Part shown: positions 1-57,469 of the stretch, piece after piece
Position numbering within the stretch: the first letter of the stretch is position 1
How the letters are laid out: every line of letters begins with the position of its first letter
Made by a program: the position numbers and the translations under genes
Notes under the pieces: generated by a model
The model's input: the letters and a program-made list of their open reading frames with translations, nothing else
Told to the model about the DNA's origin: nothing
Database searches by the model: none
Assembly: GCA_023251775.1 (NCBI GenBank)
Contig: JAHEYC010000009.1
Span: 1-57,469 of the forward strand
Direction of reading: 5' to 3'
Length of the DNA: 57,469 nucleotides
Source of the DNA: Sphingobacteriaceae bacterium
Lineage (GTDB): Bacteria; Bacteroidota; Bacteroidia; B-17B0; Aurantibacillaceae

Positions 1-2
1 TA

Positions 3-884
3 AAAAAGAAATCAGAAAAATTCAGCGGTATTATTAAAACAGGTCGCACACACTTTATGGATGCTACTCCGCTTTCGTTGGGGCAAGAATTTAGTGGTTA
101 CGTTCAACAACTAACCAATAGCATTCGGTGTTTAAAAAATGCATTGGAAGCAGTAAAAGAATTAGCCCTGGGTGGAACAGCAGTTGGAACAGGGTTAAAT
201 ACACCAAAAGGATATGATGTATTAGTTGCCAAAAAAATTGCGGAGTTAACTAAATTACCTTTTATAACAGCGCCAAATAAATTTGAAGCATTAGCAGCAC
301 ACGATGCCATGGTAGAAATGAGTGGTGCATTAAAACGTACCGCAGTTGCTATGATGAAAATTGCGAATGATGTTCGCATGTTATCTTCAGGTCCACGCAG
401 TGGCATTGGCGAATTAATTATTCCCGATAACGAACCGGGCTCTTCAATTATGCCCGGAAAAGTAAATCCAACTCAACCCGAAGCTATGACCATGGTTTGT
501 GCCCAGGTTATTGGAAATGATGTTGCCGTTTCGGTTGGCGGATCGATGGGACATTTTGAATTGAATGTATTTAAACCTGTAATTGCTGCCAATGTTTTAC
601 AAAGTGCGCGCTTAATTGGTGATGCATGCGTAAGTTTTAATGATAAATGTGCAGAAGGGATTGAACCAAATCTTCCAATGATAAAACAACATATGGAAAA
701 CAGTTTGATGTTAGTTACTGCATTAAATACGCACATCGGTTATGAGAAAGCGGCAAAAATTGCAAAGACCGCTCACAAAGAAGGAAAAACATTACGCGAA
801 GCTGCTATTGGTTTAGGCTTTGTTACCAATGAGCAATTTGATCAATGGGTGAAGCCGGAAGATATGATCGGAAGTTTGAAGTAA
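3..884 (+). CDS. fumC: fumarate hydratase class II, C-terminal part (5' end outside window)
   Basis: Catalyses reversible hydration of fumarate to L-malate in the TCA cycle (cytosol). The reading frame is already open at base 3 and runs into the ATG at 57, so the gene starts upstream of the window and that ATG is internal. Visible family blocks are [10 protein letters not shown] at the left end, the [13 protein letters not shown] block, and the fumarase/aspartase signature [13 protein letters not shown] around 445-475, whose loop carries the catalytic serine. The order and spacing match class II fumarase to its C terminus (ending GSLK). Aspartase or argininosuccinate lyase are less likely because the residues around the signature and the HIGYEKAA segment follow FumC. 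A short gap separates it from the convergent gene that ends at 895. Confidence 0.95.
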
Positions 885-894
885 TTTCTATTCA

Positions 895-1629
895 CTAATT
901 TTTGATAGCGATACCACCCCTTTCACTTTTACCATTAACCGCAGCCGGAGTACCTTTATAATAAATATTACCGGTTTTCCATATGTGATATTCGAATGTA
1001 CCATTTGTTGGCGCTGTAATATAGGCATCGGCTAAAGAAACAGATTCAATAAAAATATAATTCGTTACAGTCCCCTCTTCTGCATATAAATAATTGGTCC
1101 CGTTCATATACGAATACATTTTAGTGGTTGTGCCTTTAAAATAAATATTTCCGTTACCATGCGAACTTGTTTTTAATTCGGTATAATTTCCATAGATGAA
1201 GATGTCGCCGCCTTCCGAGCTAAAGAACATCGTGTCCTGAATAAAATCCGCATGTGTAATAATGTTACCAACCGAATTCGTGATCACTTTATCATATTCG
1301 GGAGCGGTAACGGTAATTTTTAATTTATCATCATAGCCTCGCACAAAATTGCATGCGTTATCATTGTCAATCATCAAAGTTCCGCTCTCTACCGATGTTC
1401 TAACTTTTTCTAATAAATTGGCGCCTCCAAATATTTCTACCTTATACTCATTTCCTTTTACTAAAGTAACATCAATATTGGTCTCAAGTGTTACAACTTT
1501 GAACGGCGTCATTATTCTTTCCATGCTAGTTTCCTTTCCCGCTTTCTTGAAACAATCGGGCGAACTCTTATTGCACGATATAATTATCACACTCACCAAA
1601 AAAATACATATGTAATTCATATATCTCAT
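895..1629 (-). CDS. DUF2807 (GIN-domain) lipoprotein
   Basis: Predicted lipoprotein: the N terminus is a short hydrophobic segment ending in a lipobox-like IISC with Cys at about residue 19. The rest (residues 40-240) reads as a repetitive beta-helix of short strands with regular G, N and T turns, typical of the DUF2807 'head GIN' domain common in Bacteroidota. An FKVVTLETNIDVTLVKG-like opening is the usual start of that domain. The function of the family is not established; surface location is inferred. Its ATG overlaps the TGA of the upstream gene (ATGA at 1626-1629), so the two are translationally coupled. A second in-frame Met at residue 4 is an alternative start. Confidence 0.75.
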   Translation of the reverse strand: MRYMNYICIFLVSVIIISCNKSSPDCFKKAGKETSMERIMTPFKVVTLETNIDVTLVKGNEYKVEIFGGANLLEKVRTSVESGTLMIDNDNACNFVRGYDDKLKITVTAPEYDKVITNSVGNIITHADFIQDTMFFSSEGGDIFIYGNYTELKTSSHGNGNIYFKGTTTKMYSYMNGTNYLYAEEGTVTNYIFIESVSLADAYITAPTNGTFEYHIWKTGNIYYKGTPAAVNGKSERGGIAIKN

Positions 1630-2738
1630 TTTTCCAATGGTAATCTATAACCTATTCCATAATCAAAACAATAGGCAACTGCCCAGTGAGTTCTTAATCC
1701 AAACGCTACCATCAATCCCTTCTTGCCCAAATATCTTACACCAATTTTATGATAGAAACTTCCATCGGGTGTTATTGGTTGATTAATATAAGTTCCCATT
1801 TCTATTGGTAAACTAATGCACCCGATATTATAGGAGTAACAAATTTTTGGTCCATAACGTAATTGCTGAAATACATTATCAGTTGGTTTATCTGATTCCT
1901 GAAGATCCTTTACATAATTCTGCTCGTAAAAAACATCAAATCCAACACCAAATTTATGTGTATTGCGTTTATTATAATTGTATCCAAACGACATGCACGC
2001 TGTAAGATACTTTTTACCGTGGATCTCGCCATCATTTACCCCATATGAATTCAACACCGTAAGTTCATGTCTGCTTTTATTTCTTGTACTGCTATCGATC
2101 TTCTCTACTGAAGGCGAATGCTTTTTGGTGACATTAAAATTAAACGCCATACCAACTCCAAAAATGTTCAAACCTAAATTTGGTGATTGTGCCCTTCCGT
2201 TGCTCACATGAGAGAACATAAAACCCGGTTCAAAACGAACATTTTTATTGATAGGAATATGCCAAAACCATTTGAATTGTACATACGCATTATACATACT
2301 TCCAATAGCGCCGTTCTTTTGATTTTCTTTAAGATCAAAATGTTTTGTCATGAACGCCGAGCCCCAACATAATCTTAAATACAAACGTCGTTTTCTATCG
2401 TTTTTATTCAAAGGGAGCTCTACAAACGGCGCAATAATTATTCCATAACCTAATTCCTTTTTATTAGCATAATCAACAAACGAAAGATTGACACCAATAT
2501 CCGGCAAATTATTTTCTACCTGCCATAACTTATCTCCTAATGTAGGTTTTACGATATTAAGTTCATACGTTTTTGGATAACCGGTGATCAAATTACCCAT
2601 CGAACTGCGGTGCTGAATGATGGCGGCATAATTTACATATGGCTTGATGTACCAATTAGGATTTGACACCAAGCCGCTTTGCGAAAGCACTATTGTACGA
2701 ACAGAAATTAAAAAGGTTATGAATACTGCTTTTTTCAC
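1626..2738 (-). CDS. PagL-like acyloxyacyl hydrolase / outer membrane lipid A deacylase family
   Basis: Likely an outer membrane beta-barrel of the lipid A 3-O-deacylase (PagL, acyloxyacyl hydrolase) family, which trims an acyl chain from lipid A. It has a signal peptide (residues 1-19, cleavage after LSQ) and alternating aromatic strands. The family motif FSHVSNG supplies the catalytic His (about 177) and Ser (about 179). At about 370 residues it is roughly twice the size of Pseudomonas PagL, and I do not see a glutamate at the PagL spacing, so activity is not certain. It starts at GTG (2738) 7 nt after a TAATTTTG box and is the first gene of a two-gene operon with the DUF2807 lipoprotein. 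Confidence 0.6.
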   Translation of the reverse strand: MKKAVFITFLISVRTIVLSQSGLVSNPNWYIKPYVNYAAIIQHRSSMGNLITGYPKTYELNIVKPTLGDKLWQVENNLPDIGVNLSFVDYANKKELGYGIIIAPFVELPLNKNDRKRRLYLRLCWGSAFMTKHFDLKENQKNGAIGSMYNAYVQFKWFWHIPINKNVRFEPGFMFSHVSNGRAQSPNLGLNIFGVGMAFNFNVTKKHSPSVEKIDSSTRNKSRHELTVLNSYGVNDGEIHGKKYLTACMSFGYNYNKRNTHKFGVGFDVFYEQNYVKDLQESDKPTDNVFQQLRYGPKICYSYNIGCISLPIEMGTYINQPITPDGSFYHKIGVRYLGKKGLMVAFGLRTHWAVAYCFDYGIGYRLPLEK

Positions 2739-2745
2739 CCGATCT

Positions 2746-2753
2746 CAAAATTA
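2746..2753 (-). promoter_or_regulatory. -7 promoter box (TAATTTTG) of the PagL-like gene
   Basis: Minus-strand TAATTTTG fits the Bacteroidota -7 consensus TAnnTTTG. It ends 7 nt before the GTG start at 2738, so the transcript would have almost no leader. Confidence 0.55.
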
Positions 2754-2800
2754 ATTAAAATTTAATTGCCTCTGGAGGCCGCTCTGTTAAAGTTTTATCT

Positions 2801-2808
2801 TAAATTTG
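2801..2808 (+). promoter_or_regulatory. -7 promoter box (TAAATTTG) of the antiporter gene
   Basis: Exact TAnnTTTG match on the plus strand. It lies inside the frame that can be read from a TTG at 2766, so translation from 2766 would begin before transcription does. This moves the start to a downstream TTG (2838 or 2847). Confidence 0.5.
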
Positions 2809-2837
2809 AGCTAACCAAAAAAAGCAACCCTAAGGTC

Positions 2838-5108
2838 TTGTTCAAATTGAAAAATATAGCATTTTATGTTATTACGATCTTAGCTTTCGCAGCACTTATT
2901 TATTTTGTTCTTATAAATGGTAAAATACTCGAAATAGGTAAGAACATTAACCCGTCAACCGATCTTGCCGCTTCTACGTTCGATCAAATAAAAGATCTGT
3001 TCACGCACAACATCACGCATCCCTTAGCCATTTTACTTTTACAGATCATCACCATTATTTTTTTCGCGCGTACGTTTGGTTTTATTTTTAGTAAACTCGG
3101 CCAACCTTCTGTTATTGGCGAGATCATTGCAGGTGTTTTTCTTGGTCCCTCAGTTGTAGGAATGTGGTTCCCCGAATTCGGCGCTTTTCTTTTTCCAAAA
3201 ACATCATTAGGGAATTTGCAATTTCTTAGTCAAGTTGGTTTAGTATTATTCATGTTTGTTATTGGAATGGAAGTTGATCTTAAAACTTTAAAAACAAAAG
3301 CAAACGACGCCGTTGTTATCAGTCACGCAAGTATCATTGTGCCATTTGGTTTAGGTATGTTACTAGCCTTATATCTTTACGAACAATTTGCGCCGACCGG
3401 CATCAACTTCATTTCGTTTGGATTATTTATGGGAATTGCCATGAGTGTTACTGCATTTCCTGTTCTAGCGCGCATTATTCATGAACGAAATCTTACCAAA
3501 ACAAGACTTGGTGCATTAGTGATCACTTGTGCTGCCATTGATGATATTACTGCTTGGTGCGTATTGGCAACGGTAATTGCTATTGTAAAAGCAGGTTCAG
3601 TGGCTGCATCTTTGCTCACTATTTTATTGGCCGTTGTGTTTGTGCTCATCATGCTAAAAGTAGTTCAACCCTTTCTTAAAAAAATGGGCGAGATCTACAC
3701 CAACAAAGAGGTCATGAGTTTAAATATCATTGCTTCCATCTTCGCTATCCTTCTTATTTCTTCTTTCATGGCCGAGATCATTGGCATTCATTCTTTGTTT
3801 GGCGCGTTTCTCGCGGGGGTTATCATGCCGCCTTCTGTAAATTTCCGTAGGATCATTATCGAAAAAACAGAATCGGTCTCTGTTGGTCTTTTACTCCCAC
3901 TCTTCTTTGTATTTACAGGATTAAGAACACAAATTAGTTTATTGAATGAAGGACATTTATGGCAAGTGTGCGGACTCATTGTTTTGGTTGCAGTGGTTGG
4001 GAAATTTGCAGGAAGCGCTTTTGCGGCAAGATTTGTTGGACAAAGTTGGCGCGATAGTTTGGCCATTGGCGCTTTAATGAATACTAGAGGATTAATGGAA
4101 TTGGTTGTATTGAATATTGGATACGATCTAGGAATTCTTTCGCCCGAAATATTTGCGATGCTTGTTATTATGGCATTGTTCACCACATTTATGACCGGAC
4201 CTTCGCTCGATCTCATCAACATGATCTTCAAAAAAGAAAAAGATGAGTCCGTTGGAATTAAAAAACAAAATTTCCGCATCCTGCTTTCATTTGCAAATCC
4301 ACTGAGCGGAAAAAAAATAATTCGTTTAGCTAATTTAATTTCGGGATATTCAAAGAACACCACCGAAATTACTGCTTTGCACGTTACGCCAAATGCGGAT
4401 ATTAACCAATATCAATTAGAGGAATACGAAAAAGAAAGTTTTAAACCCATAAAACAAGAATCAAATAAATTAGGACTCTCGATCAAGATCGCTTACAAGA
4501 TCAATAATAATGTGAATGATGAGATCCTTGATGATGCTAATTCAGGAAATTATGATCTGCTTTTAGTTGGGGCAGGACAATCTATTTTTGAAGGCACTTT
4601 ATTAGGACAAATGATAGGTTTAACAGCTTCTGCACTTCAACCCGATAAACTCATTGGTTCTTTGATAGGAAAATCATCTGTATTTAAAGGAAAAAAATTA
4701 TTGGATGAAAAAAATACGCCTTTCATTAAACACAGTAAGATCCCGGTTGGGATTTTTATTGATCATAAATTAGAGAATATTGAATCGGTACTCATCGTTA
4801 TCTCATCGGTTAGCGATGTTTTCCTTTTCTTTTATGCAAAAAAAATAATTCGTAACAGTCCGGCCAATATCACCATTTTAGATCATAAAGGTTTAATTGA
4901 ATCCAATTTTGATCTCAAAGAAGAAGTGAATGGCTTAGAACATCTGTCTTCAAACACCGTGCAATTGATCCACAAAGGCGCTTGGGATGATAATTTACTG
5001 AACGATTATCAATTACTTGTTGCCAGCGTTGATAGTTACGACGATTTCTCAAATTCGGTGACCATTGACAATCCTAAGAATCTCTCTCTGTTGTTGATAA
5101 GACCTTAA
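2838..5108 (+). CDS. CPA2-type cation/proton antiporter with C-terminal USP-like domains
   Basis: Inner membrane monovalent cation:proton antiporter (Kef/NapA-like, CPA2). After one N-terminal hydrophobic helix there is a periplasmic stretch, then about 12 membrane segments with family hallmarks: GxxLGPSVVG (about 3145-3170), the VLFMFVIGMEVD segment, and a CAAIDDITAW block with the paired Asp of electrogenic CPA2 exchangers. After the membrane domain (about 4260) the soluble C-terminal 280 residues resemble two universal stress protein folds, including a VGAGQS glycine loop, probably regulatory. The start is TTG: no ATG or GTG is suitable, and the -7 box at 2801-2808 excludes TTG 2766. TTG 2838 follows an AAGG; TTG 2847 is the alternative. 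Ion specificity cannot be read from sequence. Confidence 0.85.
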   Translation: MFKLKNIAFYVITILAFAALIYFVLINGKILEIGKNINPSTDLAASTFDQIKDLFTHNITHPLAILLLQIITIIFFARTFGFIFSKLGQPSVIGEIIAGVFLGPSVVGMWFPEFGAFLFPKTSLGNLQFLSQVGLVLFMFVIGMEVDLKTLKTKANDAVVISHASIIVPFGLGMLLALYLYEQFAPTGINFISFGLFMGIAMSVTAFPVLARIIHERNLTKTRLGALVITCAAIDDITAWCVLATVIAIVKAGSVAASLLTILLAVVFVLIMLKVVQPFLKKMGEIYTNKEVMSLNIIASIFAILLISSFMAEIIGIHSLFGAFLAGVIMPPSVNFRRIIIEKTESVSVGLLLPLFFVFTGLRTQISLLNEGHLWQVCGLIVLVAVVGKFAGSAFAARFVGQSWRDSLAIGALMNTRGLMELVVLNIGYDLGILSPEIFAMLVIMALFTTFMTGPSLDLINMIFKKEKDESVGIKKQNFRILLSFANPLSGKKIIRLANLISGYSKNTTEITALHVTPNADINQYQLEEYEKESFKPIKQESNKLGLSIKIAYKINNNVNDEILDDANSGNYDLLLVGAGQSIFEGTLLGQMIGLTASALQPDKLIGSLIGKSSVFKGKKLLDEKNTPFIKHSKIPVGIFIDHKLENIESVLIVISSVSDVFLFFYAKKIIRNSPANITILDHKGLIESNFDLKEEVNGLEHLSSNTVQLIHKGAWDDNLLNDYQLLVASVDSYDDFSNSVTIDNPKNLSLLLIRP

Positions 5109-5151
5109 TGGTTAATAAAACCAAAATTCTCATCCTTCACCTTTAAATTCT

Positions 5152-5159
5152 TAAATTTG
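5152..5159 (+). promoter_or_regulatory. -7 promoter box (TAAATTTG) of mazG
   Basis: Exact TAnnTTTG match 6 nt upstream of ATG 5166. It contains the TTG at 5157 that would otherwise look like an upstream start. Confidence 0.6.
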
Positions 5160-5165
5160 TTCTCT

Positions 5166-5942
5166 ATGTCAAGAGAAGAAACTTTACGCTCATTCGAACG
5201 CCTGTTGAATATCATGGACGATCTCAGAGAAAAATGTCCCTGGGATAAAAAACAAACTATCGAATCACTTCGTCATTTAACCATTGAAGAAACCTATGAG
5301 TTAAGCGATGCTATTTTAAAGAATGACCTCAACGAAGTAAAAAAAGAATTGGGTGATATTTTATTGCACATTGTTTTTTACGCTCGCATAGGTTCCGAAC
5401 AAAAAGCATTTGATATTAAAAAAGTAATGGATGATCTGTGCGAAAAACTTATTTACCGTCATCCGCATATTTATGGAGATGTAAAAGCAGAGACCGAAGA
5501 ACAAGTAAAACAAAATTGGGAACAACTCAAGCAAAAAGAAAAAGGCGGAAATACAACCGTTCTATCGGGCGTTCCTAATAGTATGCCCGCGCTTTTAAAA
5601 GCGTATCGTATACAGGAAAAAGTACGCGCCATGGGTTTTGATTGGGAAAAACCTGAACAGGTTTACGAAAAAGTGAAAGAGGAAATGGATGAGTTTGAAA
5701 AAGAAGTAAAAGACGGTAACTCCGAAAAAGCCATGCACGAATTTGGCGATGTATTGTTCTCGTTCATTAATTATGGAAGATTTCTTGGCATTAATCCCGA
5801 AGATGCGTTGGAACACACCAATAAAAAATTCACCAAGCGTTTTAATTACATGGAAGCAAAAATAAAAGAGCAGAACCGGTCGCTAAAAGATTGTACGCTG
5901 GATGAAATGAATGTATTTTGGGAGGAAGCAAAAAAATTATAA
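5166..5942 (+). CDS. mazG: nucleoside triphosphate pyrophosphohydrolase MazG
   Basis: House-cleaning enzyme that hydrolyses (d)NTPs to monophosphates plus pyrophosphate. About 258 residues, the two-domain MazG length. The N-terminal domain has CPWDKKQT followed by the metal-binding EETYEL and ELGDILLH helices (E..E....ExxD pattern); the C-terminal domain repeats this with EEMDEFE and EFGDVLFS. ATG 5166 is chosen over TTG 5157 because the -7 box covers 5152-5159 and homologues begin MSREETLxxFxRL. The next gene begins directly after its stop, so mazG, the PAP2 gene and the GT39 gene form one operon. Confidence 0.93.
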   Translation: MSREETLRSFERLLNIMDDLREKCPWDKKQTIESLRHLTIEETYELSDAILKNDLNEVKKELGDILLHIVFYARIGSEQKAFDIKKVMDDLCEKLIYRHPHIYGDVKAETEEQVKQNWEQLKQKEKGGNTTVLSGVPNSMPALLKAYRIQEKVRAMGFDWEKPEQVYEKVKEEMDEFEKEVKDGNSEKAMHEFGDVLFSFINYGRFLGINPEDALEHTNKKFTKRFNYMEAKIKEQNRSLKDCTLDEMNVFWEEAKKL

Positions 5943-6611
5943 GTGAGAACATTCCTAAAAAATAATTGGCATTTCCTTTCTCTTTATCTGCTGGCCTTAA
6001 GCATATCAGTTTACTATCTATTAAACTATAGTAAGATCCATATTCACTCTACAATAAATTTACTCGTAGGCGATCCAATTATTGATACGTTTTTTAAATA
6101 CATCACGCATATTGGCGATGGTTGGGTTGCGGCAATGATAGGCACAATAGTTTTAATTTTAAATGCAAAAAAAGGGATCTACGTTATTTGCACTTATGTA
6201 GTGTCGGGACTTACAACCAATATATTAAAGACATATATTTTTGACGTGAGCAGACCGCATTTTGTTTATGGTTATTATGGACATTATTTTTCTCAATACA
6301 AGATCAAGTATGTGGATGGAATTGAACTGCTAGGATTGAATAGTTTTCCAAGCGGGCATGCCACAACAGCATTTTCCATATTTATTTCCCTGGCATTTGT
6401 TACCGAAAATAAATTATTAAAGCTCGTTTTCTTTTTATTGGCTTTCCTTGGTGCATTTAGCCGAACGTATTTATCTCAACATTGGTTGGTTGATATTACC
6501 GTAGGAAGTTTGATAGGAACAATTGGCGCAATTATTTTCTATTTTATTTTCATGGGTCAAAACAGATTACAAAAATTGGATAAACCTGTCTTAAAAATCT
6601 TTAATCCCTGA
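5943..6611 (+). CDS. PAP2-family membrane phosphatase
   Basis: Integral membrane acid phosphatase / lipid phosphatase of the PAP2 superfamily, acting on a lipid phosphate or pyrophosphate at the periplasmic face. About 6 hydrophobic segments. The three phosphatase motifs are present: K..(x6)RP as KTYIFDVSRP (about residue 93), PSGHATTAF (about 137) and SRTYLSQHWLVDITVG (about 178). The start is GTG, directly abutting the mazG stop (5940-5942). A role in undecaprenyl or isoprenyl pyrophosphate recycling is possible, and fits the neighbouring GT39 enzyme that would use a polyprenyl-phosphate sugar donor. That pairing is inference. Confidence 0.85.
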   Translation: MRTFLKNNWHFLSLYLLALSISVYYLLNYSKIHIHSTINLLVGDPIIDTFFKYITHIGDGWVAAMIGTIVLILNAKKGIYVICTYVVSGLTTNILKTYIFDVSRPHFVYGYYGHYFSQYKIKYVDGIELLGLNSFPSGHATTAFSIFISLAFVTENKLLKLVFFLLAFLGAFSRTYLSQHWLVDITVGSLIGTIGAIIFYFIFMGQNRLQKLDKPVLKIFNP

Positions 6612-8335
6612 ATAAGATCCTAAATAGCAATTTTCTCTTAGTTTCATTACTTGCTATTATTGCAGGCGCCATTTTTATTCCGCTTATTGGTAATTGTCCC
6701 TTATTTGATTGGGACGAAATAAATTTTGCCGAGTGCGCCCGCGAAATGATCATAACCGGAAATTATTCAACCGTTCAAATTCATTTTCAACCGTTTTGGG
6801 AAAAGCCGCCTTTCTTTATTTGGATGGAGGCCTTTTGCATGAATGTTTTTGGCATTGGCGAATTTGCGGCACGTCTTCCGAATGCCGTTTGTGGAATTTT
6901 TACCATTGTTACTCTTTATCTTGTTGGAAAAAAATTATTCTCGCAAAAATTCGGATTGCTTTGGGCACTCATTCATGCAGGAACTTTATTGCCCTCACTC
7001 TATTTCAAATCAGGAGTTATAGATCCTTGGTTCAATTATTTTATTTTTCTGTCACTCATTCTGTTCATCGTTTCTATTCATACCGAAAATTCTAAGAAGT
7101 GGTTGTACATTGCTTTATCGGGAATTATCCTTGGAATTGCTGTTCTTACAAAAGGTCCGGCCGCCTTATTGATCGAAGGTGCTTGCGTATTTTTATTCCT
7201 TTTATTCTCGGGCAATATCAAATTCCTTTTCAAACCACTTTTCTTTTTCTTTGTGTTCACCATTTTATTTTCGAGTACTTCATGGTTCTTGTTCCAATAT
7301 TTAAATGGCAAAACGTATATCATCGAGCAATTCATCAACTATCAAATGCGTTTGTTGAATACAGAAGAAAGCGGTCATGGCGGACCATTCATTTACCATT
7401 TTATTGTTCTTTTACTTGGATGTTTTCCAACTTCTATTCTTTTTATTCTTTCCTACAGAAATAAAACCGCTATTACTTTACCTCAATCTCACACGCGCTT
7501 GATCCTTTTAGTTTTATTTTGGGTGGTTCTGTTGTTATTTTCCATCGTAAAAACAAAAATTGTACACTACTCTTCTCTTTGTTATTTCCCAATTTCTTTC
7601 ATTGCTACATTTGGAATTTTACATAAAGATCTTGGAAAAGCATTTGGCGTATCGCTCAAAACTTTATTCATCATCATTGCTGCTTTATTCTCAATACTTG
7701 TTATTGCATTCACACAGATCAACCGCTTAATTCCTATTCTCTTGGAAAAAGATCTGATCAAAGATGAATTCGCCAAATTAAATTTAAATGCCGTTATTAG
7801 TTCGCATAGTTATGAATTGTTCATTCCTGTTTTGTTTTTAATTGCGATGTATTTTGTGTTCAAGGGGATTAAAACAAATACGATTAAAACGATCGCCATT
7901 GGTTTTGCGGTGAATATTGTTTTTATTGTTGGGGCCATCAATACCTTTGTTCCAAAAGTTGAACTGATCTCACAACATGCCGCTATTGCATTTTATAAAG
8001 AGTGCGCCAAACACGATTGTTATGTGGAGACCAACGATTTTAAAAGTTATGCGTACATTTTTTATTCAGATAGAAGACCTCATCATTACCAAAGCAAGTC
8101 GTTGACCGATTTCATTGAGTATTTTTTTTCGGTGCAAGAAAAAGGTGCCTTCAAATTGAATTATTACGCCACAGCTAATTGTTTTTGGATGAAAACAAAA
8201 GACATGGATAAGCCTGCTTTTTTGGTAAGTAAAACTCCCAATAATAAAGATCTTGAAAAGTACCCCGGAGTTAAAGAAATGTACCGAAGCAACGGATTTT
8301 CCTTCTTTGTAAAGATGCCTGTCCCTGCCAAATAG
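6608..8335 (+). CDS. ArnT/PMT-like glycosyltransferase (GT39), probable CTG start
   Basis: Polytopic transferase expected to move a sugar from a polyprenyl phosphate to a periplasmic acceptor. The conserved first loop is FDWDEINFAECAREM (about residues 33-47), where DE are the family's catalytic acids, followed by EKPPFFIW. An ATG at 6746 is too late because it falls after this block. The frame opens after a stop at 6602 and contains no ATG, GTG or TTG before it. CTG 6608 overlaps the preceding TGA (CTGA), the usual geometry of coupled genes, and gives a 575-residue protein starting MNKILNSNF followed by a membrane helix. About 10 hydrophobic segments follow, then a soluble C terminus of roughly 120 residues. 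Confidence 0.8.
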   Translation: MNKILNSNFLLVSLLAIIAGAIFIPLIGNCPLFDWDEINFAECAREMIITGNYSTVQIHFQPFWEKPPFFIWMEAFCMNVFGIGEFAARLPNAVCGIFTIVTLYLVGKKLFSQKFGLLWALIHAGTLLPSLYFKSGVIDPWFNYFIFLSLILFIVSIHTENSKKWLYIALSGIILGIAVLTKGPAALLIEGACVFLFLLFSGNIKFLFKPLFFFFVFTILFSSTSWFLFQYLNGKTYIIEQFINYQMRLLNTEESGHGGPFIYHFIVLLLGCFPTSILFILSYRNKTAITLPQSHTRLILLVLFWVVLLLFSIVKTKIVHYSSLCYFPISFIATFGILHKDLGKAFGVSLKTLFIIIAALFSILVIAFTQINRLIPILLEKDLIKDEFAKLNLNAVISSHSYELFIPVLFLIAMYFVFKGIKTNTIKTIAIGFAVNIVFIVGAINTFVPKVELISQHAAIAFYKECAKHDCYVETNDFKSYAYIFYSDRRPHHYQSKSLTDFIEYFFSVQEKGAFKLNYYATANCFWMKTKDMDKPAFLVSKTPNNKDLEKYPGVKEMYRSNGFSFFVKMPVPAK

Positions 8336-8395
8336 TCTCTTTATGGCTACGGCACAATAAATGCATATATTTAATACCGAATTTAAAGGTTTTAC

Positions 8396-10828
8396 ATGAC
8401 AGAATACAATGATAACAAGGGTTTACAGCTTAGAACGCTGATCGAGGACGATACGGATTTTATTCCATTACTCACTCCCGACGACGAAGAGAACTTTGAG
8501 GCAGAAAAAATGCCCGATATTCTGCCAATATTACCGTTGCGTAATATGGTGCTGTTTCCGGGTGTAGTAATACCAATTACAGTTGGTCGCGATAAATCCA
8601 TTAATCTTATAAAAGACGCTAACCTTGGCAATAAAATTATTGGTGTTGTAGCACAAAAAAATGATCAAATTGAAGATCCGGCTTTTGAAGATCTTCACAC
8701 CGTAGGAACCGTAGCAAACATCGTAAAAGTTTTAAAAATGCCTGATGGTAACACAACCGTTATCATTCAAGGAAAAAAACGTTTCAAGGTCACAAACTTC
8801 ATTCAAAGTGAACCGTATCATAAAGCGAACGTTGTTCCATTTAATGATCCAAAACCTTTAAGGACCGATAAAGAATTTGAAGCTATCATCAGTAACATTA
8901 AAGAAGTTTCGCATCAGATCGTAAAAAAATCACCAAACATTCCGAGCGATGCAGGATTTGCCCTCAATAATATAGAAGGCCCAAATTTCCTCATCAATTT
9001 TGTTTCTTCCAATATGAACAGCACCACCGAAGAAAAACAATTGATGTTAGAGATCGCCGATCTAAAAACGCGAGCTATGAAATTATTGGAGTATCTCAAT
9101 AAAGATCTTCAAATGTTAGAGTTGCGAAATCAGATCACCGATAAAACTAAACAAGATATTGATAAGCAACAACGCGAATATTTTTTGAATCAACAAATGA
9201 AAACTATCCAAGAAGAATTGGGTGGAAATAATTTTGAGCAAGAAATAGTTGAATTAAAAGAACGCGGTAAAAATAAAAAATGGAGCAAGCAAGTTCAGGA
9301 AGTTTTTGAAAAGAATATTTCAAAACTTCAACGTATGAATCCAAATGCCGCTGAATATGCTATTCAAACAAATTATGTAGAGTTATTATTAGATCTTCCT
9401 TGGCAAGAAGAAGCAACTTCAGATAATTTTGATCTAAAACATGCGCAAACTATTTTGGATGAGGATCACTTTGGATTAGATAAAGTAAAAGATCGCATCA
9501 TTGAACATTTAGCAGTGCTTAAACTGAAAAAGAATTTAAAAAGTCCTATTATTTGTTTGTATGGTCCTCCGGGAGTTGGAAAAACTTCTTTAGGAAAAAG
9601 TATTGCAAAAGCGTTGGGAAGAAAATACGTTCGCATGAGTCTTGGTGGTTTAAAAGATGAAAGCGAGATCCGAGGACATCGCAAAACTTACATTGGCGCA
9701 ATGCCCGGACGAATTTTACAGAATCTTAAAAAAGTACAATCCTCAAATCCTGTTTTTATTTTGGATGAGATAGATAAAGTTGGAAATGATTTTCATGGTG
9801 ATCCATCTTCTGCCCTCTTGGAAGTTTTAGACCCTGAACAAAATTCAAATTTTTACGATAACTTCTTGGAAATGGATTATGACTTGAGTAAAGTGATGTT
9901 CATTGCTACGTGTAATAATTTAAATACTATTCAACCTGCTTTGCGCGATCGTATGGAGATCATTGAAGTGAATGGCTATACAGTAGAAGAAAAAATTGAG
10001 ATCGCAAAACAACATTTAATTCCAAAACAAACCGAAGAAACAGGTTTGAAAAAAACACAATTAAAATTAAGCGATAAAGTCATTGAATACATCATTGATA
10101 ATTATACCGGCGAAAGTGGAGTACGTGGATTAGAGAAAAAAATATCTAAGATCGCAAGATATACAGCAGTAAGTATCGCAAAAAACGAAGCCTCGCCAAA
10201 AATTGATGAAGGAAGTTTGAATAAAATTCTTGGTCCTGCCCACGTAAAAGATAAATACCAAGGAAATGATATTGCAGGCGTTGTTACAGGTTTAGCGTGG
10301 ACACAAGTTGGTGGCGATATTTTATTTATTGAAACAAGTTTAAGTAAGTCGAAGAACGCAAAACTCACACTCACCGGAAATTTAGGTGATGTAATGAAAG
10401 AAAGTGCTACACTTGCTTTAGAATATATTAAAGCGCATCCGCATATTTTAGATGTGAAGCCTGAAGTATTTGAAGAATATTCTATTCATATCCATGTACC
10501 CGAAGGTGCAACACCAAAAGACGGTCCAAGCGCGGGAATTGCCATGTTAACGTCATTAGCAAGCGCGTTCACAAAACGTAAAGTAAAAAAAGCATTGGCT
10601 ATGACCGGCGAAATAACCCTTCGCGGAAAAGTATTACCTGTTGGCGGAATAAAAGAAAAGATCTTAGCAGCAAAACGTGCCGGCATCAAGGAAATTATTT
10701 TATGCGCCGATAATAAAAAAGATATTGAGGATATTAAACCTCATTATTTAAAAGGATTGCAATTCCATTATGTGAGCAGAATGGAAGAGGTTCTGGATGC
10801 AGCTTTGCTGAAGGAAAAAGTGAAGTAA
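8396..10828 (+). CDS. lon: ATP-dependent protease La (Lon)
   Basis: Cytosolic AAA+ serine protease that degrades misfolded and regulatory proteins. An N-terminal LON substrate domain starts near residue 45 (ILPLRNMVLFPG). A coiled-coil linker leads into the AAA+ module with Walker A GPPGVGKTS (about 388-396), Walker B FILDEIDK and an arginine-finger region. The C-terminal protease domain has the catalytic Ser in PKDGPSAGIAM (about 711) and the Lys in VGGIKEK (about 754). The 810-residue length is normal. A weaker -7 like sequence, TATATTTA (8367-8374), lies 21 nt upstream of the ATG. It is monocistronic as far as can be seen. Confidence 0.96.
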   Translation: MTEYNDNKGLQLRTLIEDDTDFIPLLTPDDEENFEAEKMPDILPILPLRNMVLFPGVVIPITVGRDKSINLIKDANLGNKIIGVVAQKNDQIEDPAFEDLHTVGTVANIVKVLKMPDGNTTVIIQGKKRFKVTNFIQSEPYHKANVVPFNDPKPLRTDKEFEAIISNIKEVSHQIVKKSPNIPSDAGFALNNIEGPNFLINFVSSNMNSTTEEKQLMLEIADLKTRAMKLLEYLNKDLQMLELRNQITDKTKQDIDKQQREYFLNQQMKTIQEELGGNNFEQEIVELKERGKNKKWSKQVQEVFEKNISKLQRMNPNAAEYAIQTNYVELLLDLPWQEEATSDNFDLKHAQTILDEDHFGLDKVKDRIIEHLAVLKLKKNLKSPIICLYGPPGVGKTSLGKSIAKALGRKYVRMSLGGLKDESEIRGHRKTYIGAMPGRILQNLKKVQSSNPVFILDEIDKVGNDFHGDPSSALLEVLDPEQNSNFYDNFLEMDYDLSKVMFIATCNNLNTIQPALRDRMEIIEVNGYTVEEKIEIAKQHLIPKQTEETGLKKTQLKLSDKVIEYIIDNYTGESGVRGLEKKISKIARYTAVSIAKNEASPKIDEGSLNKILGPAHVKDKYQGNDIAGVVTGLAWTQVGGDILFIETSLSKSKNAKLTLTGNLGDVMKESATLALEYIKAHPHILDVKPEVFEEYSIHIHVPEGATPKDGPSAGIAMLTSLASAFTKRKVKKALAMTGEITLRGKVLPVGGIKEKILAAKRAGIKEIILCADNKKDIEDIKPHYLKGLQFHYVSRMEEVLDAALLKEKVK

Positions 10829-10846
10829 ATATTTTCGAGAAGATCG

Positions 10847-10865
10847 ATCGGACCGAAGGTCCGAT
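10847..10865. other. perfect hairpin with GAA loop, 3' of lon
   Basis: ATCGGACC / GGTCCGAT form a perfect 8-bp stem around the loop GAA. No T-tract follows on either strand, so it is not a classical intrinsic terminator. It may stabilise the lon mRNA 3' end. A similar GAA-loop hairpin occurs at 16328-16340. Confidence 0.6.
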
Positions 10866-10931
10866 ATGGCCTCTATGTTCTCTTTTAAGCATTATAGTTT
10901 TCCAAACTTCCTATTTATTGTAATTCCATTT

Positions 10932-10975
10932 CTCCGTGAACCTCTGTGAAACCTCAGTGCTCCTCCGTGGTTAAA
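10932..10975. repeat. intergenic repeat element, CTCnGTG units with ~10-bp period
   Basis: Four copies of CTCnGTG begin at 10932, 10942, 10953 and 10963, followed by GTTAAA. It sits in the 237-bp gap between lon and cyoE and codes for nothing convincing. It resembles dispersed intergenic elements I recall from Bacteroidota genomes, but I could not search for copies. Confidence 0.5.
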
Positions 10976-11049
10976 TTTATCCTGAGCTTGTCGATTGGCT
11001 GCCTCTAAAAACCTTTCTATCACTCCTTTGTATAATAGCATAGAATACC

Positions 11050-11057
11050 TAAATTTG
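11050..11057 (+). promoter_or_regulatory. -7 promoter box (TAAATTTG) of cyoE
   Basis: Exact TAnnTTTG match. Its last base is the G of the GTG at 11057, which therefore cannot be the start. The next in-frame start, TTG 11066, is 8 nt downstream. Confidence 0.6.
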
Positions 11058-11065
11058 TGCCCAAA

Positions 11066-11965
11066 TTGAGCAACACAGGCACAGATATTCAATCACCCGT
11101 AGTCACCTATTCTAAATTTTCCGCTTTTTTACAACTTACCAAATTTCGTTTAGGAAGCCTGGTTGTTTTTTCGGCGGTGATCACTTACTTAACCGTTGCC
11201 GAACATATAGATTGGAAACAACTCACCGCTTTATGCATTGGAGGATTTTTGGTAACAAGCGCTGCTAATGGATTTAATCAAATAATCGAAAAGGATCTTG
11301 ATAAATTAATGGATCGCACAAAGAACAGGCCAATGCCAACAAACTCACTCAATAATGCAGAGGCCATGGTGTTTTGCGCTTTAATGGGAATTGGTGGAAC
11401 AATTTTACTTTGGACATACACTAACGCTTTAAGTGGAATTTTAGGATTTATTTCAATTGTTCTTTATGCCTTAGTTTATACGCCTTTAAAACGCAGAACT
11501 CCTTTCTCTGTTCTTGTTGGCGCTTTTCCGGGAGCTATTCCAACATTGATTGGTGCTGTTGCCGCAACCGAAGGTTTTGGTCACGTTACATTTTTTGCGC
11601 TTTTACTTTTTTCCATTCAATTCTTTTGGCAATTCCCTCATTTTTGGTCATTGGCATGGTTCAATGATGAGGATTATAAAAGAGCATCTTTTTATATGTT
11701 GCCTTCAAGTGGCGGCAAAGACAATGCATCCAAATTTCAAATTTTACTTTATACAGCAATTCTTTTAATTGTAAGTACATTTCCTTTTGTATTTCATTAC
11801 GTTGGTTTATTAAGTATGAGCGCCGTTGTTATTTGTGGATTAGCGATGTTATTACAAGCCTATAACTTTTACCGTTTAAGTACCGATCAACAAGCAAAAA
11901 AATTATTTTTCACTACACTCATCTATTTACCCGTAGTTCAATTAGCATTAATGACTAAAATATAA
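11066..11965 (+). CDS. cyoE: protoheme IX farnesyltransferase
   Basis: UbiA-type inner membrane prenyltransferase converting heme B to heme O for the terminal oxidase. Hallmarks are the first Asp-rich motif in NGFNQIIEKDLDKLMDRTKNRP (about residues 70-90; seen as DxxxDxxM.RTxxRP), YTPLKRRTP, and a second motif in WFNDEDYKRA. About 8 to 9 membrane helices, 299 residues. TTG 11066 is chosen because the -7 box ends at 11057 and would overlap a GTG start. It is the first gene of an oxidase operon with the three genes downstream (3-nt gap to the next), which fits its role in cofactor supply. The name ctaB is also used. Confidence 0.92.
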   Translation: MSNTGTDIQSPVVTYSKFSAFLQLTKFRLGSLVVFSAVITYLTVAEHIDWKQLTALCIGGFLVTSAANGFNQIIEKDLDKLMDRTKNRPMPTNSLNNAEAMVFCALMGIGGTILLWTYTNALSGILGFISIVLYALVYTPLKRRTPFSVLVGAFPGAIPTLIGAVAATEGFGHVTFFALLLFSIQFFWQFPHFWSLAWFNDEDYKRASFYMLPSSGGKDNASKFQILLYTAILLIVSTFPFVFHYVGLLSMSAVVICGLAMLLQAYNFYRLSTDQQAKKLFFTTLIYLPVVQLALMTKI

Positions 11966-11968
11966 TTC

Positions 11969-12571
11969 ATGTCAACAGTAAAAATTAAAAAAGAAGGCCC
12001 ACACAAAGCCGAACTCATCGAAATGAGAAAAAAAACAGCAAAACCTTTGTTGTGGATCGGTATTGTAAGTATTGTGATGTTGTTTGCAGGACTCACAAGC
12101 GCTTATGTTGTTAGAGCCGATAATGGAAATTGGTTAGTATTTCATTTACCACCAATTACTATTATAAGTACAGGCGTAATTATTGCCAGTAGTTTAACCA
12201 TGATCATTGCTCAATTTGCCATCAAAAAAGACAATATAAAGCTGGCTTCTTTATTTTTGTTTATAACTTTCATTTTGGGCCTCGCTTTTACCTACACGCA
12301 ATACGCAGGATGGAAAGAATTAACCGGTCAGGGCATCTATTTCCTTGGAAAATATAGTAATGCCTCGGGATCCTTTTTATACCTCATTGCCGTGATGCAT
12401 TTATTCCATCTTTTTGGAGGCCTAATTGCCCTGTTAATAACTTTGACCAAGTGCCTCCGAAACCGCTACAGTTCGCAGGATTCCCTAGGGATTGAGCTTG
12501 CCGCCATCTACTGGCATTTTTTAGACGTTCTATGGATATATTTGTTTTTGTTTTTATATTTTTTTCGTTAA
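11969..12571 (+). CDS. heme-copper oxidase subunit III family protein (short paralogue)
   Basis: Membrane protein of 200 residues with five hydrophobic segments and the subunit III fold (LTSAYVVR in helix 1; HLFHLFGGLIAL and AAIYWHFLDVLWIYLF near the C terminus). It is shorter than the next gene and lacks the extra helices of canonical subunit III. Bacteroidota oxidase operons often carry such a pair. It probably associates with the cytochrome c oxidase in the inner membrane; whether it is structural or an assembly factor is not known from sequence. It starts 3 nt after cyoE. Confidence 0.82.
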   Translation: MSTVKIKKEGPHKAELIEMRKKTAKPLLWIGIVSIVMLFAGLTSAYVVRADNGNWLVFHLPPITIISTGVIIASSLTMIIAQFAIKKDNIKLASLFLFITFILGLAFTYTQYAGWKELTGQGIYFLGKYSNASGSFLYLIAVMHLFHLFGGLIALLITLTKCLRNRYSSQDSLGIELAAIYWHFLDVLWIYLFLFLYFFR

Positions 12572-12610
12572 ACTTGTACCCAATATTTTAATCTTTATTA
12601 ACAGATCAAT

Positions 12611-13336
12611 ATGGCTCATATAGCAGAATACGATGCAAAAGAAGCCTGGAGCGGCGGACAGTCGCCATTCAGGGTTAGTTACGGTAAAATGTTCATGTGG
12701 TTCTTCCTCATTTCCGATGCCTTAACGTTTGGTGGTCTCCTTGTTTCTTACGGTTTTATCAGGCATAAATATGCCGAAGTTTGGCCTAAAGCGGAGAACG
12801 TTTTTACCCACTTTCCTTTTGTAGAACAACATTTGCCTTTGGCTTATGTGGGTTTAATGACCTTTATCCTCATCATGTCGTCGGTTACCATGGTATTGGC
12901 CGTAGAAGCCGGTAAACGTATGGATAAAAAAGGCGTATTGATATGGATGTTCTGGACAATTATTGGAGGTTTAGCTTTCGTAGGCTCACAAGCTTGGGAG
13001 TGGTTCCACTTTATTGTTGGAACAGATGAAGGTGCGATGCGAAATGTATGGGATATGGCTACGCAAAAATATGTTCTTCAAGAATGGCACGGGGCCAATA
13101 TGGTCGTCAACGAATATGGAGTGCCTCAATTCGCTAATTATTTCTTCTTTATTACAGGATTCCACGGAACCCACGTATTCTCGGGGGTTGTGATCAATTT
13201 CGTTATTTTTATGAATGCCATCAATGGCACTTACGAACGCCGCGGCCATTACGAAATGGTTGAAAAGGTTGGTTTGTACTGGCACTTTGTAGATCTTGTT
13301 TGGGTATTCGTATTTACGTTCTTCTATCTATTGTAA
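12611..13336 (+). CDS. cytochrome c oxidase subunit III
   Basis: Subunit III of a caa3/aa3-type oxidase. 241 residues, about 6 to 7 membrane helices. Family blocks: MWFFLISDALTFGGLL near the N terminus, FFFITGFHGTHVFSGV and VGLYWHFVDLVWVFVFTFFYLL at the C terminus. There is a longer loop (about residues 140-175) between helices than in the upstream paralogue. Subunits I and II are not in the window, so the operon encodes only the accessory half of the complex. The 40-nt gap upstream holds a TAAACTTG (12569-12576), a one-mismatch -7 box that could give an internal promoter. Confidence 0.92.
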   Translation: MAHIAEYDAKEAWSGGQSPFRVSYGKMFMWFFLISDALTFGGLLVSYGFIRHKYAEVWPKAENVFTHFPFVEQHLPLAYVGLMTFILIMSSVTMVLAVEAGKRMDKKGVLIWMFWTIIGGLAFVGSQAWEWFHFIVGTDEGAMRNVWDMATQKYVLQEWHGANMVVNEYGVPQFANYFFFITGFHGTHVFSGVVINFVIFMNAINGTYERRGHYEMVEKVGLYWHFVDLVWVFVFTFFYLL

Positions 13337-13356
13337 AACATTAAAAAACAAAAATT

Positions 13357-13845
13357 ATGGACTTCGCACACGATAATTATCCCTCATATGAGACCATGTA
13401 CAACCATGATGAGGCTTACGGAAAAAAAGCACGTCGTACTTTGTGGAATGTGTTTTGGATCATGTTGGCGATCACTATCGCCGAGCTTGTTGTAGGTTTT
13501 ATGGCTCCGGGAAAGGGCTGGACAGGCGCTTTATGGCTAAAGATCTTCTTTATCTCATTTACCCTTATTAAAGCGGGTTATATCGTAATGGCCTTTATGC
13601 ACTTAGGTCACGAGGTAAAATTCTTTAAATATGTCATTTTAATGCCTTATATCGTATTTATGTTCTACCTCATATTTATCGTGTTGGTTGAGGGTACTTA
13701 TGCAGGCGAAAAAGGCAATGTTACAAGGGTAGATCAGGTGCTGGTACAGCAACAGATCAACCTGCGAAAATCGCATGGTCACGGTGCCGCCCATGAGGCC
13801 GCAGCAGGCCACGAAGAAGCCCCAAAAGAAGAGGCTCACCACTAA
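13357..13845 (+). CDS. cytochrome c oxidase subunit IV
   Basis: Small inner membrane protein (162 residues, three hydrophobic helices) of the prokaryotic oxidase subunit IV family. The WKIFFISFTLIKAGYIVMAFMHLGHE-type helix pair is typical (here spanning about residues 62-90). The last 25 residues form an unusual His- and Ala-rich tail ending AHH, which could bind metal or simply be a flexible cytosolic tail. Last gene of the cyoE operon, followed at once by a strong terminator. Confidence 0.88.
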   Translation: MDFAHDNYPSYETMYNHDEAYGKKARRTLWNVFWIMLAITIAELVVGFMAPGKGWTGALWLKIFFISFTLIKAGYIVMAFMHLGHEVKFFKYVILMPYIVFMFYLIFIVLVEGTYAGEKGNVTRVDQVLVQQQINLRKSHGHGAAHEAAAGHEEAPKEEAHH

Positions 13846-13852
13846 AAACTTA

Positions 13853-13882
13853 AAATCCGCTCATAAGCGGATTTTTTATTTT
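13853..13882 (+). terminator. intrinsic terminator of the oxidase operon
   Basis: Stem AAATCCGC / GCGGATTT with loop TCATAA, followed by a T-rich run. It lies immediately after the subunit IV stop. Confidence 0.88.
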
Positions 13883-14007
13883 GGTCGATAAAAACCCGTA
13901 TTTTGTGGTAAATTTTAAGTCCAAAAATGTTAAATATTTTATTGTTAAAATTTTCTAATAAAAAATTAAATCTTTATATTAGCCACTTGAAACCGTTAAA
14001 CTATTGT

Positions 14008-16065
14008 ATGAGAAATCTTAGAACCTTATCAATCATTGTAGTTGTATTCGCTTTATCGATCACAACTGTATTCTCTCAAAAAGTATTGAAAAAAGCTGAT
14101 GCCTACTTTGAATTAGGGCAGTACTACAGCGCTATCAATTACTACAAACAGGCATATGCGCCTGCATCAAAAGCGCAAAAGCCTGCGATCTTATACAAAA
14201 CCGGTTATGCCAGCCAAGAGATCAACGATTACAAAGGGGCAGAGACCTATTACCAAAAAGCAATTGCTGCAGGATTTGACGATCCAAATGTATACTACCG
14301 TTTAGCGGAAGTATTAAAAAATCAAAACAAATATGCAGAAGCAACTGTTGAGTACAACAACTACAAAGCAAAAGGCGGTAACGCTAAAAAAGCTGATCTA
14401 GGTGTAAAATCTTGCGAGTTATCTCAACAATGGAAAGACGCTCCAATGCGTTACAAAATTGAGAACATGGCATTGATCAATTCAAAAGAAAGTGATTATG
14501 CGCCAAGCTTCGCCGATAAAAAATATCAAACATTAAATTTCACATCACGTCGTCCGGGTAATGCTGGTGGCGAGATCGACGCTAACACAGGTGGAAATAA
14601 ATCTGATATCTACGAAACAAAAGTAGATAAGAACGGAAAATGGTCTACACCAATGTTACTTCCTCCAACAGTTGATTCTAAATTCAACGAAGGTGTTGGT
14701 TGCGTAAGTAAAAAAGGTGATATGATCTTCTTTAGCCGTAGTCCTGAATCTACAGGTAAGCAATTAAAGACTCAGATCTTCATGGCAAAAAAACAAGGTA
14801 ATACTTGGGGCGAAGCACAAGTGCTTCCATTTTGTATCGATTCAATTGCATTTGGTCACCCATACTTAAGCGCTGATGGTAAAGTATTATACTTTGCATC
14901 ACGTATGAGCGGTGGTTACGGTGGAGCTGATATTTGGTATAGCACTTACGATGCAAAAGCAAACGTTTGGGGCAAGCCTGTAAATTGCGGTCCTGCAGTT
15001 AATACCGATGGTAACGAATTATATCCTACACTTTCTGATGACAGCAAAAAATTATATTTCTCTTCAGATACTCATCCGGGTATGGGAGGTTTAGATATTT
15101 TTGTTTGCGCAGGTGAGAATAACAAATACACAAAGCCGGCAGAGAATTTAAAATACCCTTTGAATTCTGCTTACGATGATTTCAGTATCGTTTACGAAGG
15201 TAAAAAGAACAAAGGTTTCTTAACTTCAAACCGCGAAGGTGGTAAAGGAAGTGATGATATCTGGAGCTTTAACTTACCTCCATTAGTGTTCAACGTGCGC
15301 GGACAAATTAGCGACGAAGGTGATGCCTTAGCAAAAGGTAAAGGTGAGCCTGTTGAGAACGTAAAAGTAAAAATTGTTGGTAGCGATGGTTCAATAAAAG
15401 AATTCACAACTTCAAAAGACGGTTCATACAAATTAGAGAAATTAAAAGAAGGAACTACTTACACTGTATCAACTGAAACAGGTCCTACTTGTAAATCTAC
15501 TACTCACAGCCGTGATGGTTTCTTAGCTAACAAAGATCAACGCATTATTTCAACAGCACAAATGACAGGTTCAAAAGACTTCGTAGCTGATTTTGAAGTG
15601 AAGCCGATTGTAAAAGAGATCCGCATGCCGGAGATCGTTTATGACCTAGGTAAAGCAGATCTTCGTCCTGAGTCAAAAGATTCATTGTTATTCTTATATA
15701 ACATCTTAAAAGATAACCCAACTATCATTTGTGAGCTTAACTCGCACACCGATACACGTGGTAAAGCTGCAGCTAACATGACACTTTCTACAGCTCGTGC
15801 TCAATCGTGCGTTGATTTCTTGGTAAAAGAAAAAGGAATTCCTGCTGAGCGTTTGGTTGCTAAAGGTTATGGTATGACAATGCCTCTAGTTTCTGATGCG
15901 GTTATCAAGAGTGCTAAAACAACTCAAGAAAAAGAAGCATTACATCAAAAGAATCGTCGTACTTCGTTCAAGATCTTGAACTTTAACTACGTTGATCCTA
16001 ATGCACCTAAAACGGGTCCTGGTAAAAACCCTGATAAAGATCCTGATGATCCTGAAGAGGAATAA
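14008..16065 (+). CDS. PorE-like OmpA-family protein (TPR, PD40 propeller, CRD, OmpA)
   Basis: Envelope protein with the domain order known from T9SS component PorE: signal peptide (cleaved near TVFSQ), TPR-like helices (residues 20-140), a beta-propeller of PD40/WD40-like blades (150-430, recurring YLSADGKVLYFAS, YPTLSDDSKKLYFSS), a carboxypeptidase-regulatory-like domain (about 440-530), and a peptidoglycan-binding OmpA domain (560-660, with SHTDTRG and LSTARAQSCVDFL). The tail is acidic and Pro-rich (DPDDPEEE). ATG 14008 is chosen over ATG 13927 because it begins the signal peptide. Codons look biased (GGT, CGT, AAC), suggesting high expression. Near-paralogue of the gene at 25456-27699, but not next to a PorP gene. 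Confidence 0.85.
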   Translation: MRNLRTLSIIVVVFALSITTVFSQKVLKKADAYFELGQYYSAINYYKQAYAPASKAQKPAILYKTGYASQEINDYKGAETYYQKAIAAGFDDPNVYYRLAEVLKNQNKYAEATVEYNNYKAKGGNAKKADLGVKSCELSQQWKDAPMRYKIENMALINSKESDYAPSFADKKYQTLNFTSRRPGNAGGEIDANTGGNKSDIYETKVDKNGKWSTPMLLPPTVDSKFNEGVGCVSKKGDMIFFSRSPESTGKQLKTQIFMAKKQGNTWGEAQVLPFCIDSIAFGHPYLSADGKVLYFASRMSGGYGGADIWYSTYDAKANVWGKPVNCGPAVNTDGNELYPTLSDDSKKLYFSSDTHPGMGGLDIFVCAGENNKYTKPAENLKYPLNSAYDDFSIVYEGKKNKGFLTSNREGGKGSDDIWSFNLPPLVFNVRGQISDEGDALAKGKGEPVENVKVKIVGSDGSIKEFTTSKDGSYKLEKLKEGTTYTVSTETGPTCKSTTHSRDGFLANKDQRIISTAQMTGSKDFVADFEVKPIVKEIRMPEIVYDLGKADLRPESKDSLLFLYNILKDNPTIICELNSHTDTRGKAAANMTLSTARAQSCVDFLVKEKGIPAERLVAKGYGMTMPLVSDAVIKSAKTTQEKEALHQKNRRTSFKILNFNYVDPNAPKTGPGKNPDKDPDDPEEE

Positions 16066-16089
16066 GATTTTATAAATGCTATAAAAAAG

Positions 16090-16120
16090 ACCCCTGCAAA
16101 TTGCGGGGGTTTTTTATTTT
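16090..16120 (+). terminator. intrinsic terminator after the OmpA gene
   Basis: ACCCCTGCA AAT TGCGGGGGT stem-loop followed by a run of Ts, 25 nt after the stop. Confidence 0.9.
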
Positions 16121-16135
16121 TACCATACCTCTCTT

Positions 16136-16312
16136 GCCACGAATTACACTAATTTCACTAATCTGTGTTTATAGAGTTTAGATTAATGTAGAGAAAGGCG
16201 AGATGTTTTAGCAACTAACTACACTGATCTATGTTTAGCAGGTTTTGATCAATACACACAGTTTAGTGAAATCAGTTCATACAGATTAGTGAAAATTCGT
16301 GTAATTGGTGGC
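16136..16312. repeat. composite inverted-repeat element between OmpA and RecB-like genes
   Basis: The outer arms (16136-16168 and 16280-16312) are near-perfect inverted copies of GCCACnAATTACACnAATTT followed by CACTAATCTGT. Inside are degenerate copies of the same words (TAGTGAAAT, ACTGATCT). This 177-bp block has no credible coding potential and fills most of the 276-bp gap. It resembles a mobile or palindromic intergenic element; no transposase is present. Confidence 0.6.
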
Positions 16313-16327
16313 TTAAAAAAGATCCGA

Positions 16328-16340
16328 GCAGCGAAGCTGC
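16328..16340. other. small GAA-loop hairpin before the RecB-like gene
   Basis: GCAGC GAA GCTGC, 5-bp stem, ending 1 nt before ATG 16342. If translation starts at this ATG, the hairpin would occlude the start. This makes GTG 16360 a real alternative. Confidence 0.5.
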
Positions 16341-16341
16341 G

Positions 16342-19300
16342 ATGATAAATGTAATAAGAGTGCAAAAGAACTTTGTAGTATATAAAAGCAGCGCCGGAAG
16401 TGGTAAAACATTTACCCTGGTAAAAGAATATCTTAAACTTGCTCTTACTGATCCTAAAAAGCTTACTTATAATTTTAAACGCATTCTAGCACTCACGTTC
16501 ACTAATAAGGCCGCCGCAGAAATGCGGATGCGTATTATAAAAGCGTTAACTCATATTTGCGAGGGAAAACCAAACGAACTTGATACACTACTCTGCAAGG
16601 AAATAAATATCGATCAAAAAGAATTAAAAGCAAGGGCTAAGATCCTCATCAATCATATCCTTCATCATTATTCTGATCTTTCAGTAAGCACAATAGATAG
16701 TTTCTCGCACAAAATTGTAAAAACCTTTGCGCACGATCTAAAATTGCCCGTTAATTTTAATTTAGAGATGGATACAGGCGAGTTCTATAATAAAGTAGTA
16801 TCACAACTCATGAGCGAGATCGGCAACGATAGTTCCATTACGTTTCTTTTAAAAGAATTTGCTTTAAATAATTTGGATGAAGAACAAAATTGGGATCCCG
16901 AAAAAAGTATGCAAGAGTTTGCCAAGCTTTTGCAAAAAGAAAATTCGGTGGAGCACGTAAAACATCTGGTATCGCTCAACGAAAAGGAATTAACGGATAT
17001 GAAAGATACCTTAAATCAAAAACTTAAGGACCATAAACTTTTCATTCAGAAAAAAGGTAAGGAAGCAGTTGACCTTATACAAAAACAAGGTTTGAGCGAT
17101 GATGATTTTGCTTATAAAAAAGGCGGTGCGCAAAGTTTTTTTAGAAAATGTGCCGACTTTGAATTAGACGATAGCAACTCTCGAATAAGAACATCACTTG
17201 AGCGAAATGAATGGCTTCCAAAAATTGCTGATGCCGAAACAAAGAACAAGCTTAACGCCATTGCTCCTGAATTGAATAAATTGGGAAATGAATTACTCAC
17301 TTATATAGAGGCGAACAGTGGAAAAATTATATTATATGAACTATTAAGAAAACGCATCTACCCTATTCTGCTTTTGACTAAGATCCAAAGCATAAGTAAT
17401 GACTTAAAACAAGACGAGCAGTTAGTATTTATAGAAGAATTCAATACGCGCATTTTTGATCTTATAAAAAATGAACCTGTGTCGTTTATTTACGAACGTT
17501 TGGGAGAAAGGTATAAGAATTTTTTGCTGGACGAATTTCAAGATACAAGCACGTTGCAATGGCAAAATATTTTACCGCTCATCGAGAACAGTTTGGCCGA
17601 TGGTAATTTTAATTTGGTAGTTGGCGACGGAAAACAAAGTATTTACCGTTGGAGAAATGCCAATGTAAAACAATTTGCTTTACTTCCTCATTTGGAAGGC
17701 ACAGAAACTTCACTTTTAATGGCGCAGCAAGAAGAAGCCCTTATAAGAAATTACAAAGAAGAACAACTCAATGTAAATTACCGCAGCCGAAGCACCATTA
17801 TTGAATTCAATAATAGTTTGTTCTCACATTTAAGTAAAACGCTTTTAAAGGAGGTATACGATAAAATTTATCAAGGACAAGAACAGATCATCAAAAACAA
17901 AGAACTTGGTTATGTCACTATCACCAATGAAACAAAACCAAGTGATGAATTGGAAGAATTTGTTTTTGATACAACATTCCAGCATATTGATCGCTCGCTA
18001 AAAAATGGGTATTCGCTAAAGGACATTTGTATTTTAACCGATTCGAACCGACGGGGAAGTGATATTGCTAATTTTTTAAGTGAGAAAGGTATTCCGGTTA
18101 TTTCAAATGATTCGCTTTTGCTAAGTAATTGCGTAGAGATAAATGCGCTCTCTGCATTTTACCAATATATTCAAAATGGAAAAGATCATATAAGTGCATC
18201 GGTGGTATTGCACTATTTATTATCGGTAAAAAAAACAGATCAAGATCAATTTCATAATGCTGTATTGGGAATTACAACAAAAGATCTTTATCAAACACTT
18301 GCTGAATTGAAAATTTCTATTTCGGAAACAGAATTACAAACCAAAAATCTATTAGACATTGGTATTTATCTTATAGAACGATTAGGAATGGATCAAATTG
18401 ATGCCGCAGGAATTTATCTTCGCTTCTTTTTGGATGAAGTGAGTAAATTCATGAGTACGCAAAATTCGAATGTGAGCGACTTTAATACCTGGTGGGAAAA
18501 ACGATCAAAAGATTCTTCACTTATTATTTCGGAAGGATTGAATGCTGTAAAAATAATGACCATTCATAAAAGTAAAGGTTTAGAATTCCCTATTGTTATA
18601 GCGCCATTTTGTAATTGGAATATTGCCAAGAGTGGCGAACAATGGATAACACTACATGATGAAGATCTTCCAATTCAAAGTGCGTATATTCCTTTAAATA
18701 ATACTACGGCCACTGCAGGTTTTTCTGATGAGCTTGAACAAGAAACTCAAGAACGAATACTAGATAATATCAATAAACTTTATGTGGCATTTACAAGGGC
18801 AGTTGATGAATTGCATATTATTTCTTCCATTTCTACAGGAGATAAACGTCAAACCGTTGATCTTTGGCTTCGTCCTTTTATTGAATCCTCAAACATTCTC
18901 AAAAAAACAGAAAAGGGTTATGAATTAGGTTCTGCAACAAAACCTTCAAAGCCAAGCGAACAAACAAGTGATATCATTAAATTAGAACATTTGAATTTAA
19001 GTTCCGAATTGCATTCTGTAAAAATAAAAGGCAGTTTTTTAAATGGTAGTGAACTTGCAGAAGGTGCTAAACAGAAAGGGATTGTAATGCATTACGTGCT
19101 TTCAAAAATAAAACATGAAGCAGATATTGATCGCGCCTTGCAAGAAGCAGTTTTAGAAGGTATGATAAGTTTAGTTGAGCAAGAAGAATTAAAGATCACC
19201 CTTTTAAAACTCATTCAACATAAAGAATTAAAAGCCTATTACGATCCAACAAAAAAGATCTATACCGAAAAAGATATCTTAATGGATACCGGCGAAATTT

Positions 19301-19491
19301 TACGTCCCGACCGCATTGTCATATCCGAAAATGAGGCCTGCATTATTGATTATAAAACCGGGAAGGAAAACCCTGCTAAGTACGAGCGGCAAATGAAAGA
19401 CTACCAATGGGCGCTTGAAAAAATGGGGTACCAAAACATCAAAAAATTGCTGGTTTATATTGAAGAACTTAAAATAATTGAAGTATATTAG
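16342..19491 (+). CDS. RecB/AddA-like UvrD-family helicase with C-terminal nuclease domain
   Basis: ATP-dependent DNA helicase-nuclease for double-strand break repair. Superfamily 1 motifs are in order: Walker A SSAGSGKTF (about 17-25), LTFTNKAAAEM (motif Ia), motif II as DEFQDTS (about 395), VGDGKQSIYRWR (motif III), VNYRSR (motif IV), MTIHKSKGLEFP (motif V) and LYVAFTRAVDELH (motif VI). The C terminus has a PD-(D/E)XK nuclease core (DRIV..IIDYKTGK, about 985-1010). An AddB/RecC partner is not adjacent. ATG 16342 follows a hairpin directly; GTG 16360 (MQKNFVVYK) is a good alternative start. First gene of a three-gene run with the M13 peptidase and dacB. Confidence 0.92.
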   Translation: MINVIRVQKNFVVYKSSAGSGKTFTLVKEYLKLALTDPKKLTYNFKRILALTFTNKAAAEMRMRIIKALTHICEGKPNELDTLLCKEINIDQKELKARAKILINHILHHYSDLSVSTIDSFSHKIVKTFAHDLKLPVNFNLEMDTGEFYNKVVSQLMSEIGNDSSITFLLKEFALNNLDEEQNWDPEKSMQEFAKLLQKENSVEHVKHLVSLNEKELTDMKDTLNQKLKDHKLFIQKKGKEAVDLIQKQGLSDDDFAYKKGGAQSFFRKCADFELDDSNSRIRTSLERNEWLPKIADAETKNKLNAIAPELNKLGNELLTYIEANSGKIILYELLRKRIYPILLLTKIQSISNDLKQDEQLVFIEEFNTRIFDLIKNEPVSFIYERLGERYKNFLLDEFQDTSTLQWQNILPLIENSLADGNFNLVVGDGKQSIYRWRNANVKQFALLPHLEGTETSLLMAQQEEALIRNYKEEQLNVNYRSRSTIIEFNNSLFSHLSKTLLKEVYDKIYQGQEQIIKNKELGYVTITNETKPSDELEEFVFDTTFQHIDRSLKNGYSLKDICILTDSNRRGSDIANFLSEKGIPVISNDSLLLSNCVEINALSAFYQYIQNGKDHISASVVLHYLLSVKKTDQDQFHNAVLGITTKDLYQTLAELKISISETELQTKNLLDIGIYLIERLGMDQIDAAGIYLRFFLDEVSKFMSTQNSNVSDFNTWWEKRSKDSSLIISEGLNAVKIMTIHKSKGLEFPIVIAPFCNWNIAKSGEQWITLHDEDLPIQSAYIPLNNTTATAGFSDELEQETQERILDNINKLYVAFTRAVDELHIISSISTGDKRQTVDLWLRPFIESSNILKKTEKGYELGSATKPSKPSEQTSDIIKLEHLNLSSELHSVKIKGSFLNGSELAEGAKQKGIVMHYVLSKIKHEADIDRALQEAVLEGMISLVEQEELKITLLKLIQHKELKAYYDPTKKIYTEKDILMDTGEILRPDRIVISENEACIIDYKTGKENPAKYERQMKDYQWALEKMGYQNIKKLLVYIEELKIIEVY

Positions 19492-19505
19492 TGTCTTATA
19501 AACCT

Positions 19506-21512
19506 ATGAAAAAACTACTTTATTCAGCGGCATTTTTAACCTGTTTAGGTCTTGATGCACAAAACCCCGGCATCCGTTTAAATTATATTGATTCGAGCGC
19601 AAAACCCGGAAATGATTTTTATACATTCTGTAACGGTAAATGGCAAAAATCATTTAAACTTTCGGAAAGTGATTCGCGTTACGGAAGTTTTAACGAGATA
19701 AACGATAATAATTTAAAGAATATCTATACGATCTATACCTTAGCTTCCAATGATAAAACGGCGAAGCCCGGAAGTAATGCTCAAAAGCTGAGAGATTTTT
19801 ATAATACCGCCATGGATTCTACCAAGGCAAATGCTTTGGGAATAAAACCTATTCAACCGCTTTTACAACAAATTGATAAGGTAAAAACGGCCGAAGAGAT
19901 AGTTATGCTCAAGAGTAATTTGGATATGATCGGAATACGTTTGTTCTATGCCGGCGGTGTTGATCCGGATCTTAAAAATAGTAAACGTAATTTATTTCAA
20001 TTCAATCAAGCGGGATATGGTTTAGGTGATAAGGATTTTTACTATAATCCTAAATTTGAAAAATTAGTTGGGAAATATAAAGAGCATATTGCAAAAATGT
20101 TGGTATTGGCGGGCGAAGACCAAGCTAAAGCAACACAGATCTCACAACAAATATTTGAACTGGAAAAAAAGATCCTCGACAAAGGAAAAACAACACCTGA
20201 AATGCGTGATCCGGAAAAATTGTATAATCCGGTTGGTAAAGCCGATCTTGCTAAACTGGCGCCCCTATTTAAATTTGATTCGTATTTTAAAAGTTTAGGA
20301 ATTGTACAACCTGATACAGTTATCCTTCATTCATTGGAGTATTTTTCTGCTTTGAATGCGATCATTGCAAGTACCGATGTAAGCACCCTTAAAAATTATA
20401 CCAAATGGTTAGTGATCCACGAAGCTGCGCCATTTCTTTCCAAAGAATTTGTGAACGAGAATTTTGATTTCTATGGTAAAACATTAAGCGGGGCGCAAAT
20501 TCAAAAAGTAAGATGGCAACGCGTTCATAATATTGTGAATGGTACGCTTGGTGATATTATTTCGGAAGCCTATGTAAAAAAATATTTTCCGCAATCATCA
20601 AAAGATAAATTATTAGCGCTTATTGATAATCTTATTGCAGCTTACCGCGAGCGAATTGACAGCCGACCTTGGATGGATGCCGCAACAAAAAAACAAGCGC
20701 ATCGTAAACTTGATCTACTCATCAAAAAAATTGGTTTCCCTGATAAATGGAAGAATTATTCCACTTTGCAAATTGCAACCAATTCGTATTGGGAAAATGT
20801 AGTAAAAGCCACCAATTTTGCCATCAAAGAAAATTTAGCAGAGCTTAAAACACCTGTTGATCGTTACAAATGGTTAATGACGCCTGTGATGGTGAATGCT
20901 TATTATAATCCTACAACTAACGAGATCACTTTTCCTGCAGCCATTTTACAACCACCGTTTTATGATGTAACGGCGGAAGACGCTGCCAATTACGGGACCA
21001 TGGGCGCTATTATTGGTCACGAATTAACTCACGGATTTGATGATCAAGGCGCGCAATTTGATGCAGAGGGAAATTTAAAGAATTGGTGGAGCGAACAAGA
21101 CCTTAAGAATTTTAAAGTAAAGCAAGAAGCAATTGTAAAACAATTTGATGGATACATTGCTATTGATAGCACGCACGTAAATGGTTCGCAAACGCAAGGA
21201 GAAAATATTGCGGATCTTGGGGGATTAACGATGGCGTATTACGCTTATAAAAAATCATTAAAAGCACAAAAATCAAAAGTGATTGGCGGGTTTACCGGCG
21301 AGCAACGTTTATTTATTGCTTGGTGTCAAGGTTGGAAAACAGTAAGCCGTGATGCGGAATTAAAACGTTTGATCACGGTTGATTTTCATAGTCCGGGTTA
21401 TTTTAGAGCATGGGCACCGCTTACCAACATGAAAGAATTTTATGAGGCCTTTGATGTAAAACCGGGCGACAAACTTTATATAGCTCCCGAAAAACGAATC
21501 GAGATCTGGTAA
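19506..21512 (+). CDS. M13 family (neprilysin/PepO-like) zinc metallopeptidase
   Basis: Secreted or periplasmic zinc endopeptidase cleaving peptides. Signal peptide in residues 1-19 (ending LDAQ). N-terminal M13 helical domain starts with PGNDFYTFCNGKW. Zinc-binding IGHELTHGFDDQG (HExxH, about residue 503) and the third ligand Glu in ENIADLGGL (about 566) are both intact. The C-terminal block with LITVDFHSPGYFRAW is also typical. ATG 19506 is preferred to GTG 19491, which overlaps the helicase stop, because it begins the signal peptide. About 668 residues, normal length. The substrate is unknown. Confidence 0.93.
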   Translation: MKKLLYSAAFLTCLGLDAQNPGIRLNYIDSSAKPGNDFYTFCNGKWQKSFKLSESDSRYGSFNEINDNNLKNIYTIYTLASNDKTAKPGSNAQKLRDFYNTAMDSTKANALGIKPIQPLLQQIDKVKTAEEIVMLKSNLDMIGIRLFYAGGVDPDLKNSKRNLFQFNQAGYGLGDKDFYYNPKFEKLVGKYKEHIAKMLVLAGEDQAKATQISQQIFELEKKILDKGKTTPEMRDPEKLYNPVGKADLAKLAPLFKFDSYFKSLGIVQPDTVILHSLEYFSALNAIIASTDVSTLKNYTKWLVIHEAAPFLSKEFVNENFDFYGKTLSGAQIQKVRWQRVHNIVNGTLGDIISEAYVKKYFPQSSKDKLLALIDNLIAAYRERIDSRPWMDAATKKQAHRKLDLLIKKIGFPDKWKNYSTLQIATNSYWENVVKATNFAIKENLAELKTPVDRYKWLMTPVMVNAYYNPTTNEITFPAAILQPPFYDVTAEDAANYGTMGAIIGHELTHGFDDQGAQFDAEGNLKNWWSEQDLKNFKVKQEAIVKQFDGYIAIDSTHVNGSQTQGENIADLGGLTMAYYAYKKSLKAQKSKVIGGFTGEQRLFIAWCQGWKTVSRDAELKRLITVDFHSPGYFRAWAPLTNMKEFYEAFDVKPGDKLYIAPEKRIEIW

Positions 21513-22933
21513 TGAAAAAAATACTCTTCGGCTTTTTAATTGCTCCATATATATTTGTTGCGCAACTCAACAAATTTATTGCCGAGTGGGCCGAAGATAA
21601 AGATCTAAAAAGCGCTGTACTCAGCTATTGTGTTTACGATTATAAAAACGATCTGGTATTAGCCGAAAATAATGCGCATACCTTTATGATCCCCGCCAGC
21701 ACTATGAAAGCCATTACTACGGCGGCGGCATTAAAAACATTAGGAAATAACTACAGATTCCAAACTAAAATTGCGTATACCGGAAAATTTACCAAAGAAA
21801 CCGGCGTTGTTGATGGCGATGTTTTGATCATTGGCAGCGGAGACCCAACCATTCAATCAGAAAGTTTTTATAAACCCGATTCAACAGGTTTGATGGATAA
21901 ATGGGCTCAAGCATTAAGTGCAGCAGGCGTAAAAGAAATAAAAGGAAAAATTATTGGCGATGGCTCGGCTTGGGAACATCAAGTGCCGGGCAATTGGATC
22001 TGGGCCGATATTGGAAATTATTTTGGTGCTGTGCCTTGCGCTTTATCATTTATGGATAATAAATTTAAAGTGATATTTAATAGTAAGGAAGCAGGAAGTA
22101 CGGTGGAAATGGTAAAAATAATTCCTGAATCGCTTACGGCAAAAATGACCATAGTAAATAAAGTCATTGCTAAAGGAACAGAGGACGAAGCTTTTGTTTA
22201 TGGAGATCCGTTTGGGTATACAAAATATATTTCCGGTAAAATTCCGCCCAACAAAAAGAATTTTGAAGTGGAGGCCTCTATGCCCGACCCTGCTTTAATT
22301 TGTGCGGAGAGTTTATTGAACTCTTTAAAAAAGACTGGGATAAAATGTAATAATATTGCCGCAAGCACTTACGAAAAAAGAGATACAAGCGTAAAATGCG
22401 TTACGTTGTACACGCACTATTCCCCTTCTCTCGAAAAAATTGTTCAGGTAACAAATATTACCAGCAATAATTTATTTGCTGAAACATTATTAAGGGCCAT
22501 GGCGTATGGAAGTCCCTCGAACGGAATTGAATTAGTGAAAAAATTCTTAGTAGCCAAAGGAATTGAAACTTCCGAATTATACATGACCGATGGCAGCGGT
22601 TTATCTCGCGCCGATCTTGTTACTACAACCTTGCAAGCAAAAATGTTAGGGAAAATTCAAGAGGATAATATGATCGCCAAAAGTTTTTATAATTCATTGC
22701 CCATTGCCGGCAAACAAGGTAGTATGAGCAATATTGGCAAGGGAACTTATATTGAAGGAAAAATGCGCGCTAAAACCGGTTATATCAATAGAGCGCGTGG
22801 CTATTGCGGTTACATTACCACAAAAACAGGAAAAGAATTGTCGTTCTCCATTCTTTTTAATAATTACAATTGCAGCGCTAAAGAAGCAAAAGTTAAGATC
22901 GAGAAATTTTTGGTGGCTTTGGGGGAGGAGTAG
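21512..22933 (+). CDS. dacB: D-alanyl-D-alanine carboxypeptidase/endopeptidase (PBP4 type)
   Basis: Low-molecular-weight class C penicillin-binding protein acting on periplasmic peptidoglycan. Signal peptide in residues 1-18 (FVAQ). The active-site triad of motifs is complete: SxxK as STMK (about 63-66), SxN as SNN (about 317) and KTG (about 421). The inserted domains between the first two motifs (DVLIIGSGDPT, then VPGNWIWADIGNYFGA) are those of the DacB/PBP4 family. Its ATG overlaps the TAA of the M13 peptidase (TAATG), so it is co-translated. 473 residues. Confidence 0.93.
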   Translation: MKKILFGFLIAPYIFVAQLNKFIAEWAEDKDLKSAVLSYCVYDYKNDLVLAENNAHTFMIPASTMKAITTAAALKTLGNNYRFQTKIAYTGKFTKETGVVDGDVLIIGSGDPTIQSESFYKPDSTGLMDKWAQALSAAGVKEIKGKIIGDGSAWEHQVPGNWIWADIGNYFGAVPCALSFMDNKFKVIFNSKEAGSTVEMVKIIPESLTAKMTIVNKVIAKGTEDEAFVYGDPFGYTKYISGKIPPNKKNFEVEASMPDPALICAESLLNSLKKTGIKCNNIAASTYEKRDTSVKCVTLYTHYSPSLEKIVQVTNITSNNLFAETLLRAMAYGSPSNGIELVKKFLVAKGIETSELYMTDGSGLSRADLVTTTLQAKMLGKIQEDNMIAKSFYNSLPIAGKQGSMSNIGKGTYIEGKMRAKTGYINRARGYCGYITTKTGKELSFSILFNNYNCSAKEAKVKIEKFLVALGEE

Positions 22934-22952
22934 ATGGGCCTTCTTGCCTCTG

Positions 22953-23615
22953 TTATAAGCTGGCTTTTATTCTTTTTTTGAGTTCATTTTTTGCTTTCTC
23001 AAGATCCGTAGATAGTTCTTTTTCAATATCCTTAATTAGGGTTCTACCATAAAACCACAGAAATTTATCTATTTGATAGTTTGAGTAATTCCCAAGTTTA
23101 AAAGCCTCTTTAAACTCACAAAATGTGTCATAGAACTCTAAATAGTTTTTAGGGTTTGAAAAAACAATTTTTGATTTATTCTTCTGACCTAAATAACCTT
23201 TTATTACTATCCAAATATAACTGTCATAGATTGGAATTTTCTTATTGCTTAAGAAGTGAACATACTTTGATGCAAATGATAAATTGTTCCTCCTAAAATT
23301 TTCATCCTTTTCGTTTTTCCATTCGATTCTTGAAATTTTATCGACATAATTTATAAAGTCTTCGATTTTTTCAAGTTTATAATTTTCTCTGGATGTTTTA
23401 GAAATTTGGTCAACAACTGGGTTAATATTTGTAATAGCTGTTGAATAAATTTTATTTAAGGCGGCTACTTTAATAAGGACGTCGTATTTGTTCTTATCAT
23501 CATTAAACACAATAAATAATTTTTGTAGTTTTTCATTAAGTTCATCACCTTCAATTTTGGAATAATTTTCATGAGTTAAATTAATGAAATTGTCGTCTGG
23601 AAGTTTTAGTTTCAT
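22953..23615 (-). CDS. unrecognised protein with a possible HhH-glycosylase-like core
   Basis: I do not recognise this 220-residue protein with certainty. It is soluble, rich in Lys, Asn and Ile, with no signal peptide or membrane segment. The middle block LSFASKYVHFL, followed after a few residues by PIYDSYIW (about 110-130), and the C-terminal IDKFLWFYGR resemble the SFxxKxLhF ... PIyDs pattern of some helix-hairpin-helix/OGG-fold proteins, in which the Lys and Asp are catalytic. That is inference only. The DNA looks more AT-rich than both neighbours. It is convergent with dacB (19-nt gap) and has its own upstream TATATTTA. A housekeeping role is unlikely; recent acquisition is possible. 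Confidence 0.6.
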   Translation of the reverse strand: MKLKLPDDNFINLTHENYSKIEGDELNEKLQKLFIVFNDDKNKYDVLIKVAALNKIYSTAITNINPVVDQISKTSRENYKLEKIEDFINYVDKISRIEWKNEKDENFRRNNLSFASKYVHFLSNKKIPIYDSYIWIVIKGYLGQKNKSKIVFSNPKNYLEFYDTFCEFKEAFKLGNYSNYQIDKFLWFYGRTLIKDIEKELSTDLEKAKNELKKRIKASL

Positions 23616-23736
23616 TTAACGGAATTGTCAATTTGATGTTGAATTGTAAATATAGCTTATTTTATCTTCCTTTTTAAAGGTTCACAACAACAATAAGAAT
23701 GTCCGCTCCAATCGTGAGTCCAACCTCTTCATTATC

Positions 23737-25386
23737 CTACATCAATATCAACCGCTTTGTTATCTCCACCTTATCACTTCTCACCCTCACAAAATAAATT
23801 CCAGCCTTATTTTTTGAAAGATCCAATTTTTCACCTGAGCGGATCACACTTTCGTTAACGATCTCTCCTTGTGCATTCATCACAACAACTTTATATTCCT
23901 GCCCGGGATCAAACTCATTTTTTATTGCGATAGAAACTTCCCCTTGCGATGGATTTGGAAAAAGTTCAAACACTAATTCGTTCTTGTATGTAGAAGGAGT
24001 GAGCCCTGTTGTTACATAACCCAATTTTGCGGTCATTACATCAGCATTACCAACATTGTTTAAATTGGTGCTTCCAATATTAAAAGAGCCGCTAAAAAAA
24101 TAACCTGTTACATAAATTCCTCCTGCTCCATCAACCCCTATTCCACTGGTTCCATCGTCGGAAAGTCCACCAATATTATCTACCCAAACTTCATTTCCAT
24201 TTGGATCGTATATAGCCACAAAGGCATCGCCAATTCCGTTATTTGTTATGGTATAAGTATTAAATACCATGGAGGAACTATGTAAGTGGCCGGTAATAAA
24301 AATATTTCCAAACTGATCGTTACAAATATCGTAGCCGATTTCGTCTAAAGAACCTCCGGCCGTTCTACTCCACACAACATTGCCTGCACTATTATATTTC
24401 ACCAAAAAAAGATCACCACTGGCAATGGCTGTGTTTGTATACGTTGTAGAACCAAACGTTATTTGTGTGCTTTTAAAATATCCGGTAACTAAAATATTAT
24501 TTTGTTGATCTAAGGTTATACCATAAGCACTATCATCAAAATTACCACCCGAAGAATTTGCCCAAATAGCATTTGCGTTATTATCAAACTTGGCAACAAA
24601 CAAGTCGCTGTTCGACCCTGAAGAATTTGCTAAGGTAGTTGTACCAATAACCAAAGTTTGACTGCTAAAACTCCCAATCAAAAATACATTTCCTGTTGCA
24701 TCAACTGCTAAGTCATTCGCAATATCTAAAAAAACATCGCCCATACTTACGGCAATTAAAGGCAAACCACTACTCGAATATTTTGCCAAAAAAATATCTC
24801 CAACACCATTATTTGTAAGTGTAGATGTCCCAAAAGTTAAACTTCCGCTTTGATATGATCCCGTAATAAAAACATTTCCTGTATTATCGCAAGCAATATT
24901 ATTTCCTTCCTCCGAATTTGAATCCCCTGCACCGGCCGCCCAGAGCACGTTTCCGCCTGCATCATATTTTACTATAAAAACATCGGTGCCGCCCGAATTT
25001 GTAAGGGTAAAAGTTCCAAAAACAATAGTACCCGAAAAATAGCCCGTTACATAAACTTCTCCACTTGCATTTAAAGTTATTCCCGAACCCGCATCATCAA
25101 AAACACTGCCCGCACTTTTTGCCCAAAGCACCGTTCCTGTATTATTATATTTAACGGTATACATATCATAATTTCCAATATTGGTTAATGTATAAGTTCC
25201 AAATACAATGGTAGGACTAAAAAAATAACCGGTGATATAAGAATTACCAAGAGCATCAACCACAATACTTGTTGAATTATCGGAGGCATTACCTCCATTG
25301 CCAGAGGCCCATTGCCAAGAAGGAATTTGTGCTTTTGTAAAAAGGCATGAACAGGAAATAAAAATTATGAGTACTGTTCTCATCAT
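23737..25386 (-). CDS. SBBP-repeat beta-propeller protein with T9SS type A sorting domain
   Basis: Secreted protein. Signal peptide (residues 1-20, ending TKAQ). About nine SBBP-type blades of roughly 50 residues, each with GNSYITGYF / GDIFLVKYN-like strands, form a predicted beta-propeller (residues 25-460). The last 80 residues are a type A C-terminal domain (ELFPNPSQGEVSI ... GIYFVRV ... KRLILM), the signal for export by the type IX system and anchoring to A-LPS. Last gene of the leftward SprB-like locus, 69 nt after the OmpA gene. Function unknown; surface adhesion or glycan contact is plausible. Two adjacent ATGs (25386, 25383) could start it. Confidence 0.85.
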   Translation of the reverse strand: MMRTVLIIFISCSCLFTKAQIPSWQWASGNGGNASDNSTSIVVDALGNSYITGYFFSPTIVFGTYTLTNIGNYDMYTVKYNNTGTVLWAKSAGSVFDDAGSGITLNASGEVYVTGYFSGTIVFGTFTLTNSGGTDVFIVKYDAGGNVLWAAGAGDSNSEEGNNIACDNTGNVFITGSYQSGSLTFGTSTLTNNGVGDIFLAKYSSSGLPLIAVSMGDVFLDIANDLAVDATGNVFLIGSFSSQTLVIGTTTLANSSGSNSDLFVAKFDNNANAIWANSSGGNFDDSAYGITLDQQNNILVTGYFKSTQITFGSTTYTNTAIASGDLFLVKYNSAGNVVWSRTAGGSLDEIGYDICNDQFGNIFITGHLHSSSMVFNTYTITNNGIGDAFVAIYDPNGNEVWVDNIGGLSDDGTSGIGVDGAGGIYVTGYFFSGSFNIGSTNLNNVGNADVMTAKLGYVTTGLTPSTYKNELVFELFPNPSQGEVSIAIKNEFDPGQEYKVVVMNAQGEIVNESVIRSGEKLDLSKNKAGIYFVRVRSDKVEITKRLILM

Positions 25387-25455
25387 AGTGTTTTGCTTCT
25401 CAATTTAAACGAAACAATATTGCCTTGCGTTTGGCTGAGAATTTGATGGACGAAA

Positions 25456-27699
25456 CTATTTTCCTTTATTGATGATCTTAATATCGGTTTGACCAACAAT
25501 ACGTAAAGCAGTTCTTCTGTTCTTTTGATGCGCAGCTTCCCATTCTTCGCTCTTTTTTGGAAATTTATTAATATCAACTTCCAAAATGAGTGGATTTGTT
25601 TCACCCAAACCTTTTGACTTTAATCGCGTAGCTGCGATCCCTTTCGAGATCAAATAATCCACACACGATTGTGCGCGCGCCTGAGATAACTTTAAATTGT
25701 ATTGATCATTACCCCTGCTGTCTGTATTCGCTTCCAGATCTACAGATAAATTATCATTCAATTTTAAAAGGTCAACGATCTTATCCAAACTTGCCATCGA
25801 CACCGGACGTAATGTTGCACTATTAAAATCATATTCAATTCCATTGATCTCAATTTCACCTGCGGGAATGGTGTTCATGAAAAAATCTTGTTGAAGACTT
25901 TCACTCTTGATCTTTCCTACAGTACTTAAACTAGCGGCATCGGCAAAATACTTAGTTTTTTGTGCCTTGATAAAATACTCACTGTTTGTTCGCAAACTAA
26001 TTGAATAAGCACCTTTATCGTCGGTGGTGATAAAATTAATGTCCTCGCCGTTGTGCGTATTTATACACGATATTAATGCACTGGCAATTGGCTCGTTGGT
26101 TGCTTGATCGAACACAATACCCGAAACGTCGAACGAAATAGGCTGACTGTTGAACGAAAATAATTTATAACAGTTGCCGCCCGGGCAATCGTCTCTATCA
26201 CTTGTAAAATAGCCTCTCAAACCATTATTTTCCATTACAAGATACGCATCATCCTTACTTGAATTTATGGGTGTATTTAAATTCACAGGAATTCCGTACA
26301 CATTATCCGATGCCATGTACTCGCTTTTCATAATATCCAATCCACCAATGGTAACATGTCCGTTAGAACTAAAATAAAGTGAACTGGAAGCAGGATGTAA
26401 AAATGGCGTAACCTCATCGCCTTTAGTATTTACAGGTGCTCCCAAATTTTTTGGTTCACCAAACATTCCTTCTTCGCTAATATCAATGGTCCATATATCC
26501 ATTCCGCCCAATCCACCCGGACGATTAGACGAGAAATATAATCTTCTTCCATCACCGGTTAAAAATGGATGCGTTGTTTTATAGCCAACTTTATTTATCA
26601 GCAATCCTAATTTCTCAGGCGGGAATGTTCGTCCTTCCGTTATATTCACCTTGTACAAAAATGCTTCACTTGCATTATCATCACTCCAACGCGTAAAGAA
26701 ACAAAAACGTTCGCTCATGAATCCTGCGCCCTCATGCATTTCGGAGTTCACAGGCCTGTTCATGTTCACAGGCGCATTCCATCCCGAATCACTTTTTTCA
26801 ATTGAATACAGATCGCATAAATAATCGGTCAAAGTATCTTTGGGTGCTTTCGGATTTTTTGGAATTTTCCCTGTACTTCCCTTACGCGCGCTTGTGAAAA
26901 GTAATTTAGTAGGGCTGTTATTATAAAATGAGATACCAAAGCTTGAATTTCCTCCATTGAATTTACTGGAATCAAGTTTTATGATCTGCATGGTGCGCGG
27001 ACCACTTAAACTATCAATAGCAAGAAAACAACCTGCTTGTTTTTTTTGAGCTAAGGTTAAAAGTGAATCACTACCTGCATTTGAATTAATATACGTTTCT
27101 AGCGCATCAAGTGCTCCTTGGTATTTTTTCAAGGCCATTAATGTGAGACCATAATAGTATAAAGCATCCTTCACATTATTGTCGACGCATCGCTTATAAT
27201 ACATCTCAGCTCCCTGAAAATCTGAATTAAAACGATACGAATGTGCTAATTGCATTGTGACATACGCTTCCGGAAATTCATATTTCATTCCGGTCTTTTT
27301 TGGCTTTTTTCCCTTGGTAGAAGTAGTATCTTTTGTAGCAACAACTTGTGGTTGTTTTGGAGGATCGATGGGTTTAACAACAGCCGAATCTTTTTTTACA
27401 ACAACTTTTGTGCTATCCTTCACCTGAGTACTATCCTTACCCTTTCTCATTTCTTTTTTTAGGGTAGGACCTTTGAATTTTTTATTTGCCATTCCAATTT
27501 CATAAGGCAAAACAGCAGTGCTATTCACAACGGTTGTATCGTCGAGCGCTTTTAAATACCAAGCAATAGCAGTAGAATAATCTTGTGCTTTAAAACACTT
27601 ATCACCCTCTTCTGTCCATAGCTTTTTCGATTGCGAGAAAGAGTTAAGGGAAATTAAAAAGGTGAAAACAAAAACGAGGTTGCGGTGGATATGATTCAT
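25456..27699 (-). CDS. PorE-like OmpA-family protein of the SprB-like locus
   Basis: Second protein with the TPR, PD40-propeller, CRD, OmpA order. Signal peptide ends SFSQ (about 23). A Lys/Thr/Pro-rich insert (about residues 75-135: repeated KDST, KPKK) splits the TPR region and is absent from the paralogue at 14008-16065. Propeller blades are YFSSNRPGGLGGMDIW-like; a carboxypeptidase-regulatory domain spans about 535-610; the OmpA domain has ANTDSRG and LSQARAQSCVDYL (about 660-690). Its position next to porP/sprF suggests a dedicated link between the adhesin translocon and peptidoglycan. Starts 4 nt after the PorP gene stop. Confidence 0.87.
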   Translation of the reverse strand: MNHIHRNLVFVFTFLISLNSFSQSKKLWTEEGDKCFKAQDYSTAIAWYLKALDDTTVVNSTAVLPYEIGMANKKFKGPTLKKEMRKGKDSTQVKDSTKVVVKKDSAVVKPIDPPKQPQVVATKDTTSTKGKKPKKTGMKYEFPEAYVTMQLAHSYRFNSDFQGAEMYYKRCVDNNVKDALYYYGLTLMALKKYQGALDALETYINSNAGSDSLLTLAQKKQAGCFLAIDSLSGPRTMQIIKLDSSKFNGGNSSFGISFYNNSPTKLLFTSARKGSTGKIPKNPKAPKDTLTDYLCDLYSIEKSDSGWNAPVNMNRPVNSEMHEGAGFMSERFCFFTRWSDDNASEAFLYKVNITEGRTFPPEKLGLLINKVGYKTTHPFLTGDGRRLYFSSNRPGGLGGMDIWTIDISEEGMFGEPKNLGAPVNTKGDEVTPFLHPASSSLYFSSNGHVTIGGLDIMKSEYMASDNVYGIPVNLNTPINSSKDDAYLVMENNGLRGYFTSDRDDCPGGNCYKLFSFNSQPISFDVSGIVFDQATNEPIASALISCINTHNGEDINFITTDDKGAYSISLRTNSEYFIKAQKTKYFADAASLSTVGKIKSESLQQDFFMNTIPAGEIEINGIEYDFNSATLRPVSMASLDKIVDLLKLNDNLSVDLEANTDSRGNDQYNLKLSQARAQSCVDYLISKGIAATRLKSKGLGETNPLILEVDINKFPKKSEEWEAAHQKNRRTALRIVGQTDIKIINKGK

Positions 27700-27703
27700 A
27701 CAA

Positions 27704-28693
27704 TTAAATACGTGGACAGTGCTTGATCTTTTTCATCTTGTCCTTTCCCATTAAATACGTAAAAGAAATTTCGTAAGCGCCTTTGTTATTAGTTACAGTT
27801 TTTAAAGAAGAAGTATTAACGTCGTAAGCTAATCGAAGAGTGTATTCCAACTTTTTAACGCCAACACTAAAAATAGTAGCATCTTTTGTTCTCCAAACAA
27901 AACCTGCCAACAAATACATTTTACCTTCTTTTAAATAATAACCTGCATCAGCCGCGTAAGTTTGCTCAGTTGCTTTACCTTGCTTCATAATTAATATCTT
28001 CGGCAAAACATATAACTCTTCCGTAATATTAATTCTAACCCCTGTGTGAATTGTATATCTTAATGGGAGTTTATTGGATTGGTTAAAAAATGTTTCCCTC
28101 GGATGTGTCATATTAAATACCGACAAACCCAAGAAAGGATTTAAAAGCGCTTGTTGCTTTGAATAATAATACATAAACCCTGCATTTACCTGAGGAATGA
28201 TGGTCCTCATTTTAGAAAAGTCCTCATTATTATCAATGTCCTTATTAAATGTACCTCCACCAACCGGGGTATATTGACTATCGAACGAATACTTTTCTTC
28301 CTTAATAGATTTTTGAGTTACTCCCGCTTGTAAACCAAACGATAAGCCATGAAATTTTTGTTTATCAATTGGAACAGAGTAACCCGTAGATAACAATGTT
28401 TGAAAGGCATTATAGTTACCAATACCTGCCCTCATGTTTATCATTTGAATTCCGTATCCCCATTTCCCCTTGGCCATATCGGCACTTATTAATGCGGTTG
28501 TAAATGGTTTGTAAGCCACAGCACTCCATTGGTTCCTGTATTGCGCATGGATCCTTACCTTAGAATCTATCAATCCTGTCATTGCAGGATTCAAGAACAA
28601 AGGTCCCGAATCATAAAGAGACAAGTGAAAGTCTTGAGACCTTACTTGGCTACTACAAATGATCAACGTAATTAATATAACTATTTTTTTCAT
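27704..28693 (-). CDS. PorP/SprF family T9SS outer membrane protein
   Basis: Outer membrane beta-barrel of the PorP/SprF family, needed to export and attach T9SS cargo with type B C-terminal domains. Signal peptide (residues 1-19, ending VRSQ). The opening HLSLYDSGPLFLNPAMTGL and YRNQWSAV blocks are the family signature; FVWRTKDATIFSVGVK and the C-terminal YDVNTSS segment are also typical. 329 residues. It lies 5 nt after the giant adhesin gene. SprF is encoded right after SprB in gliding relatives in the same way, so it most likely serves that protein. Confidence 0.92.
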   Translation of the reverse strand: MKKIVILITLIICSSQVRSQDFHLSLYDSGPLFLNPAMTGLIDSKVRIHAQYRNQWSAVAYKPFTTALISADMAKGKWGYGIQMINMRAGIGNYNAFQTLLSTGYSVPIDKQKFHGLSFGLQAGVTQKSIKEEKYSFDSQYTPVGGGTFNKDIDNNEDFSKMRTIIPQVNAGFMYYYSKQQALLNPFLGLSVFNMTHPRETFFNQSNKLPLRYTIHTGVRINITEELYVLPKILIMKQGKATEQTYAADAGYYLKEGKMYLLAGFVWRTKDATIFSVGVKKLEYTLRLAYDVNTSSLKTVTNNKGAYEISFTYLMGKDKMKKIKHCPRI

Positions 28694-28698
28694 GTGTT

Positions 28699-31600
28699 CT
28701 ATTTCAATACGGTTACATCACCCGTTTTTCGCACAAACGTTCCGTTGTACAATTCCACATCCAATATCCAAACATATACACCTAAAGGAACAGGTTGTCC
28801 TTTATAACTTCCATCCCATCCTTTTTCTTGTACATCGGACACAAATAATAATTCACCCCAACTGTTATAACATCTAAACGATAATGATTTGAATGGTCCA
28901 CCTTTTACAAAAAGAATATCGTTACTTCCATCACCATTAGGCGTAAATGCCGTTGGAACCAAAGGAAGAAGCGTTACGAAGATATCTTTTGTAACAGTAT
29001 CCAAACATCCATTATTATCTTTTACAATTAACCTAACAGGATAGATACCTTTATCAGGGAATGCAAAATTAGGATTTTGAGAAGTTGAATTTCCTATGTT
29101 TGCAAAGTTCCAGGTCCAATTTGTAAGCGTTGGTGCAGGTGCACTTTGATCTATAAAATTCACATTATCATAAGCCAATACATACTGCGGTGTCGCCGTA
29201 AAATCAGCAATTGGATTTGGATTGACCGTAATTGTTTTTGTAATTGTTGCAGGACAACCTTTATTTGTTGTAACAGTAAAGTTCACTACATAATTACCGG
29301 TAAGAGTATAAGAGCTCGTTGGATTCTTGATGTTAGAATTGCTTCCATTTCCAAATGTCCAATTCCATGTTACAATTGTATCTGTTACAATTGTAGATTG
29401 ATCAAAGAAACTTGACGCATAACCAACACACACACTACTATAAGTAAAATCTGCTACAGGGGAATTATAAACTGTTACCGATTTTTTTATCGTATCAAAA
29501 CATCCGTTAGTTAATGTCACCAAATGTATAACTGTAAATGTACTTGTTGAAGAGTATGTATGGACAGGATTCGCCAATACTGAACCACCACTGGCATCTC
29601 CAAAATCCCAACTAAATGTTCCCAATGAATTTGAAGGTGCAGAAAGATCGGTGAATGAAATTGTTTGATTTGCACAAGCTAAACTATTTGAGAAATCTGC
29701 AAATGGCGATCGTATGAACGTCACCATAATTGAATCTTTGTTTGGCAAACATCCTTTATTATTTGTTGAAGTTAATATTAAGGTTAAGAATCCTGCTGTA
29801 GTATCTGCACTTGACGGAATATAAGTTCCATTAAGTGTATTTGTGCCGGGATTAAATATTCCGGTTCCACCATTGGCTGTCCATGTACCTGTATTCGTGA
29901 CCCCAGTTATAGTTCCACTAAATGGTACAAATGCATTCTTACAAATATTTAAACTTGTTGCGACATCGACCGTAGGTGAAGTGAGAACCATAAATCGTAT
30001 GGTATCATTTTGCGAAGGACATCCACCACCAAATGACGTTAATACTAATTCGAAGAATGGTCCACTCACATCCGCAGCACTCATTGTATACGTTGTTGCC
30101 AAACTATTTGTTGGTGCAAATGTTCCAGAGCCTAAGGTTGTCCATAAACTATTTGTATAATTTCCGGTGATCGTTCCTGTTAATGGAATAAATACTGCGC
30201 TCGCACAAATGGTATCAATGCGCGGACCAATATCAACAACTGCCGGTACATCAATTACTACAATAATTGTTGAGGCAGGACCATTACATCCGTTAAGACT
30301 AGAAACAACTGTATAAACTCCTGCTGCAGGACCAATTGCAACTAACGTTGGATTTTGTAAAGCTGATGCAAATGCATTTGGGCCTGTCCAATTATATGAA
30401 ACCCCCGGTGAGAATGTTGCGCTTAAACTCAATGTATTTCCTGTACATAAAGGAGAATTAGCAGAAGGGATCGCAGCGCTTGGATTAACTCCAACTGAAC
30501 CACCAATAACGGCCACCGAACTTGTACAACCTAATAATGTAATTGTTACCGAATAATTTCCTGTTGAAGCAAGTACCGCAGGAGATATGGTTGGATTTTG
30601 TAAAGATGATGTGAAACTATTTGGACCAGTCCAACTGTAAATACCTCCCGATGGCGTAATATTAAATATTAGATCTTGTCCATTACAAACCGGTGAATTG
30701 CTATTTCCTGTTGGAGGAGGAGGAGTTGGATTGATAGTAACGTTTGTTGTGCCAAGTGGTCCGTTACATCCCGCAACATTTACATAAACCGAATAAACTC
30801 CGGCGTCTAATGTGCTTATTCCAACAACAACCGGATTTTGCAAGCTTGAAGAGAATCCATTTGGACCTGACCAACTATAAGTTGCTGCTGCAATTGTATT
30901 AGCCGTTAAACTTAAAGTTTGTCCCGGACACAATGCTGAGTTGTTTGAAGCTATTGGCGCTAATGGTGATGGGTTCACAGTTACACTTGTTACACCAAAT
31001 GGACTTGGACAACCAACTACAGTAACAAAAACAGAATACACGCCACTTGCCAATGTGCTTGCTCCAACAATAGTTGGGTTTTGAACGTTAGAAGTAAAAC
31101 TGTTTGGACCGATCCAAGTATACGTTCCGCCAACTGTAAACGACGCGGATAAACTTAACGTAGAATTTGCGCAGATCGGCGAGTTATTAGTTGCAATTGG
31201 TGCAGGTGGAATATCGCTGATGGTTACACTGGTTGTTCCTATTGGTCCTGTACATCCGTTAACTGTTACAAATACCGAATACATTCCGGTTGCTAAAGTA
31301 CTTGCTCCTACTATGGTTGGATTTTGTAAACCTGATGCAAACGCATTTGGTCCGCTCCAACTATAAGTTGCACCAACAATTGTATTCGCGGTTAAACTTA
31401 AAGTTCCACCGGTACAAAGTGTAGAGTTATTTGTTGCTATAGGTGCTAATGGTGTTGGATTGATAGTTACACTTGTTGTTCCTATAGGGCCAGGACAACC
31501 ATTTACGGTAGCAAATACCGAATAAATTCCTGCTGCTAAGGTACTCGCTCCAACAATGCTTGGATTTTGAACGTTATCGGTGAACGTATTTGGACCAGTC

Positions 31601-34600
31601 CAACTATAAGTTGCACCGGCAATGAAGTTTGCAAATAAGTTTAATGTTTGACCTGAACAAATGGTTGAGTTATTAGTTGCGATCGGCGCTAACGGTAAAG
31701 GATTTACTGTTACGCTTGTTGTACCGATCGGACTTGGACAACCAACAATAGTTACAAAAACAGAATATACTCCGCTAGCTAGTGTACTTGCTCCTACAAT
31801 GGTTGGATTTTGAACGTTAGCGGTAAAGCTATTCGGTCCGCTCCATGTATATGTTCCACCCACAGTAAAAGTTGCTGATAAGTTTAAAGTTTGTCCGGCA
31901 CAAATTGTAGAGTTATTTGTAGCAATTGGTGCAGGAGGAATATCACTAATAGTAACACTCGTTGTAACAATTGGTCCAGTACATCCGCCCACAGTTACAT
32001 ATACCGAATACATTCCTGTTGCTAATGTTGTTGCACCAACAATGGTTGGATTTTGTAAAGAAGATGTAAATGCATTTGGTCCACTCCAACTATAAGTTGC
32101 ACCCGCAATTAAGTTTGAAAATAAATTCAAGGTTTGACCCGTACATAATGTAGAGTTATTAGTTGCTATTGGCGCACCAGGTGTTTGATTAACTGTAACA
32201 CTTGTTGTACCAATTGGGCCAGGACAACCTCCTACCGTTGCGTAAACCGAATAAACTCCGGCCGCTAAAGTACTTGCTCCAACAATGCTAGGATTTTGTA
32301 GCGAAGAAGAAAATGCATTCGGTCCTGTCCAACTATAAGTTGCACCTGCAATTAAGTTTGAAAATAAATTTAATGTTTGACCAGAACAAATAGTAGAGTT
32401 ATTGGTTGCGATCGGTGCTAATGGTAATGGGTTTATTGTAACGCTTGTTGTTCCTATTGGACTAGGACAACCCACAATGGTTACAAATACAGTGTATACA
32501 CCTGTTGCTAAAGTTGTAGCACCAACAATAGTTGGGTTTTGAACGTTAGCCGTAAAACTGTTTGGACCACTCCAAGTATATGTTGCGCCTACTGTTGTAC
32601 TTGCCGATAAACTTAATGTTTGTCCCGCACAAATAGTTGAGTTGTTAGTTGCAATTGGCGCTATTGGAATTGGACTGATGGTTACACTTGTTGTACCTAT
32701 TGGTCCAATACATCCGCCAACCGTTACATAAACAGAATACATGCCCGTTGCTAAAGTTGTTGCGCCAACAATAGTTGGATTTTGTAAAGCTGATGTAAAT
32801 GCGTTTGGTCCTGTCCAACTATACGTTGCTCCTGCAATTAAATTTGAAAATAAATTTAACGTTGAACCTGTACATAATGTTGAGTTATTGGTTGCAATTG
32901 GTGCTAATGGAATTGGATTGATAGTTACTGATGTTGTTCCTATTGGTCCATTACAACCGCCAACAGTTACATATACAGAATAAACACCCGTTGCTAATGT
33001 GGTTGCACCAACAATGCTTGGATTTTGTAAATTAGAACTAAATGCATTAGGACCTGTCCAACTATAAGTTGCTCCTCCAATTAAGTTTGAAAATAAATTT
33101 AATGTTGATCCAGAACAAATGGTTGAGTTATTAGTTGCTATTGGTGCTAATGGAATTGGATTGATGGTTACAGAAGTTGTTCCTACTAAACCATTACAAC
33201 CGCCAACCGTTACATAAACAGAATACATTCCCGTTGCTAAGGTTGTTGCACCTACGATGGTTGGATTTTGAATATTAGCGGTAAAACTATTTGGACCACT
33301 CCAGCTGTAAGTTGCGCCTGCAATTAAGTTAGAAAATAAATTTAATGTTGCACCCGAACAAATTGTTGAATTGTTTGTTGCTATCGGTGCTATTGGAATT
33401 GGATTGACCGTTACCGATGTTGTTCCAATTGGACCATTACAACCGCCAACTGTTACATATACAGAATACATTCCTGTTGCTAATGTTGTAGCTCCTACTA
33501 TGGTTGGATTTTGTAATGTAGATGTAAATGCGTTTGGTCCTGTCCAACTATAACTTGCACCGGCAATTAAGTTTGAGAATAAATTTAATGTCGAGCCTGA
33601 ACAAATAGTTGAATTGTTTGTTGCTATTGGCGCAAGTGGAATTGGATTGATAGTTACACTCGTTGTTCCTATTGGTCCATTACAACCGCCAACAGTTACG
33701 TATACGGAATACATTCCAGTTGCTAAGGTTGTTGCGCCAACGATCGTAGGATTTTGTAAAGTTGATGTAAATGCGTTTGGTCCCGTCCAACTATAACTTG
33801 CTCCTGCAATTAAGTTTGAAAATAAATTCAAGGTTGATCCCGAACAAATAGTTGAATTGTTTGTTGCGATCGGTGCTAATGGTAATGGGTTTATTGTAAC
33901 GCTTGTTGTTCCTATTGGTCCATTACAGCCACCAACGGTTACATAAACCGAATACATTCCGGTTGCTAATGTTGTTGCACCAACGATGGTTGGATTTTGT
34001 AACGTTGATGTAAATGCGTTTGGTCCGCTCCAACTATACGTTGCTCCTGCAATTAAGTTTGAAAATAAATTTAATGTGGCGCCCGCACAAATAGTTGAGT
34101 TATTAGTTGCGATAGGTGCTAATGGTAATGGATTTATGGTAACACTTGTGGTTCCTATTGGACCATTACAACCACCAACCGTAACATATACCGAATACAT
34201 TCCGGTTGCTAATGTTGTTGCACCTACAATGGTTGGATTTTGTAACGTTGACGTAAATGCGTTTGGTCCTGCCCAACTATATGTTGCACCGGCTACAAGA
34301 TTAGAAAATAAATTGAGTGTTTGTCCCGCACAAATAGTTGAGTTATTTGTAGCAATCGGCGCTAAAGGAATTGGATTAACGGTTACTGACGTAGTTCCAA
34401 TTGGTCCATTACAACCACCAACGGTTACATAAACCGAATACATTCCGGTTGCTAATGTTGTTGCTCCAACTATGGTTGGATTTTGTAAAGCGGAAGAAAA
34501 TGCGTTTGGCCCGGTCCAACTATACGTTGCCCCGGCAATTAAGTTCGCAAATAAATTTAATGTTGCGCCCGAACAAATAGTTGAATTGTTTGTTGCAATT

Positions 34601-36453
34601 GGCGCTAATGGAATTGGATTGACCGTTACGGATGTAGTTCCCACGGGACTGTTACAACCCAGTACTGTTGCATATACAGAATACATACCGGTTGCTAATG
34701 TTGTTGCTCCAACAATAGTTGGATTTTGCAAAGCAGAAGAAAATACATTTGGTCCTGTCCAACTATAAGTTGCAGTTGCAATAGTACTCGCAAATAAACT
34801 TAACGTTGAGCCCGAACAAATAGTTGAATTATTTGTTGCTACAGGCGCTGCAGGATTTGGATTAACAACAACTGCAACTGTTCCGGTTAAACCTGTACAA
34901 CCTGCAACGATGGCTCTAACCGAATAAACCCCGGCTGCAAGAAGAGTAACTCCGGGAATAGTTGGATTTTGTAAATTCGAGGTAAAACCATTAGGCCCGT
35001 TCCAAGTGTAAGTTGCACCAGCAACAGTGCTGGCAGTTAAGCTCAATAATTGCCCAACACATAAAGGTGTGTTAGCTCCTGCAACCGGAGGTGGCGGAAC
35101 AAAAGGCGGACAAGTAACGGTATTCATTTGGTAATCTCTCACCATCTCGCTTAATAGAACTGCACCACGGAATTCTTGACACTTAACTCCAAAAACAAAT
35201 TGACCATTTGTATTCGCAACACCACTCATAATTCCTGTTACAGGATTTAATGTAACAGAAGGTGCCGGTGAATTAAAAGGACTTGTAGCTGTATAACTTG
35301 GAACCCAATTTACAGGCGTCATTCCTGCTACGTTATTTGTAAAAGTTGGAGCCGGCGCATCATTATAAGGGGTATACATTGAATAAACCAAAACGTCGCC
35401 ATCTAGATCGGTTGCCGATTGATTTAAAGCAAATGTATTAGTTGAACAGACAAATAAAGGCGGCAAGGCATTATAACTTGGACTACTGTTCGGAACAAAT
35501 GTGTTATCGTAAACAGTGACCATATCAAAATGATATATTTCATCATTTGGAGATAATGCACCATATGCAATTCTCACAAAAACTTCAACAGTATTTCCAA
35601 TTAATCCGGTTGCCGTAGCAAAAACATTTGTATTAAAATCGGCTACACGCTGACCGTTGACCGGAAATAATACTTTTGCCCCGCCATTAATAGAATAATA
35701 AATTTTAATTGAGTCGGTATTTTCGAGGGTAACACCGGCAGGTTCTGAATAATTAACGCTTAAGTTAACACCAGCTGCAAAAGCCGAAATATTTATAGTT
35801 GAAGTTGCATAAACAATTTTACTTCCCAATGCATTATTTTGACTAGTTACTTCAAACGATCCGTTAGCTACTGCTGCTGTAGGTGCGGGCGCTGCTCCTG
35901 TAATTGTTCTTGTCCAAGCGGTAGGACCTGCATCAGAAGTAGTTCCGTCAGCTAATGTGAAATCCTCTGTCCAAGTTTTGAAATAACAAGGAATAAAAGC
36001 ATAAAATGTTTCACCTGCCGAAGCCGGCAGTGTAATATTAAGGATACTTGGGTTTCTGCAACACAAAGAATAAACTAAATGCATTCCACCCGGGGCAGGT
36101 GCTAAATTTACAGAGATCGTATATGTTCTTTCTTCAACACAAGGAGTTACCGCAGGTGCAGTTGCGCAAGGAGGCAAAACGGCGGGAATATTAATTATAG
36201 CTCCACCATTCATTGTGAAATTTCTACTAGGTGCAAACAAAGAGCCATCGGCCTGTAGAACAGATATTGCTACGTTGGCAGGAAAAGCAATTCCCGAACA
36301 ATCACGGTAAAGCTTTAACATCACCGTATAATTATTACCCCCGTTATAAGTATAAGTAAGAGCTCCCCCTACTATATGGGAAGAAAATCCTTTATTTGGA
36401 ATAATAAAGGAAAAAATAATAAAACAAAGTAAACTTCGGTATAAATTCCTCAT
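28699..36453 (-). CDS. giant SprB-like surface adhesin with type B (gliding-associated) C-terminal domain
   Basis: 2584-residue exported adhesin. Signal peptide 1-24. The N-terminal domain begins SHIVGGALTY, as in many gliding-associated proteins, and is split by a foreign segment at about 157-320 before resuming at NALPPLFVCSTNTF. About 20 tandem 81-residue Ig-like repeats follow (455-2070), each with two cysteines and a GPN[AS]F core. Next are two TGTITG domains (about 2080-2270), three PKD domains (DFSN..., WDFGDASG) and a TIGR04131-type C-terminal domain starting VPTAFTPNGDGSNDI. The C-terminal domain marks it for T9SS export with PorP/SprF help. First gene of a four-gene operon. Adhesion or gliding is inferred from the family. 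Confidence 0.92.
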   Translation of the reverse strand: MRNLYRSLLCFIIFSFIIPNKGFSSHIVGGALTYTYNGGNNYTVMLKLYRDCSGIAFPANVAISVLQADGSLFAPSRNFTMNGGAIINIPAVLPPCATAPAVTPCVEERTYTISVNLAPAPGGMHLVYSLCCRNPSILNITLPASAGETFYAFIPCYFKTWTEDFTLADGTTSDAGPTAWTRTITGAAPAPTAAVANGSFEVTSQNNALGSKIVYATSTINISAFAAGVNLSVNYSEPAGVTLENTDSIKIYYSINGGAKVLFPVNGQRVADFNTNVFATATGLIGNTVEVFVRIAYGALSPNDEIYHFDMVTVYDNTFVPNSSPSYNALPPLFVCSTNTFALNQSATDLDGDVLVYSMYTPYNDAPAPTFTNNVAGMTPVNWVPSYTATSPFNSPAPSVTLNPVTGIMSGVANTNGQFVFGVKCQEFRGAVLLSEMVRDYQMNTVTCPPFVPPPPVAGANTPLCVGQLLSLTASTVAGATYTWNGPNGFTSNLQNPTIPGVTLLAAGVYSVRAIVAGCTGLTGTVAVVVNPNPAAPVATNNSTICSGSTLSLFASTIATATYSWTGPNVFSSALQNPTIVGATTLATGMYSVYATVLGCNSPVGTTSVTVNPIPLAPIATNNSTICSGATLNLFANLIAGATYSWTGPNAFSSALQNPTIVGATTLATGMYSVYVTVGGCNGPIGTTSVTVNPIPLAPIATNNSTICAGQTLNLFSNLVAGATYSWAGPNAFTSTLQNPTIVGATTLATGMYSVYVTVGGCNGPIGTTSVTINPLPLAPIATNNSTICAGATLNLFSNLIAGATYSWSGPNAFTSTLQNPTIVGATTLATGMYSVYVTVGGCNGPIGTTSVTINPLPLAPIATNNSTICSGSTLNLFSNLIAGASYSWTGPNAFTSTLQNPTIVGATTLATGMYSVYVTVGGCNGPIGTTSVTINPIPLAPIATNNSTICSGSTLNLFSNLIAGASYSWTGPNAFTSTLQNPTIVGATTLATGMYSVYVTVGGCNGPIGTTSVTVNPIPIAPIATNNSTICSGATLNLFSNLIAGATYSWSGPNSFTANIQNPTIVGATTLATGMYSVYVTVGGCNGLVGTTSVTINPIPLAPIATNNSTICSGSTLNLFSNLIGGATYSWTGPNAFSSNLQNPSIVGATTLATGVYSVYVTVGGCNGPIGTTSVTINPIPLAPIATNNSTLCTGSTLNLFSNLIAGATYSWTGPNAFTSALQNPTIVGATTLATGMYSVYVTVGGCIGPIGTTSVTISPIPIAPIATNNSTICAGQTLSLSASTTVGATYTWSGPNSFTANVQNPTIVGATTLATGVYTVFVTIVGCPSPIGTTSVTINPLPLAPIATNNSTICSGQTLNLFSNLIAGATYSWTGPNAFSSSLQNPSIVGASTLAAGVYSVYATVGGCPGPIGTTSVTVNQTPGAPIATNNSTLCTGQTLNLFSNLIAGATYSWSGPNAFTSSLQNPTIVGATTLATGMYSVYVTVGGCTGPIVTTSVTISDIPPAPIATNNSTICAGQTLNLSATFTVGGTYTWSGPNSFTANVQNPTIVGASTLASGVYSVFVTIVGCPSPIGTTSVTVNPLPLAPIATNNSTICSGQTLNLFANFIAGATYSWTGPNTFTDNVQNPSIVGASTLAAGIYSVFATVNGCPGPIGTTSVTINPTPLAPIATNNSTLCTGGTLSLTANTIVGATYSWSGPNAFASGLQNPTIVGASTLATGMYSVFVTVNGCTGPIGTTSVTISDIPPAPIATNNSPICANSTLSLSASFTVGGTYTWIGPNSFTSNVQNPTIVGASTLASGVYSVFVTVVGCPSPFGVTSVTVNPSPLAPIASNNSALCPGQTLSLTANTIAAATYSWSGPNGFSSSLQNPVVVGISTLDAGVYSVYVNVAGCNGPLGTTNVTINPTPPPPTGNSNSPVCNGQDLIFNITPSGGIYSWTGPNSFTSSLQNPTISPAVLASTGNYSVTITLLGCTSSVAVIGGSVGVNPSAAIPSANSPLCTGNTLSLSATFSPGVSYNWTGPNAFASALQNPTLVAIGPAAGVYTVVSSLNGCNGPASTIIVVIDVPAVVDIGPRIDTICASAVFIPLTGTITGNYTNSLWTTLGSGTFAPTNSLATTYTMSAADVSGPFFELVLTSFGGGCPSQNDTIRFMVLTSPTVDVATSLNICKNAFVPFSGTITGVTNTGTWTANGGTGIFNPGTNTLNGTYIPSSADTTAGFLTLILTSTNNKGCLPNKDSIMVTFIRSPFADFSNSLACANQTISFTDLSAPSNSLGTFSWDFGDASGGSVLANPVHTYSSTSTFTVIHLVTLTNGCFDTIKKSVTVYNSPVADFTYSSVCVGYASSFFDQSTIVTDTIVTWNWTFGNGSNSNIKNPTSSYTLTGNYVVNFTVTTNKGCPATITKTITVNPNPIADFTATPQYVLAYDNVNFIDQSAPAPTLTNWTWNFANIGNSTSQNPNFAFPDKGIYPVRLIVKDNNGCLDTVTKDIFVTLLPLVPTAFTPNGDGSNDILFVKGGPFKSLSFRCYNSWGELLFVSDVQEKGWDGSYKGQPVPLGVYVWILDVELYNGTFVRKTGDVTVLK
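30240..35090 (-). repeat. tandem array of ~20 x 243-bp coding repeats
   Basis: Each unit encodes 81 residues starting APIATNNST and containing Cys at unit positions 11 and 65. Copies 2-17 are very similar, with adjacent copies such as 6 and 7 nearly identical at the protein level. The edge copies (1, 18-20) are diverged, a pattern of central homogenisation. Such an array is prone to expansion, contraction and assembly collapse, so the copy number here may not be exact. Confidence 0.9.
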
Positions 36454-36732
36454 GCTTAAATATTAAATATGTTGTAGTGTTATAATTAAAATTAAAATAA
36501 TGTCAGCTCAAACTTATCCCTATCTACTTTTTAGAATCAACAGTCATACTGTAAAATCCGTCTATAGGTTTCGTTACTATACGAATTTACAAAATAATTT
36601 AATCACTTTTTACCTAAATTGATTTAGTTAAAAAATTAACAGTTTAATTTTCAGTCAGATACGTTTTGTCCTTGATTTTCTACTTGATCTAATTGCGGCG
36701 GGCTCAGCTTATTGAAAGAAATCAATTTAAGC
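36454..36732. other. 279-bp gap upstream of the adhesin operon
   Basis: AT-rich and non-coding. The only structured signal I see is a minus-strand TAAATTCG (36582-36589), a one-mismatch -7 box. It would give the adhesin mRNA a leader of about 125 nt, unlike the very short leaders predicted elsewhere. No terminator for bshA is evident. Confidence 0.4.
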
Positions 36733-37869
36733 TTATTTCTTCTTATTCTTTGTGACCAAGCGTCTGTATAAACTCTCGTACATTGGCAATATGGCGTTCA
36801 CATCAAATTTTTTTGCGTGAGCGTAAGCGTTCTGTCTGAATTTCTCCAAAAGTTTATCATCACTCAATAATTTTATAGCATTTGCGGCCATTTCATTTGT
36901 ATTTCCAACAGAACTCATGAATCCGGTTTTCCCTTGTATATTAACTTCGGGCAAACCACCGGCATTGGTGCTTATCACCGGCATTTTCATAGCCATTGCT
37001 TCCAACGCCGCTAAACCAAAACTTTCAGTTTCGGAAGGAAGTAAAAAAAGATCGCCAATGCAAAGTACATCCATTGGGTTTGGAATTCTTCCCAAACTAA
37101 TAATATCTGAACTATGTTTGCTTTTGCGCGCTAATGTTTCTATGGCCGAACGTTCCGGACCATCGCCTACCAAAATTAATTTACATTTTATTTTAGCGCG
37201 CACTTTATTAAAAATGGCGATCACATCTTCCACACGTTTTACCCTTCTGAAATTACTCACATGCACCATGATCTTCTCATTGTGCGGCGCATAATGTTTT
37301 TTGGAACAATTTCCGGCTGATGCTTTATAATCTTCTATATTAATGAAGTTAGGAATAACTTCGATCTTATTATCGATCTTAAATGTTTTCAAAGTATCCT
37401 TCATTAAACTTTCCGACACTGAGGTGATAGCATTACTTTGATTCAACGAAAAACGGATCACTGGTTCAAATGAAGGATCGCGTCCTACCAATGTAATATC
37501 GGTTCCATGCAACGTTGTTACATAAGGCAAACTTATTTTTTTTGACTTTAAAATTTGTTGCGCCATGTAGGCAACCGACGCATGAGGAATTGCATAATGC
37601 ACATGTAAAACATCCAAGCGCTCATAAATTGCAACATCAACAATTTTACTCGCCAAAACACTTTCGTAAGGTTGATATTCGAACAAAGGATAATCGTTCA
37701 CGCTTACTTCGTGATAAAATAAATTTTCGCTGAACTGGTTTAATCGAAATGGTTGCGAATAACTCATAAAGTGAACTTTATGTCCTTTTTTTGCAAGAGC
37801 AATTCCAAGTTCTGTAGCTACTACACCACTTCCACCATAGGTTGGATAACAAACAATACCAATATTCAT
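36733..37869 (-). CDS. bshA: N-acetyl-alpha-D-glucosaminyl L-malate synthase BshA
   Basis: GT4 glycosyltransferase that joins UDP-GlcNAc to L-malate, the first step of bacillithiol synthesis (cytosol). 378 residues. The N terminus MNIGIVCYPTYGGSGVVATELG is the BshA signature (glycine-rich loop; 15-residue core TYGGSGVVATELG). Further blocks are LHGTDITLVGRDPS, VSNFRRVKRVEDV and the GT4 nucleotide-sugar motif SETESFGLAALEAMAMK. It is divergent from queE with only about 44 bp between start codons. It implies this organism uses bacillithiol; bshB and bshC are not in the window. Confidence 0.94.
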   Translation of the reverse strand: MNIGIVCYPTYGGSGVVATELGIALAKKGHKVHFMSYSQPFRLNQFSENLFYHEVSVNDYPLFEYQPYESVLASKIVDVAIYERLDVLHVHYAIPHASVAYMAQQILKSKKISLPYVTTLHGTDITLVGRDPSFEPVIRFSLNQSNAITSVSESLMKDTLKTFKIDNKIEVIPNFINIEDYKASAGNCSKKHYAPHNEKIMVHVSNFRRVKRVEDVIAIFNKVRAKIKCKLILVGDGPERSAIETLARKSKHSSDIISLGRIPNPMDVLCIGDLFLLPSETESFGLAALEAMAMKMPVISTNAGGLPEVNIQGKTGFMSSVGNTNEMAANAIKLLSDDKLLEKFRQNAYAHAKKFDVNAILPMYESLYRRLVTKNKKK

Positions 37870-37879
37870 AATGCGGGAA

Positions 37880-37887
37880 CAAAATTA
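37880..37887 (-). promoter_or_regulatory. -7 promoter box (TAATTTTG) of bshA
   Basis: Minus-strand TAnnTTTG match 10 nt before ATG 37869. It lies back to back with the queE box, 12 bp away. Confidence 0.6.
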
Positions 37888-37899
37888 CGAATTAAACCG

Positions 37900-37907
37900 T
37901 AGTTTTG
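37900..37907 (+). promoter_or_regulatory. -7 promoter box (TAGTTTTG) of queE
   Basis: TAnnTTTG match. It overlaps the TTG at 37905, which is therefore not the start; TTG 37911 and 37914 follow at 3 and 6 nt. Confidence 0.55.
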
Positions 37908-37913
37908 CAGTTG

Positions 37914-38567
37914 TTGAATTATAAGCTTCATAATTTAAGTACTGAGGATGAATCCTTTGTAGTAAGTGGTGAAAAACTTCCTGTGATGGAAGAATTTTAC
38001 ACCATCCAAGGCGAAGGTTTTAATACCGGCAAGCCTGCGTATTTTATTCGTATTGGCGGTTGCGGTATTGGCTGTCATTGGTGCGATGTAAAAGAAAGTT
38101 GGAATGCGAATCAACATCCGCTTGTATCTACCAAAAACGTGATCAAAAATGTGATCGACCAAAAAGCAGATTCGGTGGTTATTACAGGCGGAGAACCTTT
38201 GATCTATAATTTGGATCTTCTTACAAGAGAATTAAAACGTCAAGGTGTAAAAACATTTATCGAAACTTCGGGCGCTTATGCATTCTCCGGTACTTGGGAT
38301 TGGATCTGTTTATCTCCCAAAAAAACCATGTTACCCTTGCAAGAAAATTATAAACTGGCCAACGAATTAAAAGTTATTGTTTACAATAAGAACGATATTT
38401 CCTGGGCACAAGAACAAGCAAAACATGTTTCAAACGATTGTATTTTGTATTTACAACCCGAATGGAGCAAAACAGAAGAATTGATCCCATTGATCGTAGA
38501 ATTCGTGAAAACTCATACTAAATGGCGCATCTCCCTGCAAAGTCACAAATACATGCATATCCCATAG
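37914..38567 (+). CDS. queE: 7-carboxy-7-deazaguanine synthase QueE
   Basis: Radical SAM enzyme converting 6-carboxytetrahydropterin to 7-carboxy-7-deazaguanine in queuosine/preQ0 synthesis. The atypical QueE cluster motif CxxxCxxC is seen as CGIGCHWC (residues 50, 54, 57), preceded by EEFYTIQGEG and followed by the SAM-binding TGGEPL. 217 residues. The start is uncertain: TTG 37914 fits the 6-nt spacing from the -7 box; TTG 37911 is equally in frame; ATG 37986 would begin closer to the conserved core, leaving an unusual 24-residue extension unexplained. Confidence 0.92.
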   Translation: MNYKLHNLSTEDESFVVSGEKLPVMEEFYTIQGEGFNTGKPAYFIRIGGCGIGCHWCDVKESWNANQHPLVSTKNVIKNVIDQKADSVVITGGEPLIYNLDLLTRELKRQGVKTFIETSGAYAFSGTWDWICLSPKKTMLPLQENYKLANELKVIVYNKNDISWAQEQAKHVSNDCILYLQPEWSKTEELIPLIVEFVKTHTKWRISLQSHKYMHIP

Positions 38568-38650
38568 AGGATATTTCCTGCTCTTAACCTCTATTTACCA
38601 CTCATAATTTATTTTTTCTCCTTTTATAAGGGATGCTTACCTTCGGTAAA

Positions 38651-39694
38651 ATGGCTAAACACAACAAAACATATTGGATAGCTCAAGTTGGTGGATGGTC
38701 GTTCTATACGCTTATCAATCTCATTTTTTTTGAGTTAACAGCTAAAACCACAAAACAAGATTATATCATTTACTTTTTCGTTATCACGTTGGGCATTTCT
38801 ATTAGTCACATTTACCGGACTGTGCTTAAAAAATTGAAGGTGGTGGAAATGAATTTTCTCTATCAAATAATTACAATGCTCATCAGTAGTGTTTTTAAAG
38901 GTGCTATTACTGCATTGATCATTAATGTGATCTTAAAAGTGATCTTTCCCGGTGCACCGATCAGTTTTGAAAATCTTTTGAAGGATATCATTAATTTTTC
39001 AACTGTATTTTTTGTATGGAATATCATCTACTTTGGTTATCATTATTTAGTGAATTACAAACGCGCAGAGATAGACAATCTTCGTTTGGAAGCAGCCGGA
39101 AAAGAAAGTGAACTCAATAGTTTAAAAGCGCAATTAAATCCACACTTCATGTTCAATAGCATGAATAGCATTCGAGCGTTAGTTGATGAAGATCCCATAA
39201 AAGCAAAACAAGCGGTGACTCAATTATCAAACATCTTGCGCAATTCGTTATTGATGAACAAAAGCAAAGAGATCACCATTAAAGAAGAAATGAATTTGGT
39301 GAAAGATTATCTAGATCTTGAAAAGATCCGTTACGAAGAACGCTTGAGTTTTGAATTATCCATCGATCCTAAAACAGAACACTTGATGGTTCCGCCTTTA
39401 ATTATCCAAGGACAAGTTGAAAATGCCATTAAACACGGGATCTCAAAACTAGAACAAGGCGGGAAGATAATTGTTGCCACAAAATTAAAAGATTCGTTGC
39501 TCTTGATCACTGTTACAAATACAGGACAATTGAACACTGAACGTTCGATCACAGGATTAGGATTCAATAACTCTTTGCAGCGCTTGCAATTGATGTACGG
39601 AAAAAAAGCTGAGATCAAAATTCAAGAAATACCCAATACAAAATTAGTTGAGACACATATTCAGATCCCATTAAAAACACAAACTAAAAACTAA
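38651..39694 (+). CDS. LytS-like membrane sensor histidine kinase
   Basis: Two-component sensor of the His_kinase (PF06580) type. Four hydrophobic helices (residues 10-140), a short coiled coil (REIDNL to AAGKESEL), then the phosphoacceptor region LNPHFMFNSMNSIRALV with His at about 177, and a GHKL ATPase domain with PPLIIQGQVENAIKHG (N box). ATG 38651 (MAKHNKTYWIAQ) is preferred over ATG 38633 because a TACCTTCG, a near -7 box, lies at 38638-38645. It forms a pair with the response regulator 12 nt downstream. The signal sensed is unknown. Confidence 0.9.
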   Translation: MAKHNKTYWIAQVGGWSFYTLINLIFFELTAKTTKQDYIIYFFVITLGISISHIYRTVLKKLKVVEMNFLYQIITMLISSVFKGAITALIINVILKVIFPGAPISFENLLKDIINFSTVFFVWNIIYFGYHYLVNYKRAEIDNLRLEAAGKESELNSLKAQLNPHFMFNSMNSIRALVDEDPIKAKQAVTQLSNILRNSLLMNKSKEITIKEEMNLVKDYLDLEKIRYEERLSFELSIDPKTEHLMVPPLIIQGQVENAIKHGISKLEQGGKIIVATKLKDSLLLITVTNTGQLNTERSITGLGFNNSLQRLQLMYGKKAEIKIQEIPNTKLVETHIQIPLKTQTKN

Positions 39695-39706
39695 AACATA
39701 CATACC

Positions 39707-40420
39707 ATGAAGGCAATTATTGTAGATGATGAACGTTTAGCGCGTAACGAATTAAAAAGTTTGCTCGCCAATCATAAAGAAATTGAAGTGATAGCAGAAT
39801 GCGCTAATGCTACCGAAGCCAAAGAAAAAATTGATGCATTAAAACCTGATGTTGTTTTTTTGGACATTAATATGCCGGGCAAATCAGGCTTGGAATTGGT
39901 TGAAGAAATTTCTGCCCTACCCGATGTTGTTTTTGTAACAGCGTATGATGAGCACGCCATTAAAGCATTTGAGTTAAATGCATTTGATTATTTATTAAAG
40001 CCCGTTCAACCACAACGTTTATCGGAAACTCTGAAAAAACTTGCCGAAAAAGAACATGTTTCTAAAGGAGATAATAATGGCCCACTAGATGAGAACGAAT
40101 TAATTTTTGTAAAAGACGGAGAAAAATGTTGGTTCGTTCGCTTAGCCGATATACGCTTGTTTGAATCGGAAGGAAATTATGTGCGCGTATATTTCGAGAA
40201 TTTTAAACCACTTATTTTACGAAGTTTAAATAATCTTGAAGGTCGACTTAACGAACGTCAGTTTTTTAGAGCCAGTCGTAAACACATCATTAATCTTAGA
40301 TGGATAGCCAGCGTTGAAACCTGGTTCAATGGTGGCTTAATGGTTAAGCTCAAAGACGGAAAAGAGGTAGAAATATCACGTAGACAAGCTGTTAAAATAA
40401 AGGATATGCTCAGTCTTTAG
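39707..40420 (+). CDS. LytTR-family response regulator
   Basis: Receiver domain (residues 1-115) with acidic pocket DDE at the N terminus, phosphoacceptor Asp in VVFLDINMPG (about 54), switch Thr in VFVTAYDEHA and Lys in LLKPV. The C-terminal LytTR DNA-binding domain (about 135-235) has GNYVRVYF and FFRASRKHIINLRWI. 237 residues. Co-transcribed with the LytS-like kinase, its presumed phosphodonor. Targets are unknown. A weak autoregulatory or downstream target could be the secreted M43-like gene that follows 121 bp later, but no LytTR repeat pair is obvious there. Confidence 0.93.
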   Translation: MKAIIVDDERLARNELKSLLANHKEIEVIAECANATEAKEKIDALKPDVVFLDINMPGKSGLELVEEISALPDVVFVTAYDEHAIKAFELNAFDYLLKPVQPQRLSETLKKLAEKEHVSKGDNNGPLDENELIFVKDGEKCWFVRLADIRLFESEGNYVRVYFENFKPLILRSLNNLEGRLNERQFFRASRKHIINLRWIASVETWFNGGLMVKLKDGKEVEISRRQAVKIKDMLSL

Positions 40421-40541
40421 TGAACAATAAAAAGGCTTCACTCACCAACAACCTAGTTTTGAAAACTTAGAATGCATTTTTAATAGCTATAAAGTGTATT
40501 TTACGTTTTTTTCACTACATTTAAGGGTTAAATCAACCGAT

Positions 40542-42893
40542 ATGACCAAAAAACTACTTTTAACTGCTTCAGCCCTTGTGTTCTCTATGGGAAATTCATT
40601 TTCTCAAAACAATACAAACTCCGCTTCAACTATTAATAAATTATCAGGTACACAACCTCCTCCACAACAGTGGGAAGCTTGGTTCAGTGCCAAAGTGGAA
40701 GAATTCAAAAAAAATAATTCTGCCGGAAAATCTGCTTTTGCAGCGTATAACATTCCTGTTATATTTCACATATTACATAATGGAGCAGCCGTTGGTACGC
40801 CTCCAAATATTCCTCAAGCGCGTGTTGGCGCACAAGTAAATATCTTAAATCAGATATTCAACGGACAAGGAGCAAATCCATTAGCAATTACGCAATATTC
40901 TAATTATGCTTCAAATCCAAATATTCAATTTTGTTTAGCAACAGCAGATCCAACAAATATTCCTCTTGGAGAACCTGGTATCAATCGTGTGGATATTGGC
41001 GCGATCTTCGGAGCAAATACGGGAACAATGACCTCCGATGCAGCACTTTTAAGTTTTATTGAATATACCGTTAAACCTTTTGTGATCTGGAATCCTGTGA
41101 AATACCTTAATATTTTTGTGAGTGAAACAAGCACAAGTATTACCGTTTTAGGAAGTGCAACATTTCCATCAAGCACAACCTTGCAAGGCCCGTTTGGTTC
41201 TATTGGAACAGGAACCACGGATGGCGTTTGGGTTGCAACTAAAGTTGTTGGAACAGCAACATCATTACCAGGGCCGTACATAGCAAACTACGATAAAGGA
41301 AAAACATTGGCGCGCGAAATTGCACACTGGATGGGTGTTCGTAATATTTGGGGAGATGCTAATTGTGGATCGGATTATTGTAACGATACACCGCCACATA
41401 CAGGACCAAATTCTACGTGCCCTGGAGGATATCCGTATAAAGTTAATTCTTGCGGACCAAATCTTAGTCCCGGTGGAGAAATGAGTATGAACATTATGGA
41501 CAATACTTACGATGATTGCCGATGGATGTTCACCGCAGATCAAGTTGTCAGAATGCAAACCGCCATGAGTCAATGTCCATTTAGATCTGCTCTTGGTACG
41601 CATGGATTATGTACGCCAACAGTTATTTGTTCTCCCGGATCTCCTGCACAAGCAAGCTTTAGTTTAACTGCTCCTGCTCCTTGTTTTGGACAAGCATTTA
41701 CGCCGGTTAATACATCAACAGGTTGTCCTTCTCCAACATTTACATGGAACTTAACTCCAAATACTGCAACTGTTAACTCAGGATATTATACAGGTCAACC
41801 TTCATTTAATTTATCGAGTCAGGGAACTTATACGTTGGAATTAATTGCTTCCAACTCTTTAGCAACAACATCGTATAGCATTGTGTTTGCAACTACTATT
41901 TGTCCTAAAAATCCTCTTTGTTTAGATACATTAAAACGGATCAAGAAAACAGATACATTGGCAGTTTATGCTGTTCAAGGAAGTACTTCTGTTATTGGTT
42001 GTGGTGGACCATTAGCACCGGGCTTTTTAACCGGAACCAATTGTTATAACGATAAAGAATACGCTCAATATTTCCCTGCAAATACCTATAGCGATATTGC
42101 CTTACCACAATTAGGATCAGTTTATGTATTATTCAACAAAGCAGGAACAAAATCAAATTCAGGTACAGGAACAACGTATTGTAATGTATGGGGCGGAGGA
42201 ATACAATTTGGACCAACCACATTACTCATACAAAAGTTAGCACCATTGGCCAGTGTCGTCTCCACAGTCGTCGCAACTTGGTCAAATGTAGCCTCACCAA
42301 CTAATACAGTTCCATGGTGTGGTACATCTACGTATACATTTGCGGGCAAAGATGTTTACGCTTATAAATATTCTTTTGATCCGCCTTATTTATTACCAAC
42401 TAACGGTTTCCATATTGGAGTTGAAATGCCTTGGACAACAAAAAATCTAGGTGATTCTGCACAGATATTTGGTAATCGCTTAACCAATGCACTTCTTGCC
42501 GATACATCTGCATTTGTGAGAACGCAAACGAACAGCTGGTATAAATTAAATAATTTACGCAGTAAAAATGTTCAATTAGCTATTATGCCGGAGATCACTT
42601 GCCGCAATAAAGTTGGATTGACCGAATACAAAAATGAATTGGATGTGAATTTACGTTTAATGCCAAATCCAAACAATGGTGTATTCAGTATCTTAGCCAC
42701 ACTTTCAAAAGAGCAAGATCTTACATTTAAAATTTACAATTACATGGGACAATTACTTGGAACCAACGTTGAGTCGAAAGTGTTGAGTCGTGTTTTTGAT
42801 ATCGACATGAGTAATAGTGCCAATGGCGTTTACTTTGTGGAGATAAGTAACGGCACACAAAAAACCGTTAAGAAAATGGTGATCAGTAAATAA
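40542..42893 (+). CDS. secreted M43 (pappalysin)-like pseudoprotease with T9SS type A domain
   Basis: Signal peptide MTKKLLLTASALVFSMGNSFSQ-like (1-21); ATG 40542 is chosen for it over ATG 40494. The M43 fold is recognisable: VIFHILHNG, the zinc region REIAHWMGVRNIWGD, CGSDYCNDTPPH with its cysteines, and the Met-turn MNIMDNT. The zinc motif HExxHxxGxxH has lost its first and third histidines (Arg258, Asn268); Glu259, His262 and Gly265 remain. Catalysis is therefore unlikely. A PKD-like domain (about 365-455), a C-terminal beta region and a type A sorting domain (LMPNPNNGVF ... GVYFVEIS ... KKMVISK) follow. Probably a surface binding protein. Confidence 0.85.
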   Translation: MTKKLLLTASALVFSMGNSFSQNNTNSASTINKLSGTQPPPQQWEAWFSAKVEEFKKNNSAGKSAFAAYNIPVIFHILHNGAAVGTPPNIPQARVGAQVNILNQIFNGQGANPLAITQYSNYASNPNIQFCLATADPTNIPLGEPGINRVDIGAIFGANTGTMTSDAALLSFIEYTVKPFVIWNPVKYLNIFVSETSTSITVLGSATFPSSTTLQGPFGSIGTGTTDGVWVATKVVGTATSLPGPYIANYDKGKTLAREIAHWMGVRNIWGDANCGSDYCNDTPPHTGPNSTCPGGYPYKVNSCGPNLSPGGEMSMNIMDNTYDDCRWMFTADQVVRMQTAMSQCPFRSALGTHGLCTPTVICSPGSPAQASFSLTAPAPCFGQAFTPVNTSTGCPSPTFTWNLTPNTATVNSGYYTGQPSFNLSSQGTYTLELIASNSLATTSYSIVFATTICPKNPLCLDTLKRIKKTDTLAVYAVQGSTSVIGCGGPLAPGFLTGTNCYNDKEYAQYFPANTYSDIALPQLGSVYVLFNKAGTKSNSGTGTTYCNVWGGGIQFGPTTLLIQKLAPLASVVSTVVATWSNVASPTNTVPWCGTSTYTFAGKDVYAYKYSFDPPYLLPTNGFHIGVEMPWTTKNLGDSAQIFGNRLTNALLADTSAFVRTQTNSWYKLNNLRSKNVQLAIMPEITCRNKVGLTEYKNELDVNLRLMPNPNNGVFSILATLSKEQDLTFKIYNYMGQLLGTNVESKVLSRVFDIDMSNSANGVYFVEISNGTQKTVKKMVISK

Positions 42894-42912
42894 TAAAACT
42901 TTAATAAAAGCA

Positions 42913-42945
42913 AAACCCTCGAAGAAATTCGGGGGTTTTTTATTT
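42913..42945 (+). terminator. terminator between convergent M43-like gene and tatD
   Basis: AACCCTCGAA GAAA TTCGGGGGTT hairpin followed by a T-run. The A-rich left side makes it potentially bidirectional, and it overlaps the last bases of tatD (stop at 42940). Confidence 0.88.
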
Positions 42946-43704
42946 AATAAAAATGAAGTTTGAATTTTTTTCTGTTACCTCTTCTACCTCTTGCAAACTA
43001 ATTTCTTTTATCTCTGCAACTTTACGAGCTACTTCCATTATATAACCAGGTTCATTGCGTTTGCCGCGATGTGGCACAGGAGCCAAATAAGGTGAATCGG
43101 TTTCCAAAACTAAATGTTCTAGAGAAATATCTTTTACAACTTTATCTAATCCACCATTTTTAAAAGTAACAACCCCTCCTATTCCTAATTTAAAACTCCC
43201 TAAAGCAATTATCTTATTTGCTTGTTCGGTATTTCCACTAAAACAATGAAAAATAGAACGCGGTAATTTTTGAAACGAGGTTAAGCACTCATACACTTCA
43301 TCAAACGCATCACGGCAGTGAATGCTTATGCCATAATCGCGATCAACAGCCCACTGAATTTGTTTTTTGAAAGCGTATTGTTGTTCTTTAAAAAAAGTTT
43401 TATCCCAATACAGATCAATTCCTATTTCTCCTACGGCCACATATGATCTTTTGTTGAGCCATTCCTCCACAAGTTTCAATTCTTCCTCAAAATTAGCCTT
43501 TACACTACAGGGATGCAATCCCATCATAGCAAAACAATTCTCCGGATGTTTTTTTTCAAGATCGTGCATCCGATCAATACTCTCTGAATCAATATTGGGC
43601 AAATAAAAACGTTTTATGTTATTACTTATAGCCTTTGTAATGAGCTGTTCCCGATCGGCATCAAACTCTTCACTGTATAAGTGTATATGAGTATCAATTA
43701 ACAT
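42940..43704 (-). CDS. tatD: TatD family metal-dependent hydrolase
   Basis: TIM-barrel metal-dependent deoxyribonuclease-like enzyme. Metal ligands and signatures: DTHIHL at residues 4-9, GEIGIDLYW (Glu and Asp, about 96-104), SIHCRDAFDE (about 130), FHCFSGN (about 155) and LETDSPYLAP (about 203). 254 residues, normal. DNA quality control or editing roles are known for the family; the substrate here is unknown. Divergent from lnt with 39 bp between the start codons. Confidence 0.92.
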   Translation of the reverse strand: MLIDTHIHLYSEEFDADREQLITKAISNNIKRFYLPNIDSESIDRMHDLEKKHPENCFAMMGLHPCSVKANFEEELKLVEEWLNKRSYVAVGEIGIDLYWDKTFFKEQQYAFKKQIQWAVDRDYGISIHCRDAFDEVYECLTSFQKLPRSIFHCFSGNTEQANKIIALGSFKLGIGGVVTFKNGGLDKVVKDISLEHLVLETDSPYLAPVPHRGKRNEPGYIMEVARKVAEIKEISLQEVEEVTEKNSNFIFIK

Positions 43705-43708
43705 GGGG

Positions 43709-43716
43709 CAAAATTA
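43709..43716 (-). promoter_or_regulatory. -7 promoter box (TAATTTTG) of tatD
   Basis: Exact TAnnTTTG match only 4 nt before ATG 43704. This is the shortest spacing in the window and predicts a leaderless transcript. Confidence 0.65.
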
Positions 43717-43728
43717 GGAACAAAATTG

Positions 43729-43736
43729 TAATTTAG
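43729..43736 (+). promoter_or_regulatory. -7 promoter box (TAATTTAG) of lnt
   Basis: One mismatch to TAnnTTTG, 7 nt before ATG 43744 and exactly 12 bp from the divergent tatD box. Confidence 0.45.
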
Positions 43737-43743
43737 CGTATTA

Positions 43744-45321
43744 ATGCAAAATAAACCAAATACTGTTCTTTATGCTCTGCTTTGCGGCACGCTTTTAAGT
43801 CTTTCCTGGTTCTTTGGTTTAACGGCTTTTATCTTCATTGCGTTTGTTCCCTTATTGATCATCGAAAATTATTTTAGCACTCTTGAAATACGAAGAAAAA
43901 AATTAAAACTCATTGGCTTAACTTATCTTGCTTTTCTTGTTTGGAACATAGGTGTTACATGGTGGGTTTGGTTTGCTTCACCCACGGCCTTAGTCGCTTG
44001 GACCGTAAACCCTTTATTCGTCACGGTTGTTTTTGTTACGTTCTCTAATATCAAGAACAAGATCAACAAACCATGGGGTATTTGGTTATTGATACCCGTT
44101 TGGTTAGCCTTTGAATACCTGCATCATTCGTGGGAACTCACATGGCCATGGTTAACGCTAGGAAATATTTTCTCTTACAAAACAAATTGGATCCAATGGT
44201 ACGAATTCACAGGTGCTTCCGGCGGAAGTTTATGGATACTTGTAGTAAATATTTTATTGTTTCAAATTCTAAATGGAAAAACATTTTCTTTAAAAAGCAC
44301 GCTCAAACCTTTATTGGTCATACTTATTCCTATTGCCTTCTCTTATGTACTTCTTTTTACGCATAAAAATACAAGTACACTAAAAGAACAAACTATATTA
44401 ATTGTTCAACCAAATATTGATCCGTACAATCAAAAATTTGATGAGGATTTTTCTATTCAGTTCAATGCGATGTTGGCTCAGATCCGCGGTAAATTAAATT
44501 CAACAACAGATTATCTTGTTTTACCTGAAACTTTCATGGTAAATAACATCAATGAAGAATATTTAGATAAAGCGGTCGACGTACACTTATTCATGGATAG
44601 TTTGCTTAGTAAATTTCCTGATCTTACTATAATCACCGGAGCTTGCACGTATACCATTTATCCTGATGAAAAAAGTGCTGAACCAACGGCGCGTCAGCAA
44701 AACGACGGATCGTACATTGATTTTTACAATACAGGTTTACAGATCTCAAAAAACGGCGTAGTAAAATATCACAAATCAAAATTAGTTCCAGGCTCTGAAA
44801 TAATGCCATACGGAAGTTTGCTAAAACCTCTTGAATCTTTAGCCTTAGATATGGGCGGAACATCAGGAAGTTTAGGTATTCAAAAAGAACGTGTTGTTTT
44901 TGAAGGAATGAAAGGAATTAAAGTAGCTCCTGTAATTTGTTACGAAAGTATTTACAGTGATTATTGCACTGAGTATATTCGTAAAGGTGCAAATCTTATT
45001 TTTATTATCACCAATGATGGCTGGTGGGATAATACACCCGGATACAAACAGCATTTAAGTTATGCCCGTTTGCGTGCCATAGAAACACGCAGAAGTATTG
45101 CCCGAAGTGCAAACACAGGCGTGTCGTGCTTTATTGATGAAACAGGTACTATTTCACAGCCAACTGCTTATTGGGAGCCGGCTATAATTGAAGCCAAATT
45201 AAAACCTAATGATGAGCTTACTCTTTTCGCGCGTTTTGGTGATATTATCTCCAAGATCTGCGCTGTTGCAGCCATCGCCGCCTTGTTATATTATTGGTTC
45301 TTGCGTTTTTTTAAACGTTAG
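43744..45321 (+). CDS. lnt: apolipoprotein N-acyltransferase
   Basis: Inner membrane enzyme adding the third acyl chain to the N-terminal Cys of lipoproteins. About six N-terminal membrane helices (1-205), a periplasmic carbon-nitrogen hydrolase domain (about 215-495) and a final helix. The catalytic triad is visible: Glu in LPET (about 260), Lys in KYHKSKLVPG (about 342) and Cys in APVICYESIY (about 399), followed by TNDGWW. 525 residues. It serves the lipoproteins seen in this window (DUF2807, DUF5074 and the 228-residue lipoprotein). Confidence 0.94.
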   Translation: MQNKPNTVLYALLCGTLLSLSWFFGLTAFIFIAFVPLLIIENYFSTLEIRRKKLKLIGLTYLAFLVWNIGVTWWVWFASPTALVAWTVNPLFVTVVFVTFSNIKNKINKPWGIWLLIPVWLAFEYLHHSWELTWPWLTLGNIFSYKTNWIQWYEFTGASGGSLWILVVNILLFQILNGKTFSLKSTLKPLLVILIPIAFSYVLLFTHKNTSTLKEQTILIVQPNIDPYNQKFDEDFSIQFNAMLAQIRGKLNSTTDYLVLPETFMVNNINEEYLDKAVDVHLFMDSLLSKFPDLTIITGACTYTIYPDEKSAEPTARQQNDGSYIDFYNTGLQISKNGVVKYHKSKLVPGSEIMPYGSLLKPLESLALDMGGTSGSLGIQKERVVFEGMKGIKVAPVICYESIYSDYCTEYIRKGANLIFIITNDGWWDNTPGYKQHLSYARLRAIETRRSIARSANTGVSCFIDETGTISQPTAYWEPAIIEAKLKPNDELTLFARFGDIISKICAVAAIAALLYYWFLRFFKR

Positions 45322-45368
45322 ATAATCCGTACTTTTATAGTCTAAAATTTGATCTTTAATTCGGTATT

Positions 45369-46775
45369 ATGGAAAAATTTGATGTTACAATAATTGGTGC
45401 GGGACCCGGAGGATATGTTGCCGCGATCCGTTGCGCACAATTAGGAATGAGAACCGCTTTGATAGAAAAATATCCAAGTTTAGGTGGAACATGTTTAAAT
45501 GTAGGTTGTATTCCTTCAAAAGCCTTATTGGATTCGAGCGAACATTTTTATAATGCCGTAAATCATTTTGAAGAACATGGCATTGATGTAAAAGCGCCCA
45601 AAGTAAATATTAAACAAATGATAGAACGCAAACGCGGCGTTGTAAAAATGACCGTTGAAGGTATCAATTTTTTAATGAAGAAAAATAAGATCACCGTTTA
45701 TACAGGCGTTGGAAGTTTTGAGAATAAAACTACCATCAACATAAAAAAAGCAGATGGTAATACCGAACAAATTGAAAGTGCTAAAACAATTATCGCCACA
45801 GGATCAAAACCAAGTACATTACCGGGAATTGACATAGATAAAAAACGCATCATCACCTCTACCGAAGCTTTAGAATTACAAGAAGTGCCAAAACATATGG
45901 TCATTATTGGCGGCGGTGTTATTGGTTTGGAATTAGGAAGTGTTTACGCGCGTTTAGGAAGTAAAATTGTTGTGGTTGAATTCATGGATCGCATCATTCC
46001 GGGAATGGATGGTTCGCTTAGTAAAGAATTACAACGCGTATTAAAAAAGAATTTAGGTTTCGAATTTTTATTTAAACATAAAGTTACCGGCGTTAATTCA
46101 AATGGAAAAGAAGTTACCATTAGTGCATTGAATGCTAAAGATGAAAAAATAGAATTGAAAAGTGATTATTGTTTAATGAGTGTAGGACGAAAACCTTATA
46201 CCGAAGGTTTAGGATTAGATAAAGTTGGAGTTAAAGTTGATAATCGCGGACGAATTGAAACAGATGATCATTTGCGTACCAACGTAGAAAACATTTATGC
46301 TATTGGTGATGTGGTGAAAGGCGCTATGCTTGCGCACAAAGCCGAAGAAGAAGGTGTGTTTGTTGCAGAACAAATGGCGGGACAAAAACCTCACATCAAT
46401 TATTTATTGATACCGGGTGTAGTTTATACATGGCCCGAAGTAGCAGCGGTTGGTTATACCGAAGAGCAATTGAAAGAACAAGGAAAGAAATATAAAGTGG
46501 GAAATTTTCCATTCAAAGCAAGCGGACGAGCAAGAGCAAGCATGGATACCGATGGTTTTGTAAAAGTTTTGGCTGATGAAACAACCGATGAAATTTTGGG
46601 TGTACATATGATCGGTCCGCGCACCGCTGATATGATAGCCGAAGCAGTTGTGGCCATGGAATACAAAGCAAGTGCAGAAGATATTTCGCGAATGAGTCAC
46701 GCCCACCCAACATTTACGGAGAGCATGAAAGAAGCGTGTTTGGATGCAACAGCAAAAAGAGCATTACATATTTAA
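45369..46775 (+). CDS. lpdA: dihydrolipoyl dehydrogenase
   Basis: E3 flavoprotein of pyruvate and 2-oxoglutarate dehydrogenase complexes, reoxidising dihydrolipoamide with NAD+. N-terminal FAD loop GAGPGG, redox-active disulfide GGTCLNVGCIPSKALL (about 41-56), NAD-binding GGGVIGLELGSVYARLG (about 180-195), second FAD motif YAIGDVVKG and the catalytic SHAHPTFTE (about 443-451) are all intact. 468 residues. Standalone, with no E1/E2 gene nearby; followed 32 nt later by purE. Confidence 0.96.
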   Translation: MEKFDVTIIGAGPGGYVAAIRCAQLGMRTALIEKYPSLGGTCLNVGCIPSKALLDSSEHFYNAVNHFEEHGIDVKAPKVNIKQMIERKRGVVKMTVEGINFLMKKNKITVYTGVGSFENKTTINIKKADGNTEQIESAKTIIATGSKPSTLPGIDIDKKRIITSTEALELQEVPKHMVIIGGGVIGLELGSVYARLGSKIVVVEFMDRIIPGMDGSLSKELQRVLKKNLGFEFLFKHKVTGVNSNGKEVTISALNAKDEKIELKSDYCLMSVGRKPYTEGLGLDKVGVKVDNRGRIETDDHLRTNVENIYAIGDVVKGAMLAHKAEEEGVFVAEQMAGQKPHINYLLIPGVVYTWPEVAAVGYTEEQLKEQGKKYKVGNFPFKASGRARASMDTDGFVKVLADETTDEILGVHMIGPRTADMIAEAVVAMEYKASAEDISRMSHAHPTFTESMKEACLDATAKRALHI

Positions 46776-46807
46776 AAACATTTTGATCTATCTACTGAAA
46801 ATAAAAA

Positions 46808-47299
46808 ATGAGTAAACCAATAGTAGGAATAATAATGGGCAGCAACAGCGATATGCCAACCATGCAGGCGGCGGCTGATGTATTAAAGGAATTAGGAATT
46901 ACCTTCGAAATAGATATTGTATCGGCACATCGCACTCCCGAAAAAATGTTTGAATATGCCAAAAGTGCACATACGCGAGGCTTGCAAGTAATTATTGCAG
47001 GCGCAGGTGGAGCAGCACACTTGCCGGGAATGGTTGCTTCATTAACACCATTACCGGTAATTGGCGTTCCTGTAAAAAGTAGTAATAGTATTGATGGTTG
47101 GGATAGTTTATTGAGTATTGTGCAAATGCCAAACGGTGTTCCTGTTGCAACTGTTGCAGTTAATGCCGCACAAAATGCAGGAATTTTAGCGGCACAAATA
47201 ATTTCTTGCGGAAGTATTGCTGCTCTCGAAAAAATAATTGTTTTCAAAGAAGCTTTAAAACAAAAGGTGAACAAAGCGTCGGATGATCTAAAAAAATAG
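46808..47299 (+). CDS. purE: N5-carboxyaminoimidazole ribonucleotide mutase
   Basis: Class I PurE converting N5-CAIR to CAIR in de novo purine synthesis. [28 protein letters not shown] and [16 protein letters not shown]-type blocks (about 75-90) carry the catalytic Ser and His. 163 residues, normal for class I. purK is not adjacent. Its stop (47297-47299) is 4 nt upstream of the yidD reading frame, so yidD is probably translated by coupling to purE. Confidence 0.95.
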
Positions 47300-47303
47300 A
47301 AAC

Positions 47304-47513
47304 ATCAAACAACTGGCCATTATATTCGTCAAGTTCTACCAACTCTCCATCTCCCCTCTTTTACCCAACGCTTGTCGCTACGACCCTACGTGCAGTGCAT
47401 ACGCTATTGAAGCAATAAATAAATACGGAGTAATAAAAGGTTGTTGGTTGGGATTAAAACGTATTTCGCGTTGTCACCCTTGGGGAAAACATGGCTATGA
47501 TCCCGTTCCTTAA
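47304..47513 (+). CDS. yidD: membrane protein insertion efficiency factor YidD, non-canonical start
   Basis: Small inner membrane-associated protein assisting YidC-dependent insertion. The frame reads the full family: [17 protein letters not shown], then DPTCSAYA (CRYxPTCSxY motif), [13 protein letters not shown] and a GYDPVP terminus. The frame opens at 47292 and contains no ATG, GTG or TTG before the conserved core. ATC 47304 aligns with the usual MK start (ATC-AAA-CAA-CTG), and CTG 47313 is the other option. Easily missed by gene finders. It overlaps the convergent methyltransferase by 4 nt at the stops. It is not beside rnpA or yidC as in many bacteria. Confidence 0.85.
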
Positions 47514-48391
47514 GAATTCTTTTTGGCAATTATCACCAGTTCTTCGTTTCCGATCCAATACCACCATCTGAAAATAAACGAAAAACATTTTATAATAAGT
47601 GTCTGAAACGTTCCAAGTTCTTTTTGTTTTCCTTTTAAACCAACCATATTAATAAAATTCAAAAGGATCATCATCGAATCGCCACCATAGAATTTATGTT
47701 TTGAAATTTTGAAATTCGTGACTTGAAGTAATTTTGATAGTCCGCCCAAATTAAAATGATCTACATGCACCGGCACTTGCCACCAACCCCAATAACGACC
47801 AAATACTTTTCGATTAATAGATGAACTATTTGGGACAGCGATGATCAATTGTCCATTATCATTTAGAATTTCGTTAAGTTGTAAAAGCACTTCCTTTGGT
47901 TCGAGCACATGTTCTAGTACATGCGACATAATAATGACATCGAATTTCTTTTTGCTTTCTTTCACAAATTGTTCAACACTCATTTGAAATGTTTCAATTC
48001 CATTTTCTTTACAATGCTCAACTGCCTTTTTATCGAGTTCTACTCCGCAAATATCAAATTCTTTTTTCTTCAACTCTTCTAATAAATACCCATACATACT
48101 TCCTATCTCTAACACTTTATTTCCTGTTTTATCATCTCTTTCTTTTACAACCATCCTTGCCATTTCGCGCGCCCTTGCTCTTTTTTCGGGGAGAATTGCA
48201 AAATGCACCGAGTACATATAATTATTGGTGTAGATATCCGATAATTCTTGTTCAGTAGGTTTTGGAATAGTAAATATATTACCGCAAACTTCGCATTGCG
48301 CCACACTATATTTTTTTACAGAATAAACAGAAGAAATACCAGAGTAAATAACGTTGTTTTGGTTAGAATTGCAACATGGGCAAATACTCAT
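47510..48391 (-). CDS. zinc-ribbon class I SAM-dependent methyltransferase
   Basis: N-terminal zinc ribbon CPCC ... CEVC (about residues 4-7 and 33-36) is followed by a Rossmann methyltransferase domain. Motif I is [15 protein letters not shown] (about 93-107), the acidic end of strand 2 is GVELD, and a [14 protein letters not shown] block (motif IV region, about 152) is of the UbiE/Methyltransf_23 kind. 293 residues. Such zinc-ribbon methyltransferases often modify sugars or lipids in cell-surface polysaccharide synthesis, but the substrate here is not evident. A hydrophobic stretch near residue 270 ([12 protein letters not shown]) may be membrane-associated. Confidence 0.85.
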
Positions 48392-48447
48392 GATGTATTA
48401 AAGAACTTGAAAGGTTTTGAAATAAACTGGACAGCTCTTTTCCATAT

Positions 48448-50103
48448 TTACTCTTTCACAATTTTTTGCGTTGAACTTCCCGCTTTGGTATTTACTTTTA
48501 TAAAGTAAATACCATTTGCGTATGAACTTAGATCTACAATTGTTTCATCTGAAGAAATATTACAAGTTTTTATAAGCGCGCCAACAACATTTCGTAATTC
48601 GATGGTTTGTGCTGCATAACTTTTATCGGTGATCCTTATTGTAATTTTATTTGTTGTTGGGTTGGGAAATACACTGAAAATATTTGTGTTAGAATTTATT
48701 TCTTTTATCCCTACAGGCAACGTGCACATGTTTGGAATTCCCCAACCAATGGTATTGTTTGGCGTTAAATTATTAGAAGCCGTTTTTCTTAATGTATCTA
48801 AAACTTTATACGGCTTGAAGGTATTATGTCGTTGCCAAAAACATGCAATGGCCCCTGCTAAAATAGGCGTTGCAAATGAAGTTCCACTTCCTTGTTCATA
48901 TCCACCGGTATTTTTCGCCACCCATGCTGCTGCTCCTCGCGCAACAAGATCAGGTTTTTTTCGTCCATCGGCGGTTGGACCTTTAGAGCTGAACCCAGCG
49001 TAATTTCCTGAAACATCAACAGCGCCTACCGTACAAATACTATCTGCATCTGCGGGCACACCAATAAATTGCCAAGTACCGGCGCCGTCGTTACCTGCCG
49101 CATTAAGCACAAACATTCCTTTTCGCACAGCCATGGTTGAAGCAATACTCATAGGATATGTCTTCCCATTCAATGCAGTGTATGTATGATTAAATGCAGC
49201 TTTATCAAATGTTGTATATCCCAATGATGTAGTTAGAATATCCGCACCAACACTATCAGCAAACTCAGCACCGCGGATCCAATTATATTCTTCACTTGGT
49301 GTTTCGCTATTTGGTGGGGCCGAAGCGGCATCTTCGGTGCGCAGTAACCAAAAATCTGCTTGCGGCGATGTTCCAACCATTACGCTTGGGTGACAAGCGG
49401 CCATGCAGGATAGAACGGCCATTCCGTGCGAAGCGTCTTCGTAAACACTATTTCCTCCTTCAACAAAATCGCGCGTTCCTAAAACGCCACCACGCGCGAA
49501 CAAACTATCAAAGGCGGGTAAATTATTCGCATTATTAAATCCTGCATCTAAAACTGCAATGGTCATGCCCTGTCCTTTGTATCCATAACCATGCATGCAT
49601 ACCGCATTTAATTGCTGCGCTTGATCATATCCATTTCCATAATACTCAATGATGCCATTTCCTTTAGCCTGCGTACTGGTATTTTCAGGCATAAATTCTT
49701 TTTCGAAAACAATTTTGAATTTATTTGTAGGATTTGTATTTACAACAAACGAAAGTGAATTAATTGCGTTTGTTGCAGTAGAAATTGCAGCACTCACAGT
49801 ACTTGTAATTACAACTGCAATTGAATTCAACCATTTTGAAGCGTAGAGAACTTGCACATTGGTGATGTTATCAATTTGCGTAAGATAAGCGGGTGTAACA
49901 GGGAGATCCGTTTGATCCACTGCAATACTTTGTGACAACCTTCTATTCACCGATTTCTGTGTGATAAAAGCAGTTGGTGTTCCAACCGAATACGGCGTGC
50001 CATTCTTATCGGCCAGTTTTACCCAAAATTTTGTGGAGGTTTGCGCATTGAACGAACTTGCTAGAAAAGCAATTAAGATCGCCAAGGTTATTTTTTTATT
50101 CAT
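48448..50103 (-). CDS. secreted S8 (subtilisin) family serine peptidase with T9SS type A domain
   Basis: Subtilase with an intact triad: Asp in TIAVLDAGFNN (about 184), His in DASHGMAVLS (about 226) and Ser in GSGTSFATP (about 405), plus the oxyanion Asn in NAAGNDG. Signal peptide 1-20 (NAQ), an N-terminal propeptide-like region (25-150) and a type A sorting domain at the end (VFPNPTTNKITI ... GIYFIKVN ... QKIVKE). ATG 50103 is preferred over 50109 because it begins the signal peptide; it overlaps the upstream lipoprotein stop by 8 nt. Likely a T9SS-exported extracellular protease. Confidence 0.9.
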   Translation of the reverse strand: MNKKITLAILIAFLASSFNAQTSTKFWVKLADKNGTPYSVGTPTAFITQKSVNRRLSQSIAVDQTDLPVTPAYLTQIDNITNVQVLYASKWLNSIAVVITSTVSAAISTATNAINSLSFVVNTNPTNKFKIVFEKEFMPENTSTQAKGNGIIEYYGNGYDQAQQLNAVCMHGYGYKGQGMTIAVLDAGFNNANNLPAFDSLFARGGVLGTRDFVEGGNSVYEDASHGMAVLSCMAACHPSVMVGTSPQADFWLLRTEDAASAPPNSETPSEEYNWIRGAEFADSVGADILTTSLGYTTFDKAAFNHTYTALNGKTYPMSIASTMAVRKGMFVLNAAGNDGAGTWQFIGVPADADSICTVGAVDVSGNYAGFSSKGPTADGRKKPDLVARGAAAWVAKNTGGYEQGSGTSFATPILAGAIACFWQRHNTFKPYKVLDTLRKTASNNLTPNNTIGWGIPNMCTLPVGIKEINSNTNIFSVFPNPTTNKITIRITDKSYAAQTIELRNVVGALIKTCNISSDETIVDLSSYANGIYFIKVNTKAGSSTQKIVKE

Positions 50104-50806
50104 TACCATAACTAACTAACTTTTGTTTATATATCAATCCTTTTTCAATGCGTTGTTCAACAGGAATATTGGCAACAACTGTGTTTGAGTAAATATCTTT
50201 TATTTCTCGATACACCAAGCCAACATCCTTAGCGTATTTTTCAACATAATACTTCACCGAAATAAGAGTTCTGTCATCGTGTTGTTTTACAGTTAGAACA
50301 TTTTTAAGTGCAGTTGAACCTACTGTTTCAGCTTTATCAATACTCAAATAAGAATAGATAGTTTGTCCCGAATTATTATTGGCATTACCTTTCCAGTTCG
50401 CGTTTAACTCCACAGGAAATATTAGTTTAGTATAACGGATATTACTTTCCACAACTTGTATCTTTTTCTCATCTGCATTTATCATCCACACTTCTTTTAT
50501 TGTGTAAGGAATGCTATCGTATGATTTATTTGGGTTGTACATTTTTATGTACCGCTCTAAACGAATTGCAAGTTTTCCTTCATTATCGGTAAAATTCGCG
50601 ACAAATTTTTCTTTGATCCTATATTTATAAGTGATGGTATCCAATGTAAGATCGTTATAAACCGTACTATCCACATCGTAAACTACAAACTTGCCAATTT
50701 TTGTAGGGTAATAATCTAAGCCTAATATAGAAGTAGAATCTACTGTGTCTTTTTTACAAGAAGAAAGTAGTACACAAACCAATAGTATAGAACTCAGCGC
50801 TTTGAT
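50096..50806 (-). CDS. hypothetical lipoprotein, start codon non-canonical
   Basis: Unrecognised secreted lipoprotein of about 230 residues with mostly beta-strand sequence. The lipobox LSSC is clear. Starting at TTG 50782 leaves only 8 residues before the Cys, too few for a signal peptide. Upstream in frame there is no ATG, GTG or TTG, but ATC 50806 (MKALSSILLVCVLLSSC) or CTG 50797 (MSSILLV...) gives a normal one. A minus-strand TAAATTTT (50838-50845) may be its -7 box. It overlaps the downstream subtilase start, so the two form an operon and it may assist that protease. Divergent from fur. Confidence 0.7.
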   Translation of the reverse strand: MKALSSILLVCVLLSSCKKDTVDSTSILGLDYYPTKIGKFVVYDVDSTVYNDLTLDTITYKYRIKEKFVANFTDNEGKLAIRLERYIKMYNPNKSYDSIPYTIKEVWMINADEKKIQVVESNIRYTKLIFPVELNANWKGNANNNSGQTIYSYLSIDKAETVGSTALKNVLTVKQHDDRTLISVKYYVEKYAKDVGLVYREIKDIYSNTVVANIPVEQRIEKGLIYKQKLVSYGNE

Positions 50807-50876
50807 AAGGCAATTTACGAAAAAAAAAGCAGAGTTTAAAATTTATAAACTCCTTGCTAGGCTTAAAAACTATTAG

Positions 50877-50884
50877 TAAATTCG
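50877..50884 (+). promoter_or_regulatory. near -7 box (TAAATTCG) of the Fur-family gene
   Basis: One mismatch to TAnnTTTG, 13 nt before ATG 50898. The TTG at 50889 is a less likely start because it would fall about 4 nt past the box with no conserved residues gained. Confidence 0.45.
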
Positions 50885-50897
50885 GGTATTGTTTAGC

Positions 50898-51368
50898 ATG
50901 AGCCAGGAAACGAAAGACGCGGTAAACACAATTTTAACAGATTATTTAGAAGCGCATAAGCACAGGAAAACATCCGAACGTTACGCTATCTTAAATGAGA
51001 TCTATTCGCACGACGGGCATTTCGATATTGAGCATTTATACTTGCTCATGAAGAACAAAAAATACAGAGTAAGTAGGGCCACTTTGTATAATAATATTGA
51101 GATACTAATAGATGCCGGCCTGGTGATAAAACACCAATTTGGCAAGAACATGGCCCAATTTGAAAAAGCGTACAAGTACAAACAACACGATCATTTAATT
51201 TGCATCGATTGTGAAAAAGTGTTCGAGTTCTGTGATCCGCGCATTATGCAGATCCAACGCATGACAGAGGATCTTTTGGATTTTAATGTGATGCACCACT
51301 CGCTCAATTTTTTTGCAAAATGCAGAAGTTTAAAAGAAAAAGGACAATGCGAACACGTAAAAAAATAA
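50898..51368 (+). CDS. Fur family metal-dependent transcriptional regulator
   Basis: About 156 residues with an N-terminal winged helix (RKTSERYAILNEIY, RVSRATLYNNIEILI recognition helix, about 40-70) and a C-terminal dimerisation domain with HDHLICIDCEKVFEFCDPRI (His and Cys ligands of the regulatory and structural metal sites) and a late CRSLKEKGQCEH pair. Close to Fur/PerR; iron or peroxide sensing cannot be separated by eye. Followed 4 nt later by the STAS gene, suggesting an operon, which is unusual for Fur. Confidence 0.9.
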   Translation: MSQETKDAVNTILTDYLEAHKHRKTSERYAILNEIYSHDGHFDIEHLYLLMKNKKYRVSRATLYNNIEILIDAGLVIKHQFGKNMAQFEKAYKYKQHDHLICIDCEKVFEFCDPRIMQIQRMTEDLLDFNVMHHSLNFFAKCRSLKEKGQCEHVKK

Positions 51369-51371
51369 ATT

Positions 51372-51719
51372 ATGGTATTTGAATATTTTATAACAAAACA
51401 AACCGGCTCAGCAACAATTACCTTGAAAGGTGAATTGATCGAAAAAAATCAAGCGAATGACCTAATTAAAGAAGCCGATGAATTATCGGCTGCCAATTGT
51501 AATAAATGGGCCATTGATATGAGCGAGCTTAAATATATGAACAGTAACGGACTCAACACCCTCATTCAATTACTTACAAAAGCACGTAAGGTTGGCGGTG
51601 AAGCTGTATTATATAATTTAAATAAGAAGATCCAGGAATTGATATTGATCACCAAACTCAATACCTTATTTAAAGTGGCCAATACAAAAGAAGAGGCCAT
51701 GAAGATATTGGAGAACTAA
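51372..51719 (+). CDS. STAS-domain protein (anti-sigma factor antagonist-like)
   Basis: 115 residues forming one STAS domain (SpoIIAA/RsbV fold). The normal DSxG phosphorylation loop is here MNSNGL (about 56-61): the Asp is Asn and the phosphoacceptor Ser/Thr is Asn. Phosphorylation control in the usual way looks impossible, so it may act constitutively or bind lipid or nucleotide instead. C-terminal LNKKIQELILITKLNTLFKV helix is typical of the family. It lies 4 nt after fur and is convergent with the PH-domain gene (0-nt gap). No cognate anti-sigma factor is visible. Confidence 0.8.
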   Translation: MVFEYFITKQTGSATITLKGELIEKNQANDLIKEADELSAANCNKWAIDMSELKYMNSNGLNTLIQLLTKARKVGGEAVLYNLNKKIQELILITKLNTLFKVANTKEEAMKILEN

Positions 51720-52259
51720 TTATTTCTTCGCCAATAAATTTTTAATTTCTACGAGTTCGTTTTTAATTTCACTTAGTATTGCCGAATCGTTATTTGCGGG
51801 CGCAACTCCACCCCTCGATTTTTCTTTGATCACTTTTTCGCGTTGCAATAAGATCATGTTTTTAAATTCTTCTGCGTCATCCACTCCCGGTATGCTCATC
51901 ATATTGCTGTGATGCGCTCCTCCTCCACCCGCTGTTTCAACGCGAATGAACGTTAAGCCGAACGAACGCAGAACCGGTCCTCCAAAAAAAGAAACATCCT
52001 GAATATTCTCTAAAGGAATTGTTTTTTCGATATGAATGATCACACCCTTGGAGAAATATAAATTCTTCTCGCTCAATTCGCACTTTAGCGTTTTAAAGAA
52101 TAAACCCGAGATCCACTGCCCCAACCCGCACAGCCAAAACGGAATGAAAACAATTCCTACAATAGTAATGAACATATAGAACAATACAATTAAAAATATG
52201 TATGTCTTAAGCGCGGGATTAAATACTCCTTTTTTTAGTACTACATTTTGATTTTCCAT
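51720..52259 (-). CDS. bacterial PH-domain membrane protein
   Basis: 179 residues: a hydrophobic N-terminal pair of helices (about 18-55), then a bPH_2 (DUF304-like) domain (about 56-130) with ELSEKNLYFSKG and IPLENIQDVSFF, and a charged coiled-coil C terminus ending in LSEIKNELVEIKNLLAKK (SHOCT-like). A Gly/His/Ser segment (AGGGGAHHSN) interrupts the last strand. Function unknown; membrane-linked scaffold is an inference. Its stop abuts the STAS gene stop. A 19-bp inverted repeat lies 43 nt upstream of its start. Confidence 0.75.
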   Translation of the reverse strand: MENQNVVLKKGVFNPALKTYIFLIVLFYMFITIVGIVFIPFWLCGLGQWISGLFFKTLKCELSEKNLYFSKGVIIHIEKTIPLENIQDVSFFGGPVLRSFGLTFIRVETAGGGGAHHSNMMSIPGVDDAEEFKNMILLQREKVIKEKSRGGVAPANNDSAILSEIKNELVEIKNLLAKK

Positions 52260-52302
52260 AATATGATCGGTTAAGTAAAATTAAGAAAAATACCATTTGA
52301 TA

Positions 52303-52362
52303 GAACGCAGATGACGCAGATAGATCATATTTTATAATAAGAAATCTGCGTCATCTGCGTTC
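52303..52362. repeat. perfect 19-bp inverted repeat with internal direct repeats
   Basis: Arms GAACGCAGATGACGCAGAT (52303-52321) and its exact reverse complement (52344-52362) flank a 22-nt AT-rich loop. Each arm contains ACGCAGAT twice. It lies in the 114-bp gap between the PH-domain gene and the MBL gene. It resembles dispersed 'CGCAGATGACGCAGA' elements I recall in Bacteroidota, not confirmed here. Confidence 0.75.
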
Positions 52363-52373
52363 CATCATGGCAA

Positions 52374-53144
52374 CTATATCACCAACTGCAATCCATCAAA
52401 CGCCAATTCAATATTATCCGGCAATTCTTTATTTACCGCTTCATGCAAACCCAATTGATGCGAGATATGCGTAAAGTAAGCTTTTTTTGGCGCTAACTCT
52501 TTCACCACTTGTATTGCTTCGGCAAAAGTAAAATGAGAGATGTGAGGTTCGCGACGAAGCGAATTCAAAACCAATACATCCAAATTCTTTAATTTTTCGC
52601 GTTCTGCATCTTCTATCAAATTAGCATCAGTAACATAAGCAAAATCGTTTATGCGAAATGCTTTTACAGGCATCATATAATGTTTAACATTGATAGGTTG
52701 TACATTAATATCACCGATCATAAATTTTTCTTTGTCAAATTCGATCACTTCTATTTGTGGAATGCCCGGATATTTATCATCCGAAAAAATATAAGCGAAT
52801 TCCCTTTGTAAAGCTTTATAAACTTGAGCTGTAGCGTACACCGGCATTACCATTTTATTGATGAAGTTGAACGCACGCACTTCATCCAATCCTGCAATAT
52901 GATCTTTATGTTCATGCGTAAATAAAACAGCATCCAGCTTACTTAATTTCTCACGCAAACATTGTTGTCTAAAATCCGGACCGGTATCAATAACTAAGGA
53001 TGTTCTTTCAGTTTCCACTAAAATAGAAGTGCGTGTACGAATATCGCGTTTGTCTTCGCTTGTACATACCGCACATTTACAAGCTATCACGGGCACTCCT
53101 TGCGAAGTTCCTGTTCCTAAAAATGTGATCTTAATTCCTTTCAT
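52374..53144 (-). CDS. MBL-fold metallo-hydrolase (PhnP/RNase Z-like)
   Basis: Metallo-beta-lactamase fold hydrolase of about 256 residues. N terminus MKGIKITFLGTGTSQGVP, then CKCAVC (extra cysteines, about 25-30, typical of PhnP-like members that bind a second Zn), the metal motif HEHKDHIAGLDE (HxHxDH, about 77-88), ligand Asp in YVTDANLI, and the C-terminal THISHQ. The start is ATG 53144, which overlaps the rhomboid TGA (ATGA); an upstream extension to 53234 lies inside the rhomboid frame and is rejected. Likely a cyclic phosphodiester or lipid-linked phosphate hydrolase. The substrate is not known. Confidence 0.88.
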   Translation of the reverse strand: MKGIKITFLGTGTSQGVPVIACKCAVCTSEDKRDIRTRTSILVETERTSLVIDTGPDFRQQCLREKLSKLDAVLFTHEHKDHIAGLDEVRAFNFINKMVMPVYATAQVYKALQREFAYIFSDDKYPGIPQIEVIEFDKEKFMIGDINVQPINVKHYMMPVKAFRINDFAYVTDANLIEDAEREKLKNLDVLVLNSLRREPHISHFTFAEAIQVVKELAPKKAYFTHISHQLGLHEAVNKELPDNIELAFDGLQLVI

Positions 53145-53776
53145 TGAAATGCAGCGATGATCTGTAAATAAAATGCCTTTAATACCCAGGGTTTTGTGAT
53201 CGCAATAACGGCGATGCCAAAAATTGCTCCCCAAAAATGTGCTTCATGACTAATACCATCCGAATATGTTCCTTTTCTTTTGCGTTGGATCAAATAAAAA
53301 CTTACGCCTAATAATAAAATTCCTACTAACCATCCCGGCATTGGAATAAAAAATAAAGCAATGATACCTGTTGGATTTAAAAGTATCCAAACAAACATCA
53401 CCGCCGAAATTGCGCCGCTGGCACCAAGTGATGAATACGATGGATTGTCTTTATTTCTTAAATATTCGGTAAACGATGCAGCATAAATTCCACCTGTAAA
53501 TAAAAAAAGATAAACCACCGATCCTAATTTCTGACTTTCGTAAATGACAGGAAAAATGCGCGTCTCCAAGTCGTGACCAAAACTATACAAGGCCAAAAAA
53601 TTAAATAAGAGGTGAATATAATCGCCATGAATGAATGCATGCGTTAGAAAACGGTAATGCTCATTTTCGCGTTTGATGAGATACGGATAGAACGAATATT
53701 TTTGCATGGCACTAGGCTCCATAAAACAGTAAACAGAAAAAACAGTGATGATAGCAAGAAAGGTATAGGTGATCAT
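53141..53776 (-). CDS. rhomboid family intramembrane serine protease
   Basis: Six predicted membrane helices in 211 residues. Catalytic Ser in GASGAISA (about 115-122), the catalytic His in SHEAHFWGAIFG (about 180) and the HLLFN loop motif are all present. It cleaves membrane protein helices at the periplasmic side. Followed by the MBL gene with an ATGA overlap, so they are co-translated. The -7 like TAAATTTA at 53782-53789 lies 5 nt before the ATG. Confidence 0.92.
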   Translation of the reverse strand: MITYTFLAIITVFSVYCFMEPSAMQKYSFYPYLIKRENEHYRFLTHAFIHGDYIHLLFNFLALYSFGHDLETRIFPVIYESQKLGSVVYLFLFTGGIYAASFTEYLRNKDNPSYSSLGASGAISAVMFVWILLNPTGIIALFFIPMPGWLVGILLLGVSFYLIQRKRKGTYSDGISHEAHFWGAIFGIAVIAITKPWVLKAFYLQIIAAFQ

Positions 53777-53781
53777 ACGCG

Positions 53782-53789
53782 TAAATTTA
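53782..53789 (-). promoter_or_regulatory. near -7 box (TAAATTTA) of the rhomboid gene
   Basis: One mismatch to TAnnTTTG (palindromic 8-mer). It ends 5 nt before ATG 53776. Confidence 0.4.
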
Positions 53790-53857
53790 GCGAAATACTC
53801 TATATGTAAGATGATAAATAACCAACAGGATGCTGCTTAAAAGCCATTGAAATAAGA

Positions 53858-53876
53858 TGGTCACATTTTGTGACCA
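53858..53876. other. perfect 8-bp hairpin after ruvB
   Basis: TGGTCACA TTT TGTGACCA. On the ruvB strand it is followed by TCTTATTTC, a weak U-tract, so it may terminate ruvB. The symmetry would also suit a dimeric regulator site. Confidence 0.5.
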
Positions 53877-53885
53877 GTTCATTCA

Positions 53886-54911
53886 CTAATCAAACAATCC
53901 ACCCGGCTTCCTATAAGCAGATCTTCCTAAATGTTTATACGCCATTTCGGTGGCTTCACGTCCGCGAGGTGTGCGCACTAAATAACCTTCTTGAACTAAA
54001 AATGGTTCATATACTTCTTCAATAGTTCCGGGCTCTTCGCCAACGGCTGTGCTAATGGTATTAATTCCAACCGGACCACCTTTAAATTTATCAATGATAC
54101 AAGCCAAAATACGATGATCCATTTCATCCAAACCATTTTTATCTACGTTCAATGCTTTTAAAGCAAAGGCTGCAATCTCAAGATCAATAACACCTGTTCC
54201 TTTTATCTGTGCAAAATCGCGCACTCTTCTCAATAAGGCATTTGCAATACGCGGTGTTCCCCTACTCCTTCGCGCAATTTCAAAAGAAGCTTCTTCATTT
54301 ATCTCCACGGCTAAAATTTCAGCGCTACGGTTCACAATTCCTGTAAGCACTTTGCTATCGTAATAATTTAATCGGCTATTAATTCCAAAACGCGCACGCA
54401 AAGGAGACGTTAGCAGTCCGCTTCGTGTGGTTGCTCCAACTAATGTGAAAGGATTTAATTTTATTTGTACCGTTCGCGCGTTTGGTCCGCTATCGATCAT
54501 GATGTCGATCTTAAAATCTTCCATGGCCGAGTATAAATATTCCTCCACAACGGGACTCAATCTATGGATCTCATCAATAAATAATACATCATTAGCTTCC
54601 AAATTGGTTAATAATCCCGCTAAGTCGCCGGGTTTATCTAATACAGGACCGCTAGTTACTCTTAAATTAACCCCTAGATCATTGCTAATGATATGCGCGA
54701 GGGTAGTTTTTCCTAAACCCGGAGGTCCGTGCAATAATACATGATCCAGCGATTCATTTCGTTGTTTAGCCGCAGCTACAAACACGCGTAAATTATCTAC
54801 AACACTCTGCTGTCCTGCAAAATCATCAAATTCCAAAGGCCTCAAAGCCCTCTCTATCTCTTTATCCGTAGAGTTTAAATTCTCGCTGTCGGGGTTTAAA
54901 TTTTCATTCAT
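53886..54911 (-). CDS. ruvB: Holliday junction branch migration DNA helicase RuvB
   Basis: AAA+ motor of the RuvABC resolvasome. [12 protein letters not shown] opens the conserved region; Walker [15 protein letters not shown] (about 57-70), Walker [11 protein letters not shown], sensor 1 [11 protein letters not shown], the GPNAR region and the C-terminal winged helix with [13 protein letters not shown] are intact. ATG 54911 is used in place of 54953 because TAACTTTG (54917-54924) falls inside the longer version and ends 5 nt before this ATG. About 341 residues, normal. Confidence 0.96.
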
Positions 54912-54916
54912 AACAT

Positions 54917-54924
54917 CAAAGTTA
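54917..54924 (-). promoter_or_regulatory. -7 promoter box (TAACTTTG) of ruvB
   Basis: Exact TAnnTTTG match on the minus strand, 5 nt before ATG 54911. It refutes the longer ruvB start at 54953. Confidence 0.6.
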
Positions 54925-54969
54925 TAACAACTTGAAGCAAATCCTTGCCACAATTTATAGCAATTTGAC

Positions 54970-54977
54970 TATTTTTG
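54970..54977 (+). promoter_or_regulatory. -7 promoter box (TATTTTTG) of the DUF5074 gene
   Basis: Exact TAnnTTTG match that covers the TTG at 54975, so the start is ATG 54987, 9 nt downstream. Confidence 0.55.
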
Positions 54978-54986
54978 ATAAATCAT

Positions 54987-56012
54987 ATGAACCATAAATT
55001 CTTCATAAGCCTTTTAACCCTTCTAACTTTAGCATCTTGCGTTAAAGACAAGCCTTCTCCAAGCCCTACCCCTAACCCATTAGGTCCTGCTAAAAAAGTA
55101 TATGTGGTTAACGAAGGAAATTTTGGATCGGCTAATGCAGGCATCACTCTTTTTGATACGGGCACGGGAAACGGCATTGAAGATCAGTATAAAAATAAAA
55201 ACGGTGTTGCATTGGGCGATGTGGCCCAAAGCATGTGTAAAATAAATGGCGACTTTTATATTGTTGTAAATAATTCGAATAAAGTGGTTGTTTGCGATAC
55301 CAATCTTAAATTAAAACGCACTATCTCAGGTTTAACTTCTCCACGATATATTGTTGCCGTAAGTCCTACTAAAGGATACGTGAGCGATCTTTACGCAAAT
55401 GGATTAAGCATTGTGGATCTTGCTAATGGAACAAAAACAGGCTCCATTACTTTACCGGGCACTACTGAGCAAATGGTATTTTACAATGGCAAAATGTATG
55501 TTACAAATTCGGCCAAAGACAAGCTATACGTTATTAATACATCAAGCAATATTTTAGAGGATAGTATCGTTGTAGGGATAAACGCAAGCAAATTGGTTTT
55601 GGATAAGAATAATAAATTGTGGGTGTTAAGCAGCGGAACTTCGAGCGTGCAAGGCAGATTAAGTTTAATTAACCCGGCAACTAATGCTGTTACCTGGAGT
55701 CAAAATTTTGCATTGATTGCAAAAGCGGGAATGCTTTGTATCAACGGAACAAAAGATACGTTGTGGTTTGCAAATAAAGACGGCGTTTGCCGAATGCCAA
55801 TTGTTTCAACATCACTTCCAAATGCATTTATTTCTTCTACAAGCAATATTTATGGTTTAGGCGTTCATCCTACACGTTACGAAGTATACGTTGCCGATGC
55901 CATGGATTATAATTCTAAATCAAAGATCTTTGCCTATAGATCATCCAACGGAATTATTTTTGGAACCTTTTATGCAGGATATATCTCTAACGGATTTTAT
56001 TTCGAACCGTAA
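54987..56012 (+). CDS. YncE/DUF5074-like beta-propeller lipoprotein
   Basis: Lipoprotein: MNHKFFISLLTLLTLASC with Cys at about residue 18, then a Pro-rich linker (SPSPTPNPLGP). The body is a seven-bladed-propeller-like repeat of VYVVNEGNFGSANAGIT, KMYVTNSAKDKLYVIN and LWVLSSGTSSV strands, as in the YncE-like DUF5074 family of Bacteroidota. No catalytic residues. In other Bacteroidota such proteins often sit near TonB-dependent cobalamin or metal uptake, but no such gene is here. Start ATG 54987 follows from the -7 box. 341 residues. Confidence 0.8.
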   Translation: MNHKFFISLLTLLTLASCVKDKPSPSPTPNPLGPAKKVYVVNEGNFGSANAGITLFDTGTGNGIEDQYKNKNGVALGDVAQSMCKINGDFYIVVNNSNKVVVCDTNLKLKRTISGLTSPRYIVAVSPTKGYVSDLYANGLSIVDLANGTKTGSITLPGTTEQMVFYNGKMYVTNSAKDKLYVINTSSNILEDSIVVGINASKLVLDKNNKLWVLSSGTSSVQGRLSLINPATNAVTWSQNFALIAKAGMLCINGTKDTLWFANKDGVCRMPIVSTSLPNAFISSTSNIYGLGVHPTRYEVYVADAMDYNSKSKIFAYRSSNGIIFGTFYAGYISNGFYFEP

Positions 56013-56022
56013 ATAAGCAATA

Positions 56023-57147
56023 ATGCAATTGCACATCATTTCTTTCGACATTCCATTTCCCGCAAACTACGGAGGCGTAATTGATGTGTATTATAAATTA
56101 GTTTGGCTTCACAAGCTTGGCGTAAAAATTCATTTACATTGTTTTGAATACGGACGTGCTCATTCCAAAGAACTCGAAAAGGTTTGCGAAAAAGTTTATT
56201 ATTACGATCGCAGTACGCATTTAGGAAGTCATTTAAGCTTGATGCCTTACACCGTTCAATCGCGCATTTCCAAAAAATTAAAAAAACGTTTACTAAAAGA
56301 TGATGCGCCTATTTTGTGTGAAGTATTGCATACCTGTTATATTTTGAAAGATCCGGCGTTCGAAAAACGATTAAAGATCTATCGTCACAGTAATATCGAA
56401 CATGAGTATTACCAAGGCTTAGCAAAGGTTGAGAAAAGTTTTTTAAAACGCCTGTATCTTAAAACAGAGGCATGGAAATTAAAACGCTTCGAGAAAATAG
56501 TTTCTCATGCCAATTTAATTTTAGCGGTAAATCAAAATGATGCAGACTATTACCGCAAAAAATTTCCTCAGGTAACAACAGAATATTTACCAAGCTTTCA
56601 TTCCAATTCAGAAATAAATATTAAAGAAGGCAGCGGTAATTTTATTTTGTTTCATGGTAATTTAAGTGTGGCCGAAAATAATGAAGCGGCGCATTGGCTT
56701 ATTGAACATGTATTCTCAAAAATTTCATCACGTGTTATCATTGCGGGGTTAGAACCGAATACAGATCTTGAAAAAGAAATTGAAAAATTTGATCATATCG
56801 ATCTTATTGCAAACCCAAGCGATGCAAAAATGAGCGAGCTCATCAGCACCGCGCATATTCATGTATTGCATACGGCACAAGCAACAGGACTCAAACTAAA
56901 ATTGCTCAATGTTTTGTTCACAGGCCGTCATATTATTTGCAATCAGCATATGGTGGAAGGCAGTGGTGTGATCGTAAATAGCTCTATTAACATAGCAAAC
57001 ACAGCTAAAGAAATGATCTCAAAAATTGAGGAACTACGCTCAATAGGCTTCTCTCAAGCCTTGATAAACGCGCGAAAGGAGATCATTCAACCGTTTAATA
57101 ATCAAACAAATGCGCAAAAATTGTTCGATTTTTTATTCCGAAATTGA
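56023..57147 (+). CDS. glycosyltransferase (GT4-like) of unknown acceptor
   Basis: About 374 residues. The N-terminal Rossmann domain begins MQLHIISFDIPFPANYGG (donor-side glycine loop PANYGG), and a basic segment with a coiled coil (about 135-165) links to the C-terminal half (FILFHGNLSVAENNEAAHWLIEHV, VIIAGLEPN; the late LHTAQATGLKLKLLNVL replaces the usual E(x7)E motif). This matches the mannosyltransferase-type glycosyltransferases frequent in Bacteroidota. It starts 11 nt after the DUF5074 stop, so the two genes are co-transcribed. Donor and acceptor cannot be read. Confidence 0.82.
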   Translation: MQLHIISFDIPFPANYGGVIDVYYKLVWLHKLGVKIHLHCFEYGRAHSKELEKVCEKVYYYDRSTHLGSHLSLMPYTVQSRISKKLKKRLLKDDAPILCEVLHTCYILKDPAFEKRLKIYRHSNIEHEYYQGLAKVEKSFLKRLYLKTEAWKLKRFEKIVSHANLILAVNQNDADYYRKKFPQVTTEYLPSFHSNSEINIKEGSGNFILFHGNLSVAENNEAAHWLIEHVFSKISSRVIIAGLEPNTDLEKEIEKFDHIDLIANPSDAKMSELISTAHIHVLHTAQATGLKLKLLNVLFTGRHIICNQHMVEGSGVIVNSSINIANTAKEMISKIEELRSIGFSQALINARKEIIQPFNNQTNAQKLFDFLFRN

Positions 57148-57301
57148 GTTCAATTAACATCGCTTAAACCCTTGATGCCCAGAGGGGTTATTAACACGTT
57201 TATGAGCATCAAATTGTTGATAGGGTTTAACACGTTTTTTGTTAAGAATTAAAACTTCCTTAACCTTTTGTCGTAATCATACATAATACATTTGCATTAC
57301 A
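57148..57301. promoter_or_regulatory. upstream region of the last gene: repeats and TACATTTG promoter
   Basis: Non-coding. TTAACACGTTT occurs twice (57191-57201 and 57227-57237, 36 bp apart), separated by ATCAAATTGTTGAT-type sequence. TTTTG near 57266-57270 and TACATTTG at 57287-57294, 16 bp apart, form a clean -33/-7 promoter; the ATG is 7 nt after the -7 box. Confidence 0.6.
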
Positions 57302-57469
57302 ATGGCCCCCAAGAAGAACAAAGAAATGAGCCTAAAAGAGGTTATCGCTTTAATTACGTTGCTCGACGATCCGGATGAAACTATCTATTCGGAGGTCCGC
57401 AATCGTTTTATTGTGTTGGGTCCGCCTGCCATTCCACATTTAGAAACAGCTTGGGAAAATAGTTTTGAA
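57302..57469 (+). CDS. SirB1/transglutaminase-like protein, N-terminal part (3' end outside window)
   Basis: 56 codons visible, reading MAPKKNKEMSLKEVIALI, then LLDDPDETIYSEVRNRF and LGPPAIPHLETAWEN. The LLDDPDE and GPPAIPHLE words match the N-terminal helical region of SirB1/Transglut_core2 family proteins. The catalytic domain is outside the window, so function cannot be assigned further. It has a clear promoter (TACATTTG at 57287-57294) and predicted short leader. The gene carries no ATG ambiguity. Confidence 0.7.
   Translation, partial: MAPKKNKEMSLKEVIALITLLDDPDETIYSEVRNRFIVLGPPAIPHLETAWENSFE

Follow-up and report, generated by a model that had tools for sequence, protein, structure and literature searches.

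Pappalysins are zymogens, and in mirolysin the propeptide residue Cys23, part of a Cys-Gly motif, binds the catalytic zinc as its fourth ligand (PMC6949598). Replacement of this cysteine breaks latency and lowers the stability of the zymogen (PMC8259862). Only His or Asp is known as the third zinc ligand of metzincins (PMC6949598, PMC11674741). Cytophagalysin and other multidomain pappalysins of Bacteroidota are secreted and join an M43 domain with the ancestral propeptide Cys to accessory domains; the site of cytophagalysin is intact and its activity has been measured (PMC11674741).

Pseudopeptidases are already well known. In metallopeptidase families such as the inactive ADAMs and the M14 pseudopeptidases, the fold is kept, the catalytic motif is lost and a non-catalytic role is expected (PMC11266112; this review is silent on M43 and pappalysin). 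Pseudo-orthocaspases, of an unrelated cysteine-protease fold, are an earlier bacterial example of pseudoproteases that several species have kept (PMC6426788). Inactive homologues are usually called from a single missing residue, which leaves doubt.

Here we describe a protein encoded in a 57,469-nucleotide stretch of DNA (the window) that resembles cytophagalysin and its relatives in predicted secretion, M43 domain and accessory domains, and differs in its zinc site. Unlike the pseudoenzymes reviewed in PMC11266112, it is bacterial, predicted to be secreted by the type IX secretion system (T9SS), and has lost the zymogen latch too. No report of an inactive M43 protein or pappalysin, or of a paired loss of zinc ligands and cysteine switch, was found in the open literature searched. 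A dead pappalysin that has repeatedly lost its ligands and latency switch as a pair thus seems to be undescribed there.

Gene, domain layout and predicted fold

The gene occupies 40542..42893 on the forward strand, as do all features given below unless stated otherwise, and encodes 783 aa from an ATG start. The frame is also open from an upstream GTG at 40494, which would give a longer ORF. The ATG was preferred because it yields a proper signal peptide obeying the Q-rule of Bacteroidetes signal peptides (PMC10653852): read by eye, the N-terminus is MTKKLLLTASALVFSMGNSFS followed by QNN, with a putative signal peptide of residues 1-21 (40542..40604) and cleavage before Gln22. The propeptide (residues 22-66, 40605..40739), delimited by superposition on promirolysin, is retained in sequence. 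It is followed by the M43 domain (residues 67-345, 40740..41576), which has the pappalysin fold and is predicted to be non-catalytic. The match to Pfam PF05572 (35.1 bits against a cut-off of 23) identifies the protein as an M43 homologue, and the best solved relatives are the unicellular pappalysins mirolysin, from Tannerella forsythia (phmmer 4.6e-29 over the M43 region), and ulilysin. As Pfam scores this protein above threshold, T9SS M43 proteins should not all be annotated as peptidases.

The AlphaFold2 model (mean pLDDT 74.5) agrees with the fold assignment. It matched promirolysin (6r7u) with a VIA Z of 30.6 and an rmsd of 2.7 over 280 residues, and ulilysin with a Z of 29.1. Residues 33-358 superpose on residues 21-326 of promirolysin, propeptide included, and Ser35 of the window protein therefore falls at the position of Cys23. 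The PKD and lectin-like domains are additional to what mirolysin and ulilysin contain. The PKD domain (residues 365-456, 41634..41909) gave a VIA Z of 10.8-11.2 to 1l0q and 10.7 to the PKD domain of ColG. The predicted lectin-like beta-sandwich (residues 457-688, 41910..42605), modelled with moderate pLDDT, resembles the lectin-like domain of Cwp84 from Clostridioides difficile (4d59), with a Z of 14.0, or 13.7 when the C-terminal half was modelled separately. With 10% identity over 157 residues at Z 13.7, this is a likeness of fold only. In Cwp84 the domain is attached to a cysteine protease, and carbohydrate binding has not been demonstrated there either (PMC4089489).

A T9SS type A sorting domain ends the protein (residues 708-781, 42663..42884), with PF18962 and TIGR04183 both above cut-off and the Por_Secre_tail match at 51 bits. 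The genome encodes SprA and at least 150 such sorting tails. Export by T9SS, as proposed in the preliminary description, is thus well founded, and the protein with its predicted signal peptide and C-terminal sorting domain is to be regarded as a predicted T9SS cargo.

Lesions in the zinc site and the cysteine switch

The zinc site of the window protein reads REIAHWMGVRN and departs from the HExxHxxGxxH/D motif, two of the three His ligands being gone. The first is replaced by Arg258 (CGC, 41313..41315) and the third by Asn268 (AAT, 41343..41345); both codons lie in the frame of ORF 40542-42893, exactly where the preliminary description had placed them. Because His258 and His268 are invariant in 104 of the 104 ligand-intact M43 homologues scored in the family, chance variation is excluded. 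Sequencing or assembly error is excluded as well, since losses at this site also occur in two further genomes that share the gene neighbourhood (REIAHWLGVKN and HEIGHWLGLKN).

The remainder of the site has been kept as first described. The general base Glu259 (41316..41318) and the second zinc ligand His262 (41325..41327) are invariant in our alignment A1, and Gly265, IWGD and the four disulfide cysteines (275, 293, 304 and 326, equivalent to 243, 262, 271 and 291 of mirolysin) are all present in the translation. The calcium/disulfide loop is retained, and Asp324 corresponds to the S1' Asp289 of mirolysin. The Met-turn, said earlier to be kept, is so only in part (41496..41504). Met319-Asp320 are in place, Met319 matching Met284 of mirolysin, but the tyrosine-switch Tyr expected two residues beyond the Met (mirolysin Tyr286; PMC6949598) is replaced by Asn321.

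A second lesion lies beyond the region covered by the preliminary description. The cysteine-switch Cys, equivalent to mirolysin Cys23, is replaced by Ser35 (TCA, 40644..40646) in the context KLSGT, whereas relatives read RTCGT. The propeptide of the window protein hence has no Cys to cap a zinc ion. We also considered Asn321 as a third independent lesion and rejected it. The dead relatives L007 and L008 keep the Tyr and many ligand-intact relatives are without it, so this change is not diagnostic.

The relatives without Tyr form a ligand-intact M43 clade in the same genus (L017, L023, L024, L028, L029 and L030-L035), in which the Met-turn reads MDG, MDM, MDR or MDN and the His ligands and switch Cys are kept. 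The activity of these proteins may be altered. In two further homologues, L109 and L110, the motif reads HELSHYFG: all three His are kept, but Ser takes the place of the Gly that usually precedes the middle His. Their Met-turns are likewise unusual (MNFSDY and MNFADY).

Distribution and repeated loss among homologues

The main sample, drawn from 87 genomes of the same family, comprised 109 M43 homologues. An intact HExxHxxGxxH together with the propeptide Cys was found in 102, and lost ligands together with Ser in five, while the combination of Cys with lost ligands did not occur (0/109). The remaining two were intact proteins without an alignable propeptide Cys, one truncated and the other very distant. 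Accordingly, all 102 aligned ligand-intact relatives have Cys and all 5 ligand-lost ones have Ser. The five dead motifs are REIAHWMGVRN in the window protein, REIAHWLGVKN in L008, HEIGHWLGLKN in L007, QEIGHWLGLRK in L010 and QEIGHWLGLRN in L012. Among 60 columns conserved in the intact homologues, the dead proteins differ at 5 (L010 and L012) or 9-10 (the window protein, L007 and L008) and the intact ones at 0-2. In the former pair the two ligands and the switch Cys account for three of the five differences, and the differences in the latter three include the same zinc/latency set.

An alignment-query search across Bacteroidota returned 86 further homologues, among which L137 was the sole ligand-lost one, and its sequence matches the already counted L012. 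Two propeptide-less lipoproteins in this set are without the Cys and have an intact site. The propeptide Cys also seemed to be missing from many distant homologues; this proved to be a trimming artefact, the Cys being present in nearly all. At the DNA level, the pattern for Asn or Lys at the third ligand matched exactly the five dead genes in the 87 genomes; in 395 genomes (196 genera) sampled across the class it matched the window gene alone. The preliminary description had proposed to see whether the loss is lineage-wide. It is not: within the genus, besides the window's genome, 4 of 39 others were found to have it, and the affected genes make up two small clades.

A maximum-likelihood tree was built without the trait columns. 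Clade 1 consists of the window protein, L008 and L007 (100/100), and its sister is the intact L076 from another genus (100/100). Clade 2 (L010 and L012, 100/100) is nested elsewhere, in a clade in which all other members are intact. A single origin of the five dead genes was rejected by AU tests (p 0.0006, and p 2e-6 in a second analysis). The Cys state and the ligand state each change twice on the tree, once per dead clade. As the five genes split into two clades, the sequences and tree indicate at least two joint losses of the zinc site and the latency switch, each from an intact ancestor. The latency Cys therewith acts as an internal witness, because the residue that caps the catalytic zinc vanishes in the same lineages as the zinc ligands, and does so twice. 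Loss of the zymogen latch might thus offer a general test to tell real pseudoproteases from odd active enzymes.

Within clade 1, all three members share Asn268 and Ser35, so the simplest reading is that their common ancestor had already lost the third ligand and the switch Cys. The window protein and L008 further share H258R, G261A and L266V, positions at which L007 has H, G and L. The tree nevertheless joins the window protein with L007 (99/96-97), and the alternative was rejected (p 0.029). Because L007, with HEIGH and two of the three His, nests beside the window protein, the order of the loss steps is not clean. L007 thus reads HEIGHWLGL where its sister (the window protein, 41313-41345) and the outgroup L008 read REIAHW.GV; parallel change, reversion and gene conversion are all possible.

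Might the protein still be an enzyme, with an alternative metal site or another nucleophile giving residual hydrolysis? Glu259 and His262 have equivalents in all five dead proteins, and L007 retains two His. We consider continued hydrolysis highly improbable, since the known third ligands are restricted to His and Asp, as cited above, and both losses were accompanied by loss of the latency Cys. A search of the window's clade for substitute ligands found no newly conserved His or Cys that could complete the site. Asp166 and Cys345 were the only clade standouts and were rejected as conserved replacement ligands; Cys345 is also found in 13% of intact relatives. The loss of catalytic zinc binding that had been predicted from the motif is supported by the twice-independent joint loss of ligands and propeptide Cys.

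In a 47-row tree, the dead genes fall in a 34-member clade that holds one member per genome. On this ground the dead gene seems to occupy the place of the active one rather than to accompany it. Four other M43 genes, all ligand-intact, are located elsewhere in the window's genome. No active M43 gene adjoins the window gene, and a tandem active partner was accordingly rejected.

Selection, gene neighbourhood and possible function

The dead M43 domain is under purifying selection and retained across species. In the unsaturated dead pair L010/L012 its dN/dS is 0.044, and within the window's clade it is about 0.18-0.20, where dS of 1.3-1.9 is near saturation and the values are therefore rough. Intact pairs gave 0.02-0.13. 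The propeptide is the relaxed part, with the highest dN/dS of the protein (0.30-0.42 in dead pairs). Together with the predicted pappalysin fold, these values bear out the earlier statement that the scaffold is conserved. That the gene is decaying on its way to a pseudogene, as the long stem branch of the window's clade (0.5-0.9 changes per site) could suggest, is hardly conceivable: the frames are open at full length in three species diverged to 58-69% identity, omega is well below 1, and the disulfide cysteines and sorting domain are conserved.

An inert M43 domain is a further alternative to be weighed. The function would then reside in the lectin-like module and the T9SS-anchored tail, with M43 as a spacer aiding folding or secretion of the C-terminal half. 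In the window's clade M43 and the C-terminal half evolve equally fast (omega 0.177 and 0.167), while most intact pairs show a rate for M43 that is equal to or below that of the C-terminal half. Each of the five genomes with a dead gene has, moreover, the dead protein as its only close carrier of the C-terminal half, although the MAGs G004 and G006 are incomplete (73% and 60%). On the other side, M43 is the slowest part in the second dead clade (0.044 against 0.085), and eight other genomes of the genus encode the PKD-lectin-like half as separate proteins of 424-468 aa without M43, several adjoining the orthologue. Because such stand-alone proteins exist, M43 is not required by the C-terminal half and the module can serve without a protease. 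We thus regard an inert spacer as unlikely. The stand-alone PKD, lectin-like and T9SS copies include L014:63-1334, L009:4022-5269 and L057:998-2323, among others; they may represent a modular binding unit, and their lectin-like part has no Pfam name.

The dead fold might instead act as a decoy or regulator that binds inhibitors, activators or substrates of the same cell's active pappalysins and so shields or tunes them. Pseudopeptidases regulating active cousins are known (PMC11266112), the genome encodes the four ligand-intact M43 proteins mentioned above, and neither S1' Asp324 nor the framework of the cleft has been lost. Such a role is nevertheless quite improbable, as no adjoining active M43 gene, no inhibitor gene and no link to the other M43 genes was identified.

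A homologous fold with catalytic residues missing is what defines a pseudopeptidase, and this is what was found here. Since the fold and the modules remain under purifying selection in spite of the lost ligands, the window protein is probably a secreted pseudopeptidase kept for binding or scaffolding. Its ancestor would have been an ordinary latent zinc protease of the pappalysin family with signal peptide, propeptide, M43, PKD, lectin-like domain and T9SS tail. The replacement of the third zinc His and of the zinc-capping propeptide Cys would date from an ancestor common to this and two related species, and the first His would have been lost additionally in the window's gene. One His and Glu alone should be insufficient to retain a catalytic zinc, and so no hydrolysis is expected. 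The cysteine switch, pointless without zinc, would therefore have gone along with the ligands. Purifying selection would keep the fold, the calcium/disulfide loop, the S1' Asp and the C-terminal modules. Outside the cell, on its surface or in the medium, the protein would then most probably bind or scaffold a protein or glycan ligand via the retained cleft, the lectin-like module or both. As zinc ligands and zymogen latch were shed at least twice, a non-catalytic function (cleft or lectin-like binding) may already have been present. That this group of orthologues readily turns into non-enzymatic binding proteins, owing to an important non-catalytic function that predates the loss of catalysis, is a possibility to which we give somewhat less than an even chance. 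These genes would represent a natural experiment on the use of a secreted protease fold without catalysis.

A LytS-like histidine kinase and a LytTR response regulator (38633..40420) precede the gene, and by tblastn their order is the same in G006 and G023, the genomes of the two nearest dead relatives. Named by reading the sequence, the neighbourhood runs QueE, LytS, LytTR, the dead gene, TatD, Lnt, dihydrolipoyl dehydrogenase and PurE, and this neighbourhood is common to all three clade 1 members. At the other loci examined, with intact or clade 2 genes, no common neighbours were found besides weak matches to one very large ORF, so the orthology of the wider group rests on the tree and not on synteny. 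As LytS/LytTR lies directly upstream of the dead gene in three species, it may regulate it. Elsewhere in the window, 25459-36453 on the reverse strand encodes a 2584-aa secreted protein together with PorP/SprF-like and OmpA/TPR-like proteins, which, as judged by reading the sequence, is typical of T9SS/gliding clusters.
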